Assembly: GCF_035083965.1 (NCBI RefSeq)
Contig: NC_089729.1
Location: 15,488,964 to 15,552,963, forward strand
Direction of reading: 5' to 3'
Source: Branchiostoma lanceolatum
Lineage: Eukaryota; Chordata; Leptocardii; Amphioxiformes; Branchiostomatidae
DNA length: 64,000 bases
Below the pieces are notes generated by a model. That model saw only the letters and a program-made list of their open reading frames with translations. It did no database searches and was not told the DNA's origin. The translations under genes and the position numbers were made by a program. Numbering within the stretch: the first letter of the stretch is position 1; each line of letters opens with the position of its first letter. Positions 1 through 64,000 of this stretch are shown here, piece after piece.

Positions 1-589
1 CAAGTGACGGCAAGGAAATAGTACAACGTTTGGAAGAATTCTCCTTAAGGGAAGTATATTAGCGCTGTATATTTCCGAGTATCGCTCTGGTACTGCGTCA
101 CGTGTGATGTTTTACAGTTTTTTCATCAAATATTTTGCCATATCAGCCCTGATTATTGGTGCAATATATTTTCCAGTATCGCTTAAGTTCAACAAATAGA
201 TTTCAGGTGTTTCAGCAAATACGTTGCTGAGATGGCAACATATGTCACACATGTCGCAGTATGTTGGACCTGAGCGATACCGGGAAATATATTGCCCACT
301 AAACTCCCTTCACAGAGAATATTCACCATTATTGGGTTACAATTATGCACTTTTGACACTTCTGACGTTTGAACGAAAGTTCATTGGTATAAAACATACG
401 TATTGCATACGATCGGTATCGCTAAGGTCGGACATGCCGCGTGGAATATGAGTTATGAGCCATGATTTGGACAATTTTCCCTGGTGACCGTAGTTCATAC
501 GAACGGCGGCTTTAACACATAAAAACGCTTTGTAAACTATCTTCACATGTGACAGGATGACAAATTAGGGCAGTGTAATGATTCCGAGA
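1..589. other. Intergenic DNA with a small fold-back
   Basis: No gene is recognised here. Positions about 155-195 and 262-300 form an inverted repeat: GCAATATATTTTCCAGTATC on the left matches the reverse complement of GATACCGGGAAATATATTGC on the right. This looks like a short MITE or fold-back remnant. A related string, TATATTTCCGAGTATCGCTC, lies near position 68. The short open frames here lack splice or family support. Confidence 0.4.
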
Positions 590-1640
590 AGAGGAATTTC
601 CTGTTGACAAGGAAATAGAATTAGTACTGACGAGGACATTTTGTGAACCCTGACCTCTCTGAGATAGATTAGCACCGTCAAAGGTCACCAGAGATATGAA
701 ATAATGGTTCGGTAATTCTTCCGAGAAAAGGAGGGGACAATAAACAAGGAAATGCTCAGAACTTTTTCCAGATCTTTAAAAAAAATAGCTCACTACAAGA
801 TTTTGTGAACCCTCACTTTTTATCAGCTTACTGTTATTCAATTAATCACGAAGGACACTAGATACGAAATAAGGCTTAGGCAAACTTTGAAGGGGACAAT
901 GAACAAGGAAATGGCGAGAAATGTTTCCAGATCTTTAAAGAATGCTGACTAGAAGATGCTGTGAACCCTCACCTTTCTGAGATTGATTACAAAGGTCACT
1001 AGATAGGAAATAAGGAATCGGCACTTCTTCCGAGAAAAGGAGGGAACAATAAACAAGGAAATGGCGAGGAATGTTTCCAGATCTTTAAAGAATGCTGACT
1101 AGAAGATTTTGTGAACCCTCACCTGTCTGAGCTTGATTACAAAGGTCACTAGATAAGAAATGAGGAATCAGCATTTCTTCCGAGAAAAGGAGAGACAATA
1201 AACAAGGAAATGGCGAGACATTTTTCCAGATCTTAAACAATGCTGACTAGAAGATTTTGTGAACCCTCACCTGTCTGAGCTTGATTACAAAGGTCACTAG
1301 ATAAGAAATGAGGAATTGGCACTTCTTCCGAGAAAAGGAGAGACAATAAAGAAGGAAATGGCGAGATTTTCTTCCAGATCTTAAACAATGCTGACTAGAA
1401 GATTTTGCGAACCTTCACCTTTCTGGGCTTTATAATCAGAACAGTCAAAGGTCAATAGATAAGATAAAAGGGTTTGGTCATTGTTCCGAGAAAAGGAGGG
1501 GACAATAAACGGCCAGTAAATGGCCAGAAATGTCCAGCTCTTAATCATAGAGACGCTGACCGGAACATTTCGTGAACCCTGACCTCAACGGGAATCGATC
1601 ACTGCTTTCAGCGGTCACGTGATGGTCAAGTCATAATTCT
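590..1640. repeat. ~150-bp tandem repeat, about 6-7 diverged copies
   Basis: Recurring words are AATGCTGACTAGAAGATTTT, GTGAACCCTCACC, AAAGGTCACTAGATA, CTTCTTCCGAGAAAAGGAG and AACAAGGAAATGG. The anchor AATGCTGACTAG falls near 941, 1091, 1239 and 1387, giving a period of 148-150 bp. The central copies are closest to each other and the outer ones more degraded. There is no coding signal. It lies about 1.1 kb upstream of the chitin-binding gene, so a regulatory role is possible but unproven. Confidence 0.8.
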
Positions 1641-2787
1641 TGGGAGAAAATGACGAACAGAGAAAGGACAAGTGAGTATACAATGGCACATAAAATACAC
1701 AAATGCATGAGTATGATCTGGTATTTCTTAGTTCAAACAATTTAAGGAGGTTCTATAGCCTCCTGGCTCGAGGGAGAACTTGAAAAATGTCTGCAAACTC
1801 TTACTATGAGAAAAGGTTTTCGTCTGACAAGCAAAGCCAACCGTACGGATTAGAATAAAAACCGACAGGGATCTAACTTTTCCTCAACATGGTTTCATAT
1901 ATGATTTAGAGTGCACAAACAAAGATATGCCCTCGGGATTTTACGCGTCAAGCTTTTGCGTATGACGATTATATGATTATATATGAGGGAATGTACAAAT
2001 ACAAAGCTTTGCAAAAGTAGTGAAAAAGCATTTCAACAAACCAAGATATATGTATGTTAAGTTCAAAAGCATGAAAAAGTCAACGTTGCTTTGTTAGCAA
2101 CGTGACTTTCCCTCAAGTTTAAATAAAATGCAAACAATCCATACCAAACTTACGTAAGTTGTTAAGAACAAAGAAATGCAGTACTAACGTTAAAATAGTG
2201 TCGTGTGCGTAACCGTGAGTGTGAACGTATGTTGGAAACCATAATTATGAATGTCTAATTGCAGGTTTTGCATTTTCCACTGGTTGGACTTAAATGCAGA
2301 CAATTCGCGTCAAACGTTTTGAGATCACAGCATGCGTAAGAAATGCAGTATGAACGTCAAAATATTGTGCGTAATCATAGGTGTGAACGGATGTTGGTAA
2401 AAATCAGCGCTGAGAACACAATAAGCGTTTGCCATAAACACTTGTACAGACGTCATATTTGCATGGTAAACCAACGGTACTTGGAAATATTGCTACATAG
2501 CAAAATACATTTCCCTCTAGAGCGGAAGTGACGGCAAATTCCTTTGTACTTTGTCCGAGAGGTCGCGTCACGATACCTTTCCATGTCGTCACTATAGCTG
2601 ACCCTACCTACATTGTACAAACACTCGACGTAGCAAATAACTGATAACAACGCGAGGCCACACGTGAGTCGCACGGGAAATGGCAGAGTAAAAATGCGCT
2701 GGTTAGTAGCAGTAACCATTCACAACTTCACATCACAGAGAAGTCGTCCACTTTCACAGAGGAGAAACTACAGAGAGAGACAGCAGC
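1641..2787. other. Intergenic and upstream DNA of the chitin-binding gene
   Basis: No gene is supported. Two diverged direct repeats are visible at about 2148-2240 and 2333-2402. Both contain AGAAATGCAGTA, then AACGT(T/C)AAAATA and GTGTGAACG(T/G)ATGTTGG. The last 100-150 bp should hold the promoter and 5' UTR of the gene that starts at 2788, but no clear TATA box was picked out. Confidence 0.4.
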
Positions 2788-5700
2788 ATGTATTCTACAG
2801 TCGTCTTCTGTCTTCTGGCCATGAGCGGTGCGCTCGCCATGCCTGTTACGGACCAGGTGAGTTTTTCTCCCGTTTGTTGTTCCTCACGGTACGGTACGGT
2901 CACATTCGTTGTAGGTCGTAATGCGATTTAGATGCCGTAGAACCTTCAAGAAGGCTGAAACTACAGTCGAAAAGGATGTAAAACAATACTTTTAGGGCAG
3001 CCGAATTTTGTACGGCAATGTGCACGACTATCACAAGACTATCAGTTTGAAATTGTACGACGATCTTGCGACGGATGTGACAGACATTAAATTTCATATT
3101 CTAATGATTTGAATTAACTACAATTTATAGCCGTTTCTTGTAAAAAAATTGATTCCTAACTTCTTTTGTATTATGCTCTATTACTTCTCAGATGAACAGC
3201 ACTCAATCGGTAACGGAAATTATCCAAAACGCCACCCAAGCGCAAGACGTCACCGTGGAGCCAATGGTAGTCAACGTTACAGAACAGGTCGGAACGCTGC
3301 AACCGACGTCAACGACACAGTCCACGCCATTGGTCACTGACAACGTAGCGACAAATGCATCTACAACAACCGAAGAAGTTGTGGTCGAAACAACAACCGA
3401 ACCACCAAGTAAGAAAACATTCCCTCTTTCAAAATCATTATCAATATGTTTACGTGCCTTCGGTTAGCAGATTTGCTGTCTTGCCGTCCAGTTTAGTTTA
3501 CACGGGGAAGGTGTGTAAGAAAATATTAAGTGACTTATTAAACCCCAAAACATTGCTCTGTTCCGCCCCTACTAGAGCTTCGTACGACCAACTTAAGAAC
3601 ACTATATAACACCTTAAGTCTACAGACCATAAAACTCATGCCATTGACTGTTATTCTTTACAGAGTTTATATTTACATGTGACGGAAAGACCGCTGGCTT
3701 GTACGCTGACACGGACAACTGTTACCAGTACTACGAGTGTGTTGATGGCTTCAGCACCGCGTTCGTCCGCCTCTGTGCGCCGGGAGGCCCCGTCTTCGAC
3801 CCCGCCAAGCAGCGCTGCGACTGGCCGGAGAATGTCCCCGCGCCTTGTGGGGTAAGTCTACAATTTGATCTTTCAGTAAATGTCTAGTCCGATCACGCTA
3901 TGATATCTAGAATTAGATTTTACCACGATTAATAGAAGATAAAATTAGATGTCAGCTTTTCTAACATTTTTCTTGATTGTTATTACAGACCAAGGTTCAG
4001 GACGACGGAAATATCCGAGCTAGGTCCAGTCCGTTGGCCAGGAGTTTCTCAACGTTCACTTGTACGGGAAAACAGCCGGGCCTGTACGCCGATCCTGCCG
4101 ACTGCTCTATGTACTACGAGTGTGTGCTGGGCCACCCCGTGTACCACCGGCCCTGCGCCCCGGGGGGAACCGTGTACGACCCCGCCAGCCTCAGGTGTAT
4201 GTGGCCCCATGAAGTGTCCGGTCCTTGCGGGATAAATGCAAACGTAAGACCTTTTGTTGTGCAATTTGTTTTTCACATTTACAATGTCTACTTTTCTACT
4301 TTCTCATTTCTAGCTCGTTATCATGATTGTGATTTGAATGTTCCTCCCAATAAAATTATTTCCCTTATATATGTACCCACAGCTTGTGACGGAAGAAACT
4401 TCAGCAAACCTTGTAGCCCACGATGTCCCCGTCCCCTCTACGTTCTCCTGTTCGGGGAAGCAGCCGGGCCTGTACGCTGACCCTGCCGACTGCTCCATGT
4501 ACTACGAGTGTGTGCTGGGCCACCCCGTGTACCACCGGCCCTGCGCCCCGGGGGGAACCGTGTACGACCCCGCCAGCCTCAGGTGCATGTGGCCCCATGA
4601 AGTGTCCGGTCCTTGCGGGATAAATGCAAACGTAAGACCTTCTGTCGTGCAATTTTGTTTCACATTCACAATGTCTATACTTTCTCATTTCTAGCTCGTT
4701 ATCATAATTACGATTTGAATATTCCTCCCAATAAAATCATATCCCTTATGAATGTATCCACAGCTTGTGACGGACGAAACTTCGGCAAACCTTGTAGCCC
4801 ACGATGTCCCCGTCCCCTCTACGTTCTCCTGTACGGGGAAGCAGCCGGGCATGTACGCCGACCCTGCCGACTGCTCCATGTACTACGAGTGTGTGTTGGG
4901 CCACCCCGCGTACCACCGACCCTGCGCCCCGGGGGGAACCGTGTACGACCCCGCCAGCCTCAGGTGCATGTGGCCACACGAAGTGTCCGGTCCTTGCGGG
5001 ATAAATGCAAACGTAAGACCTTCTTTCGAGTAATTTTGTTTCACATTTACAACGTCTACTTTCTCATTTCTAGCTCGTTATCATAATATTACGATCCGAA
5101 TATTCCTCCCAATAAAATCATATCCCTTATGAATGTATCCACAGGTTGTGACGGACGAAACTTCAGCAAACCTTGTAGCCCACGATGTCCCCGTCCCCTC
5201 TACGTTCTCCTGTACGGGGAAGCAGCCGGGCATGTACGCCGACCCTGCCGACTGCTCTATGTACTACGAGTGCGTGCTGGGCCACCCCGTGTACCGCCGG
5301 CCCTGCGCCCCGGGGGGAACCGTGTACGACCCCGCCAGGCAGGAGTGTAGGTGGCCCTATGAAGTGTCCGGTCCTTGCCGAGCTTATGTAAGTAGCACCA
5401 TTAATGTTTTCAATGTTGATTGTAACTATTGTCCAGACGTATTGTAAGATTGCTTTTCGAGATGAATCTGACGTCTTCAAGTATGTGAACACTCGAATAT
5501 ATGGCTAAACGTTTCACCCAATTCTCAAAATGGAGGACTTTATTTTGATAAAAAGATCTAGTAGTGACTAAGTATGTCTTCTCTATCTCACACAGACCCT
5601 TCCAGCCAGCCGGACCGAACCCTTCTCGTGTGCGGGGAAGGCGCCCGGTCACTACCCCGACCCTGCCAGCTGCAGCCGGTACTACCAGTGTACCCTGCTG

Positions 5701-6191
5701 AGCAGCGCGCCGTTCCACCGGGACTGTCCGCCGGGCGGCCTGGTGTTTGACGCCGGGAGACAGTACTGCACCTGGCCGTGGAGCTTTTCTGGTCCGTGCG
5801 GGGTAAGAACAGTATAGTTGCCATATCTAGATTGTTAGATTGATCTAGAAAATGGTTGAGACATTTCAAACGCCATATCTAATCGAAGTGTATTGTTTTC
5901 ATGTTCTAAATATTTGTTTGTTTAATTACGCTAAATGACAGTTACTCAAGCAACTGGATACAATTTTGAAATCAGACGTTTCAGACAGAATACGCTGCCT
6001 TTCGTTAGTGCCTAAAGGGAAGATATGAAGAACCAGGTTTTATACCAAAACTCTGAATGGATATGTTAACGAGGGAAAAACAATCTTAAGATGGTTCACT
6101 AGAACACGAAGTCAAGACAAATACCCTCATTGATCTTAATTTATTTATTTGTTTGTTTCGTTTTGTTTTCATTAAGAATTACGGACAGTGA
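2788..6191 (+). CDS. Secreted protein with six chitin-binding type-2 (peritrophin-A/CBM14) domains
   Basis: Nine exons are proposed: 2788-2856, 3192-3408, 3664-3851, 3989-4243, 4383-4631, 4764-5012, 5145-5387, 5596-5802 and 6177-6191. All have GT/AG ends and their phases join, giving about 563 aa. Exon 1 encodes a hydrophobic signal peptide (MYSTVVFCLLAMSGALA). Exon 2 encodes a Thr/Ser/Asn-rich linker that looks mucin-like and glycosylated. Exons 3-8 each carry one six-cysteine domain with the family pattern: C..GK..G.Y.D...C..YY.C, then C.PGG.V.D....C.WP and a final C. The family binds chitin in peritrophic, mucosal or cuticular matrices, so the product is probably an extracellular chitin-layer protein; an enzyme domain is absent. 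Exons 5-7 are near-identical tandem copies together with their introns. The tiny last exon (four residues plus stop) rests on a strong pyrimidine-rich acceptor and a downstream polyA signal. Otherwise translation stops at 5817 within read-through of exon 8. Confidence 0.85.
4244..5144 (+). repeat. 381-bp tandem exon+intron duplication in the chitin-binding gene
   Basis: Exon starts at 4383, 4764 and 5145 are exactly 381 bp apart. Exons 5 and 6 are both 249 bp and are each followed by a 132-bp intron; the intron before exon 5 is a 139-bp homologue. The introns share GTAAGACCTT at the donor, CTTTCTCATTTCTAGCTCG in the middle, and CCTCCCAATAAAAT near the acceptor. Because non-coding sequence is as well conserved as coding, the copies are either recent or being homogenised. 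Confidence 0.9.
5940..6000 (+). repeat. Half-copy of a dispersed fold-back element
   Basis: AGTTACTCAAGCAACTGGAT and TTTTGAAATCAGACGTTTCA closely match the left half of the fold-back at 29761-29890 in the POLR3H intron. This copy sits in the last intron of the chitin-binding gene. Confidence 0.55.
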
Positions 6192-6224
6192 GTGAAACAT
6201 ACACCGAGTGTCAACACACGACGA

Positions 6225-7290
6225 CAACTCTCAGCTGGTCTGAGGCCTACGTCCTACGAAGAAGTGGATTAGATAGTTTGTCTAAATTCTTAAGAGCTGA
6301 AATCTTGCCTTTTGTATATTTCACTCGTCTTTTATATACTTTGATTCTCTGATTTGATATTTTCGAGATCAGTGTGCAATTGTCTGGAAACTTTTGGTTC
6401 CTATAAGTATTTTTCAGTCGTCTATACTGTATAGTATTTATAGTATGAAGAAATAAAGACCAAGAAAGGCAAATCACCAAGTTTGTGACTCTTTCCTAAA
6501 TCTGATTATGAGGAGCATGTGTAATAAGTCAGTTATAAAGGTAAATAGCATCACTTGGCGAAGGTATGAGGTCGTCGAACTCTAATTGTTCAGTTCCTTC
6601 AATTTTGTTTGTAACGAAAGAGACACTCTGAAGTGGTTTTGCGAAATTCAAACCGTTAACGAACTCAACCTTCTGTTTTGACCCCTTCTATTTGACCCCG
6701 TCATTATTTCGATCGCCCTCTGGATATTTCACGTCAACACAAAATCTAAAGCCAGCTCTTTAAAAAATATTGATCTTTAGAATGAACGAAAATCTGATAA
6801 AACGTCGAAGATACTATCACCAATATGAGTTACAGTCTATTAAGCCTTTTTGAGAATGACTTTACCCTAGCCGAAGCCTGCAAGTCTAACTAAAACACAA
6901 CAAATCACACAAAGCGTAAAAAGATTCTAACCTTCGTCAACGTAAAAAGATTCGTTTTTTATCGATGAAATTCGCCCAGCTAAAAAATCATCCGTTTCGA
7001 CACCCGGCGACTCATCTCAGCATGTCTGAAGCCTAAGTCTGCGAAGAAGAGGACAGAAGCTCGAATTATAAAGAGCTGAAATGTTGCATTGTTACATTTT
7101 GGGCCGGGATACGTGCGTGCAATATGCGTTTGGGGATATTTAGTTCCTTTAAGTATCATTTGGTCGTCTGTACAGTACTTTATGTACAAAGAAATAATAA
7201 AGACTGAAAAGTATCATTTCAATTGTGTGACTCCTTTCTAGATCTAATAATCAAGCCTGGTATTGTAAGTACATGTGTAATGAATATGAA
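6225..7290 (+). repeat. Duplicated gene 3' end: 6225-6530 and 7010-7290
   Basis: The segment holding the 3' UTR and polyA signal of the chitin-binding gene (6225-6530) aligns with 7010-7290. Shared landmarks in order are GGTCTGAGGCCTA versus TGTCTGAAGCCTA, GCGAAGAAG-like text, AAGAGCTGAAAT, TTGGTTCC/TTAGTTCC before TATAAGTA/TTTAAGTA, GTCGTCT, an AATAAA followed by GAC, TGTGTGACTC-like text, and CATGTGTAAT. The copies are clearly diverged. The 6531-7009 spacer shows no gene. Confidence 0.65.
6452..6457 (+). terminator. Polyadenylation signal AATAAA of the chitin-binding gene
   Basis: AATAAA lies about 260 bp downstream of the proposed stop at 6191. It supports a terminal exon of roughly 6177-6475. 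Confidence 0.5.
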
Positions 7291-8007
7291 GTTCCTGTCG
7301 TTTGACATTACTGAAGTATAAATTTTCCTAATTAGTTATGCAAATCAAGTTCTAATTTGTATGATTTATGTACCGTTATGTTGGCCTTCATCAAAATTAC
7401 CTACAGCTAAATCATGAACATTTATCCATCCCTTCTTGACTTACCCTGTTTCCAAGTCTGTAACTGAACCGCCCCTGCAGTTCCAAAGACGGCTGCTAGA
7501 GGGCCCAAACGTGTGCCATTTCTTCCTGAGCGCGCGATCTATCTACCGCCTATAGCTTGTCCACTACACGAGATACGAAATACGAAACTTCTAATACAGT
7601 ACCACGGAAAGCCACCAGGGGGCCCCAAAATCTAATAATCTATTCGATAGGACTACGACAAACCACATACCAAATATAATCCATCCATATGCTACTAAAC
7701 TACAAGCACCGTTGCACCGATACGAACGCTACCAAAGCACAGAAAACCATATTGGCGACGGTATGTTACACAATGAGACAAGTTACCGGTCATAGGATAT
7801 ACACACGACATGATCTCGGTAACCAGGATAGACTTTAAATTTCCCGCGAAATCATCGTGACCTTTGCCCTCCAAAGACTGACGGGACACTTCCTGGTGTC
7901 AGCCATTTTGCGCTACGCCAGGTACGCGATGGTTTGTTTTTGCAGTGGAAGGTTCTAGTAGTTTTCTTCCTCCCCTAGCCTAAAATTAACAACATTTAGA
8001 TTTAAAA
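7291..8007 (+). promoter_or_regulatory. STUB1 upstream region
   Basis: No other gene is visible. The 100 bp before the STUB1 start (about 7900-8007) is relatively CpG-rich for the window and contains GCCATTTTGCGCTACG, followed by the leader with ATTTAAAAATG at the start codon. It is assigned as promoter and 5' UTR by position only. Confidence 0.35.
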
Positions 8008-11000
8008 ATGAGTGCTACAGAGCTTAAAGATCAAGGGAACCGATTCTTCAGCGCCAGAAGATATGACGATGCTATAAAATGTTACACGAAGGCGATCGTA
8101 AGTTCAAGGGTCTTTTTATAGATTTGCTTTTAGTTCTTGTATTTACAAACATGTGTTTGGCTTATCCTCATGTTCCTCGAGTTTCTGTATCTCCGGTATC
8201 CAAGTATATGATTCTATAATAGTATTAATAGTTATGTATGTGTGTGTGTGTTCAACGTACATGGCATATTGATGTCTAACGGTACAACACATATGAAATA
8301 TGGCCTGGTGAGCAAAATGATAGATTTACATTAATTTTACGATTTAGTTTGACCGAAAAGGTCAATCCTATATAGCGATGCTAGTAATATGTTGCTAATG
8401 CAAATAAGTCTTATCAGTAAGCAAATAGATGCATGCAATGACAACAGGCATCACTCTTCCTTCAATTAATTGATTGATTGATTGAATCACCAATATTGCA
8501 GTATTTGAAACACCTGCATGTATCACCAACCAGTAGAAATGCTGATGTCTGAGGCAGACTTAAGGATATTAATATTGAGTCGTGTGCAATTTTTAGATTT
8601 CCAACCTGATCAAGAACCAACCAATAGAAATCTACATTTTGTATTTCATTGGAAGGTGGAGCCCAACCTACTCCTCCCACTGCTCTTTACCTCCCCAACC
8701 AAAGTCAGGTACCCATGTTTACAACTGGGTGGAGTGAGGAACGGTGTGCATTTCACAAGGGCACGACATCGGTGACATGACAGGATTTAGACCCAGGACC
8801 TCTGGGATCTTGGCCAAACACACTGTCGTTACGCCACACGACCCCAGTGACTTTCATTTATTGGTTCTAAATGTTTACTCTCATATATTCACCTTGAAGT
8901 TCAGCCAGTAGGTACCCTTTCGAGTAATGAGGCTGTGCCTAGTTTGGTGCTAGTAGTGGACATGGTAGTTTCTTATCCGCTTCCTTCCTTCCTTCCTTCC
9001 TTCCTTCCTTCCTTCCTTCCTTCCTTCCTTCCTTCCTTCCTTCCTTCCTTCCTTCCTTCCTTCCTTCCTTCCTTCCTTCCTTCCTTCCTTCCTTCCTTCC
9101 TTCCTTCTCTTAGTGGGAAAGCTTGTGTTTGTGGAGTCCTTCTACTCTTCCTTCCTTCCTTCCTTCCTTCTTTGACTTAGTAGACCACATAGTACATAAT
9201 ACATAGACCATATATACATAAATATTCATTGACACAACAAAAGTACAGCGACTTTCGTGAGGTCTACTATATTCTGTACATACACAGTCAAATGGTATAT
9301 CTGTTCTTACTAACTGTTCACCATTTCCAATCTAATTAGATCAAGAACCAATCAGTAGCAACCTACTTCACCAACCGAGCGCTGTGCTACCTGAAGCTGC
9401 AGCAGTGGGAGCTGGCTGCACAGGACTGCCGCCGGGCGCTGGAGCTGGACAACAGATCGGTCAAGGGGCACTTCTTCCTGGGACAGTGCCTCGTGGAACA
9501 GGACACACACGATGAAGCCATCAAAAGTTTCCAGAGAGGTTCATAGCCTACATTGTTGCTTTTAAGATTGCAGGGATCACCCTAGAAATATAGAGCAGGA
9601 TGGAGGAAGGGTGCCAAGCACAGGATAATTATAAGTGTTGCGAGGAGGGTGCACGCACACACCTCAAGAGAGCAGTTGTTGCATGGAAATATTGGATGAA
9701 ATACTGTAATTATTGATTTGTTAACTGTAACTTACTTTTAGCTGATTTAACGGTCACTAGTCAACAGCTAAAATTTCATCATTGCTAATATTTGATCACT
9801 AATATTTGAGAAAGTAAGTTTTGTTCCCACCGTTAAAATTAAGTACCGTGACCAACTTCATTTTCCCCAAACCGCTATATTTTCCTGCCGCTATATTAAA
9901 GTGATTAACAGTACCCTAACTTTGAAAATAAACAGTATGAAGCTGGTATTAGAACAGGATGGAGCAGCACCACTGTTCCATTCTTTAGGGAGATTTCTGC
10001 ATTGTATTTGTGTCAAAAAGTAAATGAGTTGCATGTACCAATTCAATAAGTACAATGTAGAACATTTTCTAAAAATATAAGAGTCAGGGCTCAAAATTGA
10101 TTTGTACACCTGTAACCAGCCATTTGCAGAAAGAAAAAACAGTCTACAGTTTTGCAAGCTAGAAGGATGTAACTGGCTCAGAATTATGAAAGACAAGTAA
10201 GCAGAAATAAATATTTTGAGCCATGAGGGTACATGTTAGTAGGTATCGAACAAACAAGAATGGGGGCTATCCCTGCTTGTCAATGATTAGATAATTTCTT
10301 CCTTCTGTTTTGATGTATTCAGCATCTCAACATTATTTCAATTTTTTCAAACCCTGCAGTTTCAATTTCATGTTCATCTACAAAGTTAGGCAGTGTTGAG
10401 TAAAGACACTTTTTGGAAAGGGAAATATTCTACATTCGCTAGCAAATGCTGACATTCCTATGTCTATATATGCCTTCTGAGGATGATGATGACTGACAAA
10501 AATCTGATTGTTATATTTCCGCAGCTCATGAGCTAGCTAAAAGGGAAATATTCTACATTCGCTAGCAAATGTTGATATTCGCCTTCTGATGAGGATGAGA
10601 ATGACTGACAAAAATCTGACTGTTATATTTCCACAGCTCATGAGTTAGCTAAAGAACAGAAGTTGAATTATGGAGATGACATTGCCAGTGCCCTGAGGAT
10701 GGCCAGAAAAAAGCGGTGGAGCCTCCAGGAGGAGAAGAGAATAGAGCAGGAGATCGAGTTACAGTCCTATCTCAACAAACTTCTCATAGCTGCCAAGGAG
10801 AAGTGAGTATTAAGGTATTGTCTAAGGGTGGCTGAAGAATTTTGGGATGTTTTTGAAAAAACCCTTTCTCAAGCTTTATAAACCTTCCTCAACCTTAATT
10901 TTTCTTCAGGTAGTACCTTATAGCAAGGTGATAATTTATGCAAATTAGTATGATGTCATGATAACGTCATCAAGATTTATAAGGCCACGCCCCTTTTTTA

Positions 11001-14000
11001 GAAAAAACGCTCTCCTTGGCTTGTACTTCGATGTTCATGAATATAACTTTGCAGGAATGTACATGATAGTGATACCTAAAGAATGACGTGCGGCAACGCG
11101 GATATTTTGAAATATCGATTTTTGGCGAATTTTTTTTGTTGATAACATTCCTGCAAAGTTATATTGATGAACATCGAAGCACAAGCCAAGGAGAGCGTTT
11201 TTTCTAAAAAAGGGGCGTGGCCTTATAAATCTTGATGATGTAATCAAGAGTAGAACTCCCGTGTAATAAAGAAAGTTAATACCTGGTCCAGAACACCCGT
11301 ATTGAACGTTATCCAGGCCCAGGTATGACAAAGCTCAATATACATCTAATGAGAGGTGAGGTCTATATTAGTGTATCGAATATACCTTTTCTAAATTGTT
11401 ATCCCAAAATGTCAACAAGCTATTTCTAGCAAAATTTGTATGTTGGATTTGAGTGTTTTCAAAGACTGGCAGTATCAGTATGCAGCCCTAATGTACGTTA
11501 TTATTTTGGGACATGTGTAACGCTATATGTAAGTTTGTTGCTCTTGAACTCTGAGTCAGTTTCATCTCACCTGTCTTTAAGTGAGTGGGGAAACAATCTC
11601 TTACAGTTTGCACTTCTGTCTTTTCCAGGGAAGTAGCAGAAGTTATGGAAGAAGGGAGTGACAACGACAAATGTCTCGATGAAATAAAAAGAATAGAAGA
11701 AACGCACGTGAGTTACACCTCGTGTTATACATGCATTTGCCTACAACCAGGAATTTATCCTCTAATGTTATATCCTAACAGTTTTTAATTTGGAGTAGAA
11801 TTAGTTAAAGGCATCCAGAGCATTTTATGAGGCTTGAAACTTGAATTAAAAAAATCGAATTTCTAGCCATTCCTACACATAGTAAGTATGATAAGAAATC
11901 CGCCGCCTATGTGGTAAACAGTGGCATCAAATGTCAATTTCATAAAAAGATTACAGCAACTAGAATATTTCCAGTTTTCAAGCCTCATAAAATGCTCTGG
12001 GTGCCTTTAAGAAACATTATTGTCTGTTCTGAATTACCAAGGACATTATTTTTGGAATTACCTATGTAAAACGGGAGGTATTATGTTGGGTGTGCCTGCC
12101 TGTTTTCTTTTCCATGCTTATTTCCATATGCTAGACATACATGTACATTGCAGGGACACTGACAGGAAGTAAGGTCAAAGGTCCCAGAGAGGTTACAAAA
12201 TAAATCATAATAAAAACGGTTATCTCCTTTCTTGTCTTAAAGACCTCCATGTCCATTTCCTCATGGGAGCCGTTTGGAAAATGCATAGACAGAGTCAGCG
12301 AGAAATTCACATTAATGAATGAAATAGGAATTTTTTATGCTTATTGTTGTCTTTACCTTACAGGATCATTACATGGCTGAACTGAACACATTATTCTCAC
12401 AGGTAGATGAGAGACGAAGGGTAAGTTATGTTCATGCATAATTACATACTGAACTAGTTTGAAGAGACCTTTGTAAAAGATGTCTGTAGCGTTACTATTT
12501 GCACCTTCTTTAATGATTGCTAATTGTACTTGGATATTCACCAATGGTTTCCACTTATGACTTCTCTGTAACCTTTAAATGGTTGTGATATAGATTAAAA
12601 CTAAACAGTTGGTCTCACAGGATGGGCTGGTTTTTAATCATATTATGGTAATAAGGTGATAAAACCTTGTGATTGGTCAGTTCCTGACGAATAAGGAAGC
12701 TAGACCAATAGCACCTCTCCCTGACACATGATGTACAGTTGAACAGATACTCACAACAGAGGGAAGATTAGAACAAACATTTTTTGATTTTCCTTGTTTT
12801 TTTCTCCCAATGTGTGTTTAGAAGCGGGAGGTTCCTGATTATCTGTGTGGTAAAATTAGCTACGAACTGATGAAGGATCCGTGTATAACTCCGAGCGGTA
12901 TCACGTATGATCGAAAAGACTTAGAGGAGCACCTTCAGGTATGTCCTTGCTCGTTGGAAGGTGTTCCATCGGATCCTGTGCAGAAGTTACTCCGTCGTTT
13001 TCCCATCTTAAAGAAAAGTATTTTGAAGAGAAGAACATAAACATGGTCCTTTTGACACCAAATGAAAATTGCGATTCTTTTCTGTCAACTTTTGCTGTCA
13101 AATTTGTGCCTTGTAGGAACTGAAATTATCTTTCAAAACATTGTGAATCATACAGTACTAGTTCCTAACAACTTTTGGTAAAGCCAATCAAAATTTATGT
13201 ACAGCAGTTTTGAAAATTTGTAAAAAAAAAATTGCCAAGCCACATTAAGACTTGTAGATTGTAGAATCTTTTTTAAATTCAGTTCAAACCCAACAAAAAC
13301 ACTTCAAGTAAGACCAGATGACCTTGAAAGAAATTGAGTTCGGAGAATGCACACCTCCATAGTGGGAACGACAGACTGACTTCTGCACGGTCCCTGTGGA
13401 CACTTGGTCGTAACCACGTCTTTTTATGTTTTGTGTATGTAGACGCGAGCCGTCCCCGACTTTCTATGTTGTCAGATTAGCTTTGAACTGATGAGAGATC
13501 CCGTAGTAACGCCCAGTGGTATCACGTACGATCGCAAAGACATCGAGGAACATCTACAGGTACATACTGGTTAAGTACTGTGTGCAAAAAACCTTCAGAT
13601 GTGTACATGGACTCCTACAAAACCTTCTGTTCATTGTCTGAAAAAGTACTAGTGTGAAAATCTTTAGAAATGTACATGGGCTTCTACAAAAACCTTGTTC
13701 TTTGTGTGAAAAAGTGTGAAAAACATTCAGAAATGTACATGGACTTCTACAAAACCGCCTGTTCATTGTGTGAAAAGGTGTGAAAAACCTTCAGAAATGT
13801 ACATGGGCTTCTACAAAACCGTCTGTTCATTGTGTGAAAACCTTTGAAAATTGGGCTCCTACAAAACCTTCTGTTCATTGCGTGAAAAACCTTTAGAAAT
13901 TACATGGGCTTCTACAAAACCTTCTGTCAATTGTGTGAAAACCTTTAGAATGGTACGTTGGCTTCTACAAAAACCTTCTGTCCATGCATTGCGTGAAAAA

Positions 14001-14424
14001 TGTTCAAGTTGATAATAACAACTTAACAAATGAAGTGATACACGTACATCATACAAAAAACTGACAAATCTAAAGAATCTACACAGCAAATTGTTATGAA
14101 ACTGTACATATTTCTCTGGTTGTCAGTTAGTGCATAATACAACATGTAATATGCTCTACACTTGAAACTAAAAACACCAGATTCTTATTAACAGGTATGG
14201 ATGTACCGTTAGTATGATATCTCAAGTGTTGATGTGTTTTGTTTATCGCAAAGGTTTTGTCTCTACCCTCTACACTCATTGTTTCCGTTTTCTCACAGCG
14301 GGTCGGCCATTTTGACCCCGTAACTAGGCAACAGCTGACCAAGGATCAACTGATCCCTAACCTAGCCATGAAGGAGGTCATCGGCCATTTTGTCAAGGAT
14401 AACCAGTGGGTGGACGACTACTAA
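8008..14424 (+). CDS. STUB1: STUB1/CHIP, TPR co-chaperone and U-box E3 ubiquitin ligase
   Basis: Exons: 8008-8097, 9340-9538, 10637-10802, 11629-11707, 12364-12420, then either 12822-12938 or 13443-13559, then 14299-14424. Either choice gives about 277 aa (human CHIP has 303). The N-terminal TPR repeats (about residues 1-120) bind the EEVD tails of Hsp70/Hsp90; TNRALCYLK and [11 protein letters not shown] are recognisable. A charged helical hairpin follows. The C-terminal U-box carries KISYELM or [17 protein letters not shown] and HFDPVTR, and the protein ends in WVDDY (human WVEDY). The family ubiquitinates chaperone-bound clients in the cytosol. Human residues Ile235, His260 and Pro269 are retained in both versions. 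Two homologous U-box exons are the oddity (separate entries). Intron 2 also holds a duplicated splice acceptor, and introns carry a SINE, a fold-back, a TTAA-flanked MITE and a minisatellite. Start chosen because the TPR begins about 5 residues later. Confidence 0.95.
8462..8855 (-). mobile_element. tRNA-derived SINE in STUB1 intron 1
   Basis: On the minus strand the element begins near 8855 with GGGGTCGTGTGGCGTAACG, which resembles a pol III A box (TGGCGTAACGA). About 35 bp on comes a B-box-like GGGTCTAAATCC. A body follows with GGTACCTGACTTTGGTTGGG, and it ends in a (TCAA)n-type tail at about 8464-8486. Head, body and short-repeat tail together fit a tRNA-derived SINE. Its body resembles the piece at 19500-19600. 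The exact ends are uncertain. Confidence 0.65.
8981..9171 (+). repeat. (TTCC)n microsatellite
   Basis: An almost pure run of TTCC from about 8981 to 9107, then a short interruption and a further run at 9150-9171, inside STUB1 intron 1. The Pro-Ser-Phe-Leu frame through it is only the repeat translated. Confidence 0.97.
10419..10655 (+). repeat. STUB1: Tandem duplication spanning a STUB1 splice acceptor
   Basis: Two adjacent copies begin at 10419 and 10541 with GGAAATATTCTACATTCGCT. Each ends with the splice-acceptor region and the first codons of exon 3: TTTCCGCAGCTCATGAGCTA upstream and TTTCCACAGCTCATGAGTTA at the real exon (10637). The upstream copy therefore offers a decoy acceptor about 120 bp early. 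Reading from it meets a stop (TAG) within the duplicated segment, so its use would truncate CHIP. Confidence 0.85.
10963..11241. mobile_element. Fold-back MITE in STUB1 intron 3
   Basis: The left arm reads CATCAAGATTTATAAGGCCA then CGCCCCTTTTTTAGAAAAAA. The right arm is its near-perfect reverse complement, ending in ATAAATCTTGATGATG. The arms are about 110-120 bp, include CTCCTTGGCTTGTACTTCGA, and enclose a short AT-rich centre. There is no coding content. Transcribed RNA could form a long hairpin. Confidence 0.85.
11809..12006. mobile_element. TTAA-flanked MITE in STUB1 intron 4
   Basis: The element starts AGGCATCCAGAGCATTTTAT and ends with the reverse complement of nearly the same text (ATAAAATGCTCTGGGTGCCT). 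TTAA lies directly on both sides. The TIR is about 35 bp and continues as GAGGCTTGAAA. It is the same family as 41820-42185. The TTAA target and AGG start suggest a Kolobok-like or piggyBac-like non-autonomous family; which of these cannot be settled here. Confidence 0.8.
12822..12938 (+). other. STUB1: STUB1 U-box exon version A
   Basis: 117 bp, 39 codons, phase 0 at both ends, acceptor TTTAG and donor GTATGT. It starts [20 protein letters not shown] and ends [10 protein letters not shown], closely matching the human segment. Relative to human numbering it keeps Ile235 and His260 and has Tyr at 237. It is flanked by intact introns and followed 504 bp later by its homologue. Confidence 0.92.
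13443..13559 (+). other. STUB1: STUB1 U-box exon version B (candidate mutually exclusive exon)
   Basis: 117 bp, 39 codons, phase 0 at both ends, acceptor TGTATGTAG and donor GTACAT, no stop codon. It starts [20 protein letters not shown] and ends [10 protein letters not shown], and by hand count is 29/39 identical to version A. It keeps Ile235, Phe237 and His260 of human CHIP. It differs at the Gly-Lys before ISF (Cys-Gln here) and at Cys-Ile after Asp-Pro (Val-Val here). Including both exons would insert 39 residues and repeat half a U-box, so mutually exclusive use is the simplest reading. Confidence 0.85.
13570..13990 (+). repeat. ~50-66-bp minisatellite in the last STUB1 intron
   Basis: About seven imperfect copies carry TTCTACAAAACCTTCTGTTC, CATTGTGTGAAAA and CCTTCAGAAATGTACATGG. 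Anchors fall near 13614, 13681, 13743, 13808, 13856, 13910 and 13963. The array starts only about 10 bp after U-box exon B. Confidence 0.85.
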
Positions 14425-15990
14425 CTTCAACAGCAGGAATCTACTGTACAGGGGGTAGATAACTACTAATTTCAACAGCACAAATCTAGCAGCTTCCAGT
14501 ACCAGTCAAAGATACTTGCCTTGGCAAAGACTACGTAGTAACGGCAATAACACTCTGCATGCCTAAAAGACTGAATTCTGATTAAATTACCGTAACAGAC
14601 AGTTGTATCCTGATCACTGACAGCACATTTGAAACTCTGCTCACCGAAGCCAAATTGTATTGAGTTTTCTGTGGGTGTATATAGGTACTAGTTTCAGTGT
14701 AAGTAAGTTTCAAGTCTAGGAAAATCAATGTTGTGTTTCCAATTACGGTCTTGAAAAAAATTGTGTTGGTTTAGGTAGAAATAATGCCTTTAGAAAAAAG
14801 ATTTTTGCTCAAAGTGATTCAACAACTACAGTTAATGTAAAACTGAAATGTATATCAGGACAATAGTATTTTCAACATGGGATTCTAGTTATACAGGGCA
14901 AAAGGGGGCCTAGGTTTGGTGCATCTCTTAACATCACTTGTTTTCATTGCAACAGAAATGAGAAAAACATGTTGGAAAATTATGCTACAATGTTTTCATT
15001 GCTCAGATGTCAGATTTTATTTCTCTTAATGGTGGTCATCCCCAAAAAATGCTAGGGTTGGCAGGTTTTTGCTAATTTTGTGTTGGTCATCAGGTGACTG
15101 AAAACACAACATTTTTTTCCCTAGGCCTTAGCATTCTAGTAAATACCGAGTGGTTAAAGTTACTAGTCTAAGAGGAATCCATTGTTGATATTGTATAATG
15201 TTGTATATACTACAACTAACTGTATGACCTGACTACTGTGATAGGGTAGACAGTCAAATTAGGTTACGGGGACTTGTTTAGTCGTTCCGTTTCATTTTCT
15301 TTTTAATGTTACAGTTCAAAGGTAAAACTGTTATATTAGCTGTGTTAATTGTTCTTGTTACTGGCAAATATTAAAGGCAGGCGTGTGAGATACAAATGTA
15401 CTTGTAACTTTTGTACAAACTGAAAAAGTCACTTGACATAATGTGTAAAGTCTTGTGAAATTTTTGTTCATTACCGTTACCTCAATGATCTAAAAAGAGC
15501 TAATCTTTACAATGGAGTTGGCAGATATGCGTATAGTAGATCTATCTAGGGAAATGGGTACTTTAAAGAGGCCAGTTTAATATTCAATTCTTTGTTTGTT
15601 GCTTTTGCTTTACTCGTATTCAGTTACTACAAAAGGTTATAGACAGGTTACATTTTGCGAATGTAGTACACATGTTGCATTTGCATTGCCTAATGATAGA
15701 ATGCGAATTGTACAATGTACATCTTTAATGAACGTGAATTGTATGTTAAACCTAGCTTATTACAGTGCCTATGATTTCACAGCTAATTTATGTTGTAGAT
15801 TAGAAGTTTTAGAACAACACTGATTGTACCATGTACAATCAATCAAGATATTCAGATTAAACGTTAAAATGGCGTACTTGTTATGAAGAATATACTAGTA
15901 TTGAGTGAACCTCTGTAAAACATGTCCAAAACCAACAAAATGATTGCATTCCCTGCTTGGAATGGAATAAAGTTAGATTTTCTTAAATGT
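14425..15990 (+). other. STUB1: STUB1 3' UTR, with polyA signal at 15966-15971
   Basis: No further coding exon is seen after the stop at 14424. AATAAA at 15966-15971 in the context TGGAATAAAG is the best polyA signal, giving a 3' UTR of about 1.56 kb if unspliced. A degraded inverted-repeat element lies inside it (14716-15130). The short open frames here are non-coding by appearance. Confidence 0.55.
14716..15130. mobile_element. Fold-back element in the STUB1 3' UTR
   Basis: The left end reads TCTAGGAAAATCAATGTTGT then GTTTCCAATTACGGTC. The right end reads AAAACACAACATTTTTTTCC then CTAGGCCTTAG, an inverted match. The same family, with clearer arms, occurs at 55603-56030 in an intron of the mosaic gene. 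Confidence 0.6.
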
Positions 15991-16859
15991 TTTGTGTGTG
16001 TGTGCCTTTCAGTAAAAAAATCTTTCAGGAGTAGTCTGTGCAGGGACAGTCTTTTGATGCTTGCATATTATCAACCAAAGGCCGGGGCCAGATAGCTTTA
16101 CAGTCATCTACCAAGCTTCAAGGGCTGGTCAGTTGGACGGAGCAAAGTCAGGCTGAAACAATATCTACCCATGGAAAAATCTCGCCCATGGAAAAACTGT
16201 ACTCGCCTGATCTGGCCAGTTAACGGTACATGTACAAAATGTAGGACATGCACTATTAGAACTATCACTTGCCCCCAGGCAATCTGGCCAACCGACTTGT
16301 CAAACCCTGGCTGTGCCATTAGATGCTTGATAATTCCATGAATTTTATCTTTTTACCCGCACTGGTGAAAACGAGTGCTTAGCTTGCATTGGATAGGACA
16401 TTAAATGGAGGAGAGCCACAACTCTAACACGTTAAAGAACCCACCACACTTATTGTTACGAGTAGGTCATGGTTTGAGTGGACAAGCCTTACTACCTGGT
16501 CTCTGGGTTGACATCTTGAAAAGGTAATAGTGGCCTCCGAAAATAATTTCATCAGGTTGGTAGAACATAGGATATAGGAGATTCTTTTTTCACAACCAGG
16601 TAATCTCACCTGCTGACGTTTTGGTGTCTGTCAGACACCTTCTTAAGAGCTTCTGACTGGAGTACTGCTTCTCAACGCTATAAATAGCCGATGTAGGTGG
16701 CGCTTTATCAGCGAGAACGTAATCCAAAACGTCAGCAGGTGAGATTACCTGGTTGTGTAAAAAGAATCTCCAATATCCTGTGATAGTGGCCTGTTACATC
16801 AATCTTCGACAAAAAATAGATTAATAAATAGACACACATCTGTGCAGAACACATCAATC
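15991..16859. other. STUB1-JMJD8 convergent spacer with a fold-back
   Basis: No gene is seen. A fold-back spans about 16560-16790: GGTAATCTCACCTGCTGACG and TTTTGG on the left mirror CCAAAACGTCAGCAGGTGAG and ATTACC on the right, with outer arms GATATAGGAGATTCTTTTT / AAAAGAATCTCCAATATCC. The stretch 16330-16450 has CCCGCACTGGTGAAAACG and CACGTTAAAGAACCC, which resemble a SINE body but cannot be assigned. Confidence 0.6.
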
Positions 16860-16865
16860 TTTATT
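16860..16865 (-). terminator. JMJD8: JMJD8 polyadenylation signal
   Basis: TTTATT on the plus strand is AATAAA on the minus strand, 25-30 bp past the JMJD8 stop codon (16890-16892). This implies a very short 3' UTR. Confidence 0.55.
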
Positions 16866-16889
16866 ACTACTACCAAAAACAAGTGAAGG

Positions 16890-19800
16890 TTATAGCCATG
16901 GTGCCATAGCTAGGAATGTTGAGATAAAAACAGAGGTGTCGATATTCAGTGTGCCATGCCACCAGCGATCTGGGAAATAGATGATCTGAAAGACATAGAT
17001 TAAGAATAATGTTAGAATGCAAATATCGGCCGATCCCTAAAAATTGCATGAGAACAAGTTGTACATCTAAGTACCGAAAATGTTGTTAAGGGCGCACAAT
17101 TTCATAGAACGATTTTCGTCCTATGACACTGAGGCTTTAGCAGAGAAAGTAGTCAAAGTATAGCTAATATAGTAATAACCTCCCCAGGACCGATGGTGCA
17201 CTCATAAGGCTTTTCTGACTCCTCTAGCTGTGGATACTTCTCCATTAACCATTGTAGGGTGGTACGGTTAGGGTTAAATACTGGCTGTTGGTCGGGTGGA
17301 TACAGGAACCATCTCTGGAGAGGAAAAAGCATAAGACCAAATTAGGAACAGATTGAAAATTATGTTCACAACTTCTTGAGTTTTACTGTTCAAAGAGACA
17401 AACAAACACACACAAAAAATAACCTTCTTGGCAAAGGTGACACAAGAACTGCTTTTAAGAAAAGCTGGCATCGCAACCATTGGATAATGGGATGACTCAA
17501 TCAGGACTATCTGGCCAATCAGAACTATCCGGCTAATGTTTGGTAGGCCTATATATATCCCTCACTAACGCATTATGGGTGCCCCATATTTGGCACCTCA
17601 ACAGGATGCAAAACATAACTTTTATTTGTCTTCTAGATCTGTATTTTGTATATAATTATAAGTGACTGCTGCACCACAGACTTACTAAGCTTAGGATGAT
17701 AACAATAGCTCTCAGATTTAGAACACCTGACACTTTTTTCTTATATTTAGCACACTTAACACGTGAGCTTAACCTTCTCCCTGCTACCTAACTCTGTCAC
17801 TAATAGAGAATGGGGTGCCAAACGGCTACTTCAGCATGCTAAAGGTTAATTCCTTACCTTTCTACCATAGATGACCTCACCAAAGCCTGGCCCATGGAAA
17901 TGGAAGGGTACTCCTGTACCTGCACCTGAAAACAAGAATATACACCATTATATATGACTAACATTTTCCTTGACTCTCCATGCTTTTTTCATGTTTAAAA
18001 TGAGAATTTGATGAATCCAAGATCATTGAATGAAATTTATGGTAAAAATTACAAGTTTTAGCAAAACTGCAGAAGTTATATTCAGACGTACATACTTAAA
18101 ATCTCATGTGAGCTTTAGTAATGATAGATTCTTAGTCTTACCCGTTAACAAGCTGACAGGGAAAGTGTATGAAGAAAGAAGGTATAGCGTCTGAAGGAGA
18201 ACACACACACAGATAGAGAGGACAGTAAAATAAGGTGACAGTTATAGGCACTCAAATGAAAATGAGAGAGAAGAACAAACATTACTAAAAACAATGTATT
18301 TCATACATACATGCATATGTGGTATGGAGCGAAATATAATCACATGCACTTCTATGAAAGGGAATTATTGACCAAACTGCATTGTATTTTCAAAACAGTC
18401 AATACTACAAAGCACTGCAAAAACCTAGAATCTTATTGCTGGAACAAACATAGACAAACATTGTTGTTCACTATTGGCTTTGCCAAGCTCTTGCTGCCAT
18501 AATTATGCAAGAGCTTGCCAATATTGATTCATATCAACCTACCTGCTAGTCCAAAGCTGAGCGCACCTGTGTGCCCAGGTAGATAGTAGGGAGGCTGTAT
18601 GTACTGGTCTAGTAATGGTTCCCACTCCGTGTAGTTTTGGTCTCCAAACAAATACAACGTTTCTGACAAGAAAGGCAATATGAAAAATTCAATGTCTTGT
18701 ACATGAAAATAAGACGTATCTAAAGATTGATTCATGTACAGTAAGTACCAAAAATGTATAATATCAAAATATCAATATAGTGTGGACTGCATAACCTCTC
18801 AAAAGGATTTTCTACAGATTGAAATCTTAAAGGTACATGTACATGTATTTACTAGTAAGGGGATTCATATTATATCAAATATTGAAATAGTGTGGACTCC
18901 ATAACCAGTCATGCACTCTCAAAAGGATTTTCTACCAATACTGGTTTACTGGCTCCACCTAGCAGGTTCCTTGTAACCTGCAGATGCCATAATGTCAATC
19001 CCACTACAACTAGTACAAGAACAGTTACAGAAGGCAACGACCGGGTGGGAAATTTGCTGCCATGAAGAAATTTACAGTCTCCAAGTGCTGAGTGGTTTGT
19101 ATGATATTATTGTACCATTGCCGAGTGTGTTGGCATCCTGAGGCCGCAAAATCTCCTCCACATAATGCTGGAAACTGACTGGCACTGGGGAAACACATAG
19201 AAAAGTAAGTGTCACTCAGTCATTTTCGCTGTTTTATTACCTTAATTTGATACCTTCTTAAAAAAAGCCACAAATATAAAGAATTATCTAATTGTCACCT
19301 TTTGTGTAGGAATAAGTGTTTGCAGAGCTCAGAACGACTTCCTTGCTTCCATAGTCTTCCACTAGAGATGACTTGGAACACAGCTTTCTGAAATTCTTTT
19401 AAAAAAAATGTTAGAATACATGTTCATATCAAATGAGAAAGTAGCAAAACAAATGTAGCCTTTTTTTGCGGCCGTAGGGGCAGTGGGCTGTTAAGCCACT
19501 GTGTCCAGGGTGTGATATTGGAAGGCAGAGCCCATCCTTCTCCTTCCTTTTACCTCCTAACCAAAGCCAGGTGCCCAATAGGAGATAATCTAGGAGAAAA
19601 ATTCTAATCTCTCCCAAAATTAAAACTGACTGTTTTTATCTTGAATATATTAGGTACTTACAGAGTTGTCTGTCACACTCCTGAATATAACAGGTGCTTT
19701 TTCTGCATATCTGAAAGTAGGAAATGTAATAATGGTATTGGTAATGGCAATTATATGCTTTAAAAGATCTAGGAAGCCTATTCATCTATAGATTGGTCAT

Positions 19801-20116
19801 CTGTTTATACTGTGCATGCACTGTATACGTAACCCATTACTATAATTGTAATTACATTGTAATACATTGTTGAATACCCATGAGACATAAATAAACACAT
19901 CTGAACCAATTAGGAGCCTTCGCCTTTGACGCATGCACAGTTTAAACACTGAACAAGCTAATTACCATGTGGTAGCTTTTATCATTATCTTAGTTACTAG
20001 TGTAAATAGCATTAATGACCTACTTTTGTAAGAAGCCTTTCTGTGTGAGAGAATTATCCCAGACATCAATGTTGCAGGGACCAGGCTGCGCTATCAGGTT
20101 TTCTGTGTCTGTGTAC
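16890..20116 (-). CDS. JMJD8: JMJD8, JmjC-domain protein (first exon not found)
   Basis: Minus-strand exons in order: 20116-20024, 19710-19662, 19395-19299, 19184-19116, 18662-18543, 17925-17858, 17314-17180 and 16985-16890. All have GT/AG ends and compatible phases, giving about 241 residues; human JMJD8 has 264. Diagnostic matches to the human protein as remembered include TDNSNFRKLCSK, SANTYSY, RPQDANTLGNETLYLFGD, GAGTGVPFHFHGPG, EVIYGRKRWFLYPP and YFPDRWWHGTLN followed by TSVFISTFL. The human protein resides in the ER lumen. Its JmjC site is atypical: the HxD/E iron motif reads HFH here and HWH in human, so ordinary oxygenase activity is doubtful. The signal-peptide exon, which must end in phase 1, was not found in 20117-20510 and may lie further right, beyond or within the repeat block. 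The gene is convergent with STUB1. Confidence 0.92.
17762..17858. repeat. Dispersed MITE copy in a JMJD8 intron
   Basis: TTAACCTTCTCCCTGCTACC, then AACTCTGTCACTAATAG and TGCCAAACGGCTACTTCAGC, then ATGCTAAAGGTTAA. It begins and ends with TTAACCTT/AAGGTTAA. Relatives lie at 29511-29722 and 32411-32490. Confidence 0.65.
18765..18940 (+). repeat. Local direct duplication in a JMJD8 intron
   Basis: AATAGTGTGGACTCCATAAC and CTCTCAAAAGGATTTTCTAC at about 18885-18935 repeat, with small changes, the text at about 18776-18817. Confidence 0.7.
19440..19605 (-). mobile_element. SINE-like body fragment in a JMJD8 intron
   Basis: The minus strand shows GGGCACCTGGCTTTGGTTAG, GAGGTAAAAGG and GATGGGCTCTGCCTTCCAAT, matching the body of the SINE at 8462-8855 (GGTACCTGACTTTGGTTGGG, GAGGTAAA, GGGCTCCACCTTCCAATG). 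No tRNA-like head is visible, so the copy is truncated or belongs to a related family. Confidence 0.5.
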
Positions 20117-20509
20117 CTGAAAAAGAAATGATTTGTATCAATTGAATTAAGGCCACAGAACACAGTAATGGGCTACCCCCGTGGACAATAGTAGTTCGGG
20201 TACAAAGTAGTGCGTCACATTGCTTGAAAAGGCCATAGTTTTTCTTCTGTGTACGTTAGCGAGGCTGAAACTGTGGTGAATGGTAGAGGTATACATCAGT
20301 TTTGAGACAGTACGAGTTTGATTACGATGTTTGTTCGGTCGAGTTGGATTCGCGCCTGGATATTGTTACCGCCCGACTACAGTAAGTCGCCTGCAGTACG
20401 GTGACCTCCGCTGGGGGTCATATCAAAGTGGCTTTTGAAAGAGAACGAGCCGGCAAATTTAATCTCATTTTGCAGATATTTTGTAGATGGAACCTTCACG
20501 GCACGAAAT

Positions 20510-21450
20510 CCGGTATTTAAGCATGCTTAAACGCAGCGTAAACGTGACGTTTATTCACTATTTCCGCAACTTAACGACCCCTATACGTCTGCTTAAAGAT
20601 TGCATTTAAGGTGTCCTTTCCGGAAGTGCGTTTATGTACGTATTTTCACTCATTCACGTGTATTTACGTAACTATTTGACGCGTTAAGGCGTCGTTATGG
20701 ACAATCTTTTCGTACCTTTACGGAAGATCCAACACGAAAAGTATGCGTTTCTTGAGACCTTTCCGTAACCTTTCGCCCATGTTTATAATCCGTTTTCGTC
20801 ACGATTTTCTCTACGTTTATGTGCCGTTCACGCAGCCTGAAAGGCAACTTAAAATCATACCTTTCCTCGGGCTTTCCGTGATCTTTTTACGACCTTAACG
20901 CGCTACAAACGTGATCTCTGCAATGCGTAAAGGCGTCGTTATGGACAATCTTTTCGTACCTTTACGGAAGATCCAACACGAAAAGTATGCGTTTCTTGAG
21001 ACCTTTCCGTAGCCTTTCGTCCATGTTTATAGTCCGTTTTCGTCACAATTTTCTCTACGTTTATGTGCCGTTCACGCAGCCTGAAAGGCAACTTAGAATC
21101 ATACCTTTTCTCAGGCTTTCCGTGATCTTTTTTACGACCTTAACGCGCTACAAACGTTGTCTCTACAATGCGTAAAGGCGTCGTTATGGACAATCTTTCC
21201 GTACTTTAACGGAAGGTCCAACACGAAAAGTATGCGTTTCTTGAGACCTTTCCGTAGCCTTTCGTCCATCTTTATAATCTATTTCCGTCACGATTTCCCT
21301 ACGTTTATGTGCCGTTCACGTAGCCTGAAAGACTACCTAAAGCTATACCTTTCCTAGTGTTTTCCGTAGCCTTTTTATGAGCTTAACGTGCTAAAAACAC
21401 GAGCTAAACGTGCTAAAAACACGAGCTTAACGTGCTAAAACGTAGTCTCT
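20510..21450 (+). repeat. ~245-bp tandem repeat, three copies plus flanking fragments
   Basis: The anchor AGGCGTCGTTATGGACAATC recurs at 20687, 20931 and 21176 (periods 244 and 245). Each unit holds ACGGAAGATCCAACACGAAA, CTTGAGACCTTTCCGTA and CTACGTTTATGTGCCGTTCA. A shorter array of CTTAACGTGCTAAAA follows at about 21380-21440. The same vocabulary (TTTCCGT, CTTTACGG, CTTAACG) precedes the array from 20510 and reappears near 26286-26420, as if 20.5-26.4 kb were one compound element. Confidence 0.85.
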
Positions 21451-23149
21451 ACAGTAAGTTTCCTTTTCATTATACAGTATCTAATTTGATCCTTTACTTA
21501 ACTTGCTACGGATGGCTTAACCATTCCGAACCCTTACATAGATAGGTAAATATGAATATAAAAGGCAACAGGACCGGTAAAAGTTTAGAACAATTTATTT
21601 GAAAGATGATAACACTGCACAAAAACGTGTTACGCCATTATAGCGAGACCCCTCCCCACCTTAACGAATATACACATACAAAATGGAATAAATGATTTCT
21701 TACATGGACAGCTAGTTTCATTAAAAAACGTCACCTTATCATTAATAAACTATTCAGGCTATTCCTTACCCCAACTATTAACTATTACAATGTGCTTCCA
21801 AGTTTTAACACTAGCTAACTATTACATCGACACCAGAACGTAACCCCTTACACTAACTAACCCTACGTCTAACTTTTCTTCCCTCCCGTGTCTTATTAGC
21901 CTTTACCAGGCTCCGTGGATCGCTAGGAAAATAGTAGAAATTGGCCAAATAGAGTGAATTGTAACAGTACAATCAGTCTGGGTTGAATAACGCTTACTAG
22001 GTACTTGCGGTTTCGTCATCGGTCGTCATATTCTAACTTGTTCTTGACGCGGTCAACGAGGGATCAATCTCACATTGTCGGTAGATTCTCCCTTCACCAT
22101 TTTGCGACATTTCCAAGTCCACGATTCCGGTCCCAGTGTTGGGCGAGACGACAGGGATAGTTCCTATCAAGGAGGTAGGTAGACAGGTTCCGATTTCACT
22201 CACGCTAATCTGCAAACAGATCTATAGGTTTCATCAAGACCGTATCAAACTGGCAGAGAAAGTACTTGGATTTCTATACATACAAGCTCCTTCTTCCAGT
22301 TGGATACGGTCTTTGCAATCCATTGGGCCTGGTTGGAGGCTAACTCACGCCGTTGTTTACTTGGTGACCGTTGTCTCCACTGGTACCGCGTGGATGTGGA
22401 GATACAACAAAGTCCCGAATCGCGTGCCCGCATGCTCCGTTCAGCATCTCCACCCTCCTTGGTTTCACCCAGGAAGTATAATCCAATGAAGCCTCCTTGG
22501 TTTCACCAAGTTGTACAGACTGGTGTTCTTGTCCCAGCTTTACGTTTTTCCGTCCGGGTTCCGAGTGGTAAGAACAACGTTGTGGCCATAACTTTTGGGT
22601 TGAAACGACTGAGTTCAAACTTCCTTCATGAGCTGTCTTCGCTGTAAAAAAAAATAACTGTCTCTGGGATATACGGTTAATTTGAAAAAAGCCACCCTTT
22701 TCTCTGATTGGGTAATGCCCTGTCACATGGCATTCCACTAGTAAATATGGAGATGTTGCATTACCATCTCAACGTACCGCCCCAGCTTGTTTACGACTTC
22801 ACACTGTATAAATTTGCAATTGAAAAGCAGACGTCCTTGCGTTTCGCTTTTGCCCCAAACACAACAACTGACGTGAGCGACAATAGCAAATTCTGTTAGC
22901 GATGATCTTTCTAGAAGTTACTTGTAGATTATAAAAAGGAAAAATGCGTGAGAACACGCGTTATTTGATGATTTTTGATACAAACAAAGGAACAAATACA
23001 CAAATCTGCCAAAACGTGCCGGCGGCGCGGTCTCGATCCGCGGACTGAGCCAATTTGTGCGGCGGCCAAAGACAGTATGCCTGCCGACCTACAGATTAGC
23101 AATTCGGGGGAGTCGTTACTGAGAGCACAGTCAACCCAGCCTAAAGATA
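21451..23149. other. Unassigned core of the repeat block
   Basis: No gene could be recognised. Open frames of 115-132 codons at 22136-22738 on both strands match no family known to me and lack paired splice signals. Positions 21899-21960 (ACCAGGCTCCGTGGATCGCT and GAAATTGGCCAAATAGAG) match one arm of the MITE at 39430-39640. The minus strand at 22985-23100 has weak tRNA-like text (GGATCGAGACCGC) that is too short and badly spaced to call a tRNA. Confidence 0.4.
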
Positions 23150-25607
23150 ACAGAAGGATATCGGGAAGGTAAAAATAACGGCGAGGATAAACGCTCGCTT
23201 TCCAACAGCTTTTCTCTACCTAAACATAAGAATGGATTATGTAGACTGAGCCTATATGTAACGGAAGGATATCGGAAAGGTAGAAATAACTGCGAGGGAA
23301 AACGTCAGCTTTCCGACAGCTTTTCTCTACCTAAACATAAAAGGGGGTTACGCAAACCGAGCCTATATGTAACGGAAGAATATCGGAAAGGTAGAAATAA
23401 CTGCGAGGGAAAACGCCCGCTTTCCGACAGCATTTCTCTACCTAAACATAAAAGGGGGGAGGTCTCCCCCCTTCTATGTAAACCGAACCTATATGTAACG
23501 GAATGATATCGGAAAGGTAGAAATAACTGCGAGGAAAACGCCCGCTTTCCGACAGCTTTTCTCTACCTCAACATAAAAGGGGGGAAGTCTCCCCCCTTCT
23601 ATGTAAACCGAACCTATAGGTAAAGGAAGAATATCGGAAAGGTCGAAATAACTGCGAGGGAAAACGGTCGCTTTCTGGCAGCTTTTCTCTACCTAAACAT
23701 AAGAGGGGGGAGGTCCCCCCCCTTATGTAAACCAAGCCTAAAGGTAACGGAATGATATCGGAAAGGTAGAAATTACTACGAGGATAAACGCCCGCTTTCC
23801 GTCAGCTTTTCTCTACCTAAACACAAAAGGGGGGAGGTCTCCCCCCTTCTATGTAAACCGAACCTATATGTAACGGAATGATATCGGAAAGGTAGAAATA
23901 ACTGCGACGGAAAACGCCCGCTTTCCAACAGCTTTACTCTACCTTAACATAAAAGGGGGGAGGTCTCCCCCCTTCTATGTAAACCGAACCTATATGTAAC
24001 GGAAGGATATCGGAAAGGTCGAAATAACTGCGAGGAAAACGCCCGCTTTCCGACAGCTTTTCTCTACCTAAATATAAAAGGGGGGAGGTCTCCCTCCTTC
24101 TATGCAAACTGAACCTATATGTAACGGAAGGATTTTGGAAAGGTACAAATAACTGCAAGGGAAAACGCCCGCTTTCCGACAGCCTTACTCTACCTTAACA
24201 TAAAAGGGGGGAGGTCTCCCCCCTTCTATGTAAACCGAACCTATATGTAACGGAAGGATATCGGAAAGGTAGAAATAACTGCGAGGGTAAACACCCGCTT
24301 TCCGACAGCTTTACTCTACCTAAACATAAAAGGGGGGAGGTCTCCCCCCTTCTATGTAAACCGAACCTATAGGGCGTATTCAGTCACGTGACCCTCCCCC
24401 TAGCAACGAGCACTGGCGGCCATGTTGGTGCTCACTTGATAGTGGAGTCCTATGGAACTCTCTGTATAAATGGCAGATGTTTTCTACGCCATTCACAATT
24501 TCCCTTCAAAACGTTTTGTCTCATAAATCATGGTGTTTTGCCTCGTGGTCAGATGTTGGATTGGGACTGATAAAGCACACACCGGTCGGGTAACAGTAAG
24601 ATTGGTTTTGCGTTTCTCGTGTAGGACGTGTACGTGCGGGAACATACGATCGCGAAGGGACTAACGACTGAAACAAAAGTGGATTTCTGACATACGAACA
24701 ACGGATCTAAATAGTTGAAATTTGAGAATCAACGTGTGTGTATGGAAACCTTTTGTATCTGGTCGAAAAGCAAGTTACAGGCCCGTTGTGTAACACAGTC
24801 GCGGCACCGTGTAGTCAGTGTTCGTTGCTTGAGATACGTTCATTCATAAACTGGGGGTCTTTCAACGTCGAACTTTCCCGATCATAACGTACTCCCTGTC
24901 AGCAAAATTTCTCACGACACTCAAGACACTGTACTACGTGACTGCAGGCCTTGGAACACTTGTATGCTCTGAACTGATTTTATGCGTACTCTGTAAACAG
25001 TTTAGCGGCCATGTTTGTAGGCTGCTGGGGAACCTCGCTCGCCGATAATGGGTCATTTCCAGTAGGTGAAATTGGACTATTGTAGCGAAAAGATGTGAGG
25101 CTGGAGACTCTTTGCATATAATAAAACAGCGATCAGATGACTTCGCACTCCTTGGAAATTTAGAGACCGTCGGACACCGACCAACTTCGCTGCAGGGTGA
25201 GCACCAACATGGCCGCCCACGGAGGGCAGGGGTGATGACGTCACGTGAATACGCCCTATATGTAACGGAATGATATCGGAAAGGTAGAAATAACTGCGAG
25301 GAAAACGCCCGCTTTCCGACAGCTTTACTCTACCTAAACATAAAAGGGGGGAGGTCTCCCCCCTTCTATGTAAACCGAACCTATATGTAACGGAATGATA
25401 TCGGAAAGGTAGAAATAACTGCGAGGGAAAACGTCCGGTTTCCGACAGCTTTTCTCTACCTTAACATAAAAGGGGGGAGGTCTCCCCCCTTCTATGTAAA
25501 CCGAACCTATATGTAACGGAAGGATATCGGAAAGGTAGAAATAACTGCGAGGGAAAACGTCCGCTTTTCGACAGCTTTTCTCTACCTAAACATAAAAGGG
25601 GGAAATA
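23150..25607 (+). repeat. ~124-bp satellite array with a GC-rich palindrome in most units
   Basis: About 13 units share TAACGGAATGATATCGGAAA, GGTAGAAATAACTGCGAGG, CGCCCGCTTTCCGACAGC, TTTTCTCTACCTAAACATAA and AAACCGAACCTATATG. Most also carry GGGGGGAGGTCTCCCCCC, an 18-bp near-palindrome able to form a hairpin. Palindrome positions include about 23455, 23580, 23707, 23830, 23954, 24080, 24209, 24332, 25349 and 25472, so the period is about 123-126 bp. The first two or three units lack the full palindrome. The array is interrupted by the insertion at 24372-25256. Confidence 0.92.
24372..25256. mobile_element. 885-bp non-autonomous TIR element inserted in the satellite
   Basis: The left end is GGGCGTATTCAGTCACGTGA and the right end is TCACGTGAATACGCCC. 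Inverted similarity resumes about 45 bp inside with GCGGCCATGTTGGTGCTCAC, giving arms of roughly 65 bp. TATA flanks both ends (24368-24371 and 25257-25260). Removing the element plus one TATA restores exactly the satellite text ACCTATATGTAACGG, so TATA is the target duplication. No transposase frame is present. The superfamily is not assigned. Confidence 0.88.
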
Positions 25608-25749
25608 CTAGAATATAACTGCTGTTTCTTGTAAGCTGTAGCATAAACACGGATAAAAGAAGATCAACTCCGACGAAGATAGGTATGGACTGTATGTCTA
25701 ATTTTACTACAAAGTAGACGTACAATGTGCGTGCACATGCATATGGTGC

Positions 25750-26284
25750 GTTGTTTAAAAAAAACTGTAACAGAAATGACTTAAGCGGGATCGGTGTTTA
25801 CTGCAAATGGGTGTATCTTAAAGATCGAAGACCGTTTCGGGTATATCAGCTAGCTATTCTCCAAGATTTTGAAAATTGAGGCACTTTTAGTCCCCATGAG
25901 AGAATACATCTGCTTGGAGAATATATTGGTTACTGATGTACCATAATGTTTCATCTATACGATGTATATAAGGATGCTTGAAGTCCATGGAAAGATATAG
26001 TATGCATTTAATTCATTTCGTTGTTTAAAAAAAAAACTGTAACAGAAATGACTTAAGCGGGATCGGTGTTTACTGCAAATGGGTGTATCTTAAAGATCGA
26101 AGACCGTTTCGGGTATATCAGCTATTCTCCAAGATTTTGAAAATTGAGGCACTATTAGTCCCCATGAGAGAATATATCTGCTTGGAGAATATATTGGTTA
26201 CTGATGTACCATAATGTTTCATCTATACGATGTATATAAGGATGCTTAAAGTCCATGGAAAGATATAGTATGCATTTAATTCAT
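25750..26284 (+). repeat. 270-bp direct tandem repeat, two copies
   Basis: Copies start at 25750 and 26020 with GTTGTTTAAAAAAAACTGTA(AC) and run in parallel through GACTTAAGCGGGATCGGTGT, CAGCTATTCTCCAAGATTTT and GTATGCATTTAATTCAT. They are nearly identical, with only a few base changes and small indels, so the duplication is recent. Confidence 0.92.
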
Positions 26285-27490
26285 GTTAACGAACGCGGAA
26301 AGGTTGCGGAAAGCTCAAATCTTACTTTCAGCGGCATTAACGGCCCCGTAAACTCTGCTGAAATATTTTCCGACCTTTAATTCTTGTTTTCGTCATTCGG
26401 AAAGTTTGCTTAAATATTCGATTTCGTGCTGTGCTTTAAGTCAAACATATAAAAATCTGGCACCCTAATTGTGCACCTTTCTATAAATTTTCAAGCGTCG
26501 AAGCTTCTCACTTTGGGATCCTTAACTATGTAAATCCCTATAGGGGCAAATTATACTGTTTTCTGCAACCTTAATTATCCTTCAAGATGGGTTTTTAGTG
26601 GTACATTTTGTCCAAGTGATTAAGATGACGCATTTATCCATAAGTTAAAACAGTATCAATCAAAATACGGAGCCCAAAAAATATACAGAAAAGCTCACAC
26701 ATGTTGTACCTTGAATGAGATTTAAACCAAGGAGGTTTCATCAAGAGGTCTTGATTAAACCTCCTTGTTTAAACTAACGTTAAATTGTTAAAACATGCAT
26801 GCCTAAACAAATAATATCAATAATTCCATCGCTTTAATAAACTCCTACAGGTGAATGCTCGTCTTATGGTTGTCAGTTAGAACTTCGTCTAAAACAGAAG
26901 TACACAGAATTACGATCATATTTGGTAAGTACAAATTTTGCCTCATAGAGTCATACGTACAAGCCAATGGGAAAGTCGCACGTGTATTTGTGTACATATA
27001 ACCCGGAAGTAAGAAAAAGGGTGCCACATGTATGCTTTGATCGTCTATTTCTACCGTTTCTCTACGTCAATTTTAACAATAAAATAACTCTTACCACCCG
27101 CCGTTAGAGTATAGAAGCTTGTGAGCGTCTGTGTCTTCTGACTTCACGCAAACCTGGACGAAAAGCACGAAAAATGCTTCGATCCACCGACAGAAAAACT
27201 TGGTGGCGGCCATGTTGTTTACACAGGGACATACACGTTTTGCGATAAGACGTAAACTTTCGACGTGTAAATCTTGTCGCTTATTTTTGCATGAAAATCA
27301 CTTTAAAAATCACTAAACTGACATAAAAACTCATATGTAATTATTATCAGTAGAAAATAAATGCAAAAAAATGAGGAAAACTGAGCGGAATCTTTGCACA
27401 CAAAAATTTAACGACAGGATTTTTTATAACGTTTTATGGTAGAGGTCAGAGTTCAGTTCTTAAGGCGCGCGTGTGAGAATCCCGTGCAAC
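26285..27490. other. Repeat-block edge and POLR3H upstream region
   Basis: No gene is recognised. The part up to about 26420 has GCGGAAAGGTTGCGGAAAGC and TTTTCCGACCTTTAATTCTT, echoing the vocabulary of 20.5-21.4 kb. A small inverted repeat (CCAAGGAGGTTTCATC / TTAAACCTCCTTG) lies at about 26728-26772. The last 100-200 bp should contain the POLR3H promoter. Confidence 0.4.
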
Positions 27491-30400
27491 ATGTTTACGC
27501 TGGTAGAAATGACAGACACTGTCAGGATTCCTCCTCATCTCTTCCACATTAAACTTAACGACGCCGTCATTGAGGAGCTGAACAATAAGTTTGCAAACAA
27601 GGTAAGGTATTTGTTGCTTGCTTGCTGGTTGGTTGCATACTTTGGTTGCAATATATTTGGTTGGTTGGTTGGTTGGTTGGTTGGTTGGTTGGTTGGTTGG
27701 TTGGTTGGTTGGTTGGTTGGTTGGTTGGTTGGTTGGTTACTAAAATATTGCTTGCTTCCTAAAAGTTTGTTTTTTTATTCGTTGCTTGACTTGTAGCCTT
27801 TTGATTTGGCTGAAAACTAATAACATATAACTAATATACTAGTAATAACTAGTATATGTTTTAATAATGATTTTAGGGTTTAAAATACTGTATATCCATG
27901 TAACACCTATACTTTTGCCCCATGCCCAGGTTGTGTACAATGTGGGGTTGTGTATAGCCCTGTTTGACATCACAAAACTGGAGGATTCCTTCATTTTCCC
28001 GGGAGACGGGGCATCTCATACAAGAGGTAGCTTATGTCATCTTAATTTTTTTCTTAAAGCCAAAGTAGTCAGTTACTTATATGTACATGTACTTAAATTG
28101 CAGATCAGTCAAGTTCGAAAGTTCATTTTCTTTAAGATTTTAAATCTGACACATTCCCTTGTTCCAGTTCATTTCAGATATGTGGTGTTTCGACCGTTCA
28201 TGGATGAAATCCTACAGGGAAGAATACGCAGCTGTAGTAGAGAAGGCGTGCACGGTAAGTAGGATGTCAATAAGCCAGGTCACAGTTCAAACTACGCAGC
28301 AGGTTGCACTGTGGGTAATACATGAATGTAAAATTTCCATGACACTGTTGAGCCTCAGTACTGTTAGCCTCAGTGTAAAGCTAAAAACTAGGTGAAAATC
28401 AGACAGGACAGCACGAAACGGTTACAAGATGCAGTTTTGAATGAAAAGACTGGAATCTCTCATTCTATGTACTGTAACTGTTTTTGTACTTGTTTGTAAG
28501 AATTGACATCTTGACTGCTTATGTTCTCCAGTGTCTCTTGGTTTCTTTGATGACATCTTGATCCCACCCGATGCTCTCCAACAGCCGTCCAAGTTGTATC
28601 CTTGTCTGGCTAGAGTAACAGAGTACTTCAAGTACACTCAAACCACCGGGAAGGGGAAGACTAAGGATGTTTCATGCACTGTTGTATTACTGTGAAGTTT
28701 TGAACTGTAGACTAGCCCAAGTACCAATTTTCAGCAGGGCTCGAAATAGTGGGTGCATGTGGACCCTTGTGCACCTGATTTTTTATTGTGGGTGCACTGG
28801 TACACCTAGATATTTTTGTAGGCCATAGGGTAAAAGTAGTATTGTACACCAGTATACAGAATATTATTGAAATGTAAGTATCCGAAATAGTAATACAACC
28901 AGGGGTTCATCTAAATCAGGAAAGAGGGGCGCTGCACCCTCTTGTTTCAGGCCAGTGCCCCCTTGTCAAATTCAGATTTTAGCCTAATATCCAGCATAAA
29001 GCCTTCACTCAGCAATGGATTCTTCCATAAATACATAGAATCTGCTTCCTCGCATGTGTGTGCTCCCTCTTGTTTAATTTTTCTAGAAAAACCTCTGATA
29101 CAACCATTTGTTTTACTTTATTCAATATAATATTATGTATTACTTAGAATTACAGATTGAAGTTCTTAAGAGAGGCAGTAGCGTCAACTTTGAAATTATG
29201 CTTTGCTGACATTCAACTTTGTTAATGACTTATTTGGTTGGGTCCATGGCCACCAGTGCACCTATTTCCAAAAATGAATTTTCGAGCCCTGTTCAGCCAT
29301 AGTAAAATATATGATCATTGTACTATCATTATACATTAGTATTAGCATGCTCCCATGTCAGGAATGGTTGACTTATATGGAATATGATGTAGCCTGAGAC
29401 TAGTATATATATAATAATGCATTGCACACCACAGAGTGGCAGGAAGTGACGTGGCAAAAGGCCTCGGTTGTTTCTCATTATATCTTCAATACATGAGAAA
29501 TCCCGCTTTAATTGACCTTTAGCACGCTGAAGTCGTTTGGCACCCAATTCCCTGTTGGTTACAGAGTTAGGCAGCAGGGACAAGGTTAAGAAATGTAAAA
29601 TTGAAAATAGTTGCTCACAAAACACTTTTGAACAATACAGTTGATTAACCTTCTCTCTGCTGCCTTGAGCCATAACCATACATCTGTTATGCATAAAAGC
29701 TACCTCAGCAGATTGAGGTTAAACTCCACTCCACAGTTTTACCATTACTCAGACTATGAAAGATACCCCAAAAATAGTTACTCATTACAAGCAACTGGAT
29801 AAAATTTTGAAATAGTCAGACATTTCAGACAGCTTACTGTTTCAAAATTTTATCCAGTTCCTCGAGATATCCTATGAGACTATTTTTGGCGTATCTTATG
29901 ACCTGGGTGACCTAACGTATGAAAGGTGCCCTAACTCGACGATCTCAGCGATGAAAGCGAACAGGTCTGGGTGTGGGAATACGAGACTGAGGAGGGAACA
30001 CATGACCTGTTCATGGACAAGGAGGAGGAGATTCGCTTCCGGGTGGTGGACGAAGTGTTTGTGGATACGACACCCACAGGGCCAAAAGTCAGCGAGGCAG
30101 CGGAAGCCGACAAAGAGGCCAAGAAGTCGCCATATTCACTTGTGGTATGGATCAGTCTTCAGACTACCTCAATAGACAAATTTGAACCACACAAACTGGT
30201 TTTGTAATTCCCTGAGGCTTATTTGTACTTATCTGTTGTAAAGCAGTAAAAAAGTAGTCAAATGGTAATCAAACATCTGCTTCCTCCGGATTCAGGGAAT
30301 GCGGTTCAAATGTGTTCTATTCTTTACGGACCTGCCATTTGTTTGTCTGTCTGTATGTGTGCAGCGAAACTTGAGAAGTTGTGGATGGGTCTTAAAGGAA

Positions 30401-30999
30401 AGCTACACAAAAAATTGAAATGCAAAATATACTCAAAAGTCAAATTCTCACTTGTTTCACATAAGTCTGTCATAGTTCTGGGATCTTCCACCGTTTGCAA
30501 CTTATGCCGGGCTGACGCCTTCTTACCTGATGATTGAATTATATGACGTCAGTGCTCAAAATTTCCAAAACAGAATGAATATTGCTTTTCAAATTGGCTT
30601 TCCTCAGGATAGATTTTGAGGAATGTTCAGAATTCAAAAGGCGTCAGCACGGCATAAGTTGCAAACGGTGGAAGATCGCAGAACCATGACTGACTTACTA
30701 GTATGTGAAACAACTTGAAGTAAGAATATGACTTTGGGATATATTAAGCATAGTGCAGTAAGTCTTTTCAATTTTTGTGTAGCTTTCCTTAAATAATGAT
30801 ATTTGATATTGGAGTGGGGGTCGCGAAAACGAAGATCAAGTTTGAAACTGGGTCTCCTAGCAGCTTACTACGGCACTGCAGCAGAACTTCCGATTTTGAT
30901 ATCCCATGTTCTTGACATGCTATGGTTTGTTTTTTGTTGCAGGGAACCATCAGTGAGCCGGGCCTGGGACTACTGAGCTGGTGGAACAGTATTGGATGA
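27491..30999 (+). CDS. POLR3H: POLR3H, RNA polymerase III subunit RPC8
   Basis: Six exons: 27491-27601, 27930-28026, 28168-28254, 28532-28595, 29949-30144 and 30943-30999, all GT/AG with consistent phases, giving 203 aa (human 204). RPC8 pairs with RPC9 to form the stalk of RNA polymerase III in the nucleus, an Rpb7/RpoE-type subunit. The N-terminal stalk domain (about residues 1-80) begins [15 protein letters not shown] and contains [18 protein letters not shown]. The C-terminal OB-fold (S1-like) part contains [31 protein letters not shown] and EIRFRVVDE. The end, [11 protein letters not shown], is diagnostic. The fifth exon uses the acceptor ATCTCAG at 29948, which joins Lys-Phe to Asp-Glu-Ser as in human. 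A polyA signal AATAAA lies at 31496-31501. Intron 1 holds a (TTGG)n run and the later introns hold several fold-backs. Confidence 0.96.
27656..27738 (+). repeat. (TTGG)n microsatellite
   Basis: An almost pure TTGG run in POLR3H intron 1. The Trp-Leu-Val-Gly frame through it is only the repeat translated. Confidence 0.97.
29511..29722. mobile_element. Fold-back MITE in POLR3H intron 4
   Basis: The left arm has GACCTTTAGCACGCTGAAGT, CGTTTGGCACCC and TTGGTTACAGAGTTAGGCAG. The right arm mirrors it with AACCTTCTCTCTGCTGCCTT inside and CTCAGCAGATTGAGGTTAA at the end. It is the same family as 17762-17858 and 32411-32490. Confidence 0.6.
29761..29890. mobile_element. Small fold-back in POLR3H intron 4
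   Basis: CCAAAAATAG and AACTGGATAAAATTTTGAAA on the left are mirrored by TTTCAAAATTTTATCCAGTT and CTATTTTTGGC on the right. It ends about 60 bp before exon 5, close enough to affect splicing if it folds in the pre-mRNA. A half-copy lies at 5940-6000. Confidence 0.8.
30396..30789. mobile_element. TTAA-flanked MITE in POLR3H intron 5
   Basis: It begins AGGAAAGCTACACAAAAAAT and ends with the inverse, ATTTTTGTGTAGCTTTCCT, with TTAA-containing flanks on both sides. An inner inverted pair (ATCTTCCACCGTTTGCAACT and AGTTGCAAACGGTGGAAGAT) makes the whole about 390 bp palindromic. A diverged relative lies at about 31900-32220. Confidence 0.8.
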
Positions 31000-32690
31000 A
31001 AGCCTTTATTTGTTTACTTAGTAAACAAACCATACAACATGTACAAAATTAATAACTTTTGTTGCCTTGTTAATCTGTGAAGCTTTTGTATTCAAGTTAT
31101 GTATACTTAGAGTTGCCAGGACAGAAAAGAACTATTTCTAGTTTTTTTTTCAATTTATTCAGTTCTACTTGTATCAGGTCCGCACATGTAGCTTTAATTG
31201 TAAAGCTATTGTTTGATTTCAAGTTTTGTAAATATGATTCCTATTATATCATTGATATGTCCTTTAATAAGTGATATAGCTATTGTGATGTAACATGTCA
31301 TACAGGCAGTTGAATACAACTGATATATGTGTGTATGGTTACCCATAAAAAGTGTTCTGTATCATTGTCCAGATGCCTGATTATGAGAGAGCTTGTGCTA
31401 AGTGGTTATACTAGATCTTAGATTCTTTTTTGTATGTTTATGTACTGAGTTATCATCTAAAAGGCTGGAATGCCTCATTTTCTCTCCTACCACAAAATAA
31501 AACCATCACAACAGAGAATGAAGTTACAGTATCATGCATGGCTGCATATAAGATAATGGAATAGCTGGTAAAATGTTTTTACATTTCATTCATAGATGGA
31601 ACCAACATTTATTTACATAAACCACATTTATTTTACAGTATACTAGTAATATGGTCTGTAAAACATCACGATCAAGGAATTATTCTAAATTTATTTTCAA
31701 ATTTGTGATGTCAAATCCAGATCGAATCGTCAAAAGCTACTTAAATTGTTTCCTACACCTCAAATACCACGATATGATGTCACAATATAATGCTGCAACT
31801 GGGCAACATAAATCCATCTTAATAAGCTTTGTGCTAAACAGCCTTTAAGGATTTTAAGAAATATGATTAAGTTGTCTGATCTGTTATTAACCTTAATATT
31901 GGGTTTAATGGATTTCGAGGAATTTTCCGAATTCAAAATCTTACAAACTCGTTGATTCCCTCGAACTCGTTAGAAATTTCTGAAAATCAATCCTCAGGAA
32001 AGCCAGACCAAAAAGCCCTTTTCGTTCTAGTTCAGAAATGCTGGGACCTATTTTGACCTAACAATTGATTAATTCAATCATCAGGCGAGTAGTACGTGCA
32101 ATTGTTGCAATTGGCTGGAGAGCCTGAACCATGACAGACTTAATGTAAAATAAGTGAAAACTTGACTTTGGGGTATATTTAGCCAAGGATAAAAGGCTTT
32201 TGAATCTTAACTTTAACCTCCCTTAATTGCATAGAACATAGTAAAGGCATCTTGGAATAATTATAAGTTGGAGTAAATCATCAGATATAATGTAATATAG
32301 TTTGTTTTGTTTTTTAAATCAAGTTAGGACTCTCTTTCCTACACTCTGACCACGCTGTTAATGTACAGTATACTCACATGTCCAGCATGTGTATAAAGAG
32401 TAACCAGGATTAACCTTCAGCACACTGAAGTAGGCGCTTGGCACTAACTTCTCTATTTGTTACAGAGTTGGGTAGGAGGGAGAATGTTATATTAAGAATG
32501 AAACTGAGTCATAATACCTTTGACACAGTGACAAATTGATTCATAATTATTCCAAGCAAAACTTTACAATCATACTTTATATTTATTTCTAAACAGCTCT
32601 GAAATATTTACATACAGTCACTGTTGATGTATTATAGATATAGTATTATATAGATATATAAATACATTGTTGATGTATATCTATATATAT
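31000..32690. other. POLR3H 3' UTR and intergenic repeats
   Basis: 3' UTR to about 31515 (AATAAA at 31496-31501). No gene follows. About 31900-32220 is a diverged relative of the MITE at 30396-30789, sharing AACCATGACAGACTTA and TTGACTTTGGGGTATATTTA. About 32411-32490 is a copy of the family seen at 17762 and 29511, with AACCTTCAGCACACTGAAGT and GTTACAGAGTTGGGTAGGAG. Confidence 0.5.
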
Positions 32691-32691
32691 A

Positions 32692-33974
32692 AACTCAGCA
32701 CAAAAAGTTTGGAAACTTAACTTTGGTCGATCATATCTCCGTTATTTCTTGATCAATTTCAATGATTCATATATCATTGAAAAGCTTTTGTGATTTTCTT
32801 CCCCTTGATACTAAACTTATTATTGTTGTAAATTAATACAACGAGCACCAGACCTGCTAATGCAAGCGAGTCTCATTAAAAAAGTGCCCAGATTACCTTA
32901 CTAATGTCAAACGCTCAATTCAGTATTTTTTTCTTCTGCTGGTAGCACCTGGCTTTTGTACGAGGGTACTATGAAACTTGAATCAACAAAACACATTAAT
33001 ATGAAAGCCAAGGGTAGTCTTCATCCAAAGAAAAAATGCGTAAAGGATCCTCAGTTATGATGACGGTGGCTTAATACTGAGTGACTGTATACAAGCCATG
33101 CACTGTCACCACAGCCCGGTACGTCCTCCTCATGCTTGTCACCAGTTTTGGTACGTGGCCCCTGGCTATTCTTCCAGAAGGAGTCGTTGCAGGTCGACCA
33201 GTGTTGTTCTTTTGATCATAACTGTATGCACAGCTCGCCCAAGCTGATCAGTGATCACAGAGTCTCAATTGTGTTGAGATCTGGGCGGCAGGAGGGCCAA
33301 TCAATCCTCTGTATTCCTGCATACTGGAGGTGGTCTGAAATGACTCTCATTCTGTATGGACGTGCACTATCATCTTGCAGAATGGCACCCAGTCTCATAA
33401 TCATATTGCGGAGGTAATGATTTTCGAAATGTAACTGGATGGAGAAAGGTGTCTCTATATCGAAACATCGAAGTTGCTTAGGATGATTAGCCTGTTTTTT
33501 TCCGCTGGCAGTTAGCGTCGTACTGCGCCACACTATGACACTGACCCAAACAAACAAACAAACAAACAGTCAGTCCATCTGTGCAACAGTCAGCATAGGG
33601 TTCTCCTCGCCGCCCCAACACTTTCATTTACCCATCCAACAGTCGAAATAAACCTTGTCTTATCTGTAGCTGTGAACATAACATTCCACCACACACTGTT
33701 CCATTCACGATGTGGACGACACCACCACTAATGGGTTTGGCGCTGCGCTAGGTGTTTGACACTATTATGGAAATTTGGGCACTTTTTTTCTACAACCCAC
33801 TCGCGTAAGCAGGCCTGGTGCTCGCTCCATTAGATTGCAATTATAATCAGTTGGGTGTCATAGGAAAGGAAATTACACAAGCTTTCCAACGATATATAAT
33901 GCATTGAAATTTATAAAAAAACAACGGAAATATGATCAACCAAAGTAAAGTTTCCAAACTTTTTGTGCGTAGTT
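32692..33974 (-). mobile_element. Decayed Tc1/mariner-family DNA transposon
   Basis: The TIRs are about 60 bp: AACTCAGCACAAAAAGTTTG then GAAACTTAACTTTGGTCGATC on the left, and the matching inverse on the right ending CAAACTTTTTGTGCGTAGTT. TA flanks both ends. The minus strand between about 33560 and 33130 encodes a recognisable DDE transposase C-terminus with QDDSARPYR, then RIDWPSCRPDLNTIETL, the Tc1-type D and D/E blocks. Length (1.28 kb) is typical of the family, but only part of the transposase is open in one frame and stops interrupt it, so the copy looks inactive. Confidence 0.9.
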
Positions 33975-35054
33975 TATATCATCCAGATATAACCATGTGT
34001 TCCCAATCCTAGCAATATACTGTAGTCACAGTTGTATAATTCTGAGGTATGGATTTGTGTTGTAGTTTGTATACAGTGTCCGACATTAATGTCACAAAAT
34101 AACTAATACCTTTCAGACACGGTCAAACGTCTTCAAATAACAAGTAGTACGCAGAATATTTTGTCCCTAAATAATGTGACAATAATGAAGTTCCTGAGTT
34201 ACTGCTATATATAGATGAAATACTAGGATCGTTGGAAGTTTTCAGCCAATGAAAAAGTGCTGTCTGTGTTATAGATATGCTGTTAAGTATATTGTGCCAT
34301 TCAAAACGGTACACAGCAAATTCCTTACAATAAGCGCCAGAGTTTTCTAGCGTTAATGTCATTAGTTCCTGTCATACGTTTCCTGTGAGGTCCTGGGAAA
34401 ACATTACGCACGTCCGGCATCATACATGTACAGTCAATGGATTGCCTGATACAAAGCACGCAAAAACGCAACGTGACTTATGCTTTTCCCAGAAGACATG
34501 GGTTTACATTCTTCAAAGGATGATCCACACATACAACTTTTGTCCCTAAAGAATATGACCATTCTAAAGAAACTGAGTTGCTATATATATAGGGACGTTT
34601 TTGAGGCAGTGATGACGGTACTGTCGTGCTCTTCTATATACGTTTCTTCACATGCATATTCTACGCATGCGCATGCACGTACAAAATGAAACGTATATCG
34701 TTCCATTGATAACTGTATGGCTACATCCTCACTTTAGTGTCCTGAAATAGTTAGAGTCATACATTATATTACAGACATCCGGTCTTTGAATTCGTCATCA
34801 AACGCGTACTAAATCTATGGCGCAGAATGGGCGATGTACTTTTCAAGAAGTTGGATATCAATCTGTAGTCTTCAAAGGACGTTTTCCTGCCAATATGACC
34901 ATGTGAATTATGTCATAAATGTCCTGAAAGTACGTATCATAAAGTATAAAACATGACTTCAAAGTGTTTGAGATAGATGGTTATTGTCATATGTCCTTTA
35001 TGGCGTTGTAGGGAATTTTACGTACTGTGCGTAACCATGCATCAAATCAGTTGA
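33975..35054. other. Intergenic DNA with a diverged direct repeat
   Basis: No gene is supported. Around 34155-34215 and 34535-34595 a segment is repeated: TTTTGTCCCTAAATAATGTG versus TTTTGTCCCTAAAGAATATG, followed by GAGTTACTGCTATATATA versus GAGTTGCTATATATATA. Confidence 0.45.
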
Positions 35055-35074
35055 CATCAATTACGCTTCAAAAT

Positions 35075-35300
35075 GACCACATAATATGATAAACCACCAC
35101 ATACATAGCGTAACAGACCACCTAACATACATAGCGTAACAGACCACCCAACGTTACATGTTCCATGTTCCATGACCACATAATATGATAAACCACCACA
35201 TACATAGCGTAACATAGCGTAATATGATAAACCACCACATACATAACGTAACAGACTTCCTAACATACATAGCGTAACAGACCACCTAACGTTACATGTT
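35075..35300. repeat. Short tandem array around CACATACATAGCGTAACAGA
   Basis: Several imperfect copies of AAACCACCACATACATAGCG, TAACAGACCACCTAAC and CATAATATGATAAACCACCA. Unit length is irregular, roughly 27-70 bp. Non-coding. Confidence 0.8.
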
Positions 35301-35478
35301 CAAGATCTGCTCGTAGGGCCGTTGGGTAGATTCAAGTAATGACTAAGCTTTCTTGGTAGATCCATTGTGACAAGCTTACTGAGGTATTGGTTGGTCTAAG
35401 TCGACGCACGCCAGGGCGTCACCCCAGGTTTCGAATTGGCTGCCGTGTTCACTGTGAACTCATTGTAAGAAATTAATT

Positions 35479-35697
35479 CTATTACTGTAAATCCATTTAA
35501 GTTCGCGTGTTTTTGTTTCGCGCTAAGGCGAAAATGGAGTGTTTGCGGTGGTTTCAAGTTTACGGCAGCGCTGTATTCACATACTGCTACAGTATTGGAC
35601 GAAAATGTTCGCGGTGGTTTTGAGTTCGCGGTGAAACGGTCACCGCGAAAACCGCGAACATAAAACCACCGCAATCATATTTGCATTTACTGTACCT
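35479..35697. mobile_element. Inverted-repeat MITE upstream of the GPCR 3' end
   Basis: It begins TACTGTAAATCCATTTAAGT then TCGCG and ends CATATTTGCATTTACTGTA, an inverted pair. Inside, TTCGCGGTGGTTTTGAGTTC and CACCGCGAAAACCGCGAACA repeat in both orientations. The CpG-rich GCGGTG motifs are distinctive. Confidence 0.7.
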
Positions 35698-35821
35698 GGC
35701 GGCAGGAATAAAAAAAACTGTAAGTATGATTTAATAGATAAGGTTCGATGTTCCTTACCTTTTGTACAGACTTTGTTGATCGTTGAATGATACTTCTCAT
35801 ATGGTTCAATGCTATCAGGAA

Positions 35822-35935
35822 CTAGCCTGGGTACCATATCCTCCGTAGTAACCGCTGGCTCTATCCTTTCGCTTGGTTCGGCAAGCGAAAAGATTGAGCC
35901 AGCGGTTACTACGGAGGATGGTACTCAGGCTAAAC
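35822..35935. repeat. ~110-bp near-perfect hairpin
   Basis: TAGCCTGGGTACCATATCCT, CCGTAGTAACCGCTGGCTC and TTTCGCTTG are mirrored by CAAGCGAAAAGATTGAGCCA, GCGGTTACTACGGAGGATGG and TACTCAGGCTA. The loop is only a few bases. It lies 23 bp beyond the GPCR stop codon on the 3' side. A diverged relative may lie at 56455-56550. Confidence 0.85.
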
Positions 35936-35957
35936 AGGAACTGCATACATAACCACA

Positions 35958-37007
35958 TTAAATCTGCGTTTCAACGTTCGTCAATACTCTCTTCAAACTC
36001 GGCACTGAGGAGACACTGGCGTCCCTGTTGAAAGAAGCCATCTCTATGACGTAGACTTGTCTCGTCCTGGTCCACTTCGTTCCGACGAACGCCATTGGTC
36101 CACCCGATTCTTTGATCCTCCGAAACGTTTTTCCAATCTCCTCTCGTACTTTTTTGTCCGTTAGAGCGTAGATGACACCGTTGATGCTACTGCTTGAGTG
36201 AGCTATCACTAAGCTAGAAAAATGAACACCTCCTGACCATGTGTCGTCTTGATCGGCTAACACTATCACGGCATACTGAAGCCAACACACAACGAAGTAG
36301 ATACACAATACACTCAGCGAGCGTAGAGCTTTTCTAGCTTCTTTCGCTTGTGGTGGTGTCCTGTCTTGAAGTCTTCTCAATTTGTTCTTGATTTTCATAG
36401 CATTAAGGTAGAGCGCTGCGTTGAAGATGAACACTGTTAAAGTCGGAAGGATGTGTCCAACGAGAAGAAACACTAAAGTGTAGGACGTTTCGGTTCGATC
36501 GTACGCACAGTTCATTGTCTTCGGGTCGTAGCGAAAGTTGCCCCAACCAAACCACAACGGTAGTACGAAGCCGAGCCCGTAGACCCACATTCCCACGACG
36601 ATCACCACAGCTCCTTTCTTGGTGAATATGTCGTCGTGTGTTTGTCGTTTGCAGATGAAGAGGTAGCGGTTGACACTTATGACGGCGGTTGTGGCTAGAG
36701 AAATGACGCAGCCGGCAACGCACAGACTCCCGGCGATGTTGCAGACCGTCGCGGTCGGGTCCAGACGGTAAAACTCGGGCCAGGCTATCCCCAGGATATG
36801 TAGCGTGTCCACTACAGTGGTCACTAGCAGGTCCACCGCCGTAAGATTGACCACATACACGGTAGCGGACGTTCGAACGTCCTTCCGTCGGTAAAGGACC
36901 CATAAAACGGTGACGTTTATAGCCGTACCGAAAACTCCTAGACATCCTACGAGCACTGCAAGGCCAGTGCGGGCGTTTGAAGGATACATGCTCAAGTCCA
37001 TGTCCAT
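35958..37007 (-). CDS. Class A G-protein-coupled receptor, melatonin-receptor-like, single exon
   Basis: 349 aa, intronless, seven hydrophobic segments: about residues 15-39, 48-72, 88-118, 131-153, 174-201, 229-251 and 261-283. Landmarks: Asn31 (1.50), Asp59 (2.50), Cys89 paired with Cys167 in loop 2, Trp141 (4.50), Pro188 (5.50) and Cys241-Trp242 in segment 6. Three motifs are unusual. DRY is NRY (113-115), the segment-6 Pro is Gln244, and NPxxY is NGVIY (276-280). NRY and an N-A/G-x-x-Y end are features of melatonin receptors, and SYT before segment 5 also fits. It is therefore placed near the melatonin-receptor group; the ligand is unknown. The N-terminus is short (about 14 residues), with Asn-Ala-Arg and no clear glycosylation site. 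Amphioxus has many orphan receptors, so a lineage-specific orphan is the main alternative. Start is the first in-frame Met. Confidence 0.9.
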   Translation of the reverse strand: MDMDLSMYPSNARTGLAVLVGCLGVFGTAINVTVLWVLYRRKDVRTSATVYVVNLTAVDLLVTTVVDTLHILGIAWPEFYRLDPTATVCNIAGSLCVAGCVISLATTAVISVNRYLFICKRQTHDDIFTKKGAVVIVVGMWVYGLGFVLPLWFGWGNFRYDPKTMNCAYDRTETSYTLVFLLVGHILPTLTVFIFNAALYLNAMKIKNKLRRLQDRTPPQAKEARKALRSLSVLCIYFVVCWLQYAVIVLADQDDTWSGGVHFSSLVIAHSSSSINGVIYALTDKKVREEIGKTFRRIKESGGPMAFVGTKWTRTRQVYVIEMASFNRDASVSSVPSLKRVLTNVETQI

Positions 37008-38400
37008 CTTTACTCTTCAAACGTCCGGTCCAAACCTTATCAACCTGTTAGGGCTCTACGGATACACACAGCTAACAGTTGGAATTACAAACTTGAGACG
37101 GAAGGGCTGACGAATAAATATGGTTAAATGATTGGCAGTCATTGCACGCATGGCAATCGCTAATAAATCATTCATGGCTTAATTTTAAGACCCAAACAAC
37201 TTTCATGGGAACTAATTAAAAGAACCTGGCATGAGCTACATTTAATTAGTAGGTATCAAAGTTTTTGTCCTAAATACGTTATGCTATAACGTTAACGGCT
37301 GATGAAATGACTAGTATTCTAAGATGTGTGCACTTTTCTTGACATATGACTCTCTCTATCTTGCATGGAATTCATGATGACTGGATGCCAAGGGACGGAT
37401 TAGGGGATCAACTACGTACACCGCATTCTAATCAACAGGTGCGGGAAATGCGCTTGACGTCCCCGCTAATCGGATGAGAACCAGGGATAACATCTATAAT
37501 TCACCATCACGGATATGCACAGGCACGTTTTACACACGTACGCGATTTTGAATTTCGAGTCGACTCAGGACTGTGCAAGGAGAACCCTAGCCCACTCAAG
37601 TAGAGTTTTCTTGTAGGAAATCTCTACTTGAGCAACCCAAAGCTCCACACACACAGCCCCGAGTCGACTCCGAAAACTTGTGTAAATCGGTCCTACCTAT
37701 TCTTGGCAGGTGGTGTTTTCGTCATCACGAAATGAAACACGTGAATTTGAAAAACGTCTAACAGTTAACGTTACCTGTATGCAAGTACAGTACATCGGCA
37801 TCTACTATGGAAAGGCAACCTTCTTTTGATGAATACCACACATTACCGATCTGAAATACTCTTTTCTACCCATAGTACCAAGCCTATATACCATTTTAGC
37901 TTGACAAATGGGAACTTGCACACACATCATGTATTTTCTTCTGACATCTGAGAAAGTTTTCTGCAGATTGAAGGTGACCATTTCGAGCTTTTGATTACCC
38001 TCTACCTGTTCCAAAGTTGTCATCCAAAAAACGTACATGGGAAGTGTTCTTTGTCAGCAGAAGGGGTAAAACATAACAGCTTATATGAGGGTGGCTGTTC
38101 TAACAGTCTGAAACGCTGTGACGATGAACGTACAGTTGTTATCCCACAGGTAATTCTAATTGGCAATTTCTAATTAGCCTTTGGAGACCATAAAATTCCA
38201 CCAATCTGGAGGTATTCCCTTCTGCAAAATACAGTGGCACTGGAGACAGTCTACATCACAGTACATGGTAGAAGTAAAGCAAATCAATCAGCCTTGTGCA
38301 CACATATGTGTGTGTTTGGATATTTGGACAGTCTAGCTTCCCAATAATTCAGTCAGTCACATTGAGAATTTCAGTTATGGAAAATCTTGACAATTTTGTG
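37008..38400. other. Intergenic DNA upstream of the GPCR, with a 140-bp palindrome
   Basis: No gene is seen. About 37549-37690 is an interrupted palindrome: GATTTTGAATTTCGAGTCGA / CGAGTCGACTCCGAAAACTT outside, CTCAAGTAGAGTTTTC / GAAATCTCTACTTGAG inside, with a six-base loop. It could be a MITE or an RNA hairpin. Confidence 0.5.
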
Positions 38401-38415
38401 GTGGTTCTATTTTCG

Positions 38416-38612
38416 TACTCTCCAAGCAGAGGAAGGGTTCCGGCAGGTTTTTGACGTGTTTTTAGGCGTTTTTGTCAGGCTTTCTACTTTTCCCATAGTG
38501 TGGGTTGGCTATACAAAAAAAAGGACAAAGTAGAAAGCCCGACAAAAACGCCTAAAAACACGTCAAAAACCTGCCGGAACCCCTCCTCTGCATGCTTGGA
38601 GAGTACTATTTT
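38416..38612. mobile_element. MITE with ~85-bp inverted arms, copy 1
   Basis: The left end has TACTCTCCAAGCAGAGGAAG, GGTTCCGGCAGG and GACGTGTTTTTAGGCGTTTT. The right end is the inverse: AAAACGCCTAAAAACACGTC, CCTGCCGGAACC, CTCTGCATGCTTGGAGAGTA. A second, more diverged member lies at 50010-50172. Confidence 0.88.
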
Positions 38613-39429
38613 CGCAAGTTACCTCTCCACCATGAATTCATGACTCTACTCAAGAAATTCAACAATGTATCCAATTTGAAACGCCCCTTTTCCATCGTAC
38701 AGCAAAATAAAACCCCTGCTAAAGTAAATTAAGTGCCAACATCCTGATTTTAATTTTTTCAAACCTGACAATAGGCTTTTCCTCTGTCAATGTGCAGTTA
38801 TGTCCCAAAATTGGAGTTCCCTTTTTCTAGGTGATGCAGAGAACACTTCTTTTATCTATGATGGGCCACACACAGGTCAGCATAGCCAATCTAATTACGA
38901 GCAAGGAATATGCAAATTATATGCAAATGTGGTGCAGCAAATATACTCGCTGAGATTTAAAAAATAACTGTTCATCAAATGGCTATCACTTTCCCTTAGG
39001 CTGCACCAAGTAATTTTTATGGATGACGTCCTTTGGAGACCCTAAATCTAACGCGGGAGCGCAAAAAAAAACAAGAAGGGCCGAAAAAAACAAGATGCCT
39101 AGATTTGAAATATAATAGTCGACGACACATGTTAGGACACAAATTGAATGAGAGAACACAGTGTAACAACTAGCAATTATTGTATTCATCATGAAAACAG
39201 CAATAATTTGAATAATTCAGTTGAAGTTGAACAGCAGTTGTTGTCCTGTCCTGTTTCTTTCCATATGCCATTGATTTGCGGCACTGTCGTAACTCTTTGG
39301 CCATAGTTACAGGAAACGGAATTTCTTGGGTTTTTTTCTGGGAACAGACCAAAATCAATGCGCGCGGACGTCATCCATAAAAATTACTTGGTGTAGCCTT
39401 ACCTGCATATATCTCAAATAGAACAAGAG
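38613..39429. other. Intergenic DNA with an inverted pair
   Basis: No gene is seen. TTAGGCTGCACCAAGTAATTTT and ATGGATGACGTCC near 38997-39032 are mirrored by GGACGTCATCCATAAAAATTA and CTTGGTGTAGCC near 39366-39400, enclosing about 340 bp. This is another fold-back candidate. Confidence 0.5.
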
Positions 39430-39643
39430 ACTTAACCTCTACCAGGCTCCACAGGTCGCCGGGAAATAGCAGAAATTATAGCCAAATAGACAACATGCAG
39501 GAGGACTTAGATGGACAGGGACTACCTAGTTCTAGGTAGCAAACTGTAGTCCTGGCCAGCTAACTCCTCCCGTATGTTATCTGTCTATTTGGCCAATTTC
39601 TGCTATTTTTCCAGCGACCTGTGGAGCCTGGTAGAGGCTACAA
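39430..39643. mobile_element. MITE with ~80-bp inverted arms
   Basis: The left arm reads CCTCTACCAGGCTCCACAGG, TCGCCGGGAAATAGCAGAAA and GCCAAATAGACA. The right arm is the inverse, ending CCTGTGGAGCCTGGTAGAGG. The centre holds a second small palindrome, CTACCTAGTTCTAGGTAG. One arm of the same family lies at 21899-21960. Confidence 0.88.
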
Positions 39644-39716
39644 GGGACTGACAAGTAATGAAATTATGATACACACAAGATGTAAGGCCACGCAATAGTT
39701 GTACGGTCTTGTTATT

Positions 39717-39722
39717 TTATTC
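39717..39722 (-). terminator. RPL38: RPL38 polyadenylation signal
   Basis: TTTATT on the plus strand gives AATAAA on the minus strand, about 37 bp past the stop codon at 39759-39761. Confidence 0.6.
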
Positions 39723-39758
39723 TTATGACAGAACCATCTACATTCATCCTCCTTCTTC

Positions 39759-42784
<3,026 letters not shown>

Positions 42785-42804
42785 GTTTTCTGAGGAACCA
42801 GTCT

Positions 42805-42840
42805 TCAAGAGGAAGACGAAATATAGCCAGCAACCTGGTG
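42805..42840 (-). promoter_or_regulatory. RPL38: Candidate RPL38 core promoter and 5' TOP start
   Basis: On the minus strand, CTATATTTCGTCTTCCTCTT lies about 30 bp before the start codon. CTTCCTCTT (starting near 42815) fits the C-plus-pyrimidine rule of 5' TOP messages. Position and family knowledge are the only support. Confidence 0.35.
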
Positions 42841-43610
42841 GGAAGGTAGAAAGATTTATTGTGTTGAAGTACACACAAGCTCTCGCGGTACAAGAAACAA
42901 TTTCTGGTAGATAATCTGAATTTCTGATTCGTGCAAAGACCATGATGATATATACGCCCCCCTCCCACCGTTGGTGTCAAATCGTCTACCTCGTACTAGT
43001 AAGTTACAAGTTGTAAACTCATGTAGTCGAGTTAAACAACGACTGTATACAAATCTACAAAGAAACGCTATCGAGTCATGGATGTCTCTGGATTACAATG
43101 TTGACAAACACATGAGGTGGCGTGGCAGTTTGATACGCAGCAAAGAAATCTGCAAGTCGTACAAAATTCTGTGCTAGCGACCGCAAGTCAACATGCTTGA
43201 AAACTATCCCCGAATCGTACTGTTCTGAGTAAGTTGTAAGCGAACGATGTCCTTTAAACGGAAGGAAAGATGTTTATGGCCGTTTCTAAGGTAAAAGACC
43301 ACACCAAAGTGTCTTGCGGAGGAAGGATTACAGTTGATTTTAAGAGTGTATTTTACCTTGATCTTTTAACAAGATGGCTGCCTGAAGAAAGAGCGAACCT
43401 CGTTTTCGCGTCGTGTTTGCAGTGCAGCGGCGACACCTACCTGTACTGTACTGTATTGCAGTACAAATTTTGCAAGTCAGAAATTTGAACAAGTTACTAT
43501 ACTAGTTAGTCTTTTCGCGATAATTGCAGGTTTAATTCAAGGAATACATCACAAGACTCTATAAAATTCTTGCTTCTGAAACCTCTGTGAAAATGAAGTT
43601 ATTGTTATCT
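42841..43610. other. Intergenic DNA beyond the RPL38 promoter
   Basis: No gene or repeat could be supported. A short hairpin, TTATCTCCATGAAAAA / TTTTTCATGGAGATA, lies at about 43602-43645 at the edge of the next repeat array. Confidence 0.4.
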
Positions 43611-43614
43611 CCAT

Positions 43615-44580
43615 GAAAAAAGGCTTTTTCATGGAGATACTGTTTTGCTTGCGTTTGGTGTTTGTGTGTATGTATGTGTCACCGGACGCTAAAAGTCACC
43701 ATAACTGTAGAACCTGTACATGGATTGTAATGATTTTTGGTATGTGGGTGGGTGTTAGGAGGAGGAAGGTCAAGGTTGATTTTGGGCCCCCTGGCATGTG
43801 TGACTGGAACTGCAATGGCGTATTTGTTAAAATCTTCAATGTAGAAGAACTGAAGAGTGGATCGACAGATCGTCATGTTCTTTGGTACACAGGTAGGTTA
43901 GACCAAGTTGTACACACTTAAGTGCAAACTATGCAAATGAGACCGAATTTGCATAAGTAAGGAGGTAAATCGTTTGCATGGGTGTCGTCGGATGCTTAAA
44001 GTCAGCATAACTGTAGAACGTGTAGATCGATTGTAATGATATTTGGTATGTGGGTATGCGCTGGGAGGAGAATGGTCAAGGTCGATTTTGGGCCCCCTGG
44101 TTTGTGTCCCTGGAACTGCAATGGCCTATTTGTAAAAATGTTCTAAAGGGGTATAACTGAAGAGAGGAACAGCAGATTTTCATGTTATTTGGTACGCAGG
44201 TAGGTTGGACAGAGATGTACACACTGAAGTGCAAATCATGCAAAGTTAGTGTGTTTGCGTGTGTGTGCGCGTGTGTGTATGTTTGTGTCACCGTGTGTGT
44301 ATGTATGTGTCACCGGACGCTTAAAATCAGCATAACTAAAGAACGTGTGGATGGATTGAAATGATATCTGGTATGTGGGTAGGTGCTGGGAGGAGAAAGG
44401 TCAAGGTCGATTTTGGGCCCCCTGGTATGTGTCACTGGAACTGCAATGGCGTGTTTGTAAATATTTTGCAAGGAGAATAACTGAAGAAAGGAGCGACAGA
44501 TTTTCATGTTATTTGATATGCAGGTAGGTTGGACAGAGATGTACAAACTGAAGTGCTAATTATGCAAATTCATACTGAAT
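43615..44580 (+). repeat. ~315-bp repeat, three tandem copies
   Basis: The anchor TTTGGGCCCCCTGG recurs at about 43781, 44087 and 44412. Each unit runs through GTGTCACCGGACGC or a variant, CATAACTGTAGAAC, GGATTGTAATGAT, TTTGGTATGTGGGT, GGAACTGCAATGGC, GATTTTCATGTTATTTG, CAGGTAGGTTGGACAGA and TATGCAAAT. The copies are diverged, about 80% by eye. A fourth, isolated fragment lies at 62170-62310. The sequence matches no transposon I know; frames are short. Confidence 0.85.
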
Positions 44581-47211
44581 TTGCATAAGTAATGAGGAAT
44601 ATCTACACTATTGTGGGCTTTGAGGTCGCACCATCTGTTGGTCTCTTATCTAGGTCAGTAGCTATTTATAGCCACTTCTCCCCTTGCCCGGCCAGTGTGG
44701 GTCATACCATTGAGCGATATAGAATGGGGGGAACTGGTTTAATAAAAAAACAAAGTTTCATGGAGATTTTGGGTCCTAAGACTCTTGTTTTCGGTTTGTT
44801 TGTCTTGGTGTGTGTGCAAGTTGAAGATTGTTCCCCGGGTACCGGTCCAAGCCAACGGTTGGCCTGGCATGTTTATTGAAAGTCGCAATAATGAAACAAG
44901 ACATCCACAATAAACTCTAAATACGGAGGTATGAGATCTTCGCTTCATTTCTCAGGTTTTCTTTTATACATTCTGACCAAGCCCCGATACCGAATAACAT
45001 TACTAAACGTTGCATCCCCGTTGTCATTGCCTGCATTTTCTAGCATAACGTTTAATTATTTGTTAACGTTATATAACGTTAGTAACGTTACTGTATCCTG
45101 ACACAAGTGTGTGTGGAGAACCCTCACCTATAGCCCACTTTATCTATACAGTATACATGTATCTATGACAACCGTAGTGATGACAACGCTGCTTGAAGTG
45201 TAGCCACTAGCAGTCAAAACAATACACATTGCTATTGATTCTTCATTGACAGGTTGAAGCACGGCGTTCGCATGCCACCCACAAAGGATATACTGTTCTC
45301 AACGATTTGCTTGTGTTTGTGTACACATCTTTCGGGTTTTAGTGCCGTATTGGACATGATTTATAACGATGCTCACAAAGGGTGCCCACAGAATAACCAT
45401 TTCAAGTTTATTACATCTGCCAACGTCAACGTTCCATTGTAAATACCACCGTCTGTTTTTGGGTTGTAGTATGAAGGAGGTAAATTGCCAGGTGGTATAG
45501 AAGATCTGTATTATTTTATTACCTTTTGCGTATACACTTTACAGGCTATAATAAAAAAAGGTAAGCCATGACAAGCTTCCTTCGCAGACTTCTAGGAGCG
45601 TCGGTGTTCTATTTTGGGGAGGGGGGGGGGGCGCTAGCTGATTCGTGGTTCGCGAAGCTAGCTTTTGGGCCTCCTGCATTGGAGTACCTTGCCCGCATAT
45701 AAAGCTAAAAATCGCGGATAAGCGCTCCTCAAAAAAGTGAAAGCCGGTGTTCCTAGAAGTCTGCAAACTAGGCTAGATTATGACTTGTGAACTTTACCGA
45801 CATAGACGACCGTTACGTTTGATCGTTTTGTCAGTACTCTAGCATGGCCAGGTTTCTCTGTCCTCCCAACGTTCCGCTACAAGTCCAAGGGGTGACTCAC
45901 ACAGTGACAAAGAAAGTGGCCTCCACCGGAGTGTTTGCGATACGACGGCTGCGGAGCCGATCTTTTCAGTATCATTCGGGTGTTACGACTAAAAAAAAAG
46001 GTGTCCTGTTTCTACAGACACAGGGTTATTTCGTTCTACCTTTAGGAGGAGGTTTCATGTGTAATTGAGAAGTTCAGGGACGACGCGATACTCGTGTATG
46101 AAATCCTATCCCTCTCTGGTCGGTAAACAATACTCTGACAATATTTTGACAATAGCTGCTGAAAGAAGAGGTGCTTAACATGCAACATGTCTAAACAAAG
46201 GCCCAGCAACAATTATGCGCGCCTTGAAAACTAAATCTACGAGGGTTCCTCTCGAAAATTTGGGAAAATTCAACGTTCTTTTGTCAGCATATGCTGTTGA
46301 GGGACTAGGGGTGGGTTTGACACCCATTGGACGTCGTTACGGCGACCGCAGGGCTTCAATACCTCAGGTTGTCACCGGTCATTGGTAATGTCAATAGCTT
46401 GCCTTCCGTAAAGACACTTTTCTCATTGACATGTCGTCACAAAGCCGCTACAGTTTTTACACCACACAACCCACATTCAGCGCCCGTCGACCACGACTGC
46501 TCTATTCAAACACTAACACAATCGCCAGGGTTGCTCACGTCTCTATATATAGACGACGTCATGTAGTTCGTGTTTAATCATTAACATGAGCGTCTGTGGT
46601 GGAAAAAAATCCGCTGAAGAGTGTATTGAGCCGTGGTCAGATGGTCGCAGAGTAGCAACCGAGCAAACACAGCACTTGTGCTGAGCGGTGAGTACTTCAA
46701 TATGGATTACCGCTAGACATCTGGGCCAAAACAGTGGAAGGAAAAGTCCCGTAGGCATGACAACACTGTCTTGAAGTAGTCTTGGGACTTGAGAGTGGCT
46801 GTTTTTGCTCACAAGCCGGCGGGAAAAAGACGTTAGAAGTATCCCCAGCGCACAGCCATATTTCACTGGGTCCGTGTGTGTGCCGGGATCTTTTCGAGTA
46901 CGTTCGTGACGTTTCGGGGATACTATCATCAATACTTGTCCATAAAAAAGGACTTGTGGTCTATCGGGACATCTCTCCAACTACGTCTATACGACAAGGA
47001 AGTGTACAACTTCTTCTGGAGTTTCTAGGCTTGTGCTGAGATGGAAAAGCCGAGTCTTGGCGACAGAAACGTTGTTGTAAGTGAACCGTTGGAGTTCAAA
47101 ATTGTGGAGAGATCGCCGTTTCTTTATGGAGCTACAGTCTTGGTGTTGTTAACGTTTGCAACCAACTGAGAACGTTCTTTTAAAACCTGATATCGGAGCG
47201 ACACGGTGAGA
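44581..47211. other. Intergenic DNA and 5' region of the intronless gene
   Basis: No supported gene. A fold-back lies at about 45580-45775: CGCAGACTTCTAGGAGCGTC and GGTGTTCTATTTT mirrored by GGTGTTCCTAGAAGTCTGCA. The last 300-500 bp are probably the 5' UTR and promoter of the 47212 gene. A 39-codon upstream frame opens at 47041 and stops at 47160; coding status unknown. Confidence 0.4.
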
Positions 47212-48459
47212 ATGGCGGCGGGTAAAGTTGCAGGGCCCGAACTTGACATCCACCGCCTGTACATGGCGCAGAAGAACAAGATGGAGTACTGTGCGATAGC
47301 CAGGCAAAAAGCTACGGACTCTACGGGAGGAGGCACATCCGTTTGGAACCAACATATCCTACGAAACGTACCGACGAAAAGAGCCGCCCTACAGCAGGGT
47401 ATCAATCGGATGAACTCGTCTACCTTCGGTCGGCTTCGGCCAAGTCCGTTGGGGGGCACGAGAGCTCGGCCCCTCGGCACGTCTCGCAGCATGTCGGCCA
47501 TGTCTCGAGGGAAACGATTCCACCAACTTCATGACTTTCTCCTCAGAGAAGATTTCTTTCAAGACGACGACGACTTGGCACTGACTTGTATGAAGCTTCA
47601 CGAAGTTGTGGTGGTTGGAACTGCGTCGAAAATGAGCCCTAGGGAAGCAAAGACTGAGGAGAAATTACAAAATGTACAACAAAACGTCGTGTCGACTACG
47701 TCCGTTTATCCTGTACAGTTGCCGGCTATAGAGAGGCAAAAATCTCTGATCGATCGCGAGCCGATAGCACAAGAGGCGGCCAAACGCAGCAAGACTGCAA
47801 AACACCTCAGCAATAAACTTGCGCGTAGGCAAGCTCGAAAGACTTCCTCGCGGGCTTGGGAGCAACCGAGACCGAAGTCGTGCAGCGAGGCAGAGTCGTC
47901 CGATTTAGACTCTATCACAACGCCGGAGTGTCAACCACAGACGATTGAAAGAATGACGGACTCACGACCAAGAAGCGTCGCAGGACTGAAACCCGTCTCT
48001 AGAGGAGTTCCCTCCCCTGACCAACAATGTACAGACGACAATTCGACGGAACTTTTGACCACTACAAAGTCGCTCTACACACGCACAAATCGCGCGACAC
48101 CATCAGTGTTAAAACTGAGCCCACTGACATATTTCGAAGTTGACAGAAACAATATGTGTATATCTGACACTCTCAGTACCACACAGGGTACACCGAGGCA
48201 ACAGGCGTTCCCTAACCGGGCAAGGAGGGCATCGGAGCCGGTCATATCGGTAGCAGCGCCGCCGGAGCCGCGGGCTGACTCCCCGAGAAAGTCCATCATC
48301 AGGTCGAAGAGTACCGAAGCGTCCAGCGACAGTTCTTCGGAGAGCGACGGGGGTAGGCCCGAGACGAAGAGGTGCGCCAGAACGGTTAGATTCATGGGAA
48401 TGGAAGTAAAGATATATGCACCAGACGCCCCCGTTATTGAAATTAGTCATAAGGGGTAG
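47212..48459 (+). CDS. Uncharacterised intronless 415-aa protein with a candidate PP1-docking motif
   Basis: I do not recognise the family. The frame is 416 codons including the stop, far longer than chance frames nearby, and starts with ATGG in good context (MAAGKVAGPELDIHRLYMAQ). There is no signal peptide or membrane segment. The N-terminal 45 residues are the most domain-like part. A basic Arg/Ser-rich middle follows (NRMNSSTFGRLRPSPLGG), then a short acidic patch REDFFQDDDDLAL near residues 115-127, a Lys/Arg-rich stretch near 190-220, and a Ser-rich acidic run STEASSDSSSESDGG near 361-375. Close to the C-terminus RTVRF (390-394) fits the RVxF rule for binding protein phosphatase 1, preceded by RPETKRCA. 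Most of the protein looks disordered. A PP1 regulatory subunit is only a suggestion. It could also be the last exon of a longer gene or a retrocopy, but no upstream exon was found. Confidence 0.65.
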   Translation: MAAGKVAGPELDIHRLYMAQKNKMEYCAIARQKATDSTGGGTSVWNQHILRNVPTKRAALQQGINRMNSSTFGRLRPSPLGGTRARPLGTSRSMSAMSRGKRFHQLHDFLLREDFFQDDDDLALTCMKLHEVVVVGTASKMSPREAKTEEKLQNVQQNVVSTTSVYPVQLPAIERQKSLIDREPIAQEAAKRSKTAKHLSNKLARRQARKTSSRAWEQPRPKSCSEAESSDLDSITTPECQPQTIERMTDSRPRSVAGLKPVSRGVPSPDQQCTDDNSTELLTTTKSLYTRTNRATPSVLKLSPLTYFEVDRNNMCISDTLSTTQGTPRQQAFPNRARRASEPVISVAAPPEPRADSPRKSIIRSKSTEASSDSSSESDGGRPETKRCARTVRFMGMEVKIYAPDAPVIEISHKG

Positions 48460-48463
48460 ACAC

Positions 48464-48508
48464 TAGACACTTGACACTAGACACTAGACACTAGACACTA
48501 GACACTTG
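48464..48508 (+). repeat. ACACTAG tandem repeat just past the stop
   Basis: Six or seven copies of GACACTA or GACACTT follow directly after the 415-aa frame. Simple repeat, probably in the 3' UTR. Confidence 0.8.
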
Positions 48509-49076
48509 ATCTTATTTGTGAGTCAACATGTGCAAGAAACCTTGCCGCACTACTGCAGAAACTCTTTCACTGTATTGAGCATCAAAACAAGTTGTTTTGT
48601 TACTTGCCTCTAGCTAGATATCAGTCGTCATGCAAAGGATCACTGTCTTTATTTGAAAGTTAGAGTGTTTTATAGAAGAAATTTGACAGTATTGTAGATA
48701 TCACTGACAAAGTCGACCAGGTATCATGGACCGACTGATGGCATGCGTTAATAGTGCGTTTTGTGCAAGTAAATTATTGTTAAAGGGGCACCGACTATAG
48801 TATTTAATTCATGTACAGTTATTTGCCCTTGATTTGGGAAAACTTGTTCTAAACTGTTATTTAGGCTGTTGCAATCTCATGATCTCTACTGACATTGTGA
48901 ATGTCTAAAATTGCATTGTTTAATGTATACGTATACGTATACGCAATGAGTATCCAACATACGTGACGTGGAAATGGAAGAAAAAGACAAATGTTTTAAG
49001 ATAAGGATATGTACATCTAACAACGACTATCAAGATACGTAAAAGCCATTTGATAAGTGTTGTAGTCAATTCTTAA
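48509..49076 (+). other. Probable 3' UTR and flank of the intronless gene
   Basis: No gene is seen. TATACGTATACGTATACG, a short alternating palindrome, lies at about 48926-48943. No convincing polyA signal was fixed before the MITE that follows. Confidence 0.35.
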
Positions 49077-49421
49077 AGGCAACCAAAGCAATATTAGGGC
49101 AAAAAAATGAAAATAAAAAAAGCTGAAATCTTTATGGTAGTGATATTTGTTTAGCACATTTGCGTAATAACTTCATACTTCATAGGATTTTAAAACCGCG
49201 CAAAATCGTCCCGTACGAAGATCCCCTTAGTTTCGTGAGCCCACAAAAACGCCAGGCACGATTTTCAGTGAGTTCTCACATTACAACAACATCATATGTA
49301 TGCAACATGGACGTTGCTTTACATTGTGATAGTGTTGTTTGAACTAATCATGTATAGAAAACACTAAATAAATTGACTTTCAAAGTCAGATTTTCGGGCC
49401 TTAATATTGCTTTGGTTGCCT
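49077..49421. mobile_element. MITE related to the TTAA/AGGCA group
   Basis: It starts AGGCAACCAAAGCAATATTA then GGGC, and ends GCCTTAATATTGCTTTGGTT then GCCT. TTAA precedes it and GTAA follows, consistent with a decayed TTAA target duplication. The AGGCAnCC start is shared with 11809 and 41820, but the rest differs, so it is a sister family. Confidence 0.75.
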
Positions 49422-51459
49422 GTAACTGTTGAAGAAAAAAGTGATTGTTGAATGCACATATCTTTGCTAATAAATCACGTAGAGTCTACATGTGGCTTTG
49501 CGGGGTCCAAAAATATTTGTACTCGCTTAAAAGGGACGACTGTTGCCAAACAAATTAAAACCGTGTACATCTACCCGACACAATTGTCTGTTTGCTAGTC
49601 TTTCCTTTCCCGTCACCCTTAGTTTGAGGAACAGCGTCTTGGTAAACACTACACGATCTAATTTAAAACGCTAAGACATCTTAAAAGGACCAGGTGTCAA
49701 ATTGACCCACTGATAGGGAATAGATGAATGCAAGAGGCTTAAACATTCTGTTGTTGTTAACACCGCCACCATCAATATCTCGTGTTAGTGTTTGCTCGTT
49801 TCTGTGTAAAGCTTTTTCGTTCAGTTTGAAATCCTTTGGTTGACTGTGTTATCGCTTAAAAGTCTCAATGCGTAGCATAGACAGGAGATGGCTGAACTGA
49901 CAGGGATGTAATAGATTTGTCTGAAGGGAAAGACGCATACGCGTAAGAGTGACAACAGACGACAAAGGTTGCTGGGTGGTAAGACACCATTGTGACAAGA
50001 TTGCACTGTACTCTCCAAGCAGAGGTTAGGCTCCGGTTAGTTATAGACTTTTTAAGGCGTTTTTGTCGGAGTTTCTATTTTGTCACAGGCTTGGCGACAC
50101 AAAGAAAACGTGAGAAAATAGAAACGCCTATAACGTCCAAAAGTAACTGGATCCTTACCTCTGCTTGGAGATTAACAAGATTGTCTCACTTAGACAAATT
50201 AAAGCACTTCAGCCTTTAGGTCGCCTTTCAACTAGACGGCGATCGGTGTGCGACCGTTCAGCGACCAAAATTGGATTTTCGCAACCCATGATTTCATACT
50301 TAGAATATACATATGATGTAATAGTATGATTTAAAAGACAACAAAACACACAGAACGTTTTAAAAAAAACTTTGTTTATGAAATACTTTAAACGATCTGT
50401 CAAATCTTTAGTCGCCCAGAGGTCACCCAGAGGTCTCAACCTCTAGTAGAAAGAGTGTATTACAGAACAAAAGACGGTAGCTACGATTGGTCAAAGTTGA
50501 AAACAAATTAGCTCTTACGTTTTACAGACTAAATGTAACATACAAAGGAGCTATAGACATGGCGTTTTTGCAGGAAGCAGTTTGAAAATGTATGTTTCTT
50601 TACACTTTTGTAGAGAAGAAATCTTCAACCTCTTGTGACACGGCACGCCCATTCCTATGCAGTGTTAAATTTCGTCTTACCTACGAAAACGTTAAGAATT
50701 CGTTTCCACCAGGTATTTCAAGGGTTAGACACTAAAGAAACACAAGAGAAGTCCATACAAACACGTTATGCTCACAATGCTTTGATAGCCTCAAAACCCA
50801 GGAGCCATATAAGAAAGATGGCTACATCATTCATAGCAACCGCTTGTAGACTATACCTCGAGTCAATACGTACAACGCTTAATTCAATCTACAAAGTGCC
50901 AGCAACAAATTAAGGTACGATGAGATCTGAGAAAGACCAATGGCAATGACTTTAAAGTCTTTGTTTTGTTGAAGTGAGGCTTGTCCCTTTACCCAAAACA
51001 CACTGAGCGACGCCCTACATTTGCAAAAGCTTTATCCGAAAGACAACATCCGGACGAACGTGAAAATAGCAACGTTTGCTGCCTTTTCTAGGCATGTGCG
51101 TCATTGCCTGGTATTCAAACCTACTATAGCTACCGAGTTTCTTCGCAATTCGTCCCCTTGCGCAAATAGAGAGGACGAAGACCTGACAACTATTATAGGT
51201 TTGAATACCAGTGTATGTGCGTCACTCTTGCTGCATTACTGACACTGAACCGTAAATATATGTGACGGGTACAAATAGAAATATGCGGGCCCTTCAAAAA
51301 CTGAAAGTTGGAACAAAAGATCAATGTGAGACGGTTGTTACTGACCAAACACGGCATGACATTTCACTTTCATGACGAGTGTAGGGGGCAAGGGCTACGC
51401 CGCACGTTAACGCAATCCAGAATATCGGGCGAGTGTTCTTTTATCATGTATGTCTATAG
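49422..51459. other. Intergenic DNA with a second MITE copy
   Basis: No gene is supported. About 50010-50172 is copy 2 of the MITE at 38416-38612: TACTCTCCAAGCAGAGGTTA at the left, TTTTTAAGGCGTTTTTGTCG inside, and CTTACCTCTGCTTGGAGATTA at the right, with weaker arms. A short inverted pair occurs around 50218-50275 and 50405-50440 (CAACTAGACGGCGATCGG and similar), too weak to name. Confidence 0.5.
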
Positions 51460-51465
51460 ACGATG

Positions 51466-51503
51466 GGGTGAGAGAGAGAGAGCGAGAGAGAGAGAGCGAG
51501 AGC

Positions 51504-51572
<69 letters not shown>

Positions 51573-51765
51573 GGAGAGAGGGAGAGGGAGAGAGGCAGAG
51601 GCGGAGACAGGGAGAAAGACAGAGCCAGAGAGAGAGAGAGATAGGGCGAGACAGAAACAGTGAGAGCAGGGAGCGGAGAGACAGTCAGACAGAAGACAGA
51701 AGGAGAGAGCTCGAGACAGAGACAGAATCAGTGAGACAGAAACGGGAGAGAGAGAGTGGTTGATA
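51466..51765 (+). repeat. Purine-only (GA)n-rich tract, about 300 bp
   Basis: Almost every base is A or G on the plus strand, with GAGAGA runs broken by GGGAGA, AAAGAG and later CAGA. The long Arg/Glu frames through it, and Leu/Ser frames on the other strand, are products of the repeat. Long purine tracts can form triplex DNA. Confidence 0.93.
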
Positions 51766-54046
51766 TGTACAGATTTGATAAGCGCGGGCCGGGGGCTCAA
51801 CGGAATTCTCAAGTCACTGAATACAGACGAGGGAGGGAAGTATTGGTGTTCTACTAGTCATTACATTATTAGTCATTACATTAAAAGTATAAAAGGATGT
51901 CGTTCCTGATTCTGTTTATGCACGTTGAGTGGCCCAAGTAAGGAAAACCTCAACGATCTCCAAAGGTCATCGTTCGTAAGGACGGTCAGACGATATTTCG
52001 GATTTTTATCCGAATGTAACATACAGGTTTGTTTGTTTGTGTGCTTGTTTTTTTTTTTTTGGTTTAATCAAGCTATCCATTATCATCTTCCTGGAGTTCG
52101 CTTACACATTTACACATTTAACAGATTAAATACAATTCAATTAAATGTAAAGACCAAGAACATATGCAATTGATGAACAGAAAATCAAAGAAAATCAAAT
52201 GTTGTGAACTTGTATACAGGTACCCAGACTGAAGTAGGCACGCGCGTTCTTCTGTTTGCTACCTATATTAGCTATGCTCCCTGATCCACAACAGACAGAC
52301 ACGTGTTTTTCTTTCCTTGACCCTCTTGTAAACGTGATGCTTGGATGAAAACACCGCCGTCTTTTCTATGCCACAATGAAACAAAACCAGACCGTCCATT
52401 GCAGCCGCGAAACCCTTCCGGTTAAGCACCTTAAAGAAAGAGCCTTTCGACCTCCTTAAGAAAGCACTAATGAGCCGCTGAGCAAACAACACTTGTAACG
52501 GTCGTTGCAGCCCTTTGGGATGCTTCCGACTGTATCGGTAGAACAGCGACCCCGTGTGTAAAGAGCACGGCGGGGTAGCCTCTCTACCAGCCTCTCTGGA
52601 GGCCAACCTTTAGAAATAAGACTACAAGTAACGAGGAAGAATAGAAGCAAAGCAATGTCAACTGGAGTCTGCTAAAGAGGCTATGTACAGTTACTGTACA
52701 GGCCTTTTAGATAGTCCTCCTAATGTCTTCTGATAAAACTCTAGCTATAGAAAGAGGAGAATCAGCTACCTTCTATCAGGTATCGCCAAGCCTACCATCA
52801 AGGACCATCTCACTGAATGTTTGTAGGAAGTAGTCAGGACTAAAACAATGAAGACGGTCTTAAGTGGACGTGATGATACAATTATTGAAATGTAAAGGGG
52901 GGGGGGGCAAGAGCATTTCCATCCCGCCTTTATAAGTTATAGCTTCACGGTTTAAACTGCGCATGTGCAGTGTGATGCATTGTAGGGTAGGTTGTGAAAG
53001 TTGAAGGCCCCTAAGACAAACAAAACTGCGATTGTTTACAAGATAGCCTTCACCTTTGACCTCGCGCATGCGCAGTTTAAATCGTAAACCGGCTTACTAG
53101 TCTTGGGGGGGGGGGGCAGTCGGTAAGAAGACGCTAATTGCAAGTACGTAAAAATAATTCAAACAAACAACGGACAGGAATATCCCTTCACCGCTTTTAT
53201 TTATTTTTTTCTGGCGCTTGTTTGAACAATAATGTTCAGACAGTCATTCGCCGTTAACACCAGGTCCTACTAGTATACTACTACTGCCTGGGTAGGAGTA
53301 AAACGTTTTTCCATTATGATCCTTTTCAGCTGTTTCCCCTTTTACATCTTTTTTGTTGGTCATAATCAGTACAAACTCCCCATTCTACATGGCTTAATCA
53401 ATCCGAACTGCTGCATGTCTATGCTAGACATTCAGTTTATGATAACTACATATATCTAGTACGTTTCTGCAGTACCTTAGTGGTACTAAATAGACTTATG
53501 AAAGAAAACAAATCACTAGCAAAGACAGCTTCCGACAGCATTCATAACAATCTTATAATCTCACATGTATGTATAACATCTATTCAATTCTGTTACATCA
53601 AGTATCTAAACATGTTAACCGTAATCCTACCATTCTATATGAATATCTGAACTACATTTTATTGTATGAAGTTAGCAATGGGCTAAATGCAAATAGCAAA
53701 GTAACAAATGGCTACTCTAGGTTGAAGAATGGTTGTCTAATAAGCTTTCGTCTTATTGTCTAACATCTTAAGAGCAGTAAAATATTAAGGTGGCCACCGT
53801 ATAATATAGATTTAAACTATTTCTACGAAACAATATCAAATCGTATCTAAATGAGCATTTAACAAGATCCTTATTTAGCTTGTCTGCCGATTGCAAAGCA
53901 TATGCTATAACATTGAAGAATTGAAGCTACATAAAGCTACTTTAACAGACTGTTGTATACGTATCTCTAAGACTAAAACAAAAAGCGCTACAACTCAACG
54001 TATATACTGCGTAAAGATGAACATCGGAATGGATGTCACTTGTTCA
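51766..54046. other. Intergenic DNA with one fold-back
   Basis: No gene is supported, including on the minus strand at 52268-52650, where frames have no family match. About 52930-53100 is a fold-back: CACGGTTTAAACTGCGCATG / CATGCGCAGTTTAAATCGT, with a purine-pyrimidine run of G at 53105-53117 and another at 52898-52908. Text like CCTTCGCCTTTGACGCATGC / CAGTTTAAAC near 19918 is a relative. Confidence 0.5.
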
Positions 54047-57000
54047 TCATCCGGCAATAATCTCCTCGAGCTCACTCAGCACTTCCTCAAGCCCGTCAGG
54101 ATCCGGAATGTGCTGAGTTTCCTCCAGCCCGTCAGGCTCGGGAAAGTCCCGGACTTCCTCCAGCCCGTCAGGCTCCGGAAAGTCCCGGACTTCCTCCAGC
54201 CCGTCAGGCTCCGGAAAGTCCTGGATTTCCTTCTGCCCGACAGACTCCGGAAAATCCTGGACTTCCTCCAGCCCGACAGACTCCGGAAAGTCCTGGATTT
54301 CCTCAAGCCCGACAGACTTCGGAAAGTCCTGGATTTCCTCCAGCCCATCAGGCTCCGGAAACTCCTGGATATCCTCCAGCCCCTCAGGCTCCGGAAACTC
54401 CTGGATCTCCTCCAGCCCCTCAGGCTCCGGGAACTCCTGGATTTCCTCCAGCCCACCAGGCTCCGGAAGGTTCCGGATTTCCTCCAGCCCGTCAAGCTCT
54501 AGAAGATTCCGGATTTCCTCCAGCCCGTCAGGCTCCGGAAAGTCCCGGACTTCCTCCAGCTCCTCAGGCTCGTGAAAATCCCTCGATTCCTCGAACCCAT
54601 CAGGCTCGGGAAGGTCCCGGATGTTGGAGGGGTCCCGGATATCGGACAGGTCCCGGATGTGCTGCAGTTGTTGGTCGATCTCGTTGAGGACGAGTGATAC
54701 CTCCCGGGTGGCTTCTTCTCCCTCATCGATGGCATTGGTCGTCAGCTCGGACATGGAGTCTAACATCTATAAAGACGGAGACTCAATTGTTGGATACAGA
54801 AATTCAGACGTTCTAACATCATCTAGTATATGGTGAGGAATACTAGCCATGATAGTGTGTTACATGTCATTCGATAGTGTGGTACAGTTACATAGAATTT
54901 GGTTTACATTACATATTGATATGTTATGGTAACAAAATGCTAGATGCCATGGCCAGCGGCTGCATTTGATTCAGTCATCTTGTGTACAGATACAGATATA
55001 GTTGGCTGTTGAACCGATTCACACAAGAAGACGGCAAAATGACTAACATTGTCACACTGACATCGATCGTTGCTAAGACAGCATGGTACATGTATGTTGA
55101 GAAAACGTACCTCTCTCAGCTGCATAGCAGCTTCCTCCCCAGTTTCAGTCTGTAGTGTTTCCAGGCCCAGGTTCTCCCGTCCTTCCAGGTCGTCCATCAG
55201 CTCCCCCGCCGTGCGCTTCAGGTACTGCAGCCCGTTTTCCACCTCAGCTCCAATGTTACGTTTGCCCTTGTCAGCTGTAATAAATTATACAAATTTGCTT
55301 GTTGTTCGTATATTATTACCTATATCTAACTTTGGAACGAAAATTAAAAAAAAAACATCGTGATATATATAGCCAGAAGGTATTGACCAATCAGTTGCCC
55401 TCATTTGATATTGACTATGATGAAGGCGCACCACTATTGGCCAGCTTCGCTCGGTGGTTTATATTAGGTGATTTTAGAAGCCTTCCATGCTTTATGTCAC
55501 CATATACACCTCGGGGCGGGACAATAACCCTTTGATAACTTTACAGAAGCTACAAGAAACAGTATATACAGCACCACTGTGGAGCCCATCTTGCCTATAT
55601 GTTAAAGGCGTAGGAAAATTATTGTTGTATTTCCGATTACGATCCTGAAAAAATAGGGTCAGTCGGTAGGGATTTTGTTTCTAGAGTTAGAGTTCGTCCA
55701 ATTTTATCCAACAAATACTGTTTAACACTGTGTAAAACTGAAATGCATTTGGACACTGGTACTCAGTTTAACATCATATTGTGATTATACTGGTATATAT
55801 TGTAGAAGCGCAACTATATCAATAAACTGAACAAAGAAGTATTCACTTTATATAAAATGTTCAAATTCTTAATCTGTCAAACAGGTTATCTGTTTTGTTC
55901 ATCACTCATTTGTCAGATCGAAAATTCCCTTGCCATCGGTCGACCCCAGAAAAAGACTAGGGTCTGTAGGGGTTTTGCTCGGGTAGTCGGAAACACAACA
56001 TTTTTTCCTAGGCCTTAGATCCCAAAGATTGCGGCAGTTTCTAACATGGTTATTTCTTACTACCACCCTTTTAAGTGTTGATATGGAACTTTAAACACTA
56101 CCGTTACAGACGACTTCTAGCACTTTGTCTCTGATCCGGTCCAAGTCGTCAAAATCGTCAGCAGTAGCCACGTAATCGTCATTCGACGCGATGAGCTATA
56201 AGATATGGCAACTCTGACTTCTGCATCCTGTCGCTATCATATATCTAATGCTAGGGTCACATTTCAAATCCGGGGCCCGGCCGGGGAGTCTTTGGGAACG
56301 AAAAGTATGATATAAAAGACAACAAAAACACAGAACGTATTCAAAATTTATTTAAGAGCATTGCTTGTGCAAATTCATGGACATACACTTTGGTTTTTTG
56401 CTTCCGCAAACAGCACGGCCGGGCCCCGGTTAGGAAATGTGACCCTGCCATAAAGTAGCCTGGGTGCCATACGATTACTACTGGGCCTCTTGCAGTCACT
56501 ACCCTGTAGCGATTGTATGAGCCCCGGTAGTAGTCGGATGGGACCTAGACTATATCTAAAGCACATATCAACATAGCATACATGATGTGGAACAAATATA
56601 GAGAAAATTATATATAGTTCAAAAGGTCAAAGGTGTTTCTCACCTTAAGTTCATCAATTTTGTACTTAGCCACGCCCACAGTGAACACGTGTGCACCCTT
56701 ATTTTTGACGTACTGCGCAGGCTCTCTCACTTGGTCGGTGGCCTTTCCGTCTGTCACTAAGATGATAACCTGAAAAAATTATTGTGAAAAAATATAAGAT
56801 GTGTATTATGATAATCCAGATCAGAGCAATCATTGGTAAATAAATCGAATTTATCTTTATCATATCTTTTTATCTTTGTCGCTGTTATCATCATCTTCTT
56901 GATTGATTATGTTTATTGTCTTTTGCTTAGCATCAGTTGATATCATTATCACTATTATCAATGTACACATTGTTTCCTTATGGAGAAATCTTAATCTGTG

Positions 57001-60000
57001 AAGCTTGATATAAAATAGCAAAATAATAGATAAAACATTCCATGCAATAAAAGCAATCGTCACTCTTAATGAAAGTATTCTGTAATTTTCAACACAAATG
57101 TTGAATGTAATTTGGAATAGACAAAAAATTGTAATTTTCAACACAACGATTGAACTTACACAATTGTTTTTTTACTTTCCAACTGCAGTTTTTGTCAAGA
57201 AATTTCTTGTTGAGCTGTCAAATTTTTTGATAAGTTCAATTTTCGCATGCGAAAAAAACAGTTCACCTTTGATTCAGAATTATCTCTATCAACACAGCAA
57301 AAGTACAAATGACACTGACAAGCTAAAAAGCATCCTCACCTTGTCTACATCATCACGTGCACCATTAGCCTTGGTGAACTCATTGAAAACCGCCTTCAGA
57401 GAAGCTCCCGTCTTGGTATGAAATTGATTCATGTACTCAATCTTCTTGATGGCATCAAGTAAGGCCTGTGTTGAGCAAAAGTGTACTTTTGTTTCATCAT
57501 AATCATATCACATCATCACAGCAGTGTCTAAGCTCTGGTTGTCAGTTGCGAGAGCGTTATCATCAAATTCACCGTCAACATCATCATCAATAATATCATC
57601 AAGATCAGCATCATCATCATCATCAACAACATCGTCAATATCACCATCAACATCATCAACATCAACAACATCAACATTGCCAACGTACACTATCAACAAC
57701 AGCATCATACCATCAACATCATCAACAACATAATCATCACTATCAACATCATTGTCAATATCACAATCAACATCAGCATCAATATCATCAACATCAGCAT
57801 CATCTTGACCACCAACATCTTCAACACCACCAGCAACAGCATCATACCATCACCATCATCATCACAATCACAACCATCGTCAACATTATTATCAACATCA
57901 TCGACAAAGCACCATCACCAACATGTTACCACATTGTCAACTTTGCATTCTGTACATACACCAGTTGATAGCCACCTACTACAATGAACTGTCTTCCTAG
58001 AAAGACTTAAATGAATAATCAGTTGCCTGACAAAAAAACTGCATCCTATTGACAAGATTTCTAACGTCAAATGACATTAAGATATACGCACCCCTCTGTT
58101 ATTGTATTGGTTCATCTTGAACTCTGTTCGCATGTCCTTAGCGAACTGGTAAACGCCGATTCTAGCCTTGTTGGGTCCTATCTCAAACCCTGCTGCTAGC
58201 TTAAGGATGAACTGCCGCACTGAGGGGAAGTTACGTGTCTTCACACTCTTGGATCCATCCACTAAGACATGGATGTCCGCCTTTGCGTGACAGGTGGGCT
58301 CTGAAATTAAGGTTTCGCGATTAGAAAAAATGTTGTTTTAGCTTAGTCATCAAATTATCAATTATAAATCATAATTGCGTCAATTATTGTGTGAAAAGGG
58401 TAAAGTTCAATGCTCTTGCAACGTTTAATCATGGAAGCGACGAAATGTGCAATATTTTAAGACGTACATAAATTAAAGCTTTTAAACTTGATGTTTGTAA
58501 ATTGAGTGCAATTCAGTGGCGGCCTCACTGCGAATTGAATCAAATAGTGCAGATCGATGGTATGAATCAGGTCTTCTTTTAGTTCTGTTGAGAGTTATAA
58601 AAAGGCTAATGAGAGATATTTTAAATAACAGATCATTAATCTATAACATTAGATAGAAGGTTCTCACCGGGAATGTCCACGGGACCAGAGGTCCATGTAA
58701 TTCCTACACGGAGGTAGATGTGATAGCTCAGTCCGCATCCCCACACGTGATTGGACGACGAACTGACGTAGATCTGAGTAAGGCTTCCTCCAACTAATCG
58801 CCAGGCTGTTCCTACAGGCGTCTGAGCCGTTATTCCTGAGGAAGACAAAATAGCAAAATATATCAAACATTTTGTGTGCTGTATCTCTTAGGTGTTGCAA
58901 TTGTTATACAAAACAAACAATGATGAAAGTCACTTTCTGTCACGGAAACGTTCTCGGGGATTCCTACATCTGCAGTGCAGGATTTGCAGCTCTACATTAG
59001 AGTGAAGGAATAAGACATGGAAAAGTTCTTACCGATTCGAATGAAGACCTGTCCAATGGCGCTCACTCCCCACACCACGTTGTAGCCAACACTGATGCTG
59101 ACCAGGGAGCCCGTGACTTGGACCCAGCGTGTTCCAGCCGAACCCTTCCCTCCGTACGTACCGCTGCGGTACCAGATCGCACCGCCAGAGGTCACTCCCC
59201 ACACGCCGCAGTACCCGATCGACACATACGACAGACCGCCTCTTATGGCCGATCCCCCAGGTATCTGTTGCCAGCCCGTTCCTGCGAAAGGCAGTGTATT
59301 AGATTACACTCCATCACGTCTATGGTCGATTAAAAAGGGATCAGCAACCTCAATGTTCTGTCATCATTGGCCGCCATATTGGTGGGCTGCATAGATCCAA
59401 GATGGCGATCGGTCATTCGGAATTCACTGATAATTATTATAAAATGTTAGTGATATCTTTACGTCCTCTAGATCTGAATATGCTGTGGTGAAATGAAATC
59501 AACTTATAGAATACTTCTGTTATAACAAATCAGCACAACCGGCACCAACATGGCGGACACTACATGACGTCACAGTCACGTGACACCCTACTGCAATTGT
59601 CGTACCAATGAGGTTGCTGGTGGTTATCCCTGTCCGTCTCCAGACTGTACCGCCCGTGCTGACGCCCCAGACAAAGTTGCTTGAGGAGCTGACGCACACC
59701 GACTTCAGAGGCCGCCCTGTGACCACCTTCCACTGACTTCCATACGCTACCTTTACTGTAATACCTGAAAAATAAAGAGCGTGATTCTTTCGGTTCTATG
59801 TACATGTGACAACAGGGCCCATATTCAAAAAGACTTAGCTATAGATTTTATACCCCTGAGAACCTCCGATCTAGAATTCAAATCAAAATGTATCAAAGTG
59901 TACTAGGTGCTGGGTTTCTGCAGTCAAGGTCGAAAAGGGTAAAAAGTCTTATGTTTTTACGCATAATTTAAGAGGTTCAAGACTACTAGGACGAATAAAT

Positions 60001-63000
60001 CGGTTCAAGTTTTGAACTGTGACTGTACACCATGCTTGAGACCATGTCCAGACGTATTTTATGTATGTTGGAGAGGCCCTCAACTTTGACATATTAACCA
60101 CCATGCACCACTCTGTGCATTCGCATTCTAAACCATAAACCGGCTTATAGAACAGAATTTACAACATTACGTACCGATTCGCACGTAGACTTGGCTTCTG
60201 GAATTGACTCCCCACACGATGCCTTTCCCGGAACTGATCTGCACAAGGTTCCCATCCAGTTGCTTCCACTCCTTCCCAAAGTGGCCCTCCCTCCCGTATG
60301 TACCGACTCGGTAGAAGACCACGCCTCTGGAATTCACACCCCACACTCCGCTCCAACCGATGGTCACGAAAGAAAGGGACCCAGGACAACTGTCCCAACC
60401 CGTACCTAGAATGGACAATAAAGAACACATCTCGGCATTCTAATCAAATATATAATTATTGTAGTGTTGGTTTACAGTAAGGAAGGACAATTTGTATATT
60501 ATAGGTGTTATTTGTATCATATATCTTGTACAGGAGTGTCATTCACTCCACCTTGTGAAAATTCAAAATAAACTTTGAAAATGAAAATAAGTTTATTTGT
60601 ACAGGTAGCTTGTTTACTGAGACCATGCGCCAACAACTAATAATCCCTAAAATAAGGAGTAGAAGAAGAACATTTGAAACAAAATATAAAAGATGAAACC
60701 TAAAGCCATCAACAATAGTATATATGGAATCTTTGAATATAATAAATGAACTTTAAGAAAATTCACTACCACTCAAGAATGAAAATTAGTAGTATGGGTA
60801 GACGATAACGTTTACAATGACATGTAAATAATGCTGTATATTCAAACTTCTAAGTCTATATGTGATTGGAGTTGATCGCATTAGGCACTTCATAATGTTA
60901 TGATCTTTGAAACTGAAATTACCTGCTATTTCAGTAGATATTTCTCCACCTTTGGAATTAAGAAAGAAAAGAACAAATATTAACATCGTGTGTCGAGTGT
61001 TTCAAGTCATAACCCCTAAACTGCTGTATCTTTGCAACGAAGCAATTTTCAGGCGATTTCTTTCAAACTTCAGTAATACTGCTTCCACACAACAATAAAT
61101 GTTACAATGATGAGACGAAATGCTCTTGTGGCACAACTTCGTTCTAAAATCATCGAATCACTCCAAAAGTTGTTTGAAGCGACGCAGGGAATAACTCACC
61201 TGGCAGAGCTTTGCAGACGATCCTGTTGGTGCACTCACAGATTTGGTTCCCGGATATCCACTTTTCATTTTTCTGGTAGCAAATACACACAAAAATATTG
61301 TCATAACATAATCCATTTGACATTTCCCCTTAGTAAGAAATGGCCGTGTCTTATTCAAGGTCGACATCTGAACGTCTCTCCCAAAAGTGAGCATTTCAGT
61401 ATTTCAATATTTCAAGCATGTGGTAATCTACTGATAAAAGCCTCTAATTAGTCAAACCTGGCGTCATGTTTCAAAAAGGCCGAAGCATCGTTGGAATTGT
61501 GGGTAATAGCACCTTGGTCAGTTGTTAAAGAAATATACAGGACAGGACAGAGATTGCGATTTGGCAGAATCGCAACATCGTTCAGTAGAGATATCGATCG
61601 GAGGCCCTAGGTGTACGATTCAGTTCTAAACTTCTAAAAGTCAAGATCTATTGATTTTAAGTAACATGATTCGAAGTTTTAAAGGTCTATCTGTTATACT
61701 TATATTTATAAATTTACAAAAATTTTCACTGACAGAATTTGCCAGATTCTGTCAGATTACAATCGCTACCATGAGGTATACGTCGGTCATCTAACCTGGT
61801 AGTAGTTTCCATCGCTGGAACATCCACAGCTGCTCCGCGGGATGCAGGTGGCGCCGCTGAGGACATACCCCTGGTCACACACGCACGACTCCACACACTT
61901 CCGGATACAGGGCCGCGGGTTGGGCTCTGCACACGTCAACGGACAGGCGGACCCACAAGGGTTGTAGTGGCTGTGAGCGGGGCACGGCATCGCTGCAAAA
62001 CAACAGAGAAAGAATACATATGATGAGTGGTTTGATGATGAAGACAATGCGTATTGGCAAACTGAATTCTATTCAGGAAAATTGGAGGTATTGTTTTTGG
62101 TGCGTCTGCATGTGTGTGACTGTTTATATGTGTGTGTGTCTCTCTCTGTGTGTGTGTGTGTGTCTGTATTTCAGTATATTTGTGGTCAACATAACTTAAG
62201 CTCTGGGTGGATTGTGATGACATTTAATTTGTAGGTAGGTCTTGGAAAGACAACGATCAGGGTCCATTATGGGCCTCCTTGTGGCCTTTCCTGGTACTGC
62301 AGCACAACATCCGGGTTTGTATCTTTATTCCAGGACATTCTATAGTCTTAGTTGTTTGGTGAGATAGCTGTTGATGTCAGGAAAAAGTGTTATACGGAAC
62401 GTGTTTGATATTGGTGTTCTTGAAACGTCTCTTGTAACGTCTTAGTCGACGTTTTTGAAATGACACTCGTGACCTGTAAACGGCAAAGGCGTCAATCTGA
62501 GGTAGAAGGCAGTTACAAAGAAAAAATGATAAAACACAACATTAATGCACATTTATCTTACGTTCGGGTTTTATTTTCCACTGACGTCTTTGCGTTCATT
62601 CATATCTTGTTTTCACTGTCAACAGAGATGTACTTACGAAGGGTCATATCGACCCAGAAAACTTTCAAGCTCTATGCCGTGATCGCAGTGCCTGGCGTCA
62701 GCCGATCTGCATCGGCGATCTGCAGTTGAAACTGATCGAGAGAGTAGCTGCTACCAAATCAAAGAGGAGGGGTACAAAAGATCGCCAACAAAAGGACTGA
62801 CTGCACTAGTAGACTCGCCCTTAACTCTATGGAGTAGCTGTCGACACTTACGACACCGATTTGCGGTCCTCCACCTGCCCGGGTTTCCTCCCTCTGCTTG
62901 GCAGTCGTCGCTGTAGGCCTCCAGATTCTCACACAGCATGTCCTTGTCACCGTCGTAAGCCGCCATGTCGAATAAGCAGGAGTCGAAAAACGTCGTCGGG

Positions 63001-63910
63001 CTAAGCACTGAGATGCAGGCCTGAAAAGAACATACGAGCATCTAAGTTTGGAAACTCAGTGAATACATTTTGGCGACACCTCAGGGGTGAAGCCGCCAAA
63101 ATAGTACTACGATTGAGCTGAAAATACATAAAACTTCATCTTACATCTGCTACTTTTCCTCTAGCCGTGTAGAATTACAGCATACGCTTACCTTGAATGG
63201 TCCATTTTGAAGGCGTAGAAGTCCACACTTATCTGGACGCTGGTAAAGTTTCCGGTCACCCGAGGTAATGTCCGTAGAGTCAAAGTTGTCCTGAGGTCTT
63301 GTATCGGGACACCTGTCATGACAGAAAATTAAGATCTGTCAAACTGTCATGTCGTATGGTACAAAATATTCGAGGTTATGGGTCTCATAACAATAAAGAC
63401 ATTACTTCGCAGCCAATAAAAACACTTTTAAGGAGGCCGTCAAAAAAACGTGTCAAAGAGATGTGGGTCACTGAAGAAGGTTAATGATAGGTTGAAAATT
63501 GCTTGTGTTTAAAGGGCGTTTAAAACATGACCACATACGTGTCATCATCAGGGGCGATCCAGCTGTTTCCGTACAGAAGGGAGGTGGAGGCGACTTGTCC
63601 ATTTGGCATGAGGTTATCATCGTTCGGTCGGCCGTTGTAGTTTCCGCACATTCCACTAACCTAAAGGGAAGACGCAAAGATGCTATAGAACACAAGTAAG
63701 GGTACTGGCTAAATCATCTACAACATCACGACTATCAATCTACATTTGTGAATCCATTTGGAATACACTCGTCCCGATTACACATGTCTATCTAACGTCA
63801 GAATATGATACTTAAGTGAATATCACCATCTGAAATACACCATACACTTACCATTTAATGGGCACCGTCGTAAACTTGTTGTCCTGTTTATTTGGCTCAA
63901 GGTACATTGG
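54047..63910 (-). CDS. Secreted VWD-C8-TIL-tectonin(x6)-VWA mosaic protein with acidic repeat tail (5' end outside window)
   Basis: Minus-strand exons: 63910-63852, 63655-63539, 63312-63192, 63020-62852, 61992-61796, 61272-61200, optional 60949-60923, 60405-60175, 59764-59606, 59281-59033, 58835-58668, 58300-58092, 57465-57340, 56769-56644, 56195-56108, 55274-55111 and 54766-54047. All are GT/AG and in phase, giving about 990-1000 aa from the window edge. In order: VWD end (KCGMCGNYNG), C8 (CGLLRLQNGPF, then CENLEAYSDDC), TIL (PCPAHSHYNPCGSACPLTC), a short Cys module (KWISGNQICECTNRIVCK), six tectonin blades (repeated VWGV and Y-x-R-x-G), VWA with MIDAS residues DGSKS, TKTG and TDG, a helical segment, and 15 acidic 12-residue repeats. 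Tectonin propellers in other animals bind glycans or phospholipid head groups; VWA binds protein ligands through a metal. VWD-C8-TIL is typical of mucin-like multimers. The inference is an extracellular recognition or matrix protein; its real function is unknown. The first exon shown and the micro-exon are the least certain. Confidence 0.88.
54062..54601 (-). repeat. 36-bp coding minisatellite, 15 units
   Basis: On the minus strand, residues 56-235 of the last exon are 15 exact-length 12-residue units, consensus DGLEE(I/V)(R/Q)DFPEP. Every unit is 36 bp with no frameshift. Variants cluster: RDFPEP at both ends, QEFPEP in the middle, QDFPES in a block of three. This suggests local unit duplication. 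The predicted product is strongly acidic with Pro every 12 residues. Confidence 0.95.
55603..56030. mobile_element. Fold-back element in an intron of the mosaic gene
   Basis: The left arm reads AAGGCGTAGGAAAATTATTG, TTGTATTTCCGATTACGATC and CTGAAAAAATAGGGTC. The right arm is the inverse: GACCCCAGAAAAAGACTAGG, GTAGTCGGAAACACAACA and TTTTTTCCTAGGCCTTAG. The family also occurs in the STUB1 3' UTR (14716-15130). Confidence 0.75.
57540..57930 (+). repeat. (CAT)n/(CAA)n trinucleotide tract in a VWA intron
   Basis: Imperfect CAT, CAA and CAC triplets over about 390 bp in the intron between the first two VWA exons. The poly-Ser/Thr and poly-Asp frames crossing it are repeat products. Confidence 0.9.
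59345..59585. mobile_element. Possible relative of the 885-bp TIR element
   Basis: The right side reads GGCACCAACATGGCGGACAC then TGACGTCACAGTCACGTGAC. This resembles the right end of the element at 24372-25256 (GAGCACCAACATGGCCGCCC then TGACGTCACGTGAATACG). The left side has ATTGGCCGCCATATTGGTGG as an inverse. It lies between two tectonin exons. Ends and target duplication are unclear. Confidence 0.45.
60923..60949 (-). other. Candidate 27-bp micro-exon of the mosaic gene
   Basis: On the minus strand, an acceptor TTCCAAAG precedes 27 bp encoding Gly-Glu-Ile-Ser-Thr-Glu-Ile-Ala, followed by donor GTAATT. The phases (2 bases in, 1 base out) fit both neighbours, and skipping it also keeps frame. 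It would add nine residues between the Cys module and the first tectonin blade. No homology supports it. Confidence 0.3.
62105..62165 (+). repeat. (TG)n-rich microsatellite
   Basis: TGTGTGTG runs with a CTCTCT interruption in an intron of the mosaic gene. Confidence 0.85.
62170..62310 (+). repeat. Isolated fragment of the 43.6-44.6 kb repeat family
   Basis: GGTGGATTGTGATGACATTT, GTAGGTAGGTCTTGGAAAGA and CAACGATCAGGGTCCATTAT then GGGCCTCC follow the same order as in the units at 43615-44580 (GGATTGTAATGAT, GTGGGTAGGTGCTGGGAGGA, GGTCAAGGTCGATTTTGGGC). It is diverged but collinear. Confidence 0.6.
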
Positions 63911-64000
63911 CTAAAATTGGTTCTAGCCAATCAACTTGCGGTTGAGGTCATGCGCTCACCATATTTGGCGTGACCTAGTTTCCAGCCAATCCGCCTACAC

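Follow-up and report, generated by a model that had tools for sequence, protein, structure and literature searches.

Two constrained versions of a U-box exon in a lancelet STUB1/CHIP gene, probably spliced one at a time

The STUB1/CHIP gene of the lancelet Branchiostoma lanceolatum contains a duplicated exon, the two copies of which, here called A and B, encode two versions of the first half of the U-box. The duplication, in a ligase central to protein quality control, is real and old and has been kept by selection. Our preferred reading, to which we give a probability of about two in three, is that an old tandem duplication of the exon would have left two copies that selection has retained, with most likely only one of them entering any given transcript. 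The outcome would be two full-length CHIP ligases differing at 10 positions of the U-box.

The CHIP gene and its surroundings

The window, the whole stretch of 64,000 nucleotides analysed here, encodes CHIP on its + strand at 8008-14424 in eight coding exons, as judged from its translation. Alignment of the translation to CHIP structures assigns the ATG and the start of the TPR region to coding exon 1 (8008..8097), further TPR sequence to exon 2 (9340..9538), the TPR end and part of the helical hairpin to exon 3 (10637..10802), more of the hairpin to exon 4 (11629..11707), its end to exon 5 (12364..12420), and the second half of the U-box with the stop codon to the last coding exon (14299..14424). 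Between the latter two lie exon A (12822..12938) and exon B (13443..13559), both on the + strand. The preliminary description had proposed that either exon singly completes a normal CHIP, and this was borne out, the path from exon 5 through A or through B to the last exon giving 277 residues in each case. Inclusion of both also remains in frame (316 aa), as does skipping of both (238 aa), and the reading frame by itself thus enforces no choice.

The identity of the gene as a CHIP/STUB1 orthologue rests on the TPR region, the CHIP helical domain, the C-terminal U-box and an end-to-end match to known CHIP. In Pfam, the isoforms with A and with B both match PF04564 (U-box), PF18391 (CHIP helical) and TPR families, the U-box scoring 109.0 bits with A and 112.4 with B. 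Residues 2-277 of the B isoform match CHIP chains in the PDB (E about 1e-113), and even the single exons find solved CHIP structures (E 2e-17 for B, 1.8e-21 for A). The order of TPR, helical hairpin and U-box is the same as in STUB1/CHIP of other animals. We also observed a weak resemblance of exon B, apparently via its CC...DPVVTP pattern, to the NOSIP zinc-finger family PF15906, which the A U-box does not match at all; the B U-box by itself scores 23.8 bits, and the B. floridae protein P0001 described below 31.6 bits (cut-off 30).

Tail to tail with CHIP, on the - strand at about 16890-17930, lies a JmjC/cupin-like gene, three joined exons of which match Cupin_8 (E 4e-11) and JmjC_2 (E 1e-6), one exon alone having no Pfam match. 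The gene appears JMJD8-like in sequence; human STUB1 and JMJD8 are presumably neighbours, and the pairing of CHIP with a JMJD8-like gene may be old.

Several partial copies and repeats were noticed in the window. Intron 2 contains a second copy of the start of exon 3 and of its acceptor (10417-10541 and 10540-10653, 92-95% identical); read by eye, its frame closes after 13 codons, and it appears to be a partial exon copy of recent origin that is already dead. In intron 1, 28 nt at 8608-8635 resemble the start of exon 2 (86% to 9339-9366); the N terminus of the B. floridae protein P0002 repeats the exon-2 start, and this end of the gene may be duplicated there too. The 3' UTR holds a tandem repeat of the region around the stop codon (14404-14443 and 14449-14488, 83%). 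Foldbacks occur in intron 3 (10956-11060/11145-11249, arms 95% complementary) and in intron 4 (11805-11839/11976-12010, 97%), the latter with a seeming close relative at 41816-41850/42155-42189. The intron after exon B has a minisatellite at 13583-13985, its units spaced about 48-69 bp apart, and a cluster of palindrome-like repeats, about one every 125 bp (ACATAAAAGGGGGGAGGTCTCCCCCCTTCTATGT and variants), occupies 23446-24360.

Divergence and constraint of the two exons

All of the basic observations on the pair were reproduced: two exons of 117 bp, 504 bp apart, both in phase 0, with open frames and AG/GT borders, and with 29 of 39 residues identical. At the nucleotide level they differ at 31 of 117 positions, distributed over codon positions 1, 2 and 3 as 5, 6 and 20. 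Of the codons that differ, 14 still specify the same residue and 10 do not, and 9 of the 12 shared fourfold sites have changed. The dN is about 0.15, and the dS lies above 1 (3.2 by NG86, 1.2 by LWL85) and is effectively saturated. When the same substitutions were placed at random, 19.2 +/- 2.0 residue changes were expected against the 10 observed (P 5e-5), and 66% of the copies acquired a stop. In simulated neutral decay of exon A to the same distance, no copy out of 20,000 combined an open frame with 29/39 identity or better. Silent sites have thus diverged and the protein has been kept in both exons. The direct repeat around the pair extends over 131 nt (75%), from 11 nt before the exon to 3 nt after it; the likeness ends near the exon borders, so that the flanking introns have diverged, as expected for an old event. 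The substitution pattern shows that purifying selection has preserved the coding role of both copies, and exon B, read from the comparison of the copies, is a diverged yet constrained coding copy and no relic.

The closest protein match, P0001, is annotated as 'E3 ubiquitin-protein ligase CHIP-like isoform X1 [Branchiostoma floridae]' (316 aa; best of the 120 matches listed of 1149). It corresponds to the product with both exons and differs from the AB translation of the window at 5 of 316 residues, three of them upstream of the pair, one in A, none in B and one in the last exon. Exon A is therefore identical to its B. floridae counterpart at 38/39 residues and exon B at 39/39. A second B. floridae protein, P0002, contains exon A without B and is identical over its final 247 residues to P0001 with B removed; the window differs from both proteins at the same five places. 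The preliminary description had named a broken exon B in sister species as evidence against its proposal, and B is found intact in this one.

It is very improbable, in our view, that exon B is an unused or noisily spliced leftover of the duplication. Such a reading could draw on its donor, which scores 5.8 against 9.8 for that of A (rough values from a consensus table), on the failure to see a B-only product among the matches listed, and on the other partial exon copies in the gene, which appear dead (8608-8635; 10478-10541). These copies, however, serve as an example of what unconstrained copies look like, whereas B has diverged at third positions with its protein kept, to a degree equalled in 0 of 20,000 neutral decays, and is identical in B. 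floridae at every residue.

The age of the duplication could not be read from a tree of the 39-residue segments, which lacked resolution (63 rows: 3 from lancelets and 60 of 155 distinct others); a clade of lancelet A and B was not rejected (p 0.553), and the event is thus undatable by this means. Retention of both copies stands out against the general conservation of the U-box first half, in which 21 of 39 positions hold one residue in at least 97% of 316 segments (matches listed). These segments come from 319 proteins, that is, the matches listed in three overlapping protein searches (120 each of 1149, 581 and 356), 316 of which gave an ungapped segment of 39 residues and three of which were dropped. 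In other animals CHIP has a single such segment, two being present only in lancelet P0001 among these proteins.

Residue differences and the E2 face

Human numbering was anchored at H260, whereupon D229 and I235 fall where PMC2396629 places them. On this scale exon A reads G233, K234, Y237, C244, I245 and L257, and exon B A226, C233, Q234, F237, V244, V245 and I257. The preliminary description had set Gly-Lys against Cys-Gln before ISF/ISY, and we correct the strings: A reads GK-ISY and B reads CQ-ISF.

We counted residues in 158 distinct segments from the matches listed, with P0001 and P0002 set aside. The usual states are G233 (153 segments), K234 (149), F237 (156) and I257 (152). Exon A keeps G233 and K234 and has Y237, which occurs in 0/158 of the listed segments, and L257 (2/158). 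Exon B keeps F237 and I257 and has C233 (4/158, one of these, P0285, apparently misaligned), Q234 (2/158) and A226 (0/158). Of the near-invariant positions, 233 and 234 are therefore altered in B only, and 237 and 257 in A only. This reciprocal divergence is the most interesting result at the protein level: judged from these counts, neither exon is simply ancestral, each having given up different near-invariant residues, a pattern that would be expected if A and B share work.

The preliminary description had gone further and envisaged two ligases with different E2-contact residues, a switchable E2-binding half. In PMC2396629, five residues of this half are at the E2 interface or hold it in place, namely D229, I235, F237, E259 and H260, with D229 forming a salt bridge to Ubc13 and E259 one to R263. 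D229, I235, E259 and H260 are the same in both exons, and only position 237 differs, with exon A (Tyr) the deviant one and exon B (Phe) the usual one. The contrast of Cys-Ile with Val-Val, also proposed as a change of the E2 face, does not hold up as such, since neither valine of B is out of the ordinary among other animals: most of the listed segments have V244 (146/158, against 11/158 with the C244 of A), and V245 is present in 17/158. The supposed switch thus reduces to a possibly tuned E2-binding loop.

Within that loop, an altered E2 preference is possible on the basis of the unusual G233C and K234Q of exon B, which adjoin I235; K234Q would take away a positive charge beside I235, near the basic helix of the E2. 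The Tyr237 of exon A could retain stacking on the E2 arginine. According to the same paper (PMC2396629), F237A works with Ubc13-Uev1a and not with UbcH5, an E2-selective activity that makes 237 a sensible site for tuning. The pair would most likely act mainly by adjusting the E2-binding loop, through G233C and K234Q in B and through F237Y in A, with no swap of E2 contacts.

Splicing of the pair and predicted folds of the A-B intron

Equal length, equal phase and homology are published predictors of mutually exclusive exons (PMC3228551), and A and B conform to them, with 117 bp each, phase 0, GT-AG borders and 29/39 identical residues. In the same source, only 90 of 16,180 fly X-chromosome exons with a constitutive or differentially included annotation share these features. 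Since, in addition, each exon completes the same half of one domain, splicing of one at a time is what we infer, and mutual exclusion of A and B appears likely from the sequence. Exon A, with the higher-scoring donor, would probably be the default and B a regulated choice.

P0001, which joins A to B in frame, is the plainest result against exclusion, though it is a predicted model. In PMC5740500, an RNA-seq rule rejects an exclusive pair when reads join the two exons in frame. The preliminary description had held that both exons together would not complete a normal CHIP; this remains structurally sensible, but P0001 is exactly such a product, and the strict form of mutual exclusion conflicts with it. 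Both exons being multiples of 3, double inclusion would not be eliminated by a frameshift either.

One may therefore ask whether A and B are normally included together, giving a 316-residue CHIP in which an extra half U-box follows the helical hairpin and precedes a complete U-box of the B type. B, which adjoins the last exon, would then supply the working domain, and the A half would serve as spacer or as a regulatory insert. We regard this as the less probable course, with a real but minor share of the likelihood. Besides P0001 itself, five residues away from the AB translation of the window, it is consistent with the open frame and GT-AG borders of both exons and with the best full U-box that Pfam finds in P0001, at 240-312, which consists of B and the last exon. 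On the other hand, P0001 is one predicted model, no other of the 319 proteins (matches listed) has two half-U-box segments, half a U-box would be unlikely to fold alone, and D229, I235, E259 and H260 need not have persisted in A were it only a spacer. The 'X1' in the name of P0001 implies further isoforms.

The converse evidence, a B-only product, was sought as well. None was found among the 319 proteins (matches listed, from a set clustered at 90% identity in which a B-only lancelet protein, 10/277 differences from the A-only one, could hide in a cluster or rank below the matches listed), and no short transcript-like fragment with a B-only junction came from a lancelet, the top identity being 83% (120 matches listed of 356). 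AlphaFold2 scored the U-box region of P0001 low, 38-58 in 12 ten-residue blocks from 201 with one at 71; its input was biased, as MAFFT distributes the other rows across the A and B halves. The U-box of the A-only control P0002, run with the same 48 other rows, came out equally poor (39-62), which makes AlphaFold2 uninformative on the AB fold.

If splicing of one exon at a time is nevertheless preferred, a means of exclusion has to be considered. A donor less than 50 bp from a branch point can cause steric interference (PMC5740500). The branch-point-like TCGTAAC at 13408..13414 (+ strand; pattern match only), with its A at 13413, lies 29 nt before the B acceptor and about 474 nt from the A donor along the linear sequence, well beyond about 50 nt, and at 504 nt the linear A-B intron is so long that steric exclusion would depend on a stem. 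A long stem is predicted within it, on the + strand, with a left arm at 12959..13006 that starts 20 nt past the A donor and a right arm at 13362..13405 that ends 37 nt before the B acceptor. It comprises 39 pairs (35 Watson-Crick and 4 G-U; -53 kcal/mol with a short artificial loop joining the arms), and its best ungapped piece scores 49, compared with 26.3 +/- 2.9 in dinucleotide shuffles (0/300 as high). If formed, it would leave the A donor 20 nt from the stem base with the branch-point-like A 8 nt beyond, reducing their distance to about 28 nt.

A second predicted structure, a hairpin at the A donor (12926..12967, + strand), pairs the end of exon A (12926-12936) with the intron (12957-12967) through 10 Watson-Crick and 1 G-U pairs and holds the GT at 12939 in its loop. 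Its energy of -20.3 kcal/mol in 56 nt (z -3.09; 1/200 shuffles as good) compares with -6.8 to -11.5 for the local folds of six other donors, and among the 519 GT sites of 8000-16000 the A donor ranks third; of the two sites ahead of it, one (12943) belongs to this same hairpin. The mean pair probability of the long stem in 12700-14424 is 0.66 (weakest pair 0.03), lowered partly because 12957-12967 also pairs with 12926-12936. Two folding states lie within 3 kcal/mol of each other, at -179.6 with the hairpin and -176.8 with the full stem. It is thus tempting to imagine that in one state the hairpin would hide exon A, and that its opening would allow the long stem to form, placing the A donor and the B branch-point-like site about 28 nt apart, too close for A and B to be joined, so that A would join the last exon. 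A splicing role for the stem and the hairpin, which were folded in silico from one sequence, is a conjecture.

For these folds, and not for the exon pair, there is a plainer account, towards which we lean slightly, namely that the stem is a decayed foldback element with terminal inverted repeats and no part in splicing. When the window is cut into 252 overlapping stretches of 504 nt, 34 of them contain foldbacks as strong, and the window holds 48 inverted repeats, this stem included, with a score of at least 49 and a span up to 600 nt (many of them from the one array at 23446-24360). Intron 3 likewise has arms that are 95% complementary (10956-11060/11145-11249), and the fold of the A-B intron as a whole is ordinary (z -1.11; 14/100 shuffles as good). 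However, the intron sequence has no other copy in the window beyond a 25-nt match (E 0.09), the arms come within 20 and 37 nt of two splice sites, and the outer part of the stem has a second partner near the end of exon A, with which it makes a hairpin far stabler than the folds of the six other donors. Docking and selector pairing between introns was tried and rejected, the best cross-intron complementarities scoring 32 and below; matches of the intron minisatellite to the A and last acceptors, at 28-32, were taken as background.

Several features link the lancelet pair to known systems (our comparisons draw on PMC9741552, PMC9013439 and PMC11802352). Dscam1, MHC, 14-3-3zeta, sodium channels and PGM1 provide examples of adjacent, homologous exons that match in length and phase, and exons 4a/4b of OGDH (PMC7969005) are likewise tandem duplicates used in a mutually exclusive way. 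As in these exclusive-exon systems, A and B encode the same part of one domain, with silent sites diverged and the protein kept; unlike them, A and B are known from sequence alone, and one annotated product joins both. Control of exclusive splicing by RNA structure or by branch-point proximity is also known (PMC11802352, PMC5740500); the A-B intron resembles such systems in that its stem would place the A donor about 28 nt from a branch-point-like site of exon B and in that one segment has two competing partners. In contrast to those systems, the A-B stem is an in silico fold of a single sequence, and the intron has no docking/selector array. A/B probably joins the known class of tandem-duplicated, mutually exclusive exons. 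Among the papers listed from the open-licence literature, which leaves most subscription papers outside, none had a title or abstract that dealt with duplication of a CHIP exon, with a lancelet STUB1 exon pair or with exclusive exons in the E2-binding domain of a U-box or RING protein.

The most far-reaching version of the proposal combines two CHIP ligases, an intronic two-state RNA switch as their source and a shifted balance between UbcH5-type and Ubc13-type E2s brought about by C233/Q234/F237 (B) versus G233/K234/Y237 (A). Taken as a whole it is a long shot; if it were true, splicing would set the kind of ubiquitin chain placed on chaperone clients. A second version kept by selection reveals, in any case, which near-invariant residues can change in a working ligase, and how. 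A and B offer a natural pair for probing the effect of the loop L1 residues on E2 choice, and two versions spliced one at a time would give the lancelet two flavours of a normally near-invariant enzyme.
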